Origin: Nitrososphaerota archaeon
GTDB taxonomy: Archaea; Thermoproteota; Nitrososphaeria; Nitrososphaerales; Nitrosopumilaceae
NCBI GenBank assembly: GCA_021325615.1
Contig: JAJPGU010000027.1
Location: 1-46,724 of the forward strand
DNA: 46,724 nucleotides
Direction of reading: 5' to 3'
Position 1 is the stretch's first letter. Each line of letters starts with the position of its first letter. The notes beneath the pieces are model-generated. The model worked only from the letters and a program-made list of their open reading frames with translations. It was not told the DNA's origin and did no database searches. Made by a program: the position numbers and the translations under genes. Shown piece after piece: positions 1 to 46,724 of the stretch.

Positions 1-213
1 AAGGCCATCGTATATTGGGATGTCTCAAACACCCCGATAAACAACATCCTAGATTTGGGTGAGCATGCAAACCTTGCCATAGCATACAAGAGCTCTGACA
101 GGCCAGGTTCACTTGACAACATCAAGGTGGAGGTCATCGTGCCAACAGGATCAGCAATGACTGTCGAAAGGCAAGTCCCATCAGTCACTACGGACATAGT
201 TGACCTAGGGTAG
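1..213 (+). CDS. arlB: Archaellin, C-terminal fragment
   Basis: The reading frame is open from the first base and ends in TAG at 211-213, giving the last 70 residues of a protein cut by the window edge. The sequence holds the archaellin-type C-terminal pattern: a 'W-D-V-S-N' stretch, then 'IKVEVIVPTGSAMTVER' and a short tail. Archaellins are the filament subunits of the archaellum, are made with a class III signal peptide (outside this window) and are assembled outside the membrane. The archaellum motor genes follow directly on the same strand, which supports the call. The family call is inference from a fragment plus context. Confidence 0.75.
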   Translation, partial: KAIVYWDVSNTPINNILDLGEHANLAIAYKSSDRPGSLDNIKVEVIVPTGSAMTVERQVPSVTTDIVDLG

Positions 214-223
214 GCGAAGTGAT

Positions 224-1441
224 ATGAAAGGTATCACTGCCAATTCCCTTTTTTTATTACCAAAAATATCGAAAAACACCCGCATTTTCATAGCAGGTAG
301 CATGGTCGCCTGTCTCGGCCTTTTCCTCTACGAGATGCTGCCAGAATACCTCTTCCTTCCAACGTCAGCACTTGTCTATTTTGTACTTCCCTCAGTCGCC
401 ATATTTGCAGTCTTTGTCATCATACCAAATTTGCTAACAAAGGGCCAGCAGACATCCGTCCAGGCCCAGGGAATTCCAGAGCAGGCCTCCCAACCCCAAG
501 TAGAGACAATCTCGCTTGAGCAGGCAAAAGAGCCAGGGTTGATCCTGCCCGACGGCAACGGGTCGTCAATGATCCAAGGCCTCATACAAGGCCAGGCACT
601 GCAGGCAAACGAAGTCCAAGCCCCCGCCGTAATTCAGGCTCCCGCGGTGAACGAAATGGCAGTACAAGACATGGTATCAAGGGCAATGGAGCCGGTCCAA
701 AAGGACAGTACTAGGATGCAGGACACCATAACGGACCTCAGAAATGAGATAAACTCCATCAAGGGCAGCATGGATTCCCTTTCGTCAATGGTGGAATCCT
801 CGCTGACTGACCTCAAGTCATTTCAGGCCGAGCTTGCAAATCCCCTAAATTTTATGCGCAAATACTTTGATTCGATTGACATTAAATCGCTATCAGACCC
901 CTCCCTGCCCCTCCATATCGAGCATTTACCCCTGTCAGAACCCTCGCAATACCCCTCGGTGGAAAAGGCGGTGCCAGAGCCTGTCTCTCAGGAGGCCAAG
1001 GCTGAACCCCATCCCGTAGAAACGGCGGTTGATCTTCCACCAAAAAGCCAAAGTAAGGAAGAAGTACTTTCAAGCGATCAAGACCAGACATTTTCCTTCA
1101 AACAGATGCTCAACGGAAAGATGACTCTAGGAAAAATGATGACAACGATTTCACTGATTGAAGAAATTCTGCAGACCCTTGGAAGGGATTCCATCGACGT
1201 GCTTATTGACCAGTGCAAACTCATGGGGCTCAAGCAAGAGGATGAGCACATAGTATACAACGTGATAAACATGATGGACAAGTCCGGTTTGTCCGTTAAA
1301 GACACACTCATCATGTTATACAAGTTTGGAAAAGTGATGGGTATGAATGATAGAGAATCGGACCTCATCTATGCGAGAATGATGATGAACCAGGGCAAGA
1401 ATCATGACAGCCCAATGACCATGGAAAAAAAGGTAGGATAG
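224..1441 (+). CDS. Membrane-anchored ArlD/E-like archaellum accessory protein
   Basis: This 405-aa protein starts 10 bases after the archaellin stop. Residues about 18-40 and 47-70 form two hydrophobic membrane segments. A Pro/Gln-rich linker follows, then a probable coiled coil at about 155-205, another Pro/Glu-rich linker, and a helical C-terminal domain at about 290-400. The C-terminal pattern 'IEEILQTLGRDSIDVLIDQC' followed by 'KLMGLKQEDE' resembles the ArlD/E (FlaD/E) domain core (W-IEFL...GR.NL.D.L.YY...GWI..E). Known ArlCDE proteins are soluble and link the motor to chemotaxis, whereas crenarchaeal ArlX is membrane-anchored with a coiled coil. This protein seems to combine both layouts. 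Its place between archaellin and arlG supports a motor-scaffold role. Family assignment is by eye only. Confidence 0.6.
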   Translation: MKGITANSLFLLPKISKNTRIFIAGSMVACLGLFLYEMLPEYLFLPTSALVYFVLPSVAIFAVFVIIPNLLTKGQQTSVQAQGIPEQASQPQVETISLEQAKEPGLILPDGNGSSMIQGLIQGQALQANEVQAPAVIQAPAVNEMAVQDMVSRAMEPVQKDSTRMQDTITDLRNEINSIKGSMDSLSSMVESSLTDLKSFQAELANPLNFMRKYFDSIDIKSLSDPSLPLHIEHLPLSEPSQYPSVEKAVPEPVSQEAKAEPHPVETAVDLPPKSQSKEEVLSSDQDQTFSFKQMLNGKMTLGKMMTTISLIEEILQTLGRDSIDVLIDQCKLMGLKQEDEHIVYNVINMMDKSGLSVKDTLIMLYKFGKVMGMNDRESDLIYARMMMNQGKNHDSPMTMEKKVG

Positions 1442-1442
1442 C

Positions 1443-1916
1443 ATGGCCTCGGCGGTTTTCTCTGAAGCAATCCTGATTATTGCGTCAGTAATAGTCGCAG
1501 CAGGACTTGCTGGAGTGGTAATGGCAAAGGTCGGGTCATTCCAATCTACATTTACCCAGACCACCGAGAGTCAGAAGCAGACCGTCCTTACCACCATCAA
1601 GATAATTTACCTAACAAACGATACAAAGACCGGCGTAGATGCCTGGGTAAAAAATGTCGGTACTTATCCGATAACAAACCCCTCAGATTCCGACGTTTAT
1701 TTCGGCCAGATCAACCAGATGCAGAGGATCCCATACAGCGACCCGCCATCCGGCCTGTCATGGGAGTTTTCAAGCCCCATCACGGTCTGGAACCAGACAA
1801 ATACAGCACAGATATCCATCACTGGCCTCTCCCAGATAGAATGCGGTCTAACTTACGACCTTCAGGTGACCACGCCTACTGGGGTAAGTGATGAGCAGTA
1901 TACCAGGTTTTGCTAG
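1443..1916 (+). CDS. arlG: Archaellum stator protein ArlG (FlaG)
   Basis: The 157-aa product has a short N-terminus, one hydrophobic helix at about residues 8-29 ('EAILIIASVIVAAGLAGVVM') and an extracytoplasmic beta-rich domain with repeated Thr/Ser/Asn strands. This matches ArlG/ArlF-type pseudo-stator proteins, which anchor the archaellum motor to the S-layer. It starts one base after the preceding stop and is followed by the ArlF-like frame. ArlG and ArlF resemble each other; I chose ArlG from the MAS-V-F-SEA N-terminus and because the next frame has the GLSVAIS start typical of ArlF. Confidence 0.75.
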   Translation: MASAVFSEAILIIASVIVAAGLAGVVMAKVGSFQSTFTQTTESQKQTVLTTIKIIYLTNDTKTGVDAWVKNVGTYPITNPSDSDVYFGQINQMQRIPYSDPPSGLSWEFSSPITVWNQTNTAQISITGLSQIECGLTYDLQVTTPTGVSDEQYTRFC

Positions 1917-1964
1917 GCAGGGTGATGAGAGACGGGATTAAGCGTTGCCATATCGGGGGGGATT

Positions 1965-2477
1965 GTGACATTTTCCATAATCTACGCCATGATGTCGTTC
2001 TCTAGCGTGGTTAACAGCGCGACGGAAATGGGCACCTCAGATTCACAAATGGGAAACAGCCTGTTCCAGAGGCTCCAGACAAACATCAGCATGTCAACCC
2101 TCCAAGATCAAAGCGGCACAAGTCCTGCCACCTTCCAGATCACAAATACCGGCAACACAGTCTTGTGGAATTATAATGATTTTGACGTCCTCATAACTTA
2201 CCAAGAGAATGGGACCTTGCTACAGCAATTGGCCGGGATTCATCCGATAGTCACTGAAAAGCTTGGCTATTCCAGTAGCTGCACGCCCTTGTTGCCCGAT
2301 AACTGGTGCATCTCGCAGATCCAGAACGACAACATACATCCCGGATTGCTCGATCCTAAGGAAATTGCAGACATAGAGGCCCAGCCTGCAAACGTAACAA
2401 AAAGCGGCGGCACCTTCAGCGTGGTGTTTAGCACCGACAACGGTGTCACCTCATCCCAATCGGTGATCATATCATGA
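1965..2477 (+). CDS. arlF: Archaellum stator protein ArlF (FlaF), start unresolved
   Basis: From the GTG at 1965 this gives 170 aa: a hydrophobic N-terminus, then an extracytoplasmic beta-sandwich region ('TFQITNTGNTVLWNYNDFDV') and a tail ending at TGA 2475-2477, which overlaps the arlH ATG. The frame stays open upstream to a TGA at 1926-1928, and translation from 1929 reads E-T-GLSVAISGGIV-TFSI. That is the conserved hydrophobic N-terminus expected for ArlF, but it has no ATG, GTG or TTG. An ATG with a GGTGA ribosome site lies at 1925 in another frame. The coordinates are therefore a minimum; the natural start is probably near 1925-1932. ArlF binds S-layer protein and works with ArlG as stator. 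Confidence 0.65.
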   Translation: MTFSIIYAMMSFSSVVNSATEMGTSDSQMGNSLFQRLQTNISMSTLQDQSGTSPATFQITNTGNTVLWNYNDFDVLITYQENGTLLQQLAGIHPIVTEKLGYSSSCTPLLPDNWCISQIQNDNIHPGLLDPKEIADIEAQPANVTKSGGTFSVVFSTDNGVTSSQSVIIS

Positions 2478-3175
2478 TGAAGACGATTCCAACCGGCAAT
2501 GAGGAAGTCGACAGGCAGCTTGCAGGCGGCCTGCCCACGCCGTGCCTGATGCTTATCGAGGGGGAGCACGGTACTGGAAAGAGCGCGCTTGCGGCCCAGT
2601 TCATTAAAGGAATGCTATCACTTGACATGAGAGTACTCTGCATTACGGAGAACACCGTGAAGGATTATATCGAAAAGATGAAGACCATCACGTTTAACTT
2701 TACCAAGCCGTTCTTGAAAAATCAATTCTCCATACTCCCGCTGCATGTCTACGGAGCGATGTGGTCGGAGCGTCAGTCCTCGTTCCTGCTTCCTGTCATA
2801 GGGAGATACATCAGCAGCAACGCCAAAAAGTGTGACGTCGTGGTCATAGACTCCTTATCGCTCCTCACCATGTATTCCGATGCCGACCAGATTCTCGATT
2901 TCCTGACCAGATGCAAATACCTCGTCTCAACAGGGATGTCGATCATCCTTACCATGCATGCTACCTCGATTCCTGAAGACGTTGCGCTCAGGATCAAATC
3001 CGCGTGCGACGTCTACTTTGCCCTTGCAACCTCCAACATAGGCGGCAAGGCAGTAAAAGTCATGAAGATAATCAAACTAATAGGTTCCACCTCTCAGGCA
3101 GAATCCTCCTTTGCATTTGAGGTGGATACCAACTTCGGGATCAAGATCGTGCCGATATCGACGGCCAACGCATAA
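2474..3175 (+). CDS. arlH: Archaellum KaiC-like ATPase ArlH (FlaH)
   Basis: The 233-aa protein has a Walker A motif (EGEHGTGKSALA, residues about 24-35) and a Walker B-like strand 'VVVIDSLSLLT' near residue 120, the pattern of RecA/KaiC-type ArlH. ArlH binds ATP, forms a ring under the ArlI hexamer and regulates motor assembly. Its ATG overlaps the arlF stop (ATGA) and a second ATG follows immediately. A GGTGAT ribosome site lies just upstream. It is followed by arlI and arlJ, the normal order of the archaellum core. Confidence 0.9.
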   Translation: MMKTIPTGNEEVDRQLAGGLPTPCLMLIEGEHGTGKSALAAQFIKGMLSLDMRVLCITENTVKDYIEKMKTITFNFTKPFLKNQFSILPLHVYGAMWSERQSSFLLPVIGRYISSNAKKCDVVVIDSLSLLTMYSDADQILDFLTRCKYLVSTGMSIILTMHATSIPEDVALRIKSACDVYFALATSNIGGKAVKVMKIIKLIGSTSQAESSFAFEVDTNFGIKIVPISTANA

Positions 3176-3216
3176 GGTGATTGAAGATGGAACAGAAAAA
3201 CAGGAGTGAACTTTGA

Positions 3217-4887
3217 TTGGGCTTTGACGTTTCCCTTATCAAGGACAAAAAGTTTGCGGAGGCACTAAACAAATCCCCCCACCTGTCAAACTATCTTGCG
3301 ACATACGTGGAAAGAGGCAACCCAATCCCCATATTTACCGACAAGCTGGAAGGCGAGCACAAGAAGCTCAAGGAACCCAACCTCATCTACCCAATATCTG
3401 ATACAACGTACATACACATCAATCCGCATTCCAACTCTGCCGACGGGTATTCGGAATACACCATAATAGAGCCCGACGAACCTGACAGGGCGCTAATGGA
3501 TAGTGCAGACAAGCTATTTGCCCTCCACGCAGGAACGATGAATCCGCCCATCGAGTTGACTGAAAGGTTCAACATGATAGACCAGTACCTCGACAAGACC
3601 ATTTCCTCCTCGCAGGGACCCATAGACTACAGCAAGCTGGACGTGCTAAAGACCAGGAGCCTCCCTGTCTATGAGAGAGACATTACAAACCTCAAGTATC
3701 ATTTCCTGAGAAAAAGGGCAGGAATGGGGCTGCTCGACCCCTTCCTTACCGACCCCCACCTTGAAGACATCTCCGTGGTCGGGGCAGGGAACATGTATGT
3801 AATCCACAAAATGTTCGGCGCCCTAAAGTGTCCGGTTTTCCTAAGCGTCGAGGAAATTGATGACCTCATAATCAGCATGTCTGAGCAGTTTGGTAAGACT
3901 GTGTCACACGCCAAGCCTGTGATTGATGCGACTCTTCCGGAGGGATCCAGAATCAACATCGTCTTTGGCAAGGATGTCAGCAGAAAGGGAACGAATGCCA
4001 CCATCAGAAGGTTTGCAAGCACGCCGCTTTCAATCACCCAGATACTTCCAAGCAAGGCCCTCAATTCCACCGAGGCCGCATATCTTTGGATGATGATGGC
4101 GGAGGGAATGAGCGTATTCATCAACGGAGAAACGGCTTCGGGAAAGACGACCACCATGATGGCGCTGACTGCGTTCATCCCTTCGAACTGGAAGATTGTA
4201 AGCATCGAGGACACCCCCGAACTTACGCTTCCGCATTCCAACTGGATAAGCGAGGTTACGAGAGATACCGGAAACGAGGGCTCTAGTGTCACCATGTTCG
4301 ACCTACTAAAGGCTGCCTTGAGGCAGAGGCCCAACTACATATTCGTAGGAGAAATCAGAGGCGCAGAGGCAAACATTGCCTTCCAAGCCATGCAGACAGG
4401 CCACCCAGTGGTAAGCACTTTCCATGCGGCCAATATGACTGCGCTGATTCAAAGAATCACAAACCCTCCAATGAACATCCCCAAGACCAACGTCGAGAAC
4501 CTTAACATTGCTCTCTTCCAGGCTGCCGTTTCGGGGCCCGATGGAAAAAGAGTAAGAAGAGTCCTATCAATCAACGAGGTTTTGGGTTACAACCCAGAGG
4601 GAAACAACGTCATGTTCATACCAGTCTTCAACTGGGATGCCGGCAGCGACGAGGTAAAGTTCCGCGGCAAAGGAAGCAGTGCCCTCTTCATCTCAAAAGT
4701 GCTTGAAAAGAGAGGAATGTCAAGGAAGGATGAAACAATCCTTTACGAGGAACTTGCGATGCGGGCCAACATACTTGACAAGATGGTAGAGAAGAAGATC
4801 TTCAACTTTTACGACGTTTACGACTCGATATCGCGCTGCAGGGAGATAGGCCTTGAGGCATTCATGAAGGAGCTTAACATGCTATGA
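3217..4887 (+). CDS. arlI: Archaellum motor ATPase ArlI (FlaI)
   Basis: This 556-aa type II/IV secretion ATPase powers both assembly and rotation of the archaellum. Visible motifs are Walker A GETASGKTT (residues about 305-313), an Asp box 'KIVSIEDTPELTLPH', Walker B 'NYIFVGEIRGAEA' and a His box 'TGHPVVSTFHAA'. The start is TTG at 3217, because the codon before it in frame is a TGA (3214-3216). An AGGAGTG ribosome site at 3202-3208 supports that TTG. A 9-codon ATG reading frame (3187-3216) ends immediately before it. The stop overlaps the arlJ start. Confidence 0.92.
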   Translation: MGFDVSLIKDKKFAEALNKSPHLSNYLATYVERGNPIPIFTDKLEGEHKKLKEPNLIYPISDTTYIHINPHSNSADGYSEYTIIEPDEPDRALMDSADKLFALHAGTMNPPIELTERFNMIDQYLDKTISSSQGPIDYSKLDVLKTRSLPVYERDITNLKYHFLRKRAGMGLLDPFLTDPHLEDISVVGAGNMYVIHKMFGALKCPVFLSVEEIDDLIISMSEQFGKTVSHAKPVIDATLPEGSRINIVFGKDVSRKGTNATIRRFASTPLSITQILPSKALNSTEAAYLWMMMAEGMSVFINGETASGKTTTMMALTAFIPSNWKIVSIEDTPELTLPHSNWISEVTRDTGNEGSSVTMFDLLKAALRQRPNYIFVGEIRGAEANIAFQAMQTGHPVVSTFHAANMTALIQRITNPPMNIPKTNVENLNIALFQAAVSGPDGKRVRRVLSINEVLGYNPEGNNVMFIPVFNWDAGSDEVKFRGKGSSALFISKVLEKRGMSRKDETILYEELAMRANILDKMVEKKIFNFYDVYDSISRCREIGLEAFMKELNML

Positions 4888-6389
4888 CCCAGAAAATGAC
4901 GCTGAAGGAGAAGCTTGGTGGCCTGAAAAAGGCAGACGACGAATTCGTCTACTTTGTTGCCTTCCTCTACGCCCTCTCCACGGGAGAGGTTGGGTCTGTC
5001 GACCTCATAAAGACCGCCCAGTCATCGGGTTATGGCAAGTATTCGCAGGCATTCAAGGACGTCTTCCGGCTTGGGGTCGGATGGGGCTATGGGCTTGCCA
5101 AGGCCTGTGAAATGATCGCGGTGAAATTTCCGGACAACGCCGACCCGCTAAAGCAGCTCCTAGTAAAGCTCGCCCAGGTGATTAGGCTAGGAGACGAGCT
5201 GAGAACCTTCTTCACTGATGAAATGAATGCGGTAATGCATAGCTTCGAGGTAAGGTACGAGCGCAACCTCGAGTCCCAAAAGCTCTTCCTTGAGATGTTC
5301 TACACCATTTCTTCTACGGCGGCATTCATGATTGCTGCAAATTCCATCATGGCAATGCTCATGGGCAACACAAACTCCGAGTCGATTTTCCTCTCCTCAC
5401 TTGTAGGGGTAGTAGTCAGCATGGGGGCATTCATCATGATAATGTACATCATATTTCCAAGGGATAGGCTCTCGGTGGGTGACTATGCCAAGGCGCAAAA
5501 GTTCAGGATTTACCTCTATGTGGCCCTTGCCTTGGGCTCATCAATCGGCCTTGTACTCACCATCACAAAGGCCATCCCAATGCCCCTGATAACAGTGGCG
5601 GCAACTGCGCCCCTCTTTCTTCCCGGCTATTTCGCAAGGAAAATGGAATCAGACCTTAGGCGCCTTGACGAATGGTACCCCTCCTTTATCAGGCACTTTG
5701 GGGAGATTTACATGATGGTAGGATCCATGGGACAAGCCCTCGATGCCGTACTTCGAAGCGACTTTGGTCCCCTCCAGAAACAGGTGGTTGCCTTCAAGAA
5801 CCGCATCAAGAACAGGATAAAGCCAGAGATTGGGTTTGAGTGGTTCTCAAGGGAGGCAGGCACCGCCATCATAATTTCTGGCAACACCATAATGGCCAAT
5901 GCCCTCCTCAAGGGAGCCAACATGAACGAGGTCGGAAACAAGGTGTCAGAAATATCTTCAAAACTAAACGAGCTTCGGGCAAAGCGTACTCAGACATCCA
6001 AGACCTTTGAAACCATCGTGATAGTGCTGCATGCCTTGACGATGGCAATCTTCGGCCTGATGAACGAACTCATAAAAATATTTCACCAGCTTCTTACCGG
6101 CACACAGATTTCAAACAACGCCATAACGCTCAGCCCGATAGACCCGAATTTTATGGCAATGATGATGCCAATAGTTGTGCTTTCCACATCCGCCATCAAT
6201 GGCCTTGCAATCAAGGTAGGCCAAGGCGGACTTTTCAAGACTGTATGGTTCAACATTGCCTGCCTCACTGCACTTGGAGGTATTACGATGTATGGGACCA
6301 CGGTGGCACTCTCAAAGTTCCTCGAGAACCACATCCTTGACATCTCAACGCCTGTAACGCATATGCTTCTTTACGTTAGACTGTTCTGA
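4884..6389 (+). CDS. arlJ: Archaellum membrane platform protein ArlJ (FlaJ)
   Basis: The 501-aa polytopic protein is the membrane partner of ArlI. It has an N-terminal cytoplasmic helical domain, membrane segments around residues 145-165, 170-190, 210-230 and 235-250, a second cytoplasmic helical domain ('LDEWYPSFIRHFGEIYMMVG' region), and several C-terminal membrane segments. This two-domain layout is that of the T2SSF/ArlJ family. Its ATG overlaps the arlI stop as ATGA, so the two are translationally coupled. It is the last gene of the archaellum run; a convergent receiver gene follows 25 bases later. Confidence 0.9.
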   Translation: MTQKMTLKEKLGGLKKADDEFVYFVAFLYALSTGEVGSVDLIKTAQSSGYGKYSQAFKDVFRLGVGWGYGLAKACEMIAVKFPDNADPLKQLLVKLAQVIRLGDELRTFFTDEMNAVMHSFEVRYERNLESQKLFLEMFYTISSTAAFMIAANSIMAMLMGNTNSESIFLSSLVGVVVSMGAFIMIMYIIFPRDRLSVGDYAKAQKFRIYLYVALALGSSIGLVLTITKAIPMPLITVAATAPLFLPGYFARKMESDLRRLDEWYPSFIRHFGEIYMMVGSMGQALDAVLRSDFGPLQKQVVAFKNRIKNRIKPEIGFEWFSREAGTAIIISGNTIMANALLKGANMNEVGNKVSEISSKLNELRAKRTQTSKTFETIVIVLHALTMAIFGLMNELIKIFHQLLTGTQISNNAITLSPIDPNFMAMMMPIVVLSTSAINGLAIKVGQGGLFKTVWFNIACLTALGGITMYGTTVALSKFLENHILDISTPVTHMLLYVRLF

Positions 6390-6414
6390 TAAATCCCGGA
6401 TTTTTGACTTGCCT

Positions 6415-6831
6415 TCAGCCTGTCTGTGCTTGGAAGACTGACCTGCTAAGAAGGTCATTTATGGTTTCTACTATCTGTTTCATGTCAAATGGCTTGTATA
6501 CTATCGCGTCAGCTTTGAGCCTTTCAAGGGTGTCTATTGTCTCAGGCCTGACATCCCCCGTTATCATAATCATTATTGCGTGCGGGTTTATCCCGCGGAT
6601 TTTCTCTAGCACGTAAAAGCCGTCATATCCAGGCATCATGACATCCGAAAAGACAAGATCAGGAAACATTTTTTTGTACATGTCGACTACGTGCTGGCCG
6701 TCAAGTGCCCTGCCTATCACCTGTATGTTACAGAGTTCCAAAAACTCCGAAAACAGGTCAACGCTGTCCCCGTCGTCGTCAACAACTAGCGCAGTTATTC
6801 CCTTCTTGGAGACCCTCCCCACCTCTAACAT
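6415..6831 (-). CDS. CheY-like stand-alone response regulator receiver
   Basis: The 138-aa protein is one receiver domain. It has the acidic pocket D18-D20 (VVDDD), probable phospho-acceptor D63 in 'FSDVMMPGYDG', T91 in 'ITGD' and the conserved K113 in 'YKPF'. There is no output domain, as in CheY or Spo0F-type relays. It lies tail-to-tail with the archaellum genes, so a role in motor control is possible but not shown. A TATA-like AATATTAG lies about 26 bases before the ATG on the minus strand, consistent with a leaderless transcript. Confidence 0.85.
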   Translation of the reverse strand: MLEVGRVSKKGITALVVDDDGDSVDLFSEFLELCNIQVIGRALDGQHVVDMYKKMFPDLVFSDVMMPGYDGFYVLEKIRGINPHAIMIMITGDVRPETIDTLERLKADAIVYKPFDMKQIVETINDLLSRSVFQAQTG

Positions 6832-6974
6832 ACTCTATATCTTCCCCGAAGTTCTAATATTGGATAGGTTGTCACTTTTAAACAAACATGCTCCCTGCCG
6901 GCTGATGTCGAGTCGGAGGCATGCGTCATACCATCCTCCACACAATAGTGCATAGCCACGTCCAAAAAGGTAAC

Positions 6975-6985
6975 TATTTTTAAAA
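6975..6985 (+). promoter_or_regulatory. TATA-like box of purK
   Basis: The A/T stretch TATTTTTAAAA is centred about 25 bases before the purK GTG at 7005. That is the spacing expected for an archaeal promoter with transcription starting at or next to the start codon. Confidence 0.6.
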
Positions 6986-7004
6986 GCTGCAATGAAGCTG
7001 CATC

Positions 7005-8156
7005 GTGCCAAAAATTCTTGGAATAATAGGAGGAGGCCAGCTTGGAATGATGCTTGCCGAGGCCGCAGCAAAGATGCCAGAACATATTTCAAAGGTTGTT
7101 GTCCTTGACCCGACAATGGACTGTCCTGCGGCAAGGGTCGGCGCCGAACAGATTATAGCCGACTTTAAGGACAAGAATGCCATAGTTGAGCTCTCCCTCA
7201 AGTCAGACATAATCACCTATGAGATCGAGTCGGGCAACAGCGAGGTCCTAGAATCGCTCAAGGCTCCGGTTTCGGTCAATCCTTCTCCTGCAACCCTCAG
7301 GACCATACAGGACAAGTTTACGCAGAAGACATTCCTCAGGCAAAACGAAATCCCTGTCCCGGAATTTCTTCCCATCGACTCCCTGGAGGACCTAAGGCAT
7401 GCAATAAGGTCATTTGGCTATCCAGTCCTCCTGAAGGCAAGGCGCGACGCCTATGACGGCAGGGGCAACTTCAAGATTAAATCAGAGGACCAGATAGAGC
7501 AGGCATACAACCTCTTCAAGGGAAGGCCCATGATGGTTGAAAGATGGGTCGATTTTGAGATGGAAGTTTCGGTGATTGCCGCTCGCAACACGATGGGCGA
7601 GATTGCCACATATCCCGTAGTGGAAAACATCCACCGAGAGAACATCCTTGAGATGACAATCGCACCGGCAAGGGTTGACGCCAAAATTGCGTCCGATGCC
7701 GATACAATTGCCAGAAAGACGATGCAGGTGCTCCACGGGGCGGGTGTTTTCGGGATCGAGATGTTTGTCACAAGGGATAGCACGGTTATGATAAACGAGA
7801 TTGCCCCAAGGGTCCACAATTCAGGCCATCACACACTAGAGTCAAGCGATACATCGCAGTTTGAACAGCACCTGAGGGCAATCCTTGGCCTCCCGCTTGG
7901 CAGCACGAGGCTAAATCACTTTGCGGTAATGAGGAACATACTTGGTCCAAAGGGCTTCGCCGGAAGGTACCGGCCAATTGCTCTTGACGGTAGTAGCGGG
8001 GTCTACCTGAAGATGTACAACAAGGACGAGGCAAAACCACAGCGCAAGCTCGGCCACATCAATGTCATAGATTTGGACGACAAAAAAGACATAGATGCAC
8101 TCATCGCAACCGCGGAGAAGGCGCGAGAATCAATAAGGTTCGAGCCTCTTCCCTAG
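7005..8156 (+). CDS. purK: 5-(carboxyamino)imidazole ribonucleotide synthase PurK
   Basis: This 383-aa ATP-grasp enzyme turns AIR, bicarbonate and ATP into N5-CAIR in purine synthesis. The N-terminus has the nucleotide-binding 'IIGGGQLGMMLAEAA' typical of PurK. The central ATP-grasp region contains 'YPVLLKARRDAYDGRGNF', and the metal/ATP site region reads 'MINEIAPRVHNSGHHT', a PurK hallmark. The GTG start at 7005 directly precedes the glycine-rich strand and has a well-placed TATA-like box. The partner gene purE is on the same strand 1.8 kb away rather than adjacent. Confidence 0.95.
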   Translation: MPKILGIIGGGQLGMMLAEAAAKMPEHISKVVVLDPTMDCPAARVGAEQIIADFKDKNAIVELSLKSDIITYEIESGNSEVLESLKAPVSVNPSPATLRTIQDKFTQKTFLRQNEIPVPEFLPIDSLEDLRHAIRSFGYPVLLKARRDAYDGRGNFKIKSEDQIEQAYNLFKGRPMMVERWVDFEMEVSVIAARNTMGEIATYPVVENIHRENILEMTIAPARVDAKIASDADTIARKTMQVLHGAGVFGIEMFVTRDSTVMINEIAPRVHNSGHHTLESSDTSQFEQHLRAILGLPLGSTRLNHFAVMRNILGPKGFAGRYRPIALDGSSGVYLKMYNKDEAKPQRKLGHINVIDLDDKKDIDALIATAEKARESIRFEPLP

Positions 8157-8159
8157 GCC

Positions 8160-8723
8160 TTATTTCTTCGATAAGAGGGCGTAAATGCCGCCTGCGCCAT
8201 ATGCCGCTGCAATCATCATCCTTGATACTATTACTGCCACGGTCTGGTTAGATACGAACGTGGTATCAACAAAGACAGCAATCGGTATTGCGACAAGCGA
8301 AACCGCTCCAACAATTATCTGTTCATGGTTTGCAAGGCCGCTATATTTTTTCATGAAGGTATAGGTAGAGGCGTTCCCCATCCCTATCCCGAGCAGGATA
8401 AGATACTGGTAGAGGTGTGGAAACGCCCCTATCGCAGCAAATGGCGCTGCCCAGCAAAGGCCATTTACCGCCTTTACGGGATGAGACCACTTGACGCTGT
8501 TCTTCATCCTGCCCCTTATGAGGTGCAGTATGTGCTTGTACCTTCCAAGTATTATGCCAAAGGTTATAGCAAACGCGCCGATCCATATTATTGCATACTG
8601 GTATACCGGACTCTGGTGCTCAAAGGCAACCTCGCTCAAGACTGCCGCAGATCCTACAGAGATTGCGACGCCGATAAAAAGCAGGCCGAATGCCCGCCGT
8701 ACCTCGAGCGGTGAGTGTTGCAT
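8160..8723 (-). CDS. Hypothetical polytopic membrane protein
   Basis: I do not recognise this 187-aa protein. It has about five hydrophobic helices (roughly residues 11-30, 42-60, 88-110, 138-155 and 163-183), separated by short basic loops such as 'GRYKHILHLIRGRMKNSVKW' in mid-protein. No catalytic motif is visible. The stop lies 3 bases from the purK stop on the other strand. The ATG at 8723 is preceded by a TATA-like ATATAAT-type box (8746-8754) at leaderless distance, so it is probably its own transcription unit. Confidence 0.7.
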   Translation of the reverse strand: MQHSPLEVRRAFGLLFIGVAISVGSAAVLSEVAFEHQSPVYQYAIIWIGAFAITFGIILGRYKHILHLIRGRMKNSVKWSHPVKAVNGLCWAAPFAAIGAFPHLYQYLILLGIGMGNASTYTFMKKYSGLANHEQIIVGAVSLVAIPIAVFVDTTFVSNQTVAVIVSRMMIAAAYGAGGIYALLSKK

Positions 8724-8859
8724 GATGAAGGATTGGCCCTACTTTCATATAATTGAAAAGATGCCTCTCGGACGTGCCTAGCCTGCGATCTGCCATGGCT
8801 AGTTTTTGAACCATATCAGGCCAATCAAATCTTGGCAAGAGGGCTTGCCACCTGCCTGC

Positions 8860-9126
8860 CTATCCAGTCTTGTCAAACTTTGCAAATGGGACAAGTTCGC
8901 TCATGTAGTCTGACGCCTTGAGAAACTTGAGGCCTTTCTCGGTGGGCCTGTAGACCTGTGTCCCCTCCTCGTACTTTAGCAAGTCCGTTTCCCTTAGGAA
9001 CTTGAGGTATTCGGTGAGCTGCGAATAGGAGAGATAGGCCTTGTACATTATCTTTGTCTTGCCTGCTCCGTTCCTTGCAGTCTCCAGTATCATGGTCATT
9101 ATGTCTGTCCTGCTTCGGTACTTCAT
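8860..9126 (-). CDS. Small winged-helix DNA-binding protein
   Basis: The 88-aa protein opens with 'RSRTDIMTMILETARNG', then 'GKTKIMYKAYLSYSQLTEYL' (helix-turn-helix), 'LRETDLLKY' and 'YRPTEKGLKFL' (wing and last helix). This pattern is typical of the short winged-helix regulators that are abundant in Thaumarchaeota. It probably binds DNA as a dimer; the target is unknown. A TATA-like TTATAATAAA lies about 26 bases before the ATG on the minus strand. It does not appear to form an operon with its neighbours. Confidence 0.85.
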   Translation of the reverse strand: MKYRSRTDIMTMILETARNGAGKTKIMYKAYLSYSQLTEYLKFLRETDLLKYEEGTQVYRPTEKGLKFLKASDYMSELVPFAKFDKTG

Positions 9127-9252
9127 CGTGTTTTCTATGCAGTTTTATTATAAAAACGGTTTGTAAAAATGTTCTATCATCAAATTCCATAATGATGTAT
9201 CCTTAATCAGGCTCCGATGCCTCATCTGAAAATGCTGTAACAAGAGACGAAC

Positions 9253-9720
9253 TCAGAGCTGAAGGACAGTTAGAATGAGACTCGGGATGAGAGGCTCGTT
9301 CTGAGGCTTGATGGCCTCGATCCCCACCCCCTCGTCGGGCGCCTCCACCGCCATCATTATGTTAAGGATGTCACCCTTGTAAAGCCGCGTTACTGCCTGA
9401 GTGACTACCACGTCGGTGATGTGCGGATCCCTTATTGTAGCCCTTACATTGGAATTTTCAAGGTCTTTTCCATTTACCCTTATCCAAAAGTCAATCCACC
9501 GAGGCTTGTTTCCTCCAAGCTTGCTTACCTGTGCGCCAGATATGATGAGGTACTCGGCAGTTTTTCCTATCAGGATGCAGTCCTTGGTGAAATCTATCGA
9601 TATCTCGTTTCCAGAGGTGTCCTGGTGCGTGTCAAGAACGACCTTTAAAGGCATCAAACTAATGGGCCGCTGGGTAAGGGTAGATGAGAACTGACCATAT
9701 GCCTTGGTCTCGGGAGTCAA
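9253..9720 (-). CDS. Hypothetical protein, possible C1q/TNF-like jelly roll
   Basis: The 155-aa protein is beta-rich with no signal peptide. Short strands end in the pattern 'GDILNIMMAVEAPDEGVGIE' and then a terminal hydrophobic strand 'SLILTVLQL'. This resembles the C-terminal strands of C1q/TNF-like jelly-roll domains, but only by shape, so the fold is a weak inference. The TTG start at 9720 is supported by an AAAGGAGG ribosome site 8 bases upstream. A 9-codon frame (9717-9746) overlaps the start. Confidence 0.6.
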   Translation of the reverse strand: MTPETKAYGQFSSTLTQRPISLMPLKVVLDTHQDTSGNEISIDFTKDCILIGKTAEYLIISGAQVSKLGGNKPRWIDFWIRVNGKDLENSNVRATIRDPHITDVVVTQAVTRLYKGDILNIMMAVEAPDEGVGIEAIKPQNEPLIPSLILTVLQL

Positions 9721-9890
9721 TGCCTGCCTCCTTTGTACTTGCGCATGCTTTCAATGGGCACCTTGGATCCACCCCCTCATGGCAAAACTATAGCGTATCG
9801 CTTTGATAAAATATGGTCTGTCACATCTCCTGACAGACTGCCATACTTTTCAGCAGGGATTTGGAACGCGTCTCCGAGCTTCCCCTTAAC

Positions 9891-9903
9891 CTTTATTAAA
9901 AAT
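9891..9903 (+). promoter_or_regulatory. TATA-like box of purE
   Basis: CTTTATTAAAAAT is centred about 26 bases before the GTG at 9922. It supports that GTG as the true purE start and argues against the in-frame open stretch upstream being coding. Confidence 0.6.
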
Positions 9904-9921
9904 CCGATATTGCATAGACAT

Positions 9922-10494
9922 GTGGCGTACTCAAAAAAGGCACTCGTCGGGATAATCATGGGTTCAAGTTCAGACAGCAAGGTAATGCACGCAGCTGCTG
10001 AGATACTGGACGAGTTCGGGGTAAAGCACGAGGACCAGATAGTTTCAGCACACAGGACTCCCACCAGGCTTGAAGACTATGCCAAGCATGCTGAAAGGGA
10101 AGGCTTCAAGGTAATCATCGCAGGAGCAGGAGGCTCGGCGCACCTGCCCGGAATGATTGCCTCGCACACAATAATCCCGGTAATAGGCGTCCCAATCATG
10201 GTTTACAACGACAAGGGCGGGCAGGACAAATTCAAGTTCTCGGCATTTGGAGGCCTCGACTCGCTCCTCTCAATTTCCGAGATGCCCACCGGCTCTCCGG
10301 TGGTTACTGTTGGTGTCAACAAGGCAGCCAATGCAGGACTTTATGCATTGAAGATCCTAGCAAACGAGCATCCAGACCTAAGGAGGAGGCTCAAGGGATA
10401 CAAGGTGGAGCAGCACAGGTCTGTCATGAAAGAGTCCGAGGAGATGCGAAGGCTCGGCCTTGCAAGGTTTGCAACAAAAAGATTCAAAAAGTGA
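9922..10494 (+). CDS. purE: N5-CAIR mutase PurE
   Basis: PurE moves the carboxyl group of N5-CAIR to give CAIR, the step after PurK. From GTG 9922 the product is 190 aa, close to the usual length. It contains the substrate loop 'GIIMGSSSDSKVM', the catalytic-His motif 'SAHRTP' (H44) and the 'AGAGGSAHLPGMIASHT' loop, then 'PVIGVP'. The frame is open back to 9733, but the extra residues do not look like PurE and would place the TATA-like box inside the gene. The C-terminal 30 residues are basic. The stop is one base from the convergent cyclase gene. Confidence 0.95.
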   Translation: MAYSKKALVGIIMGSSSDSKVMHAAAEILDEFGVKHEDQIVSAHRTPTRLEDYAKHAEREGFKVIIAGAGGSAHLPGMIASHTIIPVIGVPIMVYNDKGGQDKFKFSAFGGLDSLLSISEMPTGSPVVTVGVNKAANAGLYALKILANEHPDLRRRLKGYKVEQHRSVMKESEEMRRLGLARFATKRFKK

Positions 10495-10495
10495 C

Positions 10496-11773
10496 CTAGG
10501 CCTTGAGGTCCGATATCTGTACAAGGTGTCGTGAAAAGTAAATCGGGTATACGGCGCCAGTGGCAGGGTGAGTATAGTTCCACCTCTTGTCATCAGGGTT
10601 TATCTTGGTAAACTGCTCCGCAAACTCCCTTGGAAGCATCTGGTAAACCGAATCGCCGATGGTGGTCTGGTTTGGCTGTGCAAGCGGAAGAATCTTTGAT
10701 ACAATTGTAATGCTGTGCCCAATCAGGTCCGGCTCGGATCCGAGGAAAACTATCCTGTTCTTCCCAGCGTCCACCCCAATCCTGACGCTTATGGTTGGAA
10801 GGCCCAGGCTTGAGAATATTGGGTTGAGCGAGTACTTTATCAGCATGTTCATCGAGTTTGCGCACCTTATGGCATTTTCAGCCATGTTGCCAAACTCCTC
10901 AAGTTCTGGAAAGAAGGCAATCACGGCATCGCCTGCATATTTTAGGACAAACCCGGCATGCTTGGATACAATCACAGACATTTCTTCTGAGAAGACCTTG
11001 ATGAGTCCTGAGAGCTCCTCGGAGCTTAGCAGGGTGGCAAGCTTGGTAGACCCCACTATATCCACGTAAAGTATCGCGACGTTGATCTCCTGCTCGGGCC
11101 AGAGGCTCAGGAACCTGCTTGCAACATACTTGAGGAAGGCCTGCGAGTATGAATCAGACATCTTCATCTTGTACAGTGAGAAATTCCTCTTGACCCTCGT
11201 CATGCTTTCTATCACGACCGAGTCATCCGCAGAGAGTATCTGGAACCGCTCTATTGGCTTTACATGGTATATTATGGATTCAAGCACGTTGAGCGGAACG
11301 AACTTTTTCTCGAGGATGTCATAGTAGCCCTTCTCGCCCTCTATTTGTGGCGGGGCAACCTTGAGGTTCTCAGTTGCAAAGCCAAACGGGAAGGAGGTGT
11401 TCTGGTTCTTTGCCGCAGTGAGTATCACGCTGTCATACTCGTTGAGCGCCAGCGCCTGTTCGTTTTCCACCCCGGACCCAATGTCAATGACCCGGGATAC
11501 CTGAAAAATTGTGATTTTGCCCGTCTTTGAGTTGGATTTTAAAATTTCTACCACGTCGTTTTCAATGTTGTCTGGCACGGTAATCTGTACGAGGTACTTG
11601 TCCTGAAACTCCGACCTGTACATCTCGGTGCCCTTTGCTGCGTGTACCTTTGATCCTACTCCTTTTCCCCTCCCCTTTACCTTGGCTATGTTTACCGAAA
11701 CGTCGATTATCCTTAACGCATCGCTTACGGACATCAGGTCGTTTCTTGGAACCTCTGCCTCAATCCTTATCAT
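10496..11773 (-). CDS. PII-like domain fused to class III nucleotidyl cyclase
   Basis: The 425-aa protein has two recognisable halves. Residues 1 to about 110 follow the PII (GlnB/GlnK) plan: 'MIRIEAEVP..', 'AKVKGRGKGVG' leading into a T-loop with 'TEMYRSEF', then 'YLVQITVPDNIENDVVEIL', 'TGKITIF' and a final 'ALNEYD'. Residues about 225-400 are a class III cyclase catalytic domain: 'YVDIVGST' (first metal Asp), 'LKYAGDAVIAFF' (Lys and second metal Asp) and 'RIGVDAG'. In the transition-state motif the usual N-x3-R reads T-x3-K ('GHSITIVSK'). It may sense energy or nitrogen state and make, or only bind, a nucleotide. No membrane segment is seen. Domain calls are by eye. Confidence 0.8.
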   Translation of the reverse strand: MIRIEAEVPRNDLMSVSDALRIIDVSVNIAKVKGRGKGVGSKVHAAKGTEMYRSEFQDKYLVQITVPDNIENDVVEILKSNSKTGKITIFQVSRVIDIGSGVENEQALALNEYDSVILTAAKNQNTSFPFGFATENLKVAPPQIEGEKGYYDILEKKFVPLNVLESIIYHVKPIERFQILSADDSVVIESMTRVKRNFSLYKMKMSDSYSQAFLKYVASRFLSLWPEQEINVAILYVDIVGSTKLATLLSSEELSGLIKVFSEEMSVIVSKHAGFVLKYAGDAVIAFFPELEEFGNMAENAIRCANSMNMLIKYSLNPIFSSLGLPTISVRIGVDAGKNRIVFLGSEPDLIGHSITIVSKILPLAQPNQTTIGDSVYQMLPREFAEQFTKINPDDKRWNYTHPATGAVYPIYFSRHLVQISDLKA

Positions 11774-11885
11774 TTTATAGTCCTAGGCAAAGTTGTGCGC
11801 CGACCAAATTTAAATCACGGCGTAACTTGCGCCATTTGGGAGTTTGCTGATGATTTAATTACAATGCCACATACAGGATGCTGGG

Positions 11886-12428
11886 TTGGAGATAAAGGAC
11901 ATACTGTACCAGGCAATTTCCGAGTACGAGGAGAAGAGGATAGTTTCGGACATAGCTCAGGGCGAGAGTGCTGAAGCAATCAGTACAATTTTCAGCCACT
12001 GCATGAAGAACATGAGAGAGGTAGGCTCGGACACCCCAGAAATGCGCAGTGCCCTTGCCGAGGGCCTCACACATTACATGCTGACCGTGGCCCTGATACC
12101 AAGCCAGAGAAAGACCACCTTTGGCTCGGTCGAGATCGACGTCGCCGTGCCTGACGCAAGGACACTCTCACTCACCCCGGATGATGTGGTTGTAATCCAT
12201 TTTTCAAAAACCGACAACCTTTCTGAGATAAAGGAACATCTTGAAAGGCTCAAGAAGATCCAGCCCAGGACCGAGAACATCTGGGTGGTAGTAGACAAGC
12301 CAGTTGCTGTCGATGCCAAGGTCTACGCTCTCTCAGATGGCCAGTTCACCTTTGCAAACATGATAAACGACCTGATAAGCTTTTCATCAGGGAAAAAGCA
12401 ATCAAAGCTCAAGATTTTCAGGATATAA
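11886..12428 (+). CDS. Conserved-looking hypothetical protein
   Basis: The 180-aa soluble protein starts at TTG 11886, about 27 bases after a TATA-like GATTTAATTA. The N-terminal 70 residues are helical. The second half alternates strands and helices ('FGSVEIDVAVPDARTL', 'DDVVVIHFSK', 'RTENIWVVVD'). The order E-x-D strand followed by a strand ending in a basic residue loosely resembles a PD-(D/E)xK nuclease core, but this is only a guess. Its 3' end overlaps the bioD 3' end by 11 bases tail-to-tail. I do not recognise the family. Confidence 0.7.
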   Translation: MEIKDILYQAISEYEEKRIVSDIAQGESAEAISTIFSHCMKNMREVGSDTPEMRSALAEGLTHYMLTVALIPSQRKTTFGSVEIDVAVPDARTLSLTPDDVVVIHFSKTDNLSEIKEHLERLKKIQPRTENIWVVVDKPVAVDAKVYALSDGQFTFANMINDLISFSSGKKQSKLKIFRI

Positions 12429-13110
12429 GCGAATTAAGATCAATGTTTTTCCCCACGATATCCGCCATCATGTCTGGCCGCTGAGAATAATTTACACGTG
12501 GAATTACCCCAAGAATCTTCAGGCCAGTTATCTCATGCAGTGTGGCAGGAGCGCTTCCTTCCTCAGGACCGCCCTTTTCATCATAATAGTTGATTACCAA
12601 CCCCTTTACAGGAATGCCGTATTTCCTACAAGCCTCTACAGTCATCATGGTATGGTTCAGGGTCCCAAGGGCAGAGCGCGTCACGATGATTGCTTCAAGC
12701 CCCATCTCCACTATCATGTTTGCAACAAAATAATCCCTCCTGATAGGTGTCATTATCCCGCCTATGCCCTCTACAAGCAACATCTGGTGCCTTTTCCTGA
12801 GAAGCTCGAATTTTTTCAGGACCTGTTCCATGTCAATTTCAGTTTTTAGTGTTTTTGACGCGTCATACGGGGACACTGGCAGTGGCAGGAAGACGGGATT
12901 GATTTCCGACTCGTCGTCGCCAACCTTTGCCGCCTCACAGAGAAGTTCCACGTCTTCCGACTTGAACCTGGCTTTCCTTTCTTTGCCGCTTGCGATTGGC
13001 TTCATGATACCAACGTCTATTCCCCTATCCCTAAGGGACCATGCAAGGGAGGCCGTGATAGCAGTCTTTCCGACGCCGGTGTCCGTGCCTGTTACAAAGT
13101 AGGATTTCAC
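12418..13110 (-). CDS. bioD: Dethiobiotin synthetase BioD
   Basis: BioD closes the ureido ring of biotin from DAPA, CO2 and ATP. From GTG 13110 the product is 230 aa with P-loop 'VTGTDTGVGKTAI' (residues about 6-18), 'GIMKPIASG', 'VEGIGGIMTPI' and 'VIVTRSALGTLNHT', the standard BioD motif set. The frame is open upstream to 13266, but those residues do not resemble BioD, and a TATA-like box at 13132-13143 sits 27 bases before the GTG. The other biotin genes in this window (bioA, bioB, bioF) lie 17-28 kb away. Confidence 0.93.
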   Translation of the reverse strand: MKSYFVTGTDTGVGKTAITASLAWSLRDRGIDVGIMKPIASGKERKARFKSEDVELLCEAAKVGDDESEINPVFLPLPVSPYDASKTLKTEIDMEQVLKKFELLRKRHQMLLVEGIGGIMTPIRRDYFVANMIVEMGLEAIIVTRSALGTLNHTMMTVEACRKYGIPVKGLVINYYDEKGGPEEGSAPATLHEITGLKILGVIPRVNYSQRPDMMADIVGKNIDLNSLIS

Positions 13111-13131
13111 GTAAGACCAACCGATAGAGAT

Positions 13132-13143
13132 CCTTAATAATTC
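13132..13143 (-). promoter_or_regulatory. TATA-like box of bioD
   Basis: On the minus strand the sequence reads GAATTATTAAGG, centred about 27 bases before the bioD GTG. It fits an archaeal promoter for a leaderless message and fixes the bioD start. Confidence 0.55.
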
Positions 13144-13243
13144 ACCGAAGAAGCCCAAGGAAAAACCAATTATTTCGTTTGCCAGTTCTCCAAAATGAGA
13201 AAAACCCCATATCCTTATATCGTGCGAGCAAGCAGACGAACCC

Positions 13244-13489
13244 GTGAAATTCTCTTTTTCCCACAACCCCCAGACCAGAGGATATGTCGCATATTATTCG
13301 ATAGTTCTGTCAGTCGTCAGCGGTACCGTAGCTCTTGCATCCCTCCACATAATGCAGCAAGGAGTATTCCAGAGCGTGATGGTATTCTTTGAAGGATTTT
13401 TCTCACTCTTTATGCTTAGCAGGAACAAGAAGGTTGCAAATGCGTTCCTCTCCCACCTCGCATCGTTTGCCAGAATAACTGGGATATAG
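13244..13489 (+). CDS. Small hypothetical membrane protein
   Basis: The 81-aa protein starts at GTG 13244, about 28 bases after a TATA-like CCTTATAT (13212-13219). It has two hydrophobic helices (about residues 16-37 and 43-60) and a basic tail. No known family is recognised. It is divergent from bioD and convergent with the large surface-protein gene, whose stop is 5 bases away. An overlapping longer frame in another phase has no matching promoter spacing. Confidence 0.6.
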   Translation: MKFSFSHNPQTRGYVAYYSIVLSVVSGTVALASLHIMQQGVFQSVMVFFEGFFSLFMLSRNKKVANAFLSHLASFARITGI

Positions 13490-13493
13490 ATCC

Positions 13494-16163
13494 CTACTCA
13501 GAATTTGACATCCTTTCCCTAATCTCGGCAAACCTTTCCGCAATCCCGATCCTTTCTGATATCCCGTCAAGCATCTCCCTCTTCCTGAGCACCACGAATG
13601 CAGCGGCTCCAGCCCCCGGGATTATGAAGAGGAGCGGGCTTACCCCAAAAATCGAAAAGGCTGGCTGTTGGTTACCTGAGGATGTACCACCTACTGGTCC
13701 AAGAGGCGGGTTTACCGAAACCTGTTTTGTCGCCGTCACCGCTTGGTAGAGTCCTCCGCCAACATCTGCCTCTATTCCCACCGTAGTTGGATTGGTGACA
13801 GTCATCAAGATTGTCGCCTTACCATCCTTGTCAGTTACCGCATCCATTTGGTTGACTGTGGCTCCCGTCACTTTCCATGAAACTCCGATACCGGCAAGGT
13901 TCACTTTTTTATAAGACACCGTGGCGGTAGCGGTGAGTTTGGCGTTGTTATCAACATGGTCCACCGAGTCAATTGTGACGGCAGGAATGAAACTTGTAAC
14001 CGCAATGTCAAATTTTGAAAGAGGTATGTTGTCAGCAAGGACCGCAATTTCGGCGGTTCCAGAAGATTTTGGCGTTGCATCAAACGTTGTATAATAAGAG
14101 CCTTGTTTTATCAGGATACTCTGCGGAACCTCAAGTACCGTGGAATTGCTTGACACAAGCTTTATGGCAGTATCCGTGTCAGCCACAATTGGAAGCTGCT
14201 TATCATCAAGCAGTTCGACTGAAAAGAGAGATTTGGTGTCGGCAAAAATTTGATCTGGGTATCCAAGTACGGCGCTATTTGGCTTTGAGGACTGACCCGT
14301 AACTGTGAAACTTGTGGCATAGTCTGGAGTCGTTATGGCAATGTTCTGCGATCCATCCTTCAAGAGGGTCTCTTCTGTAAGGAAAACAGGATTGGTGTCG
14401 GGTACGGTGAGTTGGATTGGAGAGATGGATTGTTGAGGCGAAACGAGTGCCACAAAGTCTTTCTTTAATGAATCGAGTGCGCCATTGCTAGTTTCATATA
14501 TCGCGAGCGGAAACTGCGTGTCCGGCAAGACGGTGGAGACCAGCGGGTCTGCAACAAGGGTTGATGCGGCCCGAGTGGGGGCTGTAATTACCGGTGTCAC
14601 CTGTTGCGGGCTGTCAGAAACGACATTTAGTGTTACAGGGTTTGCAGTACTTCCCACCTGTCCGAATACGAGGGCTGATTGGTCGCCGTAGTTCATCGGA
14701 GTATTGGACACGGAGACGGTAGAGGTATCGGAAGAATCTATCCTAAATGAAAGTCCTGATTTTGCAAGAGCTGGATACCCAGAAGAATCCTTCAGTGCCA
14801 AGATGCCAATTAATTCTTGGTTTCCCGTTGCAAGTATAGGCAACTGATAGAAGCAAGGGTATTTGTCATCCAAGACATAATTCTGCGCAAATGTAACAAT
14901 CTGGACTTGTGTTGTCGAAACCGGATACGGGGTTGCATTGCAAACCGAAGTTCCGGTCCCGGTTGCGGTAGTGGTGGTGCTGGAAGTTGTCGACCCTACG
15001 TTTGTCGAGGTGCTCCCCGATACTGTGGTACTGGATGTGGATGTTCCGCTTGAACTTGTCGTTCCCGTGGTCGTCGTGGTACCAGAAGATCCAGCCGATG
15101 AGGAAGATCCCGTCGTTGCGGTAGTAGTAATAGTGGTGGTTGTCGGAATGGTGCTAATCATATAGCCCTTGGCTGAAATCTCGACATTGTATGTGGCATT
15201 TATGCCCGCGGTAAATTCAACCGGTACGTATCCCCAGTAGGAACCCTTCTTGATGAGGATATCATCATTTACCTGTGCAAAAGGGTCCTGATAGCTTGTG
15301 TTGCTGGAAGTTGTATCCTGAGTATTGACCAGCTGAACTGAAACATGGATGTCGTTTTTGGCAATTACTGGGTTTCCCCCAGAGTCATGCAACTGCACGA
15401 CGACGTAGCTTATCGAGTCTTTAATGTCGTTTACAAGGGGCGGAAATGCATAGGCCTGCAATACGTACGGGGTAGCAACGTTGGTAATCGTCACCTGGGT
15501 AGAAACGGGTTGCATGGAGGGGGCTGATGCATAAAGATAAACATTGCCTGGAGCATTGATGGTGAACTTGCTCGTTGCAAAATACGACCCTTGCGGTATG
15601 ATAATCTGGCTGTTACCCAAATTTACCACATTACTGTCTGATACACTTAGTTTGATCGGCGTATCGCTGGTGACAGGAGTTGGAACCCCGTCGGAATTGA
15701 CGGTTTCGACCGACAAGAATCCCTGACTGGCACCAGGGGTTGAGAATGCACGTGGTGTGGCTTTTATCAGTAGGGTTGTAGGCTGTTGCGAATTAGGGTA
15801 AATGGTCACTGGCATCTCTAGTGGTGAGAATCCAGATGCCGCCATGTTGATGGTAACCTGCCCCGGGTTGATGCCTCGTACCTTGATGTCGTATGCATTA
15901 TGAGTCGAATCATCCTCAATTCCAAGCACCTGAACAACTGAAGAGTCAGAAGAAGTTGCAATCAGATCATTTACTTCATCGCCGAAGGTTTTGGGGGTAA
16001 CTTGAATCACGCCGTCAGTGTTTACCATCATCTGGTTTGGCACAAGCTTTGCATCTAGCTGGCCAGACTCACCATCTGCAAAAGCATATGACGGAAAAAT
16101 TACCAGAATGAAAGCCAGGATTGTGAGGTATCTCAAGTTACTAAAAATCCACCAATAAGTCAT
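13494..16163 (-). CDS. Large secreted Ig-like surface protein with C-terminal anchor
   Basis: From ATG 16163 the product is 889 aa. Residues 9-28 form a signal peptide ending 'PSYAFA', with cleavage probably just after it. The body is made of beta-sandwich repeats of bacterial Ig-like/invasin character ('DGVIQVTPKTFGD', 'VTINMAASGF', 'LLIKATPRAFSTPG'). A Thr/Ser/Gly-rich spacer of about 75 residues lies at about 335-408. A final Ig-like unit is followed by a membrane helix at about 838-858 and a basic, helical cytoplasmic tail. The frame is open back to 16349, but that part overlaps the upstream gene and precedes the signal peptide. It follows the pilus platform gene by 33 bases on the same strand. 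Likely roles are adhesin or S-layer-associated anchor; no function is shown. Confidence 0.8.
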   Translation of the reverse strand: MTYWWIFSNLRYLTILAFILVIFPSYAFADGESGQLDAKLVPNQMMVNTDGVIQVTPKTFGDEVNDLIATSSDSSVVQVLGIEDDSTHNAYDIKVRGINPGQVTINMAASGFSPLEMPVTIYPNSQQPTTLLIKATPRAFSTPGASQGFLSVETVNSDGVPTPVTSDTPIKLSVSDSNVVNLGNSQIIIPQGSYFATSKFTINAPGNVYLYASAPSMQPVSTQVTITNVATPYVLQAYAFPPLVNDIKDSISYVVVQLHDSGGNPVIAKNDIHVSVQLVNTQDTTSSNTSYQDPFAQVNDDILIKKGSYWGYVPVEFTAGINATYNVEISAKGYMISTIPTTTTITTTATTGSSSSAGSSGTTTTTGTTSSSGTSTSSTTVSGSTSTNVGSTTSSTTTTATGTGTSVCNATPYPVSTTQVQIVTFAQNYVLDDKYPCFYQLPILATGNQELIGILALKDSSGYPALAKSGLSFRIDSSDTSTVSVSNTPMNYGDQSALVFGQVGSTANPVTLNVVSDSPQQVTPVITAPTRAASTLVADPLVSTVLPDTQFPLAIYETSNGALDSLKKDFVALVSPQQSISPIQLTVPDTNPVFLTEETLLKDGSQNIAITTPDYATSFTVTGQSSKPNSAVLGYPDQIFADTKSLFSVELLDDKQLPIVADTDTAIKLVSSNSTVLEVPQSILIKQGSYYTTFDATPKSSGTAEIAVLADNIPLSKFDIAVTSFIPAVTIDSVDHVDNNAKLTATATVSYKKVNLAGIGVSWKVTGATVNQMDAVTDKDGKATILMTVTNPTTVGIEADVGGGLYQAVTATKQVSVNPPLGPVGGTSSGNQQPAFSIFGVSPLLFIIPGAGAAAFVVLRKREMLDGISERIGIAERFAEIRERMSNSE
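14937..15160 (-). repeat. Low-complexity Thr/Ser/Gly-coding tract
   Basis: This part of the surface-protein gene codes for an almost pure run of Thr, Ser, Gly and Val. On the + strand it is rich in GTnGTn triplets. It separates two groups of Ig-like repeats and is probably an O-glycosylated stalk. Such tracts can change length by slippage. Confidence 0.7.
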
Positions 16164-16195
16164 ATAAGAGGCGGTATGACTTTTCCGATGACATA

Positions 16196-17644
16196 CTAGC
16201 TTTTCGGAACCAAGGCATTGAGGTTTATGATATGGGTCTGGATCATGCTTATGGCGACCAGTGTTGCTGCAGTCATCATCATGGAATACATAAAGCCTCC
16301 CGAATACGCACCCTGTGTAACCTTGCCAAGGAAGAGACCTGCAAGCCACGCCTGAGCAATTACTGCAAGAGAGACAAATTGCATAAGGGATTCAAAGTCT
16401 ACGTTGTTGCTTGTCGATTTTCCAAGATTCTTCTCCTGGTTTATACTCACAAACGAGTCAATGGTAAGAAGGGTGGTAAACCCCGTGATGACTATGAGCA
16501 TAAAACCCACCGTGACATAAGGCTTTAGCGACTCGCGCTTGTTCTTTTGAATGTTGTAAATCTTCTCGCTTGTGTCGGCAAGGGAGTCAAGGGTGTTTAT
16601 AGTCCCCCCGCCTGACGAGATAATCTCGAACAATATCCTAAAGGAAATGAGCACTTGGAAATTTTTAATCTCGCTTTGAAGGGCGGCAAACATATTTGAC
16701 AGCGGCACACCCCATTCGAGCTTGCTTGCAACAGAATTTGCAACAGAGTTGAACGACTTGAAATCCTTCCTCTTGCAGGCATGAATAATGCACTTTTCCG
16801 GTCCCATCCCAGCCTTTCTTGCCTCTGTGATGTCCCTCAGTATCTGAGGCGTAGCACCCTCTGCATCCATGTTAAGCTTGTATATTTTTTTGAACTTCAG
16901 TGCGGGAAGTATAGATCCCGCGATCAGTGCCCCGCCAAGGACATATGCATTAAGACCAATTGCAGATAGGACTCCTGTCAGAATTAGGACCAATGCCACA
17001 ATAACAGGCGGGACCATTACCCTCAGGATCATCTTAATTGGCAATTCCCTGATGTTAGAATTCGTCATATTCTGCACCAGCTTCATAAAGACGACGGACA
17101 TTATCGGTGCAAATATCAAAAGCATGTAAGGAGGCTGGGAACCACCATCCGCATTGCCGGACAGAGGATTTGAACCGATTGCTGCAATAAGTATGAAGAC
17201 GGACAGTATGACTATCTGCATGGTAAGCCAGGCATGAACAATTCCATTTACCTTTTCCACCGACTGCTTTTCAACATTCTCATACCGCTCATAAGCGCTT
17301 TCCATCTTGCTCTTGAGGTAGTTAAGCACGTTTCCACCGCTCTGGATGGCAGACACATACCCGCTTAGGAATTCGCCTAGACCACGTGAAGATGGTTTGT
17401 CTTTCGCGTCATACAAGGCAGTAAGAGGGTCAATGCCGAGCATATCAATCCTTTTCAAAATCTTGATAGATTCGGCCCGAATGGTAGGAAGAAGCGTGAC
17501 CTCCTTTAATTTCTGAAAGATAGTATATGGACCAAATCCACTTGCAGCAAGAAGCGACACAATGGTAATAAAAAATGGAAGTTCGCGTTCTATCTTTTGT
17601 GATTGTTTTTTCTCCTTTTCGCTTTTTGATTCTAGCGAGAGCAT
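16196..17644 (-). CDS. Type IV pilus membrane platform protein (TadC/ArlJ-like)
   Basis: The 482-aa protein has two T2SSF-type halves, each with a cytoplasmic helical domain. The first is at about residues 15-140 ('LPFFITIVSLLAASGFGPYT'). The second is at about 270-370 ('GATPQILRDITEARKAGMGP'). Membrane helices lie at about 145-165, 180-200, 215-260, 375-395 and in the C-terminal 60 residues. It would form the inner-membrane base of a type IV filament machine. The ATG lies 3 bases after the stop of the secretion ATPase gene, so the pair is certainly one operon. It is distinct from the archaellum arlJ at 4.9-6.4 kb. Confidence 0.88.
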   Translation of the reverse strand: MLSLESKSEKEKKQSQKIERELPFFITIVSLLAASGFGPYTIFQKLKEVTLLPTIRAESIKILKRIDMLGIDPLTALYDAKDKPSSRGLGEFLSGYVSAIQSGGNVLNYLKSKMESAYERYENVEKQSVEKVNGIVHAWLTMQIVILSVFILIAAIGSNPLSGNADGGSQPPYMLLIFAPIMSVVFMKLVQNMTNSNIRELPIKMILRVMVPPVIVALVLILTGVLSAIGLNAYVLGGALIAGSILPALKFKKIYKLNMDAEGATPQILRDITEARKAGMGPEKCIIHACKRKDFKSFNSVANSVASKLEWGVPLSNMFAALQSEIKNFQVLISFRILFEIISSGGGTINTLDSLADTSEKIYNIQKNKRESLKPYVTVGFMLIVITGFTTLLTIDSFVSINQEKNLGKSTSNNVDFESLMQFVSLAVIAQAWLAGLFLGKVTQGAYSGGFMYSMMMTAATLVAISMIQTHIINLNALVPKS

Positions 17645-17647
17645 TAG

Positions 17648-19189
17648 TCAGGCATCAACCTCTATTTGGGACATCAACGATTGTGGATCCCTGTAATACT
17701 TTCCAATCACCTCCGCCACCTTCCTATAGTCACGTATGCCCTGCTCCATCATCCACTTCAAAACAGTGATCCTTTTCTGGTGTTCCGCCAAGATTTCCGA
17801 GGTGTCTCGCCCAGTTGCCTCTGAAATTCTCTTTAGAAGCACGCTGTCCCTTAGCTCCTCCTTGAAGTAGTCCGTCCTTGGCTCCCAGTGAAAGGCGGTG
17901 TGAGAGGCATTGGCCCCGGTTATTTCAGATATTGTAACAACCCTCCTGCTGCTCTGGCCAGTTCCGTTCTCCTTTACCCTTTTTACGACCAGCGCACAGT
18001 TCATCAATGATATGTATGCCGGCGGTATGTCCATTGGCTTTTGTTGGAGTCTTTTTACCGCAGATTCTAAACTGTCTGCGTGCATGGTACACAAACCCCC
18101 GTGCCCTGTTGCCATTGCCTGGAACATGACATAGGCCTCAGAGCCCCTGATTTCTCCTACAACAATATAGTCTGGCCTGTGCCTTACTCCAGCCTTGATG
18201 AGATCGTAAAGGCCAATCTCCCCCTCACCGCCCATACCAAAACCGCTCCTTGCAACCAAGGTAAACCAATTTTCATGATTGATGTTGATTTCTGCCACGT
18301 CTTCTACGGAGAATATCTTGTAATCTGGGTGGACCAAACCCGTGATGGCATTAAGCAGCGTAGTCTTTCCACTGCCAGTGGAGCCTATGACTATGAACGA
18401 CATCTTTGACTCTATCAGGAGCCACAAATAGGCCGCTATGGTTATGTTAATTGTCCCAAAACGTATTAGATCAATTACCGTATACGGGTCCTCCTTGAAC
18501 TTTCGAATCGTAAAACTCGTCCCCTTGGGAGTTACCTCCTTTTGGTATAGGACGGAAATTCTATGATTTCCCTGCAGGGCAAGGTCAGAAATCGGAAATG
18601 CCGCACTGACGTGCTTTCCGGCCCTGAAAACTATTCGAGAAACAAAGTTGTTGAGTTTTTCCTCCGAAGGAAACTGGATGTTCGTCGGTATACTGTCATA
18701 ATTCCTGTGCCAGACAAAGATCGGTTTCTGGGTACCGCTGCAGCTGACATCCTCGATATTGATATCATGCATTATTGGATCAATTATGCCAAAACCATTG
18801 ATGTCCCGCTTTAGATAGTATTTGACCTTCTCCATGCTTGTACTGGAGTTGTTAAGAAAAATCCTCTCGTGTTCCTTTAGAACGGTGTTGAGTTGCTCGT
18901 CAAGTGTGTTGTTGTCCGAGTCCTTTGGAGATTCCAGGCTCTGCTCTATCAGTTTGTAGAGGTTTTCAAAGATAACGACCTCGTCTCGGTTTAACTTGAG
19001 CTCGTCAACAAAATAAAGATAGTTCGACTTTTCATTGTTATAAAGAATATTTGCGTATGAAAACGGTGCGTGCAGCGGATATTTTTTTATCGTTTCATAT
19101 CCCTCAGGAATAAGTGATTGCGTCTCGTCGATAAGATCCCCGGTCAGTATGTTTTCTTGCCCATTATTTTTTGGTCTTTTTTCTTTCAT
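17648..19189 (-). CDS. Type IV pilus secretion ATPase (GspE/TadA family)
   Basis: This 513-aa hexameric-type ATPase drives filament assembly. Motifs are Walker A GSTGSGKTTLLNA, an Asp box 'YKIFSVEDVAEI', Walker B 'DYIVVGEIRGSEA' and a His box 'TGHGGLCTMHADS'. The N-terminal 200 residues form the usual adaptor region. The ATG at 19189 has a GGAGAAG ribosome site. It is clearly related to ArlI in this window but has a different N-terminus, so it represents a second, pilus-type system. The prepilin gene lies 50 bases upstream and the platform gene directly downstream. Confidence 0.92.
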   Translation of the reverse strand: MKEKRPKNNGQENILTGDLIDETQSLIPEGYETIKKYPLHAPFSYANILYNNEKSNYLYFVDELKLNRDEVVIFENLYKLIEQSLESPKDSDNNTLDEQLNTVLKEHERIFLNNSSTSMEKVKYYLKRDINGFGIIDPIMHDINIEDVSCSGTQKPIFVWHRNYDSIPTNIQFPSEEKLNNFVSRIVFRAGKHVSAAFPISDLALQGNHRISVLYQKEVTPKGTSFTIRKFKEDPYTVIDLIRFGTINITIAAYLWLLIESKMSFIVIGSTGSGKTTLLNAITGLVHPDYKIFSVEDVAEININHENWFTLVARSGFGMGGEGEIGLYDLIKAGVRHRPDYIVVGEIRGSEAYVMFQAMATGHGGLCTMHADSLESAVKRLQQKPMDIPPAYISLMNCALVVKRVKENGTGQSSRRVVTISEITGANASHTAFHWEPRTDYFKEELRDSVLLKRISEATGRDTSEILAEHQKRITVLKWMMEQGIRDYRKVAEVIGKYYRDPQSLMSQIEVDA

Positions 19190-19239
19190 ATTTCTTCTCC
19201 TTGAACAAAAAGAAAAGAGTAGGGATCTGGTTGATCCTC

Positions 19240-19905
19240 CTACGTCTGACTCTGGATATTCACTGTTTGTGGCGCACCTACGCTTCCGGCGTATATTGCT
19301 ACACTGCTGGAAGATCCTGCATCTACAGTACTCAAGACTCCGGTAGGAACCTGGAAGTACACAATCACTTTATCACCCGGCTTCAAAGAAAGCGGTCCGG
19401 ATGCCTGCGTGAATTGTAGGTTGGGGTTCGTGTTTGTCCCATATTCATTAATGCAGAAAGCTACTCCCGTAGGACAAGAGTTTATGCCATTGGTACCATA
19501 ATATGACTTCATGATTCCAGTGGCGTTAGTTCCTGTGTAGTTCAGCTGTGATTGGAAGTTAGTGGAGGTGACCCTTGTAGGATCATTGTCGAAGAACCAG
19601 CTCGAATATGGCACTTGCGCACCACGTACTGATATCTGGTCTACGGACAGAATCTTGTCTCCGCTGTTCCTTATTTCAGCTGCGCCCCAAGCCCAGTTTT
19701 TTGTCGCGCCGCTTGTTGCATTAATCCATACATGAACACCTTGGGCTGTAAGACCCGATGATTGGGCCCCTGTCTGGAAAAGGCTTGTACCGTATAATAC
19801 AACGCCCGTTCCCAGAACCACTGATGCGACCAAGATGATCAATGTGGTAAGCACGGCACTCATTGCCTTTCGTTTTCTTGTTCTTGGGAACATTTCTGTT
19901 ACCAA
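19240..19905 (-). CDS. Type IV prepilin-like protein
   Basis: The 221-aa product starts at TTG 19905 (an ATG is in frame at 19893). It has a basic leader 'RTRKRKA', then a 20-residue hydrophobic helix 'SAVLTTLIILVASVVLGTGV'. This is the class III signal peptide cut by archaeal prepilin peptidase, probably after RKA. The mature part is beta-rich with Asn/Thr-rich sequons, as in archaeal pilins or archaellins. It sits upstream of the ATPase and platform genes and downstream of the VWA gene. It is probably a major subunit of this pilus, though that is inference from its position. Confidence 0.82.
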   Translation of the reverse strand: MVTEMFPRTRKRKAMSAVLTTLIILVASVVLGTGVVLYGTSLFQTGAQSSGLTAQGVHVWINATSGATKNWAWGAAEIRNSGDKILSVDQISVRGAQVPYSSWFFDNDPTRVTSTNFQSQLNYTGTNATGIMKSYYGTNGINSCPTGVAFCINEYGTNTNPNLQFTQASGPLSLKPGDKVIVYFQVPTGVLSTVDAGSSSSVAIYAGSVGAPQTVNIQSQT

Positions 19906-19950
19906 AGGTAGGCCTTTCGTGAGTTATCTTCTCTAGTATGTAATTTTGAT

Positions 19951-21513
19951 TTACATATCAGCCGAGGCTGTCCTATAGGCAGTAATGAACTTGGCCACAA
20001 GCGTCTTCAAATCCCTGCCCTGGGCATTGTTCTTAAAGCCCCGTGTGACGCGTTTTGACACACCGATTGCGACAAGCGTTATATCGGATACATCCGTCTT
20101 CCGGACTATCTTAGAGAATGCCTCCTGAATCCTCGCGTAACCCGAGGGACTCCCATCGGTTATCACAAAAATGTATTTACGCTCCCGCTGATCCTCGTTG
20201 AGGACCCTGTTTGCAAGCTCCAGAGCATCCGGAAGGAGGGTCAGCCCACTGCTCTTGATCGCCCCAATCCTAGCCTTGACCTCCTGACTATACCTCTCCT
20301 TGAAGTCTTTCAATATGTGAAAACTTGTGTCAAACCCATAGACTGCCCAAGCGTCGTACTTGCCAGTAAGTTCGTTTGCCGACTCGGCCATGCAAACTAG
20401 AAGATCGTTTAGATCCTGGCAGCGAAGATTCATGCTTGCACTCTTGTCCACAAGGATGACCCATGCTTCCTCCCCCCTCCTTATTTCATCACGCTCAAAT
20501 ATGTCGGCAGTCTGGGTCTCGGAGGCGATCGCCTGGATTGCAAGCTGCATGTCAATGTAGCCAACTTGGTCAATTGTCGGACTATCGGTAAGGTTTGAAA
20601 CCAATCGGATTTGCTGCCTTATCCTCCGTAAAATTGGAAGGACTTTCTCCCTTGTCTGCGCATATCTTTGCAGGTTTCCCTGTGGCACAACCACCTTGTC
20701 AAAATGAAGATTTTTCATATGCTTCTTATACTGCCTGAGAATCTTCGACTTGCCAACCTCGTCAGCCTGCCATAGTACGTCGAGTTTTTTCGCGCGTTCT
20801 TCCATCTCCCCATAAGCTGATAGGACTGGTGCTCGGCTTTCAAACTTGATGGACCAGACGGGATAATGCCGCTCCCTGTGTGGCATGGTGACAACAGGAA
20901 GCATGTCTCTCCTCCGGTAAAGGAAATCGACTATTTCCACCAACCTTTTCTTGTCGTCCATACCGACCTTTCGGACTGCAGACTCTGCAAGATGCAATGC
21001 CTTGTCGCCCTCAATTTTGTGATAAGGTATAAACCCTTCTCCTTTTTCTCTGCTGCCTACTGCCTGTCCACTGCCTAGCCTTGATTCAATCCCAGAAATA
21101 TTTTTCCAAGTATCACCATCCGTTTCATTGATGTAATTCTGCCCCCTGATGTCCTCGATGAAATCTATTGCAGCCCACATCGGGTCAACCGACTTGTTTC
21201 GCATCCATTCCCCATATGCGCCATAATCAGAGATTGCAGCATGGGCAGACATATGGTATAATGATGCCAGAAAAAGAGCCCACATGCCATTCCTTCCCTC
21301 CTCCGTATTGTCAAATAACAATCCGGCGAAGAGGTAGTCCTCGCCTATCTTTTTAGGTAGCGGGATCACCATATCTACATCCTGCGCAACCTTTAGGATG
21401 GGAAAGGTCGTCTCTCTGGAAAGTTGCAACCCAACTGTTTCAGGTTTTTTGCCCGAAAACTCGTAAAATACTTTGTAGACAAAATCGTGAAAACTTTCGT
21501 CCCGAGATGTCAT
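19951..21513 (-). CDS. VWA-domain protein of the NorD/CbbO/ViaA type
   Basis: The 520-aa protein has an N-terminal helical region ('LYHMSAHAAISDYG', 'AAIDFIEDIRGQNYI'), a middle helical linker and a C-terminal von Willebrand factor A domain. The metal-ion (MIDAS) site is complete: D-K-S-A-S in 'LVDKSASM', T in 'SGLTLLPDAL' and D in 'VITDGSPSG'. Proteins of this kind pair with a MoxR/CbbQ-type AAA ATPase to remodel or activate a target complex, as in NorQ-NorD, CbbQ-CbbO and RavA-ViaA. The gene overlaps the AAA gene by 4 bases. The target is unknown; its place next to a pilus operon is unusual. Confidence 0.85.
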   Translation of the reverse strand: MTSRDESFHDFVYKVFYEFSGKKPETVGLQLSRETTFPILKVAQDVDMVIPLPKKIGEDYLFAGLLFDNTEEGRNGMWALFLASLYHMSAHAAISDYGAYGEWMRNKSVDPMWAAIDFIEDIRGQNYINETDGDTWKNISGIESRLGSGQAVGSREKGEGFIPYHKIEGDKALHLAESAVRKVGMDDKKRLVEIVDFLYRRRDMLPVVTMPHRERHYPVWSIKFESRAPVLSAYGEMEERAKKLDVLWQADEVGKSKILRQYKKHMKNLHFDKVVVPQGNLQRYAQTREKVLPILRRIRQQIRLVSNLTDSPTIDQVGYIDMQLAIQAIASETQTADIFERDEIRRGEEAWVILVDKSASMNLRCQDLNDLLVCMAESANELTGKYDAWAVYGFDTSFHILKDFKERYSQEVKARIGAIKSSGLTLLPDALELANRVLNEDQRERKYIFVITDGSPSGYARIQEAFSKIVRKTDVSDITLVAIGVSKRVTRGFKNNAQGRDLKTLVAKFITAYRTASADM

Positions 21514-22565
21514 ACAGAGTCTACTGTCTTTACCACTATCTTTCGTACTATTGCCTGGATTTCTGGGTCATCGCTAGTTAGTGCAATTATGGTTTCTTCA
21601 GCAGCATCCTTCACAGTTCCCCCGTCTGAAACAATTTTGGCCCAGTTGAGAAGGTCCCCCACTGAAGGGCCATATGGTAGTTCGCCCGTCTTGTACTGTT
21701 TCCTCAACTCTGCCCCCACCCTTATTATGTTCTCGGCATCCTGCCTTGATACGTTTGCCTTTCTTTCCACAAGGTCAATCTCCTTTTCATCTATCTTTGC
21801 TCCCACACTCATATAGTCAAAGTTAAGCCAGACGCTCATCCTACGCCTCATCGCGGCATTTATGGGCTTGGTTCCCGCAAACTCGGAAGAAACTGGGTTC
21901 ATGCTGATTATTAAAAAGGCATCAGGGTGGCGTTGGATTATTTCATTGTCCTTTTCTGTGAGAACCATGTGACCTCGCTGGTCCAATATCGGGTTAAGCC
22001 GCGTAGCAATGTCTTGCTTCATCATGTTTGCCTCATCAAGGTAAAGAATCCCCCCATGCCTGCACCAAGAGGTAATGAGGCCGTCAATCCAGTTCTCCTT
22101 GCCAAGCCCCACATATCTTCCAAAGAGGTCAAAGACAGAGGTCTGGAGGCCGCAGTTAATCTCCCACAGCGGCAACCCAGCCAGTTCCGCCACCAGGTAT
22201 ACAATGTGTGTCTTTCCTGTACCGCTTGGTCCTATCAGAGCACACTGTCTAAAGTATGAAAGCGCCCTTGCGATACGCTCGACATAATGCTCGCCGTTGT
22301 CAAGGTACGGAGGGGTTTCCTTGGGCACTAGCTCGGTGATCTCGGGTGAAAATGTGAACTTGGTAGAGTCAAGGTATCTTTTTATGTCATAGGTCTTGGA
22401 CAAGGCATGGGTATTTCGTTTTAGTTTTGAGATCTTTACGTTCAGGTTGAACTTTTCATCAACAACCTTCGAGGCGCTCGTTTCCTTTATTCTCTGGTTA
22501 GCCCCCTCTAGGTTGCTCACATATGACGGTGCCTGTACAACTGTTAATTGTGGGATATGTAACAC
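21510..22565 (-). CDS. MoxR/CbbQ-type AAA+ ATPase
   Basis: The 351-aa protein has Walker A 'LIGPSGTGKTH' (residues about 111-121), Walker B 'GGILYLDEANMM' and the sensor-1 strand 'FLIISMNP', followed by a small C-terminal helical domain. This is the MoxR/NorQ/CbbQ group of AAA+ chaperones. An extra N-terminal segment of about 90 residues is present. The start is GTG 22565, with a TATA-like box (about 22589-22597 on the minus strand) at leaderless spacing. It overlaps the VWA gene as ATGA. It would work with that VWA protein as an ATP-driven remodeller. Confidence 0.88.
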   Translation of the reverse strand: MLHIPQLTVVQAPSYVSNLEGANQRIKETSASKVVDEKFNLNVKISKLKRNTHALSKTYDIKRYLDSTKFTFSPEITELVPKETPPYLDNGEHYVERIARALSYFRQCALIGPSGTGKTHIVYLVAELAGLPLWEINCGLQTSVFDLFGRYVGLGKENWIDGLITSWCRHGGILYLDEANMMKQDIATRLNPILDQRGHMVLTEKDNEIIQRHPDAFLIISMNPVSSEFAGTKPINAAMRRRMSVWLNFDYMSVGAKIDEKEIDLVERKANVSRQDAENIIRVGAELRKQYKTGELPYGPSVGDLLNWAKIVSDGGTVKDAAEETIIALTSDDPEIQAIVRKIVVKTVDSV

Positions 22566-23125
22566 TGAACTACAGACAGGCGCTTAAGTCTAAATCTTGG
22601 AAAGATCCACCATTGGACCACAGAATCGAGATAAGCTCCTTGCTCGTAAACCGCCTGAAAAACAACCATGACGACTTTGCAAAGTACGACATAGACGTAT
22701 CACTTGACGAGGTAGAAAACAATGAGGCTGGAATAAAGCTAAAGTACAGGATAGTTTTGCTCTCAAACCCTACAAACACAAAGATTACGGTAGAGGGATT
22801 GGTGGCCATCTATGGGAATGACACCGAGGTTGCAAAGCAACTTGCGCCAGACCAAAGAAACATACCGCTTATTGTAAGCACCATTTACCAAGACATATTC
22901 CCACTCGTGTACATAGTATGCAAAAGCATGCAGATCCCAGTCCCCGCATACAAGCTGTCCCAGATAGCATCTACCACGCAGAATGTAATCCCAGAGGCAC
23001 CAACTGAACGACCTACGATCGAGTCCGAACCGGCTGAGCAGTCTCCACAGTCACCCCCCGTCCAAGAGGCTGGGGAGGATGTCGAGGTCCCCCCAGAAGC
23101 GGCAGACGCCCCTGTAATCCAGTAG
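22523..23125 (+). CDS. Hypothetical protein with weak SecB-like pattern
   Basis: From ATG 22523 the product is 200 aa. A beta region ('GIKLKYRIVLLSNPTNTKI', 'VEGLVAIYG') is followed by 'LAPDQRNIPLIVSTIYQDIF', 'VYIVCKSMQIPVPAY' and an acidic Pro/Glu-rich tail. The order of beta strands, then a helix with an I-Y/F-P-L pattern, then a P-rich stretch, recalls the SecB chaperone fold, but this is a weak inference. The 5' end overlaps the 5' end of the divergent AAA gene by 43 bases, so the true start may be an internal GTG at 22550. It is followed by two prepilin-like genes on the same strand. Confidence 0.6.
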   Translation: MTVPVQLLIVGYVTLNYRQALKSKSWKDPPLDHRIEISSLLVNRLKNNHDDFAKYDIDVSLDEVENNEAGIKLKYRIVLLSNPTNTKITVEGLVAIYGNDTEVAKQLAPDQRNIPLIVSTIYQDIFPLVYIVCKSMQIPVPAYKLSQIASTTQNVIPEAPTERPTIESEPAEQSPQSPPVQEAGEDVEVPPEAADAPVIQ

Positions 23126-23194
23126 TAGTGTAAGTCAAATCCTATTACATAACGACTGATATCAACAATCTCATATGACCAAACTCATAGGCAT

Positions 23195-23758
23195 ATGTCA
23201 TTTATCAGGAAGGTGCGGAGAGGCCTCAGTTCGGTCGTAACTTCAGCCATTTTGCTGACATCGGTGGCAGTAATAGGAAGTTCGATAGTAGCCTGGTCCA
23301 ATTCCAACCTTTCATCATTTGAGACGGCGCTGACCAATACTGCGGCAAGCGACGAGAACCAGATAAGCGAGAGCCTCAGCCTGGAAAACACAGTATTTTG
23401 TCAAAATTGTGGCACCTCAGACTCGGAAAATGTCGTAAACGTAACAATGACTAACACCGGCACCATCCCACTAAACGTAACCGAGATCCTGATAAACGGT
23501 ACTGTGATTAACTATTTTTACTATTCCCAAATTTCACCATATTCCTCAGCATCCTGCATTCATGTAAACGGGGTTTCGCACACCAACTCGCCATCCGGCC
23601 CCTCCACGTGTCTTCCTTCAGAAATTATGCCGGGACAATCATTCATAGTATCGGCCTCCTTGCCTAGCCCGTTGGTTTGGAAGGGCTCAGATTCTGAGAC
23701 CATATCTGCAATCACTTCAAGGGGTTCGATTTTTGCAACCCAAGCGGAGGCACCATGA
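23195..23758 (+). CDS. Type IV prepilin-like protein
   Basis: The 187-aa protein has the class III signal layout: basic leader 'IRKVRRG', then the hydrophobic helix 'LSSVVTSAILLTSVAVIG'. Cleavage is probably after RRG. The mature domain is beta-rich and has a close Cys pair (C-x2-C in 'CQNCG') and two further Cys, so disulfides are likely. Its stop overlaps the next gene's ATG (ATGA), so it is cotranslated with the large LamG pilin-like protein. It may be a minor or tip pilin; that role is inferred. Confidence 0.8.
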   Translation: MSFIRKVRRGLSSVVTSAILLTSVAVIGSSIVAWSNSNLSSFETALTNTAASDENQISESLSLENTVFCQNCGTSDSENVVNVTMTNTGTIPLNVTEILINGTVINYFYYSQISPYSSASCIHVNGVSHTNSPSGPSTCLPSEIMPGQSFIVSASLPSPLVWKGSDSETISAITSRGSIFATQAEAP

Positions 23759-26340
23759 AAAACAGGCGTGGCTTGAGCACGGTCGTTGGTGCAGTTTTTG
23801 CGGTAATTGCCCTGACCTCTACGGTGACATACATATCATTCAGCATGAACACTTTGAACCAGTATGATAATTCCGTCATCACAAAAAACCAGCAACTGTC
23901 GAACACAAATCAGGAGAGGCTGCAAATAACAAGCGTGACTGTCCCAAACGGCAAATTCAATATCACGGTGGCAGATATCGGAAACCTCCCCGTTAACATT
24001 ACAAAAATATGGGTTCAAAACACCACTGCCACCGATTGGGACTACCAGTATCTCGTCAGCAGTTTTGTTGCCCCGGGCAGTACCAGTACCAATATTGGTC
24101 AGACCATACCGGTCATTTACAACCCATCATCTGCGTACAATGTCAAACTTGTAACATCAAGAGGCAATGCGTATCAGTTTACGGTAAATTCGGCATCACA
24201 ATATCCCTTATCAATCCAGCTCATCTCCACGCCAAACATCGTCCCATCAGGCTTTGCAACCAATCTACTAATGATAGTATTCAACAACTCTACAGAGGGG
24301 GCTACCGTTACAAACGTGTCGCCAAACGCACTTGGGATCGTGGCAAACAGCGGGGTGACGTCGAACTGTGGCTTGCCATCGCCCCCACTTTCAAAGTCCA
24401 TCCCACCTGGTGCCACCACGATATTCCAGTGGTCATGCACGCTTTCTGGGGACACGAGCTCATCAATTACATATAATGCCACACTGCAAAATGGATACAG
24501 TCACAACTATGGCATTACCACGGTCACGATAGGCGCCGTACAGTTTGCTTCAGAAAGCACAAGCTCGCTTTCGGCGTCCGGGCTCGGAGTAGGAAACAAT
24601 CTAGTTGATTCTGTGCTGCTCTTCGACCAGAACCAGTTCAGCGTGCCCTACGGAGGCTTTCAGATGTATAATACGGCTCCCGACAACAGCACAAACAAGA
24701 ACGGTCTTGGAACAACATTTCTGCAGCTAGACCAGTCCCCATATGGCGCCTCATTCTATACAAATAACGGGTCCTCAACTACCATCTCGTCTGGAGTCTG
24801 GAACGCAACATTACGCTATGTGAGTGCCCCCCTTCCCACAACTTTTTCAACAAACCAGTATCCCGACCTCATATACCACTTCCAGGACTACGTGAGCGGG
24901 AAAAACAACGCAGGAAACTCGATAGGTCCCAATGACAACCTCACCATATATAGCAATCCCTCCTGGAGCCCTACGGGCGGCGTAAACAACACATCTGGAT
25001 ATACCCTCGATGGCAGTAGCCAATACATGTCTGATAATGTCGATCCGCACACCCAGATACCCAGCCAGAACGGAGTGGCAAGCACATCCATGTGGTTTAA
25101 GACAAGTGGATCATGCAGTGGAACCTGTACGTTGATGAGGATAGGGAGCAGCGCCAAGAGCCCGTTCTATGATATCGTGATTAGTTCCCACCATCTAGTC
25201 TTCAAGTTCTCCGACCATAACAACAATGACAACAACGGCGGCCAGGTTGACGCCACATGTACCGGCCTTGAGACGGTGGACGACCAAAATTGGCACTTTG
25301 TAGTTACAGAAAAAACCGGTTCTACATCCTGTCAGATGTATACAGACGGGAGTATCGATGGGTCATCCTCGCCCGGGACGGCGTGTAGCGGAGGGCGAAA
25401 TGGCGATTGCGCATCAGAATCTGGGACATGGAACATAGGTCGCGATCCCTCTTCGAATAACAATTACTTTGGTGGAATCATAGACAATTTCATGCATTGG
25501 AATTCTTATCAACCCACATCATCACAGGTGACAGATCTTCTTCATACGTCCTATGGCATGAATGCCGAGACAGTAGATGTAAACGTGTTTGAAACAGATG
25601 TAAATGGAAACTGCAACTCTGGCAATGGAGGCCTAGGAGGGAACTGCCAAGGAAGTGGGAATGTCATTTATCAAACCACTTCAGCCCCTATGCCCTTTGA
25701 GGACAGCTGGGGAGGATACTCTACCTCCCGCCCATCAGCAAACTCGTTTTGGGGACAGGCCAATTTTACGACAGACCGCCTTCCAACGGTGAATGTAACA
25801 ACATCCCAGAGGATAGAGTTCCAAATACAGTATGTTCCAAAGTCAAGCGGTCAGTTAGGAATGCAGATGATAATTGATAACACCCAGCTTGCCGGCACCC
25901 AGTCCGAGCTTCAAATGCCTACAATATCAGCCCCGTTCCTTGGTTATCTTTCCTATGACAACAAGAATGACGGCAGCCTGTACATATCAAATGCTGGCCC
26001 CAATGTAGCATGGGTTGCTCCGGGCAGCAGGGCGGTCTTCTACAATTATGACTCCTGCACCCAGAATTGCGCATATGCCGGCTGGATTTATTTTTCGACT
26101 AACAATCAGCACTGGAATCAGTGGTCAAACACAGACAGTTTTGCCATACCCGTAGGGACATCACTTGAGCTGTTTTTCACACAGCCCAACACCCAGCCTG
26201 GACTCGATGGTTATCAGGGTGGCACCATCATCCCAATCGGCTATTACAAGATGTATGTGTACATCAACGGGTATGATGATTCAGGCCATACTCTTCTGAA
26301 CACCCAGTACCTAGGGGTTGTCAGGGTATACAGTCAGTAA
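23755..26340 (+). CDS. Giant prepilin-like protein with LamG-type domain
   Basis: The 861-aa product starts with 'MKNRRG' followed by the hydrophobic helix 'LSTVVGAVFAVIALTSTVTY', a class III prepilin leader. The next 150 residues resemble an archaeal pilin body ('ITVADIGNLPVNITKIWVQN'). Residues about 395-600 form a LamG/concanavalin-like domain: 'TLDGSSQYM', 'SMWFKTSG', 'WHFVVTEKTG', 'QMYTDGSIDGS' and 'FGGIIDNFMHWNS'. Several Cys pairs and many N-x-S/T sites suit an exposed, glycosylated protein. The C-terminal 250 residues are further beta-rich modules. It is most simply a pilus-tip adhesin that could bind carbohydrate. No ligand can be read from the sequence. Confidence 0.82.
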   Translation: MKNRRGLSTVVGAVFAVIALTSTVTYISFSMNTLNQYDNSVITKNQQLSNTNQERLQITSVTVPNGKFNITVADIGNLPVNITKIWVQNTTATDWDYQYLVSSFVAPGSTSTNIGQTIPVIYNPSSAYNVKLVTSRGNAYQFTVNSASQYPLSIQLISTPNIVPSGFATNLLMIVFNNSTEGATVTNVSPNALGIVANSGVTSNCGLPSPPLSKSIPPGATTIFQWSCTLSGDTSSSITYNATLQNGYSHNYGITTVTIGAVQFASESTSSLSASGLGVGNNLVDSVLLFDQNQFSVPYGGFQMYNTAPDNSTNKNGLGTTFLQLDQSPYGASFYTNNGSSTTISSGVWNATLRYVSAPLPTTFSTNQYPDLIYHFQDYVSGKNNAGNSIGPNDNLTIYSNPSWSPTGGVNNTSGYTLDGSSQYMSDNVDPHTQIPSQNGVASTSMWFKTSGSCSGTCTLMRIGSSAKSPFYDIVISSHHLVFKFSDHNNNDNNGGQVDATCTGLETVDDQNWHFVVTEKTGSTSCQMYTDGSIDGSSSPGTACSGGRNGDCASESGTWNIGRDPSSNNNYFGGIIDNFMHWNSYQPTSSQVTDLLHTSYGMNAETVDVNVFETDVNGNCNSGNGGLGGNCQGSGNVIYQTTSAPMPFEDSWGGYSTSRPSANSFWGQANFTTDRLPTVNVTTSQRIEFQIQYVPKSSGQLGMQMIIDNTQLAGTQSELQMPTISAPFLGYLSYDNKNDGSLYISNAGPNVAWVAPGSRAVFYNYDSCTQNCAYAGWIYFSTNNQHWNQWSNTDSFAIPVGTSLELFFTQPNTQPGLDGYQGGTIIPIGYYKMYVYINGYDDSGHTLLNTQYLGVVRVYSQ

Positions 26341-26611
26341 AATAACACGGAATCTGGCTAATATGCCAATTGATGTGCTTTATGGAATCAAGCCCCCATA
26401 ATTTTGAACATCCTTAGAATCAAAGCAGGTTTCAACCCAAGGAGAGACGGCCTAAACCATCCCCTGCCAATACTAGCCGTTAAAAAAAGGCGAACTTGCA
26501 GTACCAATCCCGACCTCTGCCTCCAAGGCAGGCGCGGTTCCAGGCCCCGAAATGGTTGTAACTTTACGTTACACACCCACCTTATTTATATAAAAAAGAC
26601 CAAAATTTCCA

Positions 26612-27115
26612 TTGGCTCCGGAGGAAAAGGCTAGCGACGAGACCCTAGCGGCGGCAGTAAAGGCCATGGAGGACCTGGTGGACGAGGCAGTACAGGTCTA
26701 TGAACTTGACAAGGAGAAGGTAAATGTCATAGACGACCTCTACAACTCCCTAAAGGTGATAACGACCTACCTCGCATTTTCAGTCGATCTCGAACCCCAA
26801 CTTCTAAGCCTTGCAGAAAATTTCAGGCTTATTCTCACGCCCTCTCTAGACATCATAATTATCAAGCCCGACTTCAAGTCAGAAACGAGGCGGTTTGACC
26901 AGCTCACACTGGATGAAACCGCAAATGTCCTAAAGTTTGCAATTCCTGCAATCATATCCATGGTAAGGGCAGACAGAGAGTCGAAGAACAGGAAGGTTGC
27001 CTTCTTGCGTGAGGGGGCAAAGAAGCTAAAGCGACTGCCGACCTCAAGTCAGGACGACTTTGTAGTCACGGATGCCTCAATTCAGGTTGAAAATGTCGGA
27101 GGCAAATTACAATGA
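26612..27115 (+). CDS. Hypothetical helical protein
   Basis: The 167-aa protein starts at TTG 26612, about 27 bases after a strong TATA-like TTATTTATATAAAA. It is mostly helical, with an acidic N-terminus, one strand pair in the middle ('LDIIIIKPDFKSE') and a basic segment near residue 140. No membrane segment, Cys cluster or catalytic motif is visible. It overlaps the next gene by 4 bases (ATGA), so the two probably act together. I do not recognise the family. Confidence 0.7.
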   Translation: MAPEEKASDETLAAAVKAMEDLVDEAVQVYELDKEKVNVIDDLYNSLKVITTYLAFSVDLEPQLLSLAENFRLILTPSLDIIIIKPDFKSETRRFDQLTLDETANVLKFAIPAIISMVRADRESKNRKVAFLREGAKKLKRLPTSSQDDFVVTDASIQVENVGGKLQ

Positions 27116-27642
27116 CCGAAGTAAAAAATTTTAGAAAGGTAGACGAAATGCAAAAATTCCTAGAAGCGCAAATAAATTCGTTAAAAGGCCGCTCTGACGA
27201 GGTATCAAAGCAAATAGGCGAAAAGATGCGGTCCACGGATTCTGCAGGGAACAATGACGCAGAACTTGTAGAACTTCGCCAAAGGCTTGAAGGAAGCCAA
27301 ACCGATCCCAAAAAGAAAAAGCCTGTAAAACGCAAGGACCAAAAGAGCAACTGGCATGATTTCGGGGCCATCTCCATTTATGACGGAATTGGGATGAAGG
27401 GGGAGCTTGAGCTTTACTTCAAAGCCATGGAAAAAATGAAGGCAGAACTAGATAGGATGACAAAGGTAAAACAGGCGCTAGATGACCTTGTCAATAAAGG
27501 TCTAAAAAGGGACATGGGGTGCGTCCTGTTCCTGAACGGAGAAACCCCTGCTGAAATCGCCTTTACCTCGTCAATTTCCCCAAGGAAGAAATTTGCAATA
27601 CGGACCATCCTTAGCCTTCCTCGAGAGACGGAGGATCTGTAG
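27112..27642 (+). CDS. Hypothetical coiled-coil protein
   Basis: The 176-aa protein begins with a helical, probably coiled-coil segment (residues about 10-65), followed by a very basic stretch 'PKKKKPVKRKDQKSNWHD'. A second long helix ('YFKAMEKMKAELDRMTKVK') and a small C-terminal domain end it. The basic stretch could bind nucleic acid or membrane. It is translationally coupled to the preceding hypothetical gene. No family is recognised. Confidence 0.68.
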   Translation: MTEVKNFRKVDEMQKFLEAQINSLKGRSDEVSKQIGEKMRSTDSAGNNDAELVELRQRLEGSQTDPKKKKPVKRKDQKSNWHDFGAISIYDGIGMKGELELYFKAMEKMKAELDRMTKVKQALDDLVNKGLKRDMGCVLFLNGETPAEIAFTSSISPRKKFAIRTILSLPRETEDL

Positions 27643-27816
27643 CATCTCCAAATCCATATGCCATGTTTTTGACTCTCCAATTCTAATTCCGATGACATCA
27701 AAGATGCATTTACATGGTCAGCCAGGACCTGTACGCAGCAAGGGCCCAAACCCAACCCATATGTAAAACCAAGCTACAAACAACCCCCTATTAGATTCAC
27801 GCACCCCCTATGGTTT

Positions 27817-28245
27817 GTGAGATCAAGCCTGCTGATCAGCGGAATAGCCATGGTCCTCTCGGCCATTCCGAGCTACCTCATCCTGCCGTCAATGGTAAAG
27901 AACACCCTAGACAAATTTTCAGGAGGCAGCATGTCCAATTCTATGAACCAACAAATCTTTTCTCAGCTTGGTTTTCCGCCGCTAAGCTCGTTTGAACCGG
28001 CCGTAAGATATTTTTCAATAGGAATGCTTGTCGCAGGTCTGGTGGTGATTCTGCTGGGAATTCTCCTAAAAAAAGTGCCAAAGTCGGTCACCCTCAAGTT
28101 GAATCTGGAAGGCGAGAAAAACTCTCCTACATTTGAGGATGCCAATACCAGCGCAATCCACCTATTGCAGGAAAGGCTTGCAAGGGGCGAGATAACGTCA
28201 AGCCAGTACCAGAATCTCAGAAAGATCATGGAGGAAAAGAGGTAA
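27817..28245 (+). CDS. Membrane protein with C-terminal SHOCT domain
   Basis: The 142-aa product starts at GTG 27817, about 26 bases after a weak TATA-like CTATTAGAT. Two membrane helices lie at about residues 4-24 and 66-88, separated by an external loop. The C-terminal 30 residues ('LLQERLARGEITSSQYQNL') form a SHOCT domain, a short oligomerisation-type motif at protein ends. Its task is unknown. It stands alone between a hypothetical pair and a TrmB-type regulator. Confidence 0.75.
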   Translation: MRSSLLISGIAMVLSAIPSYLILPSMVKNTLDKFSGGSMSNSMNQQIFSQLGFPPLSSFEPAVRYFSIGMLVAGLVVILLGILLKKVPKSVTLKLNLEGEKNSPTFEDANTSAIHLLQERLARGEITSSQYQNLRKIMEEKR

Positions 28246-28379
28246 TCATGTACCTGCCTTCCCTCCAGATTTAAAACCATTACGCATGATAAAACTAATT
28301 TTTTGCCTTTCCCAAAAATGGCAACGTATGACGCAGTTTGACACAAGTTGGATCTAAAATTATAATACGTAGACCTTTG

Positions 28380-28397
28380 ATCTCCGGATCCTGAGAT
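28380..28397. promoter_or_regulatory. Imperfect palindrome before the first TrmB-type gene
   Basis: ATCTCCGGATCCTGAGAT is symmetric around GGATCC, with one mismatched pair among nine. It ends 6 bases before the regulator's ATG and lies just downstream of a TATA-like AATTATAATA (28358-28367). That position would suit autoregulation by a repressor; this is inference. Confidence 0.35.
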
Positions 28398-28403
28398 TAG
28401 CAC

Positions 28404-29264
28404 ATGAAACAAATGAACGATGAGATGCAAATTGGGGTCTTCTCAGCAGGAGAGGACTCGACACTGTATGAATACAAGATAAAGCTTGAAAAAGTCCAAA
28501 ACGAGTTGGTGAAATTCGGCCTGACAAACAACCAGGCAAAAGTGTACATCTACCTTGGCAAGTACGGCCCGAAATCAGCCCCTGAGGTGGTCAAATCTCT
28601 CGGAATGCCAAGGACAGAGACATATTTCATCCTCAATACTCTCCAGAACAAGGGGATTGTATCTGCCGAGTTTTCGTTCCCTACAAGGTATGTCGCCCTG
28701 CCAATAGAGCAGGCAATTTCGACGCTCATTAACACCGAGAAGGAAAACCTGAACATCCTAGCAAAGGAGGAAAAGAACATAACCGAATTGTGGAAGGGGG
28801 TGCCCACCTTTGCAATAGAAACAACCGAGATAAAGCAGGACAGGCTCCAGACCATGGAGGGAACCGGTCAGATATACTCCAAGATCAAGGAGATGATAAA
28901 GACCGCAAGGGAACAGATAGTAATCTTTGGCAGCGAGAAGGACATTTCCAGGTTCTACCACTCGGAGATAATCGAACTGTCATATGATTCTCTTGCAGAG
29001 GCAAGGATGATCCTTTCGGACTCTCTTAGGATGCCGCACTTTTTGGAGGAATTTGACAAGAACAAGATAAGGGTCATGCCAACCGGGGAGAACAACAATC
29101 AGTGCTTCGTAATAAAAGATAACAACGAAATAATGCTCTTTTTGAGAAATGCGACACATCCATCACACAATGTTTTTGCGATGTGGTCAAATTCAAGATC
29201 ATTGATAGACCCAATCCACAAGCTGTTCGAATACTCTTGGGAGAGGTCGCAAGCCTGCTATTAG
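28404..29264 (+). CDS. TrmB-type transcriptional regulator (copy 1)
   Basis: The 286-aa protein has an N-terminal winged helix: 'LVKFGLTNNQAKVYIYLGKY', then 'SAPEVVKSLGMPRTETYFIL' and the wing 'GIVSAEFSFPTRYVALP'. A coiled-coil helix and a C-terminal sensor/PLD-like domain follow ('REQIVIFGSEKDISRFYHSE'). This is the TrmB layout, used for sugar- or metabolite-responsive control in archaea. It is very similar along its whole length to the minus-strand copy at 32382-33245. It is followed after 10 bases by a hypothetical gene with a GAGGT ribosome site. Confidence 0.85.
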   Translation: MKQMNDEMQIGVFSAGEDSTLYEYKIKLEKVQNELVKFGLTNNQAKVYIYLGKYGPKSAPEVVKSLGMPRTETYFILNTLQNKGIVSAEFSFPTRYVALPIEQAISTLINTEKENLNILAKEEKNITELWKGVPTFAIETTEIKQDRLQTMEGTGQIYSKIKEMIKTAREQIVIFGSEKDISRFYHSEIIELSYDSLAEARMILSDSLRMPHFLEEFDKNKIRVMPTGENNNQCFVIKDNNEIMLFLRNATHPSHNVFAMWSNSRSLIDPIHKLFEYSWERSQACY

Positions 29265-29274
29265 AGGTCAGAAT

Positions 29275-30105
29275 TTGCCGAGTGAAAATCCTGCCGGACC
29301 GACGAGGAAAAATTCCACCATGCTTGAAAAATGGTTCCCGTGGACTCGGCATGACAAGAATCCCGAACAGTACATTGCTGAATTGAAAAAGCCTGTAACG
29401 TCAGGCAAGATCACACAAATGCAAAGCATACGAGATTCTCCTGAAACCAAAAATGATAACACTGATAGAGAACAGATTCTTGCCAACCAAATTGAAACGA
29501 AGCCAGACACGCCTGTCCCAATTAGCGAGGCATGGATTGAGCCCAATCCTCCAAACATCGGCGACATGGAGAAGCAGTTGGAGTTCGTCCACAGGCTACT
29601 TGCCGAAATAAACACAGCGTACTCCCAACATGCAAGGAATGAAAAGGAACTTGAAACCCTAAAAAATCATGAGGTCCACGAGGTACACGACAGGATCCTT
29701 GGGTCCGACTCGTGGTTCACGTTTATTACTGCCCCATACCAGCTTCGGGTCGGAGATTTACACTATTCTATAAACTACAAGACTACCACCGGCAAGCTTG
29801 ACAAGATTGTGCTAAATGAGTCCGACAAGTCCCTCACCGCTTTCATTACCAATTGCACAAAGGTAGGCCAGATAACACTAGAGCTTCCACGCCTACTCAT
29901 AGATTCCCAGTCAGAGGATAACATAGACTCGCCATTCGACATATTTGTCCAATACAGGCAGTTCACACACAAGGCCGTTTTTGCCGAATTGTACAGGAAT
30001 AACAACGCCAGAATACTTCAGATAGACCTTCCCCATGACCCTGTTGCGTTCTTTCCCCATGACCTTAGGATCAAAATGGTAGGCACAAAGTCCATACACT
30101 CGTGA
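29275..30105 (+). CDS. Hypothetical protein cotranscribed with TrmB copy 1
   Basis: The 276-aa protein starts at TTG 29275 behind an AGAGGTCA ribosome site; a later ATG at 29320 is possible. A disordered Pro/Thr/Asn-rich N-terminal 90 residues contains 'LEKWFPWT'. A helical segment (about 100-140) is followed by a beta-rich C-terminal domain of about 130 residues ('DLHYSINYKTTTGKLDKIVL'). The 'L.K..PWT' patch recurs as 'LGKILPWTQ' in the protein encoded after TrmB copy 2, the only visible link between the two. No function is recognised. Confidence 0.7.
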   Translation: MPSENPAGPTRKNSTMLEKWFPWTRHDKNPEQYIAELKKPVTSGKITQMQSIRDSPETKNDNTDREQILANQIETKPDTPVPISEAWIEPNPPNIGDMEKQLEFVHRLLAEINTAYSQHARNEKELETLKNHEVHEVHDRILGSDSWFTFITAPYQLRVGDLHYSINYKTTTGKLDKIVLNESDKSLTAFITNCTKVGQITLELPRLLIDSQSEDNIDSPFDIFVQYRQFTHKAVFAELYRNNNARILQIDLPHDPVAFFPHDLRIKMVGTKSIHS

Positions 30106-30209
30106 AAAATCCATGCCCGTTCTTAGAGCTGCCTGCCAAACCTACGTCAGAACTGATTCCACCACTTGCTAAAGAAAGACAGGATACCACGGGAATGCCA
30201 AAAATCTCA

Positions 30210-30377
30210 CTAAAATTCTTCTGCCGGACCGTGTTTTTCCATAATTACTAAATACAAATTCTTGATTTCCTGGTATGACGGCTTGTGCATTTCATAAAGC
30301 TCGCGCTTTATGCCAAACCTTTCTATTACCTTCCACATCTCATCCACCGGCTTAGATTCTCCACCATCTCCTTCCAT
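30210..30377 (-). CDS. 55-aa protein with MW..IE..G motif (small family, member 1)
   Basis: The frame from ATG 30377 to TAG 30210-30212 gives 55 residues. Its core, 'DEMWKVIERFGIKREL' then 'P..QEIKNLYLVIMEKH', matches segments of the proteins at 31838-32362 ('LEMWNLIESVGIRREV') and 33629-33829 ('ENMWETIESFGLDRKI'). Three related copies within 4 kb make chance unlikely. It is all helical and charged, and may be a protein-protein docking unit. The frame is closed upstream by a TAG, so the ATG is the only good start. Confidence 0.65.
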   Translation of the reverse strand: MEGDGGESKPVDEMWKVIERFGIKRELYEMHKPSYQEIKNLYLVIMEKHGPAEEF

Positions 30378-30446
30378 GCAGCAGAGTAGGCTCTAAGCGT
30401 AGATATTGTTGAGTATGTACGAGAATCTTACAACCAATAACAGTAC

Positions 30447-30456
30447 AATTTTTAAC
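30447..30456 (+). promoter_or_regulatory. TATA-like box of bioA
   Basis: AATTTTTAAC is centred 27-28 bases before the bioA ATG at 30480, as for a leaderless archaeal transcript. Confidence 0.5.
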
Positions 30457-30479
30457 GCCATTTTGCCACCGATTGAACT

Positions 30480-31799
30480 ATGCAAAGCCATGTCTGGCAT
30501 CCATACACACAGATGAGCCAATGGAATAGCTTTGACGTCATAGTGAAAGGAAGGGGGATGTGGCTATATGATCGCAAAGGCAGGCGCCTCTTGGACGGCG
30601 TTGCAAGCATGTGGTGCAACGTCTGGGGACATTCAAGGGCCGAGATTGTAAGATCAATGATATCCCAGACAAAAAAGCTTCAGCATTCTTCTCTCTTCAA
30701 CCTCACAAATGACAAGGCTGAAGCCCTTGCTGAAAAACTTGTCAGCATTTGCCCAGGGATGCACAGAGTTTTCTACTCAGACGACGGCTCAACAGCTATG
30801 GAGGCCTCGGCAAAGATGGCCCTCCAATACTGGCAGAACATGGGCGAGAGGAAGAAGACCAAGTTTATCGTACTTGAGAACGGGTACCATGGCGACACGA
30901 TAGGAGCAATGTCGCTAGGCTATGTTCCAGCCTACTTTTCAAGCTACAAATCGGTGATATTCCCGACAATCAAGGTTCCCTCACCGCGTAAGTACAGAAT
31001 ACCCAAAGGTCTTACTTACGAAGACTATTACAACTCATGCCTTGAAAAACTGGAGGCCGCGCTTTCACGGAACGATAACATCGCGGCTCTCGTCATGGAA
31101 AGCGGTGCCCAGTTGGCAGGAGGCGTTACCATTTATCCCAAGGGATATCAAAGGGCAGCATCTCGCCTTTGCAAAAAACATGGGACTTTGTTTGTACTAG
31201 ATGAGATTGCCACAGGCCTTGGTAGACTGGGATCTATGGTTGAGTATGAGGCCCAGGAAAGCAGGCCAGACATAGCATCTTTCGGCAAGATGCTTACAGC
31301 AGGATACATACCACTTGCCGCCACGCTTGCAAGCAAGAGGGTATACGATGCCTTCCTCAGCCCATTTGAAGAGATGAAGCATTTCTTCCATGGGCACACT
31401 TTCACAGGCAATCCACTGGCTTGCGCGGCTGCCATTGAGAACCTAAACCTCTACGAACGACACAAGATCATCTCAATGGTGAGGAAAAACTCCGTTATCC
31501 TCAGCAAGAGAATCAATGAGATCGCTGCACTAGATATGGTTGGCGATGTCAGGTACAAGGGAATGCTCATGGGGATTGAAATGGTTTCCGACAAGACAAG
31601 GAAAACCCCAATCCCTCACAAGGCAAACGTACCCCTGAGGGTTTTCAAGGAGGCAAAGAAACACGGGATCTATCTCCGGACCCTTGGCAGCATTATTATG
31701 CTAGTGCCCCCACTTGCAATACCGGAACAAGATCTCGGATTTCTAATTGACGGAACCATCAGCACGATAGAAAATGTTTCAAAGCAGATTATCCCGTAG
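30480..31799 (+). CDS. bioA: Adenosylmethionine-8-amino-7-oxononanoate aminotransferase BioA
   Basis: This 439-aa PLP enzyme of aminotransferase class III makes DAPA from KAPA using S-adenosylmethionine. It opens with 'VWHPYTQMSQW', the BioA-specific start. It also has 'LLDGVASMWCNVWGH', 'YSDDGSTAMEASAKMALQYW', 'ENGYHGDTIGAMSLG' and the PLP lysine K270 in 'SFGKMLTAGY'. Length is normal for the family. It stands alone, 9 kb from bioB-bioF and 17 kb from bioD. It lies between two inverted copies of a TrmB-type regulator gene. Confidence 0.95.
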   Translation: MQSHVWHPYTQMSQWNSFDVIVKGRGMWLYDRKGRRLLDGVASMWCNVWGHSRAEIVRSMISQTKKLQHSSLFNLTNDKAEALAEKLVSICPGMHRVFYSDDGSTAMEASAKMALQYWQNMGERKKTKFIVLENGYHGDTIGAMSLGYVPAYFSSYKSVIFPTIKVPSPRKYRIPKGLTYEDYYNSCLEKLEAALSRNDNIAALVMESGAQLAGGVTIYPKGYQRAASRLCKKHGTLFVLDEIATGLGRLGSMVEYEAQESRPDIASFGKMLTAGYIPLAATLASKRVYDAFLSPFEEMKHFFHGHTFTGNPLACAAAIENLNLYERHKIISMVRKNSVILSKRINEIAALDMVGDVRYKGMLMGIEMVSDKTRKTPIPHKANVPLRVFKEAKKHGIYLRTLGSIIMLVPPLAIPEQDLGFLIDGTISTIENVSKQIIP

Positions 31800-31837
31800 C
31801 ACAAAAATTCAAACCCTAGAAGTTGACATGGTTTAGC

Positions 31838-32362
31838 TCATGGTTCTCCAGTTTGCTTGTTTACATTGGATTTTTCAAATTCTTGATTTTTTAATTTTTC
31901 TATGTAGGCCTTGAGTCTCAATATCATGTCCTGCTCCCTCTGGTAGTGTATCCTTTTCTCAACCACCCTGTATAGCTCCATAACTGCCTCGTCGGTTGGA
32001 AAAGTTTTTTCTATTACCTCCCGCCTTATGCCAACACTTTCAATTAGGTTCCACATTTCAAGGACAGAAACACGTTTTCTGGTACCCTCTGAAATCATAC
32101 CGTGAATTTCCCTATCCTTGCGGTCAAGACCGGGCGGATTATTTTCATTCGGATCAGGAGTCTTTATTTCCATTTCATTCCCCTTGGTAGTTTTACGCAC
32201 TTGTGGTATAATTTCATTGTCTGTCTCAGAGGCGGGACTCTCATGTTTTATATCGTTCAAGTCACCAGCCGGCATCCGGTTCTGCGTCCAAGGGAGAATC
32301 TTCCCTAGCACTGAGCGTCCGGACTCGGTACTGGCTGTCTGGGATTGGAAATTGTCTGTCAA
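31838..32362 (-). CDS. Hypothetical protein with MW..IE..G motif (member 2)
   Basis: The 174-aa protein starts at TTG 32362, with AAGGGG about 10 bases upstream, 19 bases after the TrmB copy 2 stop. The first 95 residues are disordered and rich in Asn, Pro and Thr, and include 'LGKILPWTQ'. The C-terminal half holds the motif 'LEMWNLIESVGIRREV', then 'AVMELYRVVEKRI' and a coiled-coil tail ('ILRLKAYIEKLKNQEF'). It is probably cotranscribed with the regulator. The function is not known. Confidence 0.68.
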   Translation of the reverse strand: MTDNFQSQTASTESGRSVLGKILPWTQNRMPAGDLNDIKHESPASETDNEIIPQVRKTTKGNEMEIKTPDPNENNPPGLDRKDREIHGMISEGTRKRVSVLEMWNLIESVGIRREVIEKTFPTDEAVMELYRVVEKRIHYQREQDMILRLKAYIEKLKNQEFEKSNVNKQTGEP

Positions 32363-32381
32363 TGAAAACCCCTTGACACCA

Positions 32382-33245
32382 TCAATAACTTACTTCAGAT
32401 GCATCCCAAGAATATTCAAAGAGTTGTTGGATGGAGTCTATGAGCGATTTAGAGTCAGACCATATCGCGAAAACGTTGTGCGACGGATGTGTCGCGTTCC
32501 TTAGGAACAAGACTACCTCGTCATTGTCTTTGATTACAAAGCACCTGTTGTCGTTCTTTTCCTTTGGAATAAGTCTTATCTTCTTCATATCAACCAGGTC
32601 CTCGAAGAAATCTGGAACATTCATTGCTGGAGAAAGTATTATCCTTACATCGGTCAGGGAGTTTGAAATCATTTCGATTATCTCCGAGTGGTAGAACCGG
32701 GAAATGTCCTTCTCGCTGCCAAAAACTGTTATCTGCTCCCTTGCGGTCTTTATCATCTCCTTGATCTTGGAGTAGATCTGGCCCGCCCCCTCCATCATTT
32801 GAAGCCTTTCTGCCTTTGCCTCGTTGGTTTCTATCGCAAATGCAGGTACGGTCTTCCAAAGTTGGGCAAGATCCTTTTCCTGGTCTGCAAGCAGGTCTAT
32901 CTTCTCTTTTTCAGTATTGATAAGGGTGGACACCGCCTCTTCTATTGGCAATGCCATGTATCTTGTAGGGAATGAAAATTCCGCAGTAACTATGCCCCTG
33001 CTCTGAAGAATGCTCAGGATGTAATAAGTCTCCGTTCTTGGGAGGCCAAGCGATTTGAAAATCTCTGGTGCTGATTTCGGACCGTACTTGCCAAGGTAGA
33101 TGTACACCTTAGCCTGGTTTGGCGTAAGGCCGAACTTCACAAGTTCGTTCTTAATTTTTTCCAGTCTGACCTTGTATTCGTAAAGATTCGACCCCTCACT
33201 TGCCGAAAAGACACCTATTTGAATCTCGGACTCGGTTTTTTTCAT
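32382..33245 (-). CDS. TrmB-type transcriptional regulator (copy 2)
   Basis: The 287-aa protein has the same plan as the + strand copy at 28404: winged helix ('FGLTPNQAKVYIYLGKYGPK', then 'LGLPRTETYYILSILQ'), a helix-rich dimer segment and the C-terminal sensor domain ('EQITVFGSEKDISRFYHSE'). The DNA-binding part is nearly identical between the copies. The middle and end differ more, for instance around residues 205-235 where the effector is likely to bind. The promoter region carries several GTACTC elements. The copies form an inverted repeat around bioA. Confidence 0.85.
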   Translation of the reverse strand: MKKTESEIQIGVFSASEGSNLYEYKVRLEKIKNELVKFGLTPNQAKVYIYLGKYGPKSAPEIFKSLGLPRTETYYILSILQSRGIVTAEFSFPTRYMALPIEEAVSTLINTEKEKIDLLADQEKDLAQLWKTVPAFAIETNEAKAERLQMMEGAGQIYSKIKEMIKTAREQITVFGSEKDISRFYHSEIIEMISNSLTDVRIILSPAMNVPDFFEDLVDMKKIRLIPKEKNDNRCFVIKDNDEVVLFLRNATHPSHNVFAIWSDSKSLIDSIQQLFEYSWDASEVSY

Positions 33246-33628
33246 GCCGTGCCCCGCTTTGGAGTACTTTTGTCTGTCAGGTACGTCGTACTCATAAGTC
33301 CGGTACTCTTGGGTCTACTACTTCCACGTGCAATCATACAAACGAATATATCAGAATATTTTTCCACATGTGTCAAATTTTTTCCCAATGCCATTACGTA
33401 AATAATCTACTTAACAAATCACCATATAACCACTTTGGTAGTTTATACAATAATTTTATAGCATATTTTTTTTCCATTTTTTTATTCTAGAAGATTTTTC
33501 CATACAATAATTATTCCCTGACAATCTCGTCTTATGAAACCGGACGACGCCTCATTAGAATCCTTAATTTTACTAGTCGAACATCACTATTCGCGAGCAC
33601 GATTAAAAAACGACTAGTTATGAAATTT
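33246..33628. other. A/T-rich intergenic region with inverted repeats
   Basis: No convincing gene is present. The part next to TrmB copy 2 (33262-33308) holds GTAC elements. The middle (33330-33520) is very A/T-rich, with T-runs at 33464-33485. An 8-base inverted repeat ACTAGTCG/CGACTAGT lies at 33572-33579 and 33611-33618, just beyond the stop of the small minus-strand gene, and may serve as its terminator. A 27-codon + frame (33534-33617) is too short to call. Confidence 0.5.
33262..33308. promoter_or_regulatory. Clustered GTACTC elements before TrmB copy 2
   Basis: GAGTAC at 33262-33267, GTACGTCGTACTC at 33281-33293 and GTACTC at 33303-33308 lie 17-63 bases before the regulator's ATG (33245). 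The middle element is itself a near-palindrome (GTACG-t-CGTAC). They look like half-sites of a repeated operator, perhaps for autoregulation; this is inference. Confidence 0.4.
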
Positions 33629-33829
33629 TCAAGTTGTCATGCCGACGATTCTCGTTTTACCTCTCATTTTCGATTGATGGGTTTTGATTTGTTCATAGAG
33701 GGCCAAGATTTGATCATGTGGCAAGTTGTTCTTGGGGTCCAAAATTTTTCTGTCTAGACCAAAGGATTCTATTGTTTCCCACATGTTCTCCAAACAGGGT
33801 AGAACCATTGACGTAAGAACACGTCCCAA
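33629..33829 (-). CDS. Small protein with MW..IE..G motif (member 3)
   Basis: The frame gives 66 aa from TTG 33829, or 59 aa from ATG 33808. The core 'ENMWETIESFGLDRKI' then 'LPHDQILALYEQIK' matches the small gene at 30210-30377 and the C-terminal half of the protein at 31838-32362. The C-terminal tail is basic. It may be a free-standing version of the domain. It is not obviously in an operon; a TGA closes the frame at 33845-33847. Confidence 0.6.
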   Translation of the reverse strand: MGRVLTSMVLPCLENMWETIESFGLDRKILDPKNNLPHDQILALYEQIKTHQSKMRGKTRIVGMTT

Positions 33830-33979
33830 GATAAAAGATTTTTGTCAATTTGTTCTGTAATAATCTTCTAGTTTTATTTTCGTGATGCATGGATTGAGTC
33901 CCACCCATCACATGAGAGAATCACATCTGACTCAACAATCCATTCACCAAAATATACAAGATTCAATTTAGGACAGGGT

Positions 33980-35143
33980 TTACTTTCTTAGATATGCAAG
34001 CCAGTTTGCAAGGCCGATTAGCACCGCACCGCCTACAATGTTACCAAGTGTTACCGGAACTAGATTACCCGCAATCCCTAGAAGAGTAAGATGTGAAAGG
34101 TCTACTGAAGTTCCCGCCCTCTGCAGTGCAGAAATGAACGTCGGGTCATTCTTGATAACATATGCAAATGAGAGGAAATACATGTTTGCAACACAGTGCT
34201 CAAAGCCCATAGCCACAAAGGCCGATACGGGGAAGATGATTGCAAGAACCTTGTCGCTTATCTTCTTTCCGCCCGAGGCAAGCCACACAGCGATGCAAAC
34301 AAGGCAGTTGCACAGCATTCCTAAAAAGAAGGCCTCCACAAATCCCAGGCTCGTCTTGTGGCTAGCAATCATCAGCGCCCTTATCCCGAACTGGTAGTGG
34401 TTGCTTGTCCACACCCGACTCATGTAAAAAATTCCTACGGTCGCAAGGGTTCCGACTATGTTTCCACCATAAACTATCATCCAGTTTCTCAGGAGTGAAG
34501 TGGCCGAAACCTTCCTGCTAGCGAGGCTGACTATGGTTAGCGTGCTGCTTGTGAACATTTCCGCCCCTATTATCACAACAAAGATTAGCCCCATGCTGAA
34601 CATCAGGCCTCCCAGAATCTGTGTGAGTGTATTTGTCACTATTGTCTGACTAGTGGTAAAGGTAAAGTAAATTCCCCCAAGGGATATGAATGCCCCCGCC
34701 ATGACGGCAAGAACAAATACAGAAAAGGGCTTCATTTTTATCTTCAGGATCCCAGTCTTTTCCATCTTCTCAGCCAGGCTTTTGGCAGAAAGCGAAGAGT
34801 CATGTTCTGTAGAGCCCTCCGGTTCCTCCTTGCTGTAATCCAAGTAAGACGGTACCGTTGCAGGCTGTACAATCCCTTTGCCTGCAGTTCTGCCTGCCAT
34901 TTCGTCAAGTAGGTCTTGGGCAGCCCCCATCATGGTGCCCCCCTGTGCAATCCTCCCAGCCTCTACGGTGGAATTCATGGATTTTTCGGTAGGAGATGCC
35001 GCTCTTGCGGGAGACTGGATTTCCGAGGGTGATTTAAGGGGCGAGTTTGAAACATCCGCCTTATTGAAAGCCTCCCCGTCATTTGAGGACGCCCCAATCT
35101 TTGCGTTTAGAGCCTTTTCATTATCAATGTCACGCTGCACCAC
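33980..35143 (-). CDS. Formate/nitrite transporter family channel
   Basis: The 387-aa protein has a hydrophilic N-terminal extension of about 130 residues (rich in Ser, Pro and Ala), then six membrane helices of the FNT fold. Family features are 'GAEMFTSSTLTIVSL', 'FLGMLCNCLVCIAVWLASGG', the central His in 'MGFEHCVANMYFLS' and 'NLVPVTLGNIVGG'. FNT channels carry formate, nitrite or related anions. Nitrite, the product of ammonia oxidation, is a reasonable substrate here but is not proven. The cytoplasmic extension is unusually long. Two adjacent GTG codons can start it. It is divergent from a two-component gene set. Confidence 0.88.
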   Translation of the reverse strand: MVQRDIDNEKALNAKIGASSNDGEAFNKADVSNSPLKSPSEIQSPARAASPTEKSMNSTVEAGRIAQGGTMMGAAQDLLDEMAGRTAGKGIVQPATVPSYLDYSKEEPEGSTEHDSSLSAKSLAEKMEKTGILKIKMKPFSVFVLAVMAGAFISLGGIYFTFTTSQTIVTNTLTQILGGLMFSMGLIFVVIIGAEMFTSSTLTIVSLASRKVSATSLLRNWMIVYGGNIVGTLATVGIFYMSRVWTSNHYQFGIRALMIASHKTSLGFVEAFFLGMLCNCLVCIAVWLASGGKKISDKVLAIIFPVSAFVAMGFEHCVANMYFLSFAYVIKNDPTFISALQRAGTSVDLSHLTLLGIAGNLVPVTLGNIVGGAVLIGLANWLAYLRK

Positions 35144-35216
35144 ATACCGTGGTGGCCTACCATATTTAGTGTGGGGTTGTATTATTCCAGCTATCCTTCA
35201 TCGATATATTAAAAAT

Positions 35217-35233
35217 TAGTCAATACCTGACTA
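35217..35233. promoter_or_regulatory. Inverted repeat TAGTCA-N5-TGACTA
   Basis: A perfect 6-base inverted repeat with a 5-base spacer lies in the 193-base gap between the FNT gene and the response regulator gene, just after an A/T-rich ATATATTAAAAA stretch. It is a candidate operator for either gene. Confidence 0.4.
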
Positions 35234-35250
35234 TGAATAAAACCTTGGTC

Positions 35251-35273
35251 GGTTTTGCATGTGCCGCAAAACC
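35251..35273. promoter_or_regulatory. Inverted repeat GGTTTTGC-N7-GCAAAACC
   Basis: A perfect 8-base inverted repeat with a 7-base loop lies 64 bases before the response regulator ATG. It could be an operator or an RNA hairpin in the leader. Confidence 0.4.
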
Positions 35274-35336
35274 AGAAAATCGTAGCGACCGCACACAGGT
35301 GGTTTTTTTCCAAAACAGATGTGAGGTAGCGCAGAA

Positions 35337-35705
35337 ATGAGAATTTTGGGAATTGATGACAATTCGGACATCAACAAGCTTCTGGAAACCGTCCTAAGTG
35401 CTTCTGGACATGAATTTTCTTCAGTGACAGACGGCAGGGAGGGAATCAAGCTAATAAAGCAAAAGCCCTACGACGTTGTCCTCCTAGACCTTGCAATGCC
35501 AGAGTTTAGCGGGTTTGATGTTTTGTCATCCCTGAAAAGCGACGGTACAATTGAGAAGCAGAAAATAATACTGCTTACCGCGTCGTCAATTACTGACCAA
35601 GAAATAAACGAGCTGCTAAAGACAGGAGTTCACTCATACATCAGAAAACCTCTTGACATCGACGTGTTGGTTGAAAGAATAGAACAGATACACGACGGCA
35701 AGTGA
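35337..35705 (+). CDS. Stand-alone response regulator receiver
   Basis: The 122-aa receiver domain has acidic residues D7-D8, phospho-acceptor D51 in 'VVLLDLAMPEFSG', T81 in 'LLTAS' and K104 in 'YIRKPLD'. There is no output domain. A GAGGT ribosome site precedes the ATG. Its stop overlaps the start of a histidine kinase gene (GTGA), so it is the likely phosphate acceptor of one or both kinases that follow. How a lone receiver would act is not visible. Confidence 0.9.
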   Translation: MRILGIDDNSDINKLLETVLSASGHEFSSVTDGREGIKLIKQKPYDVVLLDLAMPEFSGFDVLSSLKSDGTIEKQKIILLTASSITDQEINELLKTGVHSYIRKPLDIDVLVERIEQIHDGK

Positions 35706-38266
35706 GAGAACAGAACATGACAAAAACTGTGGAGGAAAGTCAAAAAGAGGATCTAAGGAAGGCATTAGAGGAAGTTTCCAACATAAAGAAAAGATACCAA
35801 TCGTTTTACGACGAACTTCCCGACCTTCTCCGCACAATAGATACAAATGGAGTAATATTAAACTGCAACAAAGCTTATGCAGAGGCATTTGGGTATTCAA
35901 AGGATGAGTTAATTGGAAAATCAGTTTTTGATTTCATCTCCGAAGAGGGACGTGAAGCATTTTCAGATTCCTTCAAGACATGGATAGAGACGGGCGTGGT
36001 AAGAAACAGACAAGTCTGGTTTAGGAGGAAGGACGGTACAAGATTTCCCGCCCTGGTCAGCGCCTCCAATCTTTATGACGAGAACAACCAACTAATTGGC
36101 AGTAATACAGTGATAAAAGACATAACCGAGATTCATTCTGTAAAGAGGAGACTTGAGAAAAATGAAAAGCGCCTGAGGAGGCAGCTTAAGCAGCTAAAAA
36201 ATTCAAACGAACTTCTAGTTTCCACGGAAACCAAGTACCGAAACCTGTACGAAAAGACTCCGACACTGTTGCGAACAATATCGCTCGAAGGAAGGCTCAC
36301 AGATTGCAATGTGGCATATGCCATATCCCTAGGTTACAAAAGGGACGAGATCTTAGGAACATCAATTTTTGAACACACTGCAGAGAGGAGCATGGATGAA
36401 ATGCGAGTAAATTTTGAAAAATGGAAGGAATCAAAGGAAACAGAGCCCTGCGAGATCTGGCTCAAGAGGAAGGACGGCAGTACTTTTCCCGCTATGCTTA
36501 GCGGTACAAGCCTGTACGATGAAAAGGCAAATCTCATAGGCAGGACTCTTTCCCTAGTCGACATGACGCAAGCATACCAGACACGGAAGAAAATGGAGGA
36601 GAACGGCAAGCAGCTCCAGTCCCAAATCGTCCAGATGAGGCGTGCAAATCTCAGCCTTGCCGCAACCGAGCAGAGATACCGTGCTTTGTATGAAAAATCG
36701 CCAGGTCTTTTGCGGACTATCTCTATGGAAGGTATTGTCATTGACTGCAACGAGGCATATGCCAAGGCGCTTGGATACACAAAGGATGAGGCAATAGGGA
36801 CTTCGTTTTTCAAACACACCGCAGAAAAAAGCGTCTCTGACCTGAGAGATGACTATGACAAGTGGCAGACCACCCACCAGATTACTCACCGAGAAATCTG
36901 GATGAAACGAAAGGATGGAACCACGTTTCCATGCCTCATGAGCGGTACAAGCCTCTATGACGAGAACAGGCAACTAATAGGAAGAACAGTCGTTTTGACG
37001 GATCTTACAGAAATATACGAGGTAAGAAGGAAGTTGGAAGAGGACGAGTCTAGGCTTAGAATCCAGTATGATGAACTGAAACAAGTTCATTACAACCTAA
37101 GCTCGGCTGAGAAAAAATACCGAAATCTTTATGACACCACACCTGTACTACTGAGAACCATCACAAATGACGGACATCTTACTGATTGCAACGAGGTTTA
37201 TGCCAGAACCCTAGGCTATACCAAGGATGAGATTAAAGGGATGTCTATGTTCGAGCATACGGCAGAGAGGAGCACCGAAGCCCTCCGGGGAAACCTAGTC
37301 AAATGGAATGAAACACACCAAGTTCCACCACAAGAGATCTGGATGAAACGAAAGGACGGAAGCATATTTCCAGCCCTTCTGAGCGGCGCGAGCATCTACG
37401 ACGAGAAAGGAAATGTCGTGGGCAGAACTGTGGCGCTTACCGATATGACAGAAAACTATGACATCAAGCGGAGGTTGGAGGAGAAGGAGGCAAAGCTACG
37501 CGAGCAATTCGAGGACCTCAAAAAACTTGACATTGCAAAGGAGGAATTCACCTCCATGATATCGCATGAGCTCAAAACCCCCCTCACCCCAATAATGGGA
37601 TGGTGCCAAGCCCTCAAAAGCCCAAAAATCCTTGGTCCTTTGAACCAGAAGCAGGTAGAGGCGATCGATGCCATCCAGTCCAACGCAATTAAACTAAGGG
37701 ATCTGGTAGGCGAGATGTTAGACAGCCAAAAACTTGACATGAAGAAGATGAAGTTTGACTGCAAGTATATTGATGTGACGGAAATGATGTCATTCATTAC
37801 GAAGAACGTCCAGAGTGCCATAGAGCCCAAGCAGATCGAATTTGCAAATCATACGACTGAGAATCTCCTCCTGAAGAGCGATAGAAACAGGATAGAGCAA
37901 ATTCTGAACAACATGATATTCAATTCCATCGACTTTGTACCAGATAAAGGAAGGATCCAGATAAAGGCATCTAAAAAAGACGACATGATCCTTTTCATGG
38001 TGAAGGACAACGGTACCGGAATTCCGAAGGACAAGCAACACAACCTTTTCAAGCAATTCTACCAACTTGATACTTCGGCCACACGAAAGCATGGGGGGTC
38101 AGGTCTAGGACTTTCAATATGCAAGGGCATCGTCGAGGCATTGGGTGGGGAGATCTGGCTGGAAAGCGAGACAGGAAAGGGCGCCGCGTTCTACTTTACC
38201 ATTCCAACTGAAACAAAGACGGATGGTATAGAAATTGAACAACAAAATCTCGCCACATCACGTTAG
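35702..38266 (+). CDS. Histidine kinase with four PAS repeats
   Basis: The 854-aa soluble kinase has four tandem PAS domains (about residues 35-150, 180-295, 325-440 and 465-580), joined by coiled-coil linkers. The repeats are similar: each has 'LLRTI...G...DCN..YA..LGY..DE..G' and ends 'IWMKRKDG..FPALLSG' or a close variant. The HisKA domain carries H622 in 'MISHELKTPLTPIMGW', and the ATPase domain has the G-box 'HGGSGLGLSICKGI'. No membrane segment is present, so it senses an internal signal. GTG 35702 overlaps the receiver stop; an ATG at 35717 is the alternative. Confidence 0.9.
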   Translation: MREQNMTKTVEESQKEDLRKALEEVSNIKKRYQSFYDELPDLLRTIDTNGVILNCNKAYAEAFGYSKDELIGKSVFDFISEEGREAFSDSFKTWIETGVVRNRQVWFRRKDGTRFPALVSASNLYDENNQLIGSNTVIKDITEIHSVKRRLEKNEKRLRRQLKQLKNSNELLVSTETKYRNLYEKTPTLLRTISLEGRLTDCNVAYAISLGYKRDEILGTSIFEHTAERSMDEMRVNFEKWKESKETEPCEIWLKRKDGSTFPAMLSGTSLYDEKANLIGRTLSLVDMTQAYQTRKKMEENGKQLQSQIVQMRRANLSLAATEQRYRALYEKSPGLLRTISMEGIVIDCNEAYAKALGYTKDEAIGTSFFKHTAEKSVSDLRDDYDKWQTTHQITHREIWMKRKDGTTFPCLMSGTSLYDENRQLIGRTVVLTDLTEIYEVRRKLEEDESRLRIQYDELKQVHYNLSSAEKKYRNLYDTTPVLLRTITNDGHLTDCNEVYARTLGYTKDEIKGMSMFEHTAERSTEALRGNLVKWNETHQVPPQEIWMKRKDGSIFPALLSGASIYDEKGNVVGRTVALTDMTENYDIKRRLEEKEAKLREQFEDLKKLDIAKEEFTSMISHELKTPLTPIMGWCQALKSPKILGPLNQKQVEAIDAIQSNAIKLRDLVGEMLDSQKLDMKKMKFDCKYIDVTEMMSFITKNVQSAIEPKQIEFANHTTENLLLKSDRNRIEQILNNMIFNSIDFVPDKGRIQIKASKKDDMILFMVKDNGTGIPKDKQHNLFKQFYQLDTSATRKHGGSGLGLSICKGIVEALGGEIWLESETGKGAAFYFTIPTETKTDGIEIEQQNLATSR

Positions 38267-39164
38267 AGCGGCTACCGGTTCCGCCCCATTCACCGACCAT
38301 ATAACACCATTGCAGCACGGGTTTGAACCCACACAGTCCGTCAACCAGTACATAGATACCGATAATTTGGAGAAGACACGGGCTGAAATAATTGCCCTGT
38401 TCTCACACGAGTTGAAGACACCTATGACCCTAATAATTGGATGGTGCCAAGTGCTGAGCGACTATGGCATCATGGGAAAAATGAACAAAAGACAGGTGCA
38501 TGCGGTAAAAACAGTATATTCAAACGCCATAAAGCTAAAGGGCGCAATTGAGGACATTCTCGACACGGAGAAACTCATGCATGGCACCATGCTCTTCACG
38601 TTCCAGACAATAGATCTTGACAGGTTTATTCGAAGGGTAATGAAACGCATGAAGCCTATTGCAGACGAGAGAGGGGTCCGGCTTGTAAACATGGGAAAAG
38701 GGAAGATATTCCTCAGGACAGACGAGAACAGACTAGAACAAGTACTAACAAGTCTCATAATTAACGCGGTTGATTTTGTGCCAAGAAACAAGGGAGTAAT
38801 AAAAATAGGAACGATGGAGGACGAGAATAATGTCGGTTTTTTTGTGATGGATAATGGAAAGGGCATGTCAAAGGATGTCCAAGAAAGAGTTTTTGAAAAA
38901 CTATACCAGGAAGACTCATCATATAGGCGAAAACACGGAGGCCTAGGCCTTGGGTTGTTCCTCTGCAAGGGAATAGTTGAATCCCTGGGCGGAATAATAT
39001 CGGTTGAAAGCAAGATAAAAAAAGGTTCAACGTTCTACTTCACCCACCCAAAAGACGCACAAACCGAAAGATTCGCGCTATACAAAGGGTTTGGAACGGG
39101 ATTACCCCAAGCCAGAAAGTTCTCCATCTCCCTCGCAGATCTAAAAAATCAGCTTAACAAATAG
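38235..39164 (+). CDS. Second histidine kinase without sensor domain
   Basis: The 309-aa protein has a short N-terminus, then HisKA with H58 in 'LFSHELKTPMTLIIGWCQVL' and an ATPase domain with 'HGGLGLGLFLCKGIVESLGG'. It closely resembles the kinase core of the preceding gene and overlaps it by 32 bases (TTG 38235), so it probably arose by duplication of that core. With no PAS or membrane domain it may form mixed dimers with the larger kinase or depend on it for signal input. That is inference. Confidence 0.82.
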   Translation: MNNKISPHHVRAATGSAPFTDHITPLQHGFEPTQSVNQYIDTDNLEKTRAEIIALFSHELKTPMTLIIGWCQVLSDYGIMGKMNKRQVHAVKTVYSNAIKLKGAIEDILDTEKLMHGTMLFTFQTIDLDRFIRRVMKRMKPIADERGVRLVNMGKGKIFLRTDENRLEQVLTSLIINAVDFVPRNKGVIKIGTMEDENNVGFFVMDNGKGMSKDVQERVFEKLYQEDSSYRRKHGGLGLGLFLCKGIVESLGGIISVESKIKKGSTFYFTHPKDAQTERFALYKGFGTGLPQARKFSISLADLKNQLNK

Positions 39165-39235
39165 CATTTCTACTGGATAACGGTGCCTTATTTTTGGTAA
39201 ACCACTGAAGAAGATTGAGTTTACCTTTATGAAAA

Positions 39236-39249
39236 TATTAATTAATAGA
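39236..39249 (+). promoter_or_regulatory. TATA-like box that fixes the bioB start
   Basis: ATATTAATTAATAG is centred about 26 bases before a GTG at 39268, which also has GGAGG 11 bases upstream. Both signals favour that GTG over the ATG at 39229. Confidence 0.5.
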
Positions 39250-39267
39250 CCCGGAGGAAAATCCCCT

Positions 39268-40248
39268 GTGACCTCAGAGATAGAACTTATCAGCGCTTGC
39301 AAGGAAAAGGTGCTGTCTGGAAAACCCATTTCTCCAGGGGAAGCAGAGGTCCTCATCAATGTTTCAGAAAGTTCACTACAAGCCCTTTCAGATGCGGCAA
39401 ACGAGATTACACGCAAGATAAGCGGAAATCTAGTCGATGTCGAGTCCCTTATCAATGCAAAAAAAGGCAAGTGCCAGGAGGACTGTTCGTTTTGTTCGCA
39501 ATCGGCATTTTACAAAAGTGGCATTGACACATACAAACTTCTTCCCTCCGAAGTGATTGTGCAAAACGCCATGCTTTCCAAAGAGGACGGCGTGAAAAGT
39601 TTCTGCCTGGTCTGTGCATGGCGCGGCCCGACAAAGAATGATTTTGATCAAATATGCGAGATTATCAAAGAGATTAACGAAAAGGTAGGGATCGAGGTTA
39701 ACTGCTCCCTTGGCTTCATAGACGAGGGCATGGCAAAAAAGCTGAAGGAACTCCGCGTGAAGAGGTACAACCACAACCTCGAGGCCTCGCGCAGTTACTT
39801 TGCCAAGATTTGCAGCACCCACACATATGATGACCGCATGAACACCAACATGATCGTAAAACAGGCCGGTCTGGAGCTGTGCTGCGGCGGCATCGTCGGA
39901 ATGGGCGAGACTAGGATGCAAAGGCTTGAGCTTGGGCTGGACTTGGCAAGGCTTGAGCCGGAAGAATGCCCAGTCAACATACTTGTCCCGCAAAAGGGAA
40001 CACCCATGGAATCCCAGGAAAGACTCTCCCTGTCCGAAATACTTCGCACTATAGCAGTTTTCAGGTTCCTCATGCCAAGAACCATCCTCAAGATAGCAGG
40101 CGGGCGGGAGGTTTACCTTTCAAGCGAGCAGGAAAAGGCCCTCCTCGGAGGTGCAAATGGAATAATTACTGGAGGCTATCTCACGATTGGCGGCAACAGT
40201 CCTGTGGACGACTTTGAAATGATATCAAAGATAGGCCTTGAAGCCTAG
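39268..40248 (+). CDS. bioB: Biotin synthase BioB
   Basis: This radical-SAM enzyme inserts sulfur into dethiobiotin, the last step of biotin synthesis. The cluster motif is 'KCQEDCSFCSQS' (C-x3-C-x2-C), followed by 'YNHNLEASRSYFAKICSTHT' and 'VNILVPQKGTPME', all standard for BioB. I chose GTG 39268 (326 aa) from the TATA-like box and ribosome site. The cluster cysteines then fall near residue 70, as in known BioB. The in-frame ATG 39229 would add 13 residues. The stop overlaps the bioF start region. Confidence 0.94.
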   Translation: MTSEIELISACKEKVLSGKPISPGEAEVLINVSESSLQALSDAANEITRKISGNLVDVESLINAKKGKCQEDCSFCSQSAFYKSGIDTYKLLPSEVIVQNAMLSKEDGVKSFCLVCAWRGPTKNDFDQICEIIKEINEKVGIEVNCSLGFIDEGMAKKLKELRVKRYNHNLEASRSYFAKICSTHTYDDRMNTNMIVKQAGLELCCGGIVGMGETRMQRLELGLDLARLEPEECPVNILVPQKGTPMESQERLSLSEILRTIAVFRFLMPRTILKIAGGREVYLSSEQEKALLGGANGIITGGYLTIGGNSPVDDFEMISKIGLEA

Positions 40249-41368
40249 ACTCGGGTTTGTACGTGCAAGGCTTTCAGACCTAAAAAAACACGAGTTATAC
40301 CGCAAACTACTGTCCGTTAGGCTTTCCGGCCAGCACATAATTTTTGAAAACAAAAAACTCGTCAACCTATCCTCCAACGACTACCTGGGACTCGGGTTGA
40401 CAAAGATACCGAAATCACAACTCCAGTCTAGTTCCAGGCTAATTTCAGGCAACGACGAATTGTTCGAAAAGCTGGAGGCCAGACTTTCGCGCCACAAGCA
40501 CCAAGAAGCATCACTTGTCTTTCCCACAGGCTACATGGCAAACCTAGGGATGCTCTCCATCCTTCCCCAGGAGGGCGACCTAATACTAAGTGATGAGCTT
40601 AACCACGCCAGCATCATAGACTCGTGCAGGCTTTCCCGGGCAAGAAAATCAATTTACAGGCATGACGACTTGCAAGATCTTGAACGAAAAATCAGAAGCA
40701 GGGCAAGACGAAAATTTGTAATCACGGAGGGCATATTTTCCATGAACGGTGATTTTTCAAGGCTGGATGAGATTGCAGAGATATGTTGCAGTCACGGGGC
40801 TTTCCTCCTTCTTGATGATGCCCATGGGGATTTTGTTGCCGGCCCAGATGGCCGGGGCTCCGCATCTCACTTTAGAGTCTCAAAAAAAGTCGATGTTTAC
40901 ATTAGCAGCCTAAGCAAGGGCCTCGGAGCATTTGGAGGATATGCGTCCGCAAGCAAGGATGTCATCAATCTTGCAGTGAATACATCAAGGCCATTCATCT
41001 ATACCTCGGCCCTGCCAAATTTTTTGGTGCATGCTGCGATTCAAAAGTTCGACTCGGATAGGGAGAAAAAAAGGATCAGACTGTGGAGGAACTCGGACCT
41101 TTTAAGAAAGGGCCTTAGATCCTCAGGATTCGAGATAGAATCCCCTAGCCAGATAATCCCCATCGTTATAGGTCCGGAAAAAAAGGCCATGGATTTTGGC
41201 AGATACCTATACCAGAACGGCGTATTTGCCCAACCCGTAAGATACCCGACGGTGGCTAGGGGCAAGGCTCGGATCAGGATCTCAGTTACGGCATGGCTCT
41301 CACAGGTGGAAATAGAGAAGAGCCTCGGTGTGTTTGAACGTGCAGGCAAAAAATTTGGAATAACTTAG
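40238..41368 (+). CDS. bioF: 8-amino-7-oxononanoate synthase BioF
   Basis: This 376-aa PLP enzyme joins pimeloyl-thioester and alanine to give KAPA. Motifs are 'NLSSNDYLGLG', 'FPTGYMANLGMLS', 'SDELNHASIIDSCRLSRA', 'LLDDAHGDFV' and the PLP lysine K227 in 'SSLSKGLGAFGGYASA'. The TTG start at 40238 lies 11 bases inside bioB, so translation is coupled. The N-terminus matches the family. With bioA, bioB and bioD all steps from pimeloyl-thioester to biotin are present in the window; no pimelate-making gene is seen. Confidence 0.94.
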   Translation: MKPRLGFVRARLSDLKKHELYRKLLSVRLSGQHIIFENKKLVNLSSNDYLGLGLTKIPKSQLQSSSRLISGNDELFEKLEARLSRHKHQEASLVFPTGYMANLGMLSILPQEGDLILSDELNHASIIDSCRLSRARKSIYRHDDLQDLERKIRSRARRKFVITEGIFSMNGDFSRLDEIAEICCSHGAFLLLDDAHGDFVAGPDGRGSASHFRVSKKVDVYISSLSKGLGAFGGYASASKDVINLAVNTSRPFIYTSALPNFLVHAAIQKFDSDREKKRIRLWRNSDLLRKGLRSSGFEIESPSQIIPIVIGPEKKAMDFGRYLYQNGVFAQPVRYPTVARGKARIRISVTAWLSQVEIEKSLGVFERAGKKFGIT

Positions 41369-41430
41369 AGGGTCATATTTGGAGCAGATTTGGAACAAGA
41401 TATTAATAAAAAAACAGCCTCAAGATAACC

Positions 41431-42165
41431 ATGGTTGAGATTAGCCTTGGCATTGCAGCAGTTGCAGGTCTTGGATCCTTTCTTGCACCGTGCATACTGC
41501 CAATGATACCTGCCTTCCTTGCCTACATCTCAGGGACCACCCTTACCGAGCTTCAGAGGAACAACGGAACTGTCAACCTTGTGACAAGCAGGCTCAACAT
41601 TGTACTGAACACCGTGTTTTTCGTGGCTGGGTTTACGATAGTGTTTTCAATCCTTGGCGTAGTGCTCAACAGCGTGCTTTCAAGCACTACCGGAAAGATA
41701 TTTTCAGATTTTAACCACGTGGGCGGCGTCATCATAATCGCATTCGGGGTCTTCATGCTGCTTTCCTCCAAAATAACCAGGCTGAACTTTGAAAAAAAAT
41801 TAATTCCTAGCAGGGCAAGTGCCAGCTATCCCCTTTCCTTCGTGTTCGGACTGGCCTTTGCCACCGGCTGGACTCCGTGCATCGGGCCGATACTAGGCAG
41901 CATCCTGACCCTTGCGGCAACATCCCCGGGCCACGCGTTTCTCCTATTGCTCGGCTACTCGCTAGGCCTAGGCGTTCCCTTCATACTCATGGGAGTCTTC
42001 TTTTCCAGGTTTACGAGGTTCATAAAGTCAATGAGCAGGCACCTGAAATATTATGCTGTCATAATGGGATCCCTCATCATCATTCTCGGCATACTGGTTT
42101 ACACAAACCAACTTGCGGCGATTGCAAGTTTTCCACTACTAAACAACGCACTTCTTGGTCAGTGA
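41431..42165 (+). CDS. CcdA/DsbD-type membrane electron carrier
   Basis: The 244-aa protein has six membrane helices and the two family motifs: 'LAPCILPMIPAFLAY' (C21) in the first helix and 'GWTPCIGPILGSIL' in the fourth. CcdA passes reducing power across the membrane to thioredoxin-like proteins. The next gene encodes just such a protein, 1 base downstream, and matches the role. It may serve cytochrome/copper protein maturation or disulfide repair in the pseudoperiplasm. Confidence 0.9.
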   Translation: MVEISLGIAAVAGLGSFLAPCILPMIPAFLAYISGTTLTELQRNNGTVNLVTSRLNIVLNTVFFVAGFTIVFSILGVVLNSVLSSTTGKIFSDFNHVGGVIIIAFGVFMLLSSKITRLNFEKKLIPSRASASYPLSFVFGLAFATGWTPCIGPILGSILTLAATSPGHAFLLLLGYSLGLGVPFILMGVFFSRFTRFIKSMSRHLKYYAVIMGSLIIILGILVYTNQLAAIASFPLLNNALLGQ

Positions 42166-42166
42166 C

Positions 42167-43282
42167 ATGAAAAAAGAGATCAAAAACGCAGCAATCGCCG
42201 GAATCATAATAATAATTGCAATAGCGGGAGTTGCCGAGTATTTCTTTTCCCTTGAAAAACCCGGTGCCAATGATAACTCTGCCCTGACGCAGCCCATTTC
42301 GGAAAACGTGTCGTCGTCAGACGAGGCAAAATACCCCCTTGCGCCCGCACTTACTGGAATATCAGGATACATAAACACGACTCCAGAGGCGCTCAAGGAT
42401 TCGATGAAGAACAAGGTGGTGCTCTATGACTTTTGGACGTACAGCTGCATCAACTGCCTGCGAACACTCCCCTTCCTTGAAGAATGGAACTCAAAATATG
42501 CCGACAAGGGCCTGCTAATAGTCGGAATACATTCCCCCGAGTTTGAATTTGAGAAAAATATAGACAATGTCAGGATGGCCGTACAGAAATACAACATTAC
42601 ATACCCGGTTGTCCTCGACAGCGATCACCAGACTTGGGATGCCTTTGGGAACATGTACTGGCCTGCCGAATACATCACGGACTATCAGGGACACATCAGG
42701 CATGTCCATTTTGGCGAAGGCGATTACGACCAGACGGAAAAGGCGATACAGACACTTTTGGATGAGCGGTCAAAAAGCCTCGGACTTGGGATTGATGCCA
42801 ACATGTCACTTGTCAGCCTGCAGCCACACCAGTTTTCCGACCAGCAGACTCCGGAACTCTATTTCGGGTACGAGTTTGCCGCGGGGAGGAACTACCTCGG
42901 GAACCCGGAGGGATTCCATCCAAATCTTACGGTCACGTATTCCCTGCCACAAAACTTGGCGACCGACCATTTCTACCTCGAAGGCGACTGGCAGAACCTT
43001 GCAGACAGCATGAAGGCGTCGTCCCAGAACGCAGAGATAGTGCTCCCATATTATGCAAGGGACGTCCACATAGTGGCCACAGGACCTGGGGTCGATGTCC
43101 AGGTATCGCTTGACGGCAAGCCGCTCCCGCCCGACGAGGCCGGGCAGGACGTCCAGAACGGAACGGCCCACATATCTGAAAACAGGCTTTACACCCTTGT
43201 TTCCGCACCGACAGCAGGACCGCACACCCTTACACTGCTTGCCAAGAAGGGTTTCCAGATTTACACGTTCACCTTTGGCTAG
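42167..43282 (+). CDS. Membrane-anchored thioredoxin-like (TlpA/DipZ-type) protein
   Basis: From ATG 42167 the product is 371 aa. Residues about 8-27 form an N-terminal membrane anchor. The thioredoxin fold follows, with the active site 'FWTYSCINCLRTLP' (C-x2-C) and 'YPVVLDSDHQTWDAFGNMYW', typical of the TlpA-like/DipZ group. The last 150 residues form a beta-rich C-terminal domain, as in mycobacterial DipZ. There CcdA and this part are one protein; here they are two genes. An in-frame TTG at 42155 would overlap the ccdA stop. Confidence 0.88.
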   Translation: MKKEIKNAAIAGIIIIIAIAGVAEYFFSLEKPGANDNSALTQPISENVSSSDEAKYPLAPALTGISGYINTTPEALKDSMKNKVVLYDFWTYSCINCLRTLPFLEEWNSKYADKGLLIVGIHSPEFEFEKNIDNVRMAVQKYNITYPVVLDSDHQTWDAFGNMYWPAEYITDYQGHIRHVHFGEGDYDQTEKAIQTLLDERSKSLGLGIDANMSLVSLQPHQFSDQQTPELYFGYEFAAGRNYLGNPEGFHPNLTVTYSLPQNLATDHFYLEGDWQNLADSMKASSQNAEIVLPYYARDVHIVATGPGVDVQVSLDGKPLPPDEAGQDVQNGTAHISENRLYTLVSAPTAGPHTLTLLAKKGFQIYTFTFG

Positions 43283-43300
43283 AGGCATTGACGCATGATA

Positions 43301-43322
43301 TTTCTAAATTCGAATTTAGAAA
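43301..43322. promoter_or_regulatory. Perfect TTCGAA-centred palindrome (copy 1)
   Basis: The 11-base half TTTCTAAATTC is followed at once by its exact reverse complement. It lies 18 bases after the thioredoxin-like gene and 120 bases before the CdvB-like gene. Three imperfect copies occur at 44409, 46528 and 46609. Its symmetry and intergenic place suggest a dimeric repressor or activator site. Confidence 0.6.
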
Positions 43323-43369
43323 CATTGCAATCAAGACTGGCATGCCTCCCCGTTGTATCCACGCAGTCA

Positions 43370-43385
43370 TGTAACCGCGGTTACA
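43370..43385. promoter_or_regulatory. Perfect palindrome TGTAACCGCGGTTACA
   Basis: This 16-base perfect palindrome lies 21 bases upstream of the TATA-like GTTTAAAAC (about 43406-43414) of the CdvB-like gene. That is where an archaeal activator or a BRE-blocking repressor would bind. It is different in sequence from the TTCGAA family. Confidence 0.5.
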
Positions 43386-43442
43386 ACAATTTGCAGGACA
43401 TGGATGTTTAAAACTCCAATCCAGATCTAGGGACTGTCAATA

Positions 43443-44081
43443 ATGAACTTTGCAGCAAGATGGAACGTACAGAAGGAAAGCATCTCACAAAAGGTAATCG
43501 ACAAGGTAAAGCCAGACGCCCCACTCAGGCCAAAGATTGACGAGGCACAAAAGAGACTCCAGCTGCAGATATCAAAACTTGACTCGATTTCAAGAAAGTT
43601 GAAGGAAAAGGACGATTTTATATTCAAAAAGGTGGTTGAGGCCGTCCGTAGCCAGAACAGGCCTTATTCCCAGGCATACGCAACCGAGCTACATGAGATA
43701 AGGAAGATGACCAACATGGTCGTTGGGGCCAAGTTGGCAATGGAGCAGATTCAGCTTAGGCTGAACACAATCTCAGAACTAGGAGACGTCGTGGTGACCT
43801 TGAGCCCATGCATGTCAATAATCAAGGGATTGGGTTCCGGACTAAGCGGCCTCATGCCCGAGGCAAACTCCTCGATGCAGGATCTCTCAAACATCCTTGG
43901 AGACATAATGGCAGGAGCCTCCATGAACTCAGACAATACGTTCACCGTGGACACCACGAATGCAGACACAAACCAGATACTGGAGGAAGCACACGCGGTC
44001 CTAGAGGGCCAAGTAAGGCAATCCATACCGGACCTGCCCTCCACTCTTCCGTCCACCGTGAAAAGGCCAGAGCCTATCTAG
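43443..44081 (+). CDS. CdvB-like ESCRT-III (Snf7-family) protein
   Basis: The 212-aa protein is helical and basic at the N-terminus ('WNVQKESISQKVIDKVKPD', then 'LRPKIDEAQKRLQLQISKLD'), with the long ESCRT-III core helices and 'YATELHEIRKMTNMVVGAK'. The acidic C-terminal helices contain 'SNILGDIMAG'. CdvB polymers constrict membranes during cell division in these archaea, and several paralogs are usual. There is no CdvA or CdvC gene nearby, so this is probably one of the stand-alone paralogs. The tail 'LPSTLPSTVKRPEPI' is Pro-rich and could be a CdvC-binding element. The ATG follows a TATA-like box. Confidence 0.85.
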   Translation: MNFAARWNVQKESISQKVIDKVKPDAPLRPKIDEAQKRLQLQISKLDSISRKLKEKDDFIFKKVVEAVRSQNRPYSQAYATELHEIRKMTNMVVGAKLAMEQIQLRLNTISELGDVVVTLSPCMSIIKGLGSGLSGLMPEANSSMQDLSNILGDIMAGASMNSDNTFTVDTTNADTNQILEEAHAVLEGQVRQSIPDLPSTLPSTVKRPEPI

Positions 44082-44415
44082 ATTTTTTCTTGCTCATGTC
44101 AATCAAGAGTTTCTTGATTCTTGATATCGTAGGATAGCTATACCCAAGTCGGCGGTAGTTTGCAATCATCATCTTCCAGTTTTTGAGCCTCCATTGTGCC
44201 TGTTCTGCCGTTATGGAGTGTACTTCCTTTTTTATGATGCTTTTTCTGCCCACTTTGAGGACCCCGGCATCCTTTGCCTTCCACCTGTTTTTTGCAAAAT
44301 ACAGGCCGCCCAGGATTTCCTCCATAGGCATCTCTGCAAAGGATTCCTGAATTTTCTTAATTTGATGGTCGGTTGGTTTTTTTGGCACGAGGACCTTGAT
44401 TTCATATCTTTCCAT
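44074..44415 (-). CDS. Hypothetical small basic protein
   Basis: The 113-aa protein is strongly basic and mixed alpha/beta ('YEIKVLVPKKPTDHQIKKIQ', then 'GGLYFAKNRWKAKDAGVL', and a helical basic end 'ISRIKKLLIDMSKKKSR'). It may bind nucleic acid, but no family is recognised. Its 3' end overlaps the CdvB-like gene tail-to-tail by 8 bases. The ATG lies inside a TTCGAA palindrome, and a TATA-like TTAATTAG lies about 30 bases before it, so the palindrome covers the expected transcription start. Confidence 0.65.
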   Translation of the reverse strand: MERYEIKVLVPKKPTDHQIKKIQESFAEMPMEEILGGLYFAKNRWKAKDAGVLKVGRKSIIKKEVHSITAEQAQWRLKNWKMMIANYRRLGYSYPTISRIKKLLIDMSKKKSR

Positions 44416-44430
44416 ATTCGAATTTTGAAA
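44409..44430. promoter_or_regulatory. TTCGAA-centred palindrome (copy 2)
   Basis: This copy matches the perfect copy at 43301 in 19 of 22 positions. It spans the start codon of the minus-strand gene ending at 44415 and sits just downstream of its TATA-like box, which is the classic place for a repressor to block transcription. Confidence 0.5.
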
Positions 44431-44640
44431 TATGCTTCCTAATTAAGGTGGAGGTAAAACATTGCCCCAACTTGGTCTAAACTTGCTTCACGTGAAATCT
44501 GTGTGTAGGATCCACTGTAGTTTTATTCGAAGCAGGTTGTAGCGAGAAAGAGCAAGCAGAGCAGGCACGGTCAAATTTGGATTGTGATTTGGATAGGATA
44601 GAAAATCCCGTTAAACTTGTTTCCAAAAGGCGATGAATTC

Positions 44641-45168
44641 CTAGTTTCGTGGGAAGATAACATCCGCATGTGAGCTTTCAAGTACTGTCCCGTTTGAGGC
44701 ATCAATGTAATAATCCCATTCGTTTCCATGGTATTTTGTTAATTTTTTTACTATATGCACTTGCCATACATACTCATCAAAGGTTCCTACGGGTGCCTGA
44801 GAAGCACAGCAACCATTCTTCAATGTCCTGTCATCCAACACAAGTGCCTTGCCATTATTCTTTATTTGCAATAATGTCGCTTGAGCAGTTACATTAGCGG
44901 ATTGGGACGCAGTCAGCCCGCTAAATTTCATGGCATCCGAAAGAACCACGTCTTTTGAAATCAAATGAGGGTTTTCAAGGTAGTTGAAAAGAACCATCAG
45001 GGCACTTCCTGCACCTATTGCAAGTAACCCCATGGTTGCGAAGTTCAGAGCCTTCCTATTCGTATGACTTTCCCAAATGTTACAAGGTGTACATTCTAAA
45101 ATGCCTTGTGTGTGATTATTCTGTAAACCCGGAAATTGCACACCGGGAACTTTGTACCTACAACTCAC
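44641..45168 (-). CDS. Hypothetical membrane-anchored protein with PepSY-like end
   Basis: From GTG 45168 the product is 175 aa; a shorter form from ATG 45033 is possible. A Cys pair 'CTPCNIW' precedes a membrane helix ('FATMGLLAIGAGSALMVLFN'). The outside part has 'NGCCASQ' and a C-terminal strand pattern 'VWQVHIVKK', then 'YYIDASNGTVLES', as in PepSY-type domains. The start is uncertain because no typical ATG precedes the helix. It follows a 32-aa Cys-rich gene on the same strand. Confidence 0.6.
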   Translation of the reverse strand: MSCRYKVPGVQFPGLQNNHTQGILECTPCNIWESHTNRKALNFATMGLLAIGAGSALMVLFNYLENPHLISKDVVLSDAMKFSGLTASQSANVTAQATLLQIKNNGKALVLDDRTLKNGCCASQAPVGTFDEYVWQVHIVKKLTKYHGNEWDYYIDASNGTVLESSHADVIFPRN

Positions 45169-45226
45169 CTTAACTATCCAGGACTATTTCAATGCGCTTG
45201 ACATCCAAATGGCAAAGACTTTCGCC

Positions 45227-45325
45227 TTATTGCCTCTTGCATAGTTCACAGTCACAGTCAAACATACCTGCCTTTCCCATGCATTCCCCGTGCTTTTCGT
45301 CAGAACATTTGTGGCATAGGACCAT
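45227..45325 (-). CDS. 32-aa Cys-rich, probably metal-binding protein
   Basis: The frame from ATG 45325 to TAA 45227-45229 encodes 32 residues with six cysteines: 'VLCHKCSDEKHGEC' (C-x2-C-x7-C) and 'DCDCELCKRQ' (C-x-C-x2-C), plus two His. Such spacing is typical of a tiny zinc-binding protein. A TATA-like AAAATAACC lies on the minus strand 26-35 bases before the ATG, as for a leaderless gene. Overlapping frames on the other strand lack such signals. It lies 58 bases upstream of the membrane protein gene on the same strand. Confidence 0.6.
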   Translation of the reverse strand: MVLCHKCSDEKHGECMGKAGMFDCDCELCKRQ

Positions 45326-45818
45326 TATTGCTCGTGTTTTTTGCGACTTGGGGTTATTTTTACCCCCCTATTTTTCACCAAAGATGCCAAAAGGCGGCCC
45401 GTTTTCGGCCCAGAAAAAGGGTACAAAATCACCCCAACCGCCAAAAACTCCCATTTTCGACCCCACGAACGAAGGTTAAACCCCTTGCCATTTGGTCCCA
45501 GATACGAAGAGGGTGATTTTTTCAAAAACCGCGTTTTTTAGGGGGGGTTTAACACTTGTGCGTACTAATGACAGCCAAGGGTCAAAACACCCCCATTACC
45601 CAGTAAGAGATCCTATTTCGCATCAGGCTAGGAACAAAAGCTAAACCCCCGGTTTTTCGACAAATTTCGGCCAAAAAAACACCCCAAAACCAGAGGTCGG
45701 GACAGCGTAATTTTTTTAAAAATCACCTCTTGCCGGCATAGTGAAAAAGCTGCTAAACGGGTGAAAAACGCCCTTCCCGGCCAGCTGATAAAAATAGCAA
45801 AAAGACTGGCACTTGGCC
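45326..45818. other. Structured non-coding region with interleaved inverted repeats
   Basis: About 490 bases with no convincing gene. The sequence is rich in runs of A/T next to runs of C/G. AAAATCACCC (45425-45434) pairs with GGGTGATTTT (45511-45520). GTTAAACCCC (45475-45484) pairs with GGGGTTTAAC (45544-45553). The two pairs interleave. Further copies of the arms are TAAACCCCC (45642-45650) and AAAATCACC (45719-45727). It could be a structured RNA or a protein-binding region; nothing more can be said. Confidence 0.45.
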
Positions 45819-46130
45819 CTAGGGGTCTTGGCGCCAAATTGATGGCAGTTTTTCGATCTGTTCCAAAATCTCCAAGGCTGCAGTACTGTCCCTGCGCTTT
45901 ACTGCATTTGCAAAGTCAAACCCCAGTTTTATGGCCTCAGGTGACAGGTCCTTGACCCTTTCAAGGTCTTTTCCTTCCCTCCGGATCCTCTCCCCAAGGG
46001 CGCAATATTTCCAGTTGTCAGAAAGGGCTTGCTCGTTATAGGTCAAGGGCTCCCTCAACCTCTGCCTCCAATCCGCCAGCTCCATCTTATCAAGCAGGTT
46101 TTCAAGTTTCTGCGTGTAAAATACGCGCAT
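45819..46130 (-). CDS. Hypothetical small helical protein
   Basis: The 103-aa protein is all helical and charged ('LENLLDKMELADWRQRLREP', then 'NEQALSDNWKYCALGERI', then 'AVKRRDSTAALEILEQIEKL'). No Cys cluster or membrane helix is present. The ATG at 46130 is preceded by A/T-rich sequence on the minus strand. The family is not recognised, but the compact, regular helix pattern looks like a real protein. Confidence 0.65.
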   Translation of the reverse strand: MRVFYTQKLENLLDKMELADWRQRLREPLTYNEQALSDNWKYCALGERIRREGKDLERVKDLSPEAIKLGFDFANAVKRRDSTAALEILEQIEKLPSIWRQDP

Positions 46131-46178
46131 CGCACCCTTCCTTACGGGTTGTAATACTTGTGTTTTATGCTAGTTTCT

Positions 46179-46436
46179 TCAAGTGGATTTTATTATTTCT
46201 GGAATCTTTTCCCGTGCCTGGACAATCTCTATTTCTACCGTCTCTATTGGTTCTTCCACCACATTCCTTCGGATAGAAAACATCTTTGGCTTGTCAAAAT
46301 CTTTAGTGCAGTCGGGACATGCATAGACCAGAACCCTGTACTCGTTTGGAGCCTTAGGGTTCGAAAGGCGGGGATAGTAAACTAGCCTTCCCCCACAATC
46401 CACGCAATACCTATTTGCGCGTCTTGTTCTGGCCAA
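46179..46436 (-). CDS. Small zinc-ribbon protein
   Basis: The 85-aa protein has C-x2-C in 'NRYCVDCGGRLVYYP' and a second C-x2-C in 'VYACPDCTKDF', a zinc-ribbon pair, followed by an acidic tail. Zinc ribbons of this size bind nucleic acid or act as adaptors. The TTG start at 46436 is supported by an AGGAGGTCC ribosome site about 6 bases upstream. A TTCGAA palindrome lies 92 bases upstream of the start. Confidence 0.7.
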   Translation of the reverse strand: MARTRRANRYCVDCGGRLVYYPRLSNPKAPNEYRVLVYACPDCTKDFDKPKMFSIRRNVVEEPIETVEIEIVQAREKIPEIIKST

Positions 46437-46527
46437 TGCGGACCTCCTGCATGTGTTGTTATACAGCGATCGGTATTAGATCCATGTAGTCTAATAGAAT
46501 GAACCAAAATGTGATCGGACGACAATA

Positions 46528-46549
46528 TTTCTAATTTCGAATTCTGAAA
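46528..46549. promoter_or_regulatory. TTCGAA-centred palindrome (copy 3)
   Basis: It matches the perfect copy at 43301 in 19 of 22 positions and has the extended ends ATATTTC/GAAATAT. It lies 92 bases before the zinc-ribbon gene and 4 bases before a 17-codon + frame (46553-46606). Confidence 0.5.
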
Positions 46550-46608
46550 TATATGTCTGACTGGATGGCAAAGTGGCCAGAAATGCCGCCCTCTCTGCAA
46601 TCATAATG

Positions 46609-46630
46609 TTTCATAATTCGAATTTAGAAA
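46609..46630. promoter_or_regulatory. TTCGAA-centred palindrome (copy 4)
   Basis: It matches the perfect copy in 20 of 22 positions. It lies 10 bases beyond the 3' end of tRNA-Asn and 60 bases from copy 3. Confidence 0.5.
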
Positions 46631-46639
46631 TATCAAAAG

Positions 46640-46713
46640 CGCCGCCCGTCAGACTTGAACTGACGACCCGCTGATTAACAGTCAGCTGCTCTACCACGCT
46701 GAGCTAGGGCGGC
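46640..46713 (-). tRNA. tRNA-Asn (GTT)
   Basis: On the minus strand the 74-base gene has acceptor arms GCCGCCC/GGGCGGC, a D-arm 'TAGCTCAGCGTGGTAGAGC', and an anticodon stem-loop GCTGA-CTGTTAA-TCAGC with anticodon GTT (46677-46679). The T-arm is GTCAG-TTCAAGT-CTGAC. The discriminator base is G, as for Asn. CCA is not encoded. No intron is seen. Confidence 0.95.
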
Positions 46714-46724
46714 AACAGACTTGT

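Follow-up and report, generated by a model that had tools for sequence, protein, structure and literature searches.

Does an archaeal gene join a PII protein directly to a nucleotide cyclase, and what could such a protein connect in the cell? The question was raised by one gene in the window, i.e., the whole stretch of 46,724 nucleotides that was analysed. The preliminary description took the host for an ammonia oxidiser, in agreement with the Amt/GlnK context and with the record titles of the genomes that carry the gene, which are Candidatus Nitrosotalea and unclassified Thaumarchaeota/Nitrosopumilaceae MAGs. A PII-guanylate cyclase fusion of Nitrosotalea (A0A2H1FDM3_9ARCH), evidently of the same protein family, genus and architecture as the window protein, was mentioned by Gerhardt et al. 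2020 in a single sentence (PMC7646526). The join was thus already in print in 2020 and is no first sighting. Gerhardt et al. 2020 considered a possible c-di-GMP control and gave no analysis of residues, origin, distribution or partners (PMC7646526).

Fusion gene, locus and distribution

One open reading frame on the minus strand (10496-11773) encodes a protein of 425 amino acids in three segments: a PII-fold domain (residues 1 to about 109), a conserved connector of about 110 residues and a class III cyclase domain (residues 229-391). The features of the locus are:

10496..11773, minus strand: fusion gene, 425 aa, ATG at 11773, stop at 10496; uninterrupted in orthologues
11447..11773, minus strand: PII-like domain, residues 1-109, beta-alpha-beta-beta-alpha-beta (PF00543, PDB profile search, AlphaFold2 and Foldseek)
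11090..11446, minus strand: linker (residues 110-122) and conserved connector MID (residues 123-228), also present in PII-less cyclases of related archaea
10601..11089, minus strand: class III cyclase homology domain, residues 229-391 (PF00211, Foldseek to CyaC)
9733..10494, plus strand: purE-like gene (AIR carboxylase), convergent neighbour (Pfam; synteny conserved)
11886..12428, plus strand: ORF180, divergent neighbour (synteny conserved)

Twenty orthologues aligned to the window protein with 70-93 % identity presented an uninterrupted single frame, and the gene context, purE on one side and ORF180 with bioD on the other, was conserved among them. For each segment, i.e., PII, connector and cyclase, dN/dS lay at about 0.02-0.09 where dS was measurable; all three are under strong purifying selection. 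Uninterrupted orthologues, conserved synteny and purifying selection exclude chance or misassembly as the source of the join, and the direct fusion described earlier is real. No operon partner was found next to the gene, with purE convergent and ORF180 divergent, and neither amt nor glnK adjoins it. ORF180 (11886-12428, plus strand) had zero Pfam matches. A sigma-70 promoter scan was set aside as uninformative for an archaeal host. In Candidatus Nitrosotalea sp. TS the fusion gene lies in two frames (L010:3453-4708), a sequencing error or decay.

The N-terminal domain gave a borderline Pfam result: PF00543 matched residues 1-98 with 23.9 bits in the protein scan (cut-off 25) and with 28.1 bits in the genome search, and 20 of the 21 fusion orthologues matched at E<=0.01. 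A profile built from the domain and its relatives retrieved PII chains from the PDB at E 4e-22. The AlphaFold2 model had a mean pLDDT of 85.6 for residues 1-112 and of 78.7 for the whole protein; the best Foldseek match of residues 1-112 was GlnK1 (7p52, E 1.6e-9, TM 0.82). In the predicted monomer the N-terminal domain is a PII fold, as had been proposed from the letters of the sequence. The connector MID matched no Pfam family.

Intact fusions were present in 23 of the 37 genomes of Nitrosotalea, the genus of the window and one of ammonia-oxidising archaea from acid soils. Full-length alignments among 400 genomes of the class yielded 22 of these genomes, all Nitrosotalea, while the 23rd (G404) emerged from a GlnK search of all 37 genus genomes, in which a frame of 431 aa had a PII match. 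A profile search of 398 phylum genomes located the fusion in no further genus (1 of 163 genera), and short peptides of the protein, compared with 84,980 species genomes, had matches in the Nitrosotalea group only. A second PII fusion, seemingly present as a 490-aa open frame in G029, was rejected: the PII ends after 114 residues and is a free PII behind amt.

The cyclase domain

The class III cyclase expected in the C-terminal half was confirmed by PF00211 (Guanylate_cyc), which matched residues 229-387 with 36.2 bits (cut-off 21.9) and also matched all 21 fusion orthologues, and by the model of this half, whose top Foldseek match was CyaC (2bw7, E 2.7e-12, TM normalised to the target 0.82). 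With CyaC of Spirulina (1wc0-1wc6, 2bw7), a class III adenylyl cyclase, the domain shares the fold, both metal aspartates and the purine lysine, but it has a Thr/Lys pair in place of Asn/Arg and follows a different regulatory N-terminus. The catalytic positions in the alignment of 21 sequences are:

11060..11062, minus strand: D238, first metal Asp, invariant
10940..10942, minus strand: K278, ATP-specifying Lys, invariant
10928..10930, minus strand: D282, second metal Asp, invariant
10727..10729, minus strand: D349, ATP-specifying Asp, invariant
10706..10708, minus strand: T356, position of the transition-state Asn, Thr in 20 sequences and Ser in one
10694..10696, minus strand: K360, position of the transition-state Arg, Lys throughout the aligned cyclases of related archaea

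The roles of the ATP-specifying Lys and Asp in class III cyclases have been described, and the Asn/Arg pair is usual, not universal; Ma1120 of Mycobacterium avium is an active cyclase in which Ala replaces the Asn (PMC4215837). An activity on ATP is plausible, because the metal aspartates and the ATP-specifying residues are invariant and Ma1120 is active without the Asn. The Arg-to-Lys change at K360 may count against a catalytic reading. Both substitutions are old: Lys is common to the related archaeal cyclases and Thr or Ser occupies the Asn place in nearly all connector-cyclases, thus the Thr/Lys pair predates the fusion.

Alternatively, the domain may be a non-catalytic nucleotide-binding regulator, whose ATP occupancy serves as output or input, with the PII part as a subunit of a GlnK/Amt complex. 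The replacement of the Asn/Arg pair in all 21 sequences would suit such a role, as would the presence of 6yii, a class III cyclase-like ATP-binding protein, among the structural matches. A search of the own genome (G000, 96 % complete) for CRP-type cNMP receptors revealed no PF00027 match over the cut-off, a further point in its favour. The same genome has six PF00211 matches over the cut-off, hence another receptor exists or some of the domains are non-catalytic. However, the metal and ATP-specifying residues stayed invariant across strongly diverged orthologues, Ma1120 does without the Asn (PMC4215837), and receptors other than CRP are possible. We consider a non-catalytic regulator unlikely.

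Effector site and T-loop of the PII-like domain

Residues of the fused PII were compared in the 21 fusion sequences, with the numbering of E. coli GlnB. Two regions are of importance:

11513..11524, minus strand: site of the missing B-loop core, TGKI, residues 84-87 (GlnB residues 84-88 deleted, K90 kept)
11600..11668, minus strand: T-loop, residues 36-58, with the core 43-58 (VHAAKGTEMYRSEFQD), 75 % invariant across the 21 sequences

The B-loop TGxxGDGKIF is absent, with GlnB residues 84-88 deleted in 21 of 21 sequences. Also in every sequence the C-loop arginines are replaced (R101 by D, R103 by G/S) and Q39 has become G, T or F. The position of K58 is a Lys in 20 of the 21 domains, and K90 is kept as well. 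Further changes are T29N with loss of the preceding Gly-Gly, E62Q/H, V64T and F92T/S; positions 29, 62 and 64 are adenine contacts in GlnB. Archaeal GlnK proteins with a full effector site (Archaeoglobus GlnK3, Methanocaldococcus GlnK1) have the same fold with a TM of about 0.8. In GlnK3, which binds MgATP and 2-oxoglutarate, Q39 is a Mg ligand, K58 contacts 2-oxoglutarate, and the B-loop and two basic C-loop residues bind the nucleotide (PMC3198391); the fused domain lacks the B-loop and Q39. The idea of a canonical PII sensor, with ATP/ADP and 2-oxoglutarate as ligands and direct gating of the cyclase, could draw on the true PII fold of the model and on the retained K58 and K90 positions. 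However, the B-loop, the basic C-loop residues and Q39, which make up the nucleotide, Mg and 2-oxoglutarate site in GlnK3 (PMC3198391), are affected by the deleted B-loop core and by the changes at 101, 103 and 39; T29N, E62Q and V64T come in addition. Such a sensor is improbable, and the ATP/ADP and 2-oxoglutarate sensing attributed to the fused PII in the preliminary description was not upheld.

Among the free PIIs of the own genome, GlnK_A is nearest to the fused domain (50 % identity); it belongs to a tandem pair that is divergent from an ammonium transporter gene. Free Amt-linked GlnKs have likewise the B-loop deletion, Asp at position 101 and no Q39, thus these losses predate the fusion. 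Such GlnKs (the Nitrosotalea pair and the Nitrosopumilaceae GlnK) share the missing B-loop core and a similar T-loop with the fused domain, but are free-standing proteins of 109 aa, in Nitrosotalea encoded next to amt, and they retain T29 and F92, both replaced in the fused domain. At L058:17049-17756 and L092-L106, the free GlnKs of the lineage have no B-loop core and carry Asp at 101. A third PII type of the genus (L059:9362-9697, L150, L151) keeps the B-loop GDGKIF, yet has Asp/Gly at 101/103.

The T-loop was preserved. Its core has 12 of 16 residues invariant versus 33 of 93 in the remaining PII domain (Fisher p 0.005), i.e., an invariant share of 75 %, whereas residues 1-35 reach 40 % and residues 59-109 reach 37 %. 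Identity to the Amt-linked GlnK_A was 60 % in the T-loop versus 43 % in the rest of the fused domain; against other PIIs the T-loop had 23 % identity and the rest of the domain 34 %. From the loss of the canonical ATP/2-oxoglutarate site and the retention of the T-loop we infer that the fused PII is a contact module rather than a canonical sensor. Some ligand could still bind, because K90 and K58 of the nucleotide/2-oxoglutarate site remain.

SbtB, a PII-like protein, binds cAMP, and altered loops can allow PII-like proteins to bind other nucleotides. By analogy, the PII-like domain might bind the product of its own cyclase, cAMP or AMP, as a feedback, and the remodelled pocket of a PII domain that adjoins a cyclase would be in line with that. 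The same B-loop loss in free GlnKs without a cyclase argues against it, and we regard this feedback as very improbable. Class III cyclases make 3',5'-cNMP, and Pfam identified PF00211 and PF00543 only, with PF00211 as the sole catalytic domain and no GGDEF or EAL in the fusion protein. The control of c-di-GMP suggested in print by analogy with Azospirillum GlnZ (PMC7646526) is therefore scarcely credible.

Origin and proposed link to ammonium transport

In the PII tree, which had 109 columns and a weak deeper order, the fused PII domains formed one clade (100/99) within the thaumarchaeal GlnK group (100/97) to which the Amt-linked GlnKs belong; PIIs whose B-loop is complete were placed apart from this group. 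The stem of the fused PII is long (0.65), thus the domain changed fast after the fusion. The fused cyclases formed one clade as well (100/99), sister to PII-less connector-cyclases of Nitrosotalea (96/89). A single fusion event explains both trees: in a Nitrosotalea ancestor a duplicated GlnK_A-like copy would have been joined N-terminally to a pre-existing connector-cyclase gene.

In Nitrososphaeria, a PII-less MID-cyclase is paired with a KaiC/GvpD-like ATPase gene. These cyclases share the connector and the cyclase domain with the fusion protein (48-52 % identity within the genus), but have no PII domain and stand alongside an ATPase gene of about 470 aa that is absent from the fusion locus. 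At L061:9530-11835, L062-L066, L072 and L073 the PII-less connector-cyclase was followed, mostly directly, by the gene for the KaiC/GvpD-like ATPase of about 470-480 aa. The pair occurs in two or more families of ammonia-oxidising archaea and looks like a signalling unit.

Co-occurrence was counted in the 19 genus genomes with at least 90 % completeness. The fusion, the GlnK pair and an Amt1-type transporter were present together in 15 of 15 fusion genomes, and in the four fusion-less genomes (G097, G106, G116, G125) GlnK pair and Amt1-type transporter were absent in 4 of 4; these keep only an Amt of about 47 % identity. The CDC48 tree revealed at least four independent co-absences (G097; G106; G125 with G400; G116 with G403), none opposing and one undecided; a sign test on the four pairs gave p 0.125, the best value attainable with four pairs. 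The incomplete genome G235 was discordant with a GlnK and without the fusion. In four genomes (G097, G116, G125, G393) purE and ORF180 lie side by side without the fusion; because the flanking genes adjoin, its absence there is real. A PII-less MID-cyclase within the glnK-glnK-amt cluster of the relative G129 was downgraded as proof of a link to amt, since MID-cyclase and glnK-amt cluster are about 130 kb apart in G139, and G116 and G393 keep the MID-cyclase without glnK. Ca. Nitrosotalea devanaterra was reported to have three Amts, two of low and one of high affinity, with PII genes in the vicinity of Amts, and all AOA genomes were said to hold two or more Amts (PMC4836417). At odds with this, the near-complete genomes G097, G106, G116 and G125 had one Amt match and no Amt-linked GlnK.

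The proposed link to nitrogen thus stood in part: an indirect connection to ammonium is indicated by the descent from an Amt-linked GlnK, the T-loop similarity and the co-occurrence with glnK-glnK-amt, but not the ATP/ADP/2-oxoglutarate sensing by PII. We tentatively favour, with not quite an even chance, a signalling cyclase built once, in which a GlnK-derived contact module ties the cyclase to the Amt1/GlnK system with cAMP as output. The conserved T-loop would dock on the low-affinity transporter Amt1 or another GlnK partner, and/or the fused PII would form mixed trimers with the two free GlnKs. The ammonium/GlnK status would be passed via the connector to the cyclase dimer, where T-loop docking on Amt1, or GlnK exchange, may set distance and pairing of the cyclase domains, and the dimer would make cAMP from ATP. 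In this model we infer that Amt or GlnK is contacted, in which direction control runs, that the product is cAMP and how the protein assembles. PII proteins are trimers and class III cyclases dimers; thus the assembly would be a hexamer or mixed trimers with free GlnKs. In a more specific version, which is rather doubtful, the PII without ligand site would serve for contact alone and, by entering GlnK trimers or docking on an ammonium transporter, recruit and gate the cyclase. If true, a second-messenger output would be wired directly to ammonium transport in an ammonia oxidiser, with a receptor that is probably not of the CRP type, as none of that type was found.

Compared with the open-licence PMC texts, the new findings are the loss of the effector site, the T-loop pattern, the origin from one event, the presence/absence pattern with glnK-glnK-amt and the pairing of the ancestral PII-less cyclase with a KaiC/GvpD-like ATPase. 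For ammonia-oxidising archaea, ammonium is fuel and nitrogen source, and their ammonium sensing is poorly known. The textbook ATP/2-oxoglutarate motifs are missing from the Amt-linked GlnKs of this lineage, and it may therefore be wrong to regard these proteins, by analogy, as canonical GlnK/GlnB regulators. A GlnK-type domain welded to a cyclase and kept together with glnK-glnK-amt is a defined, testable entry point to ammonium sensing.
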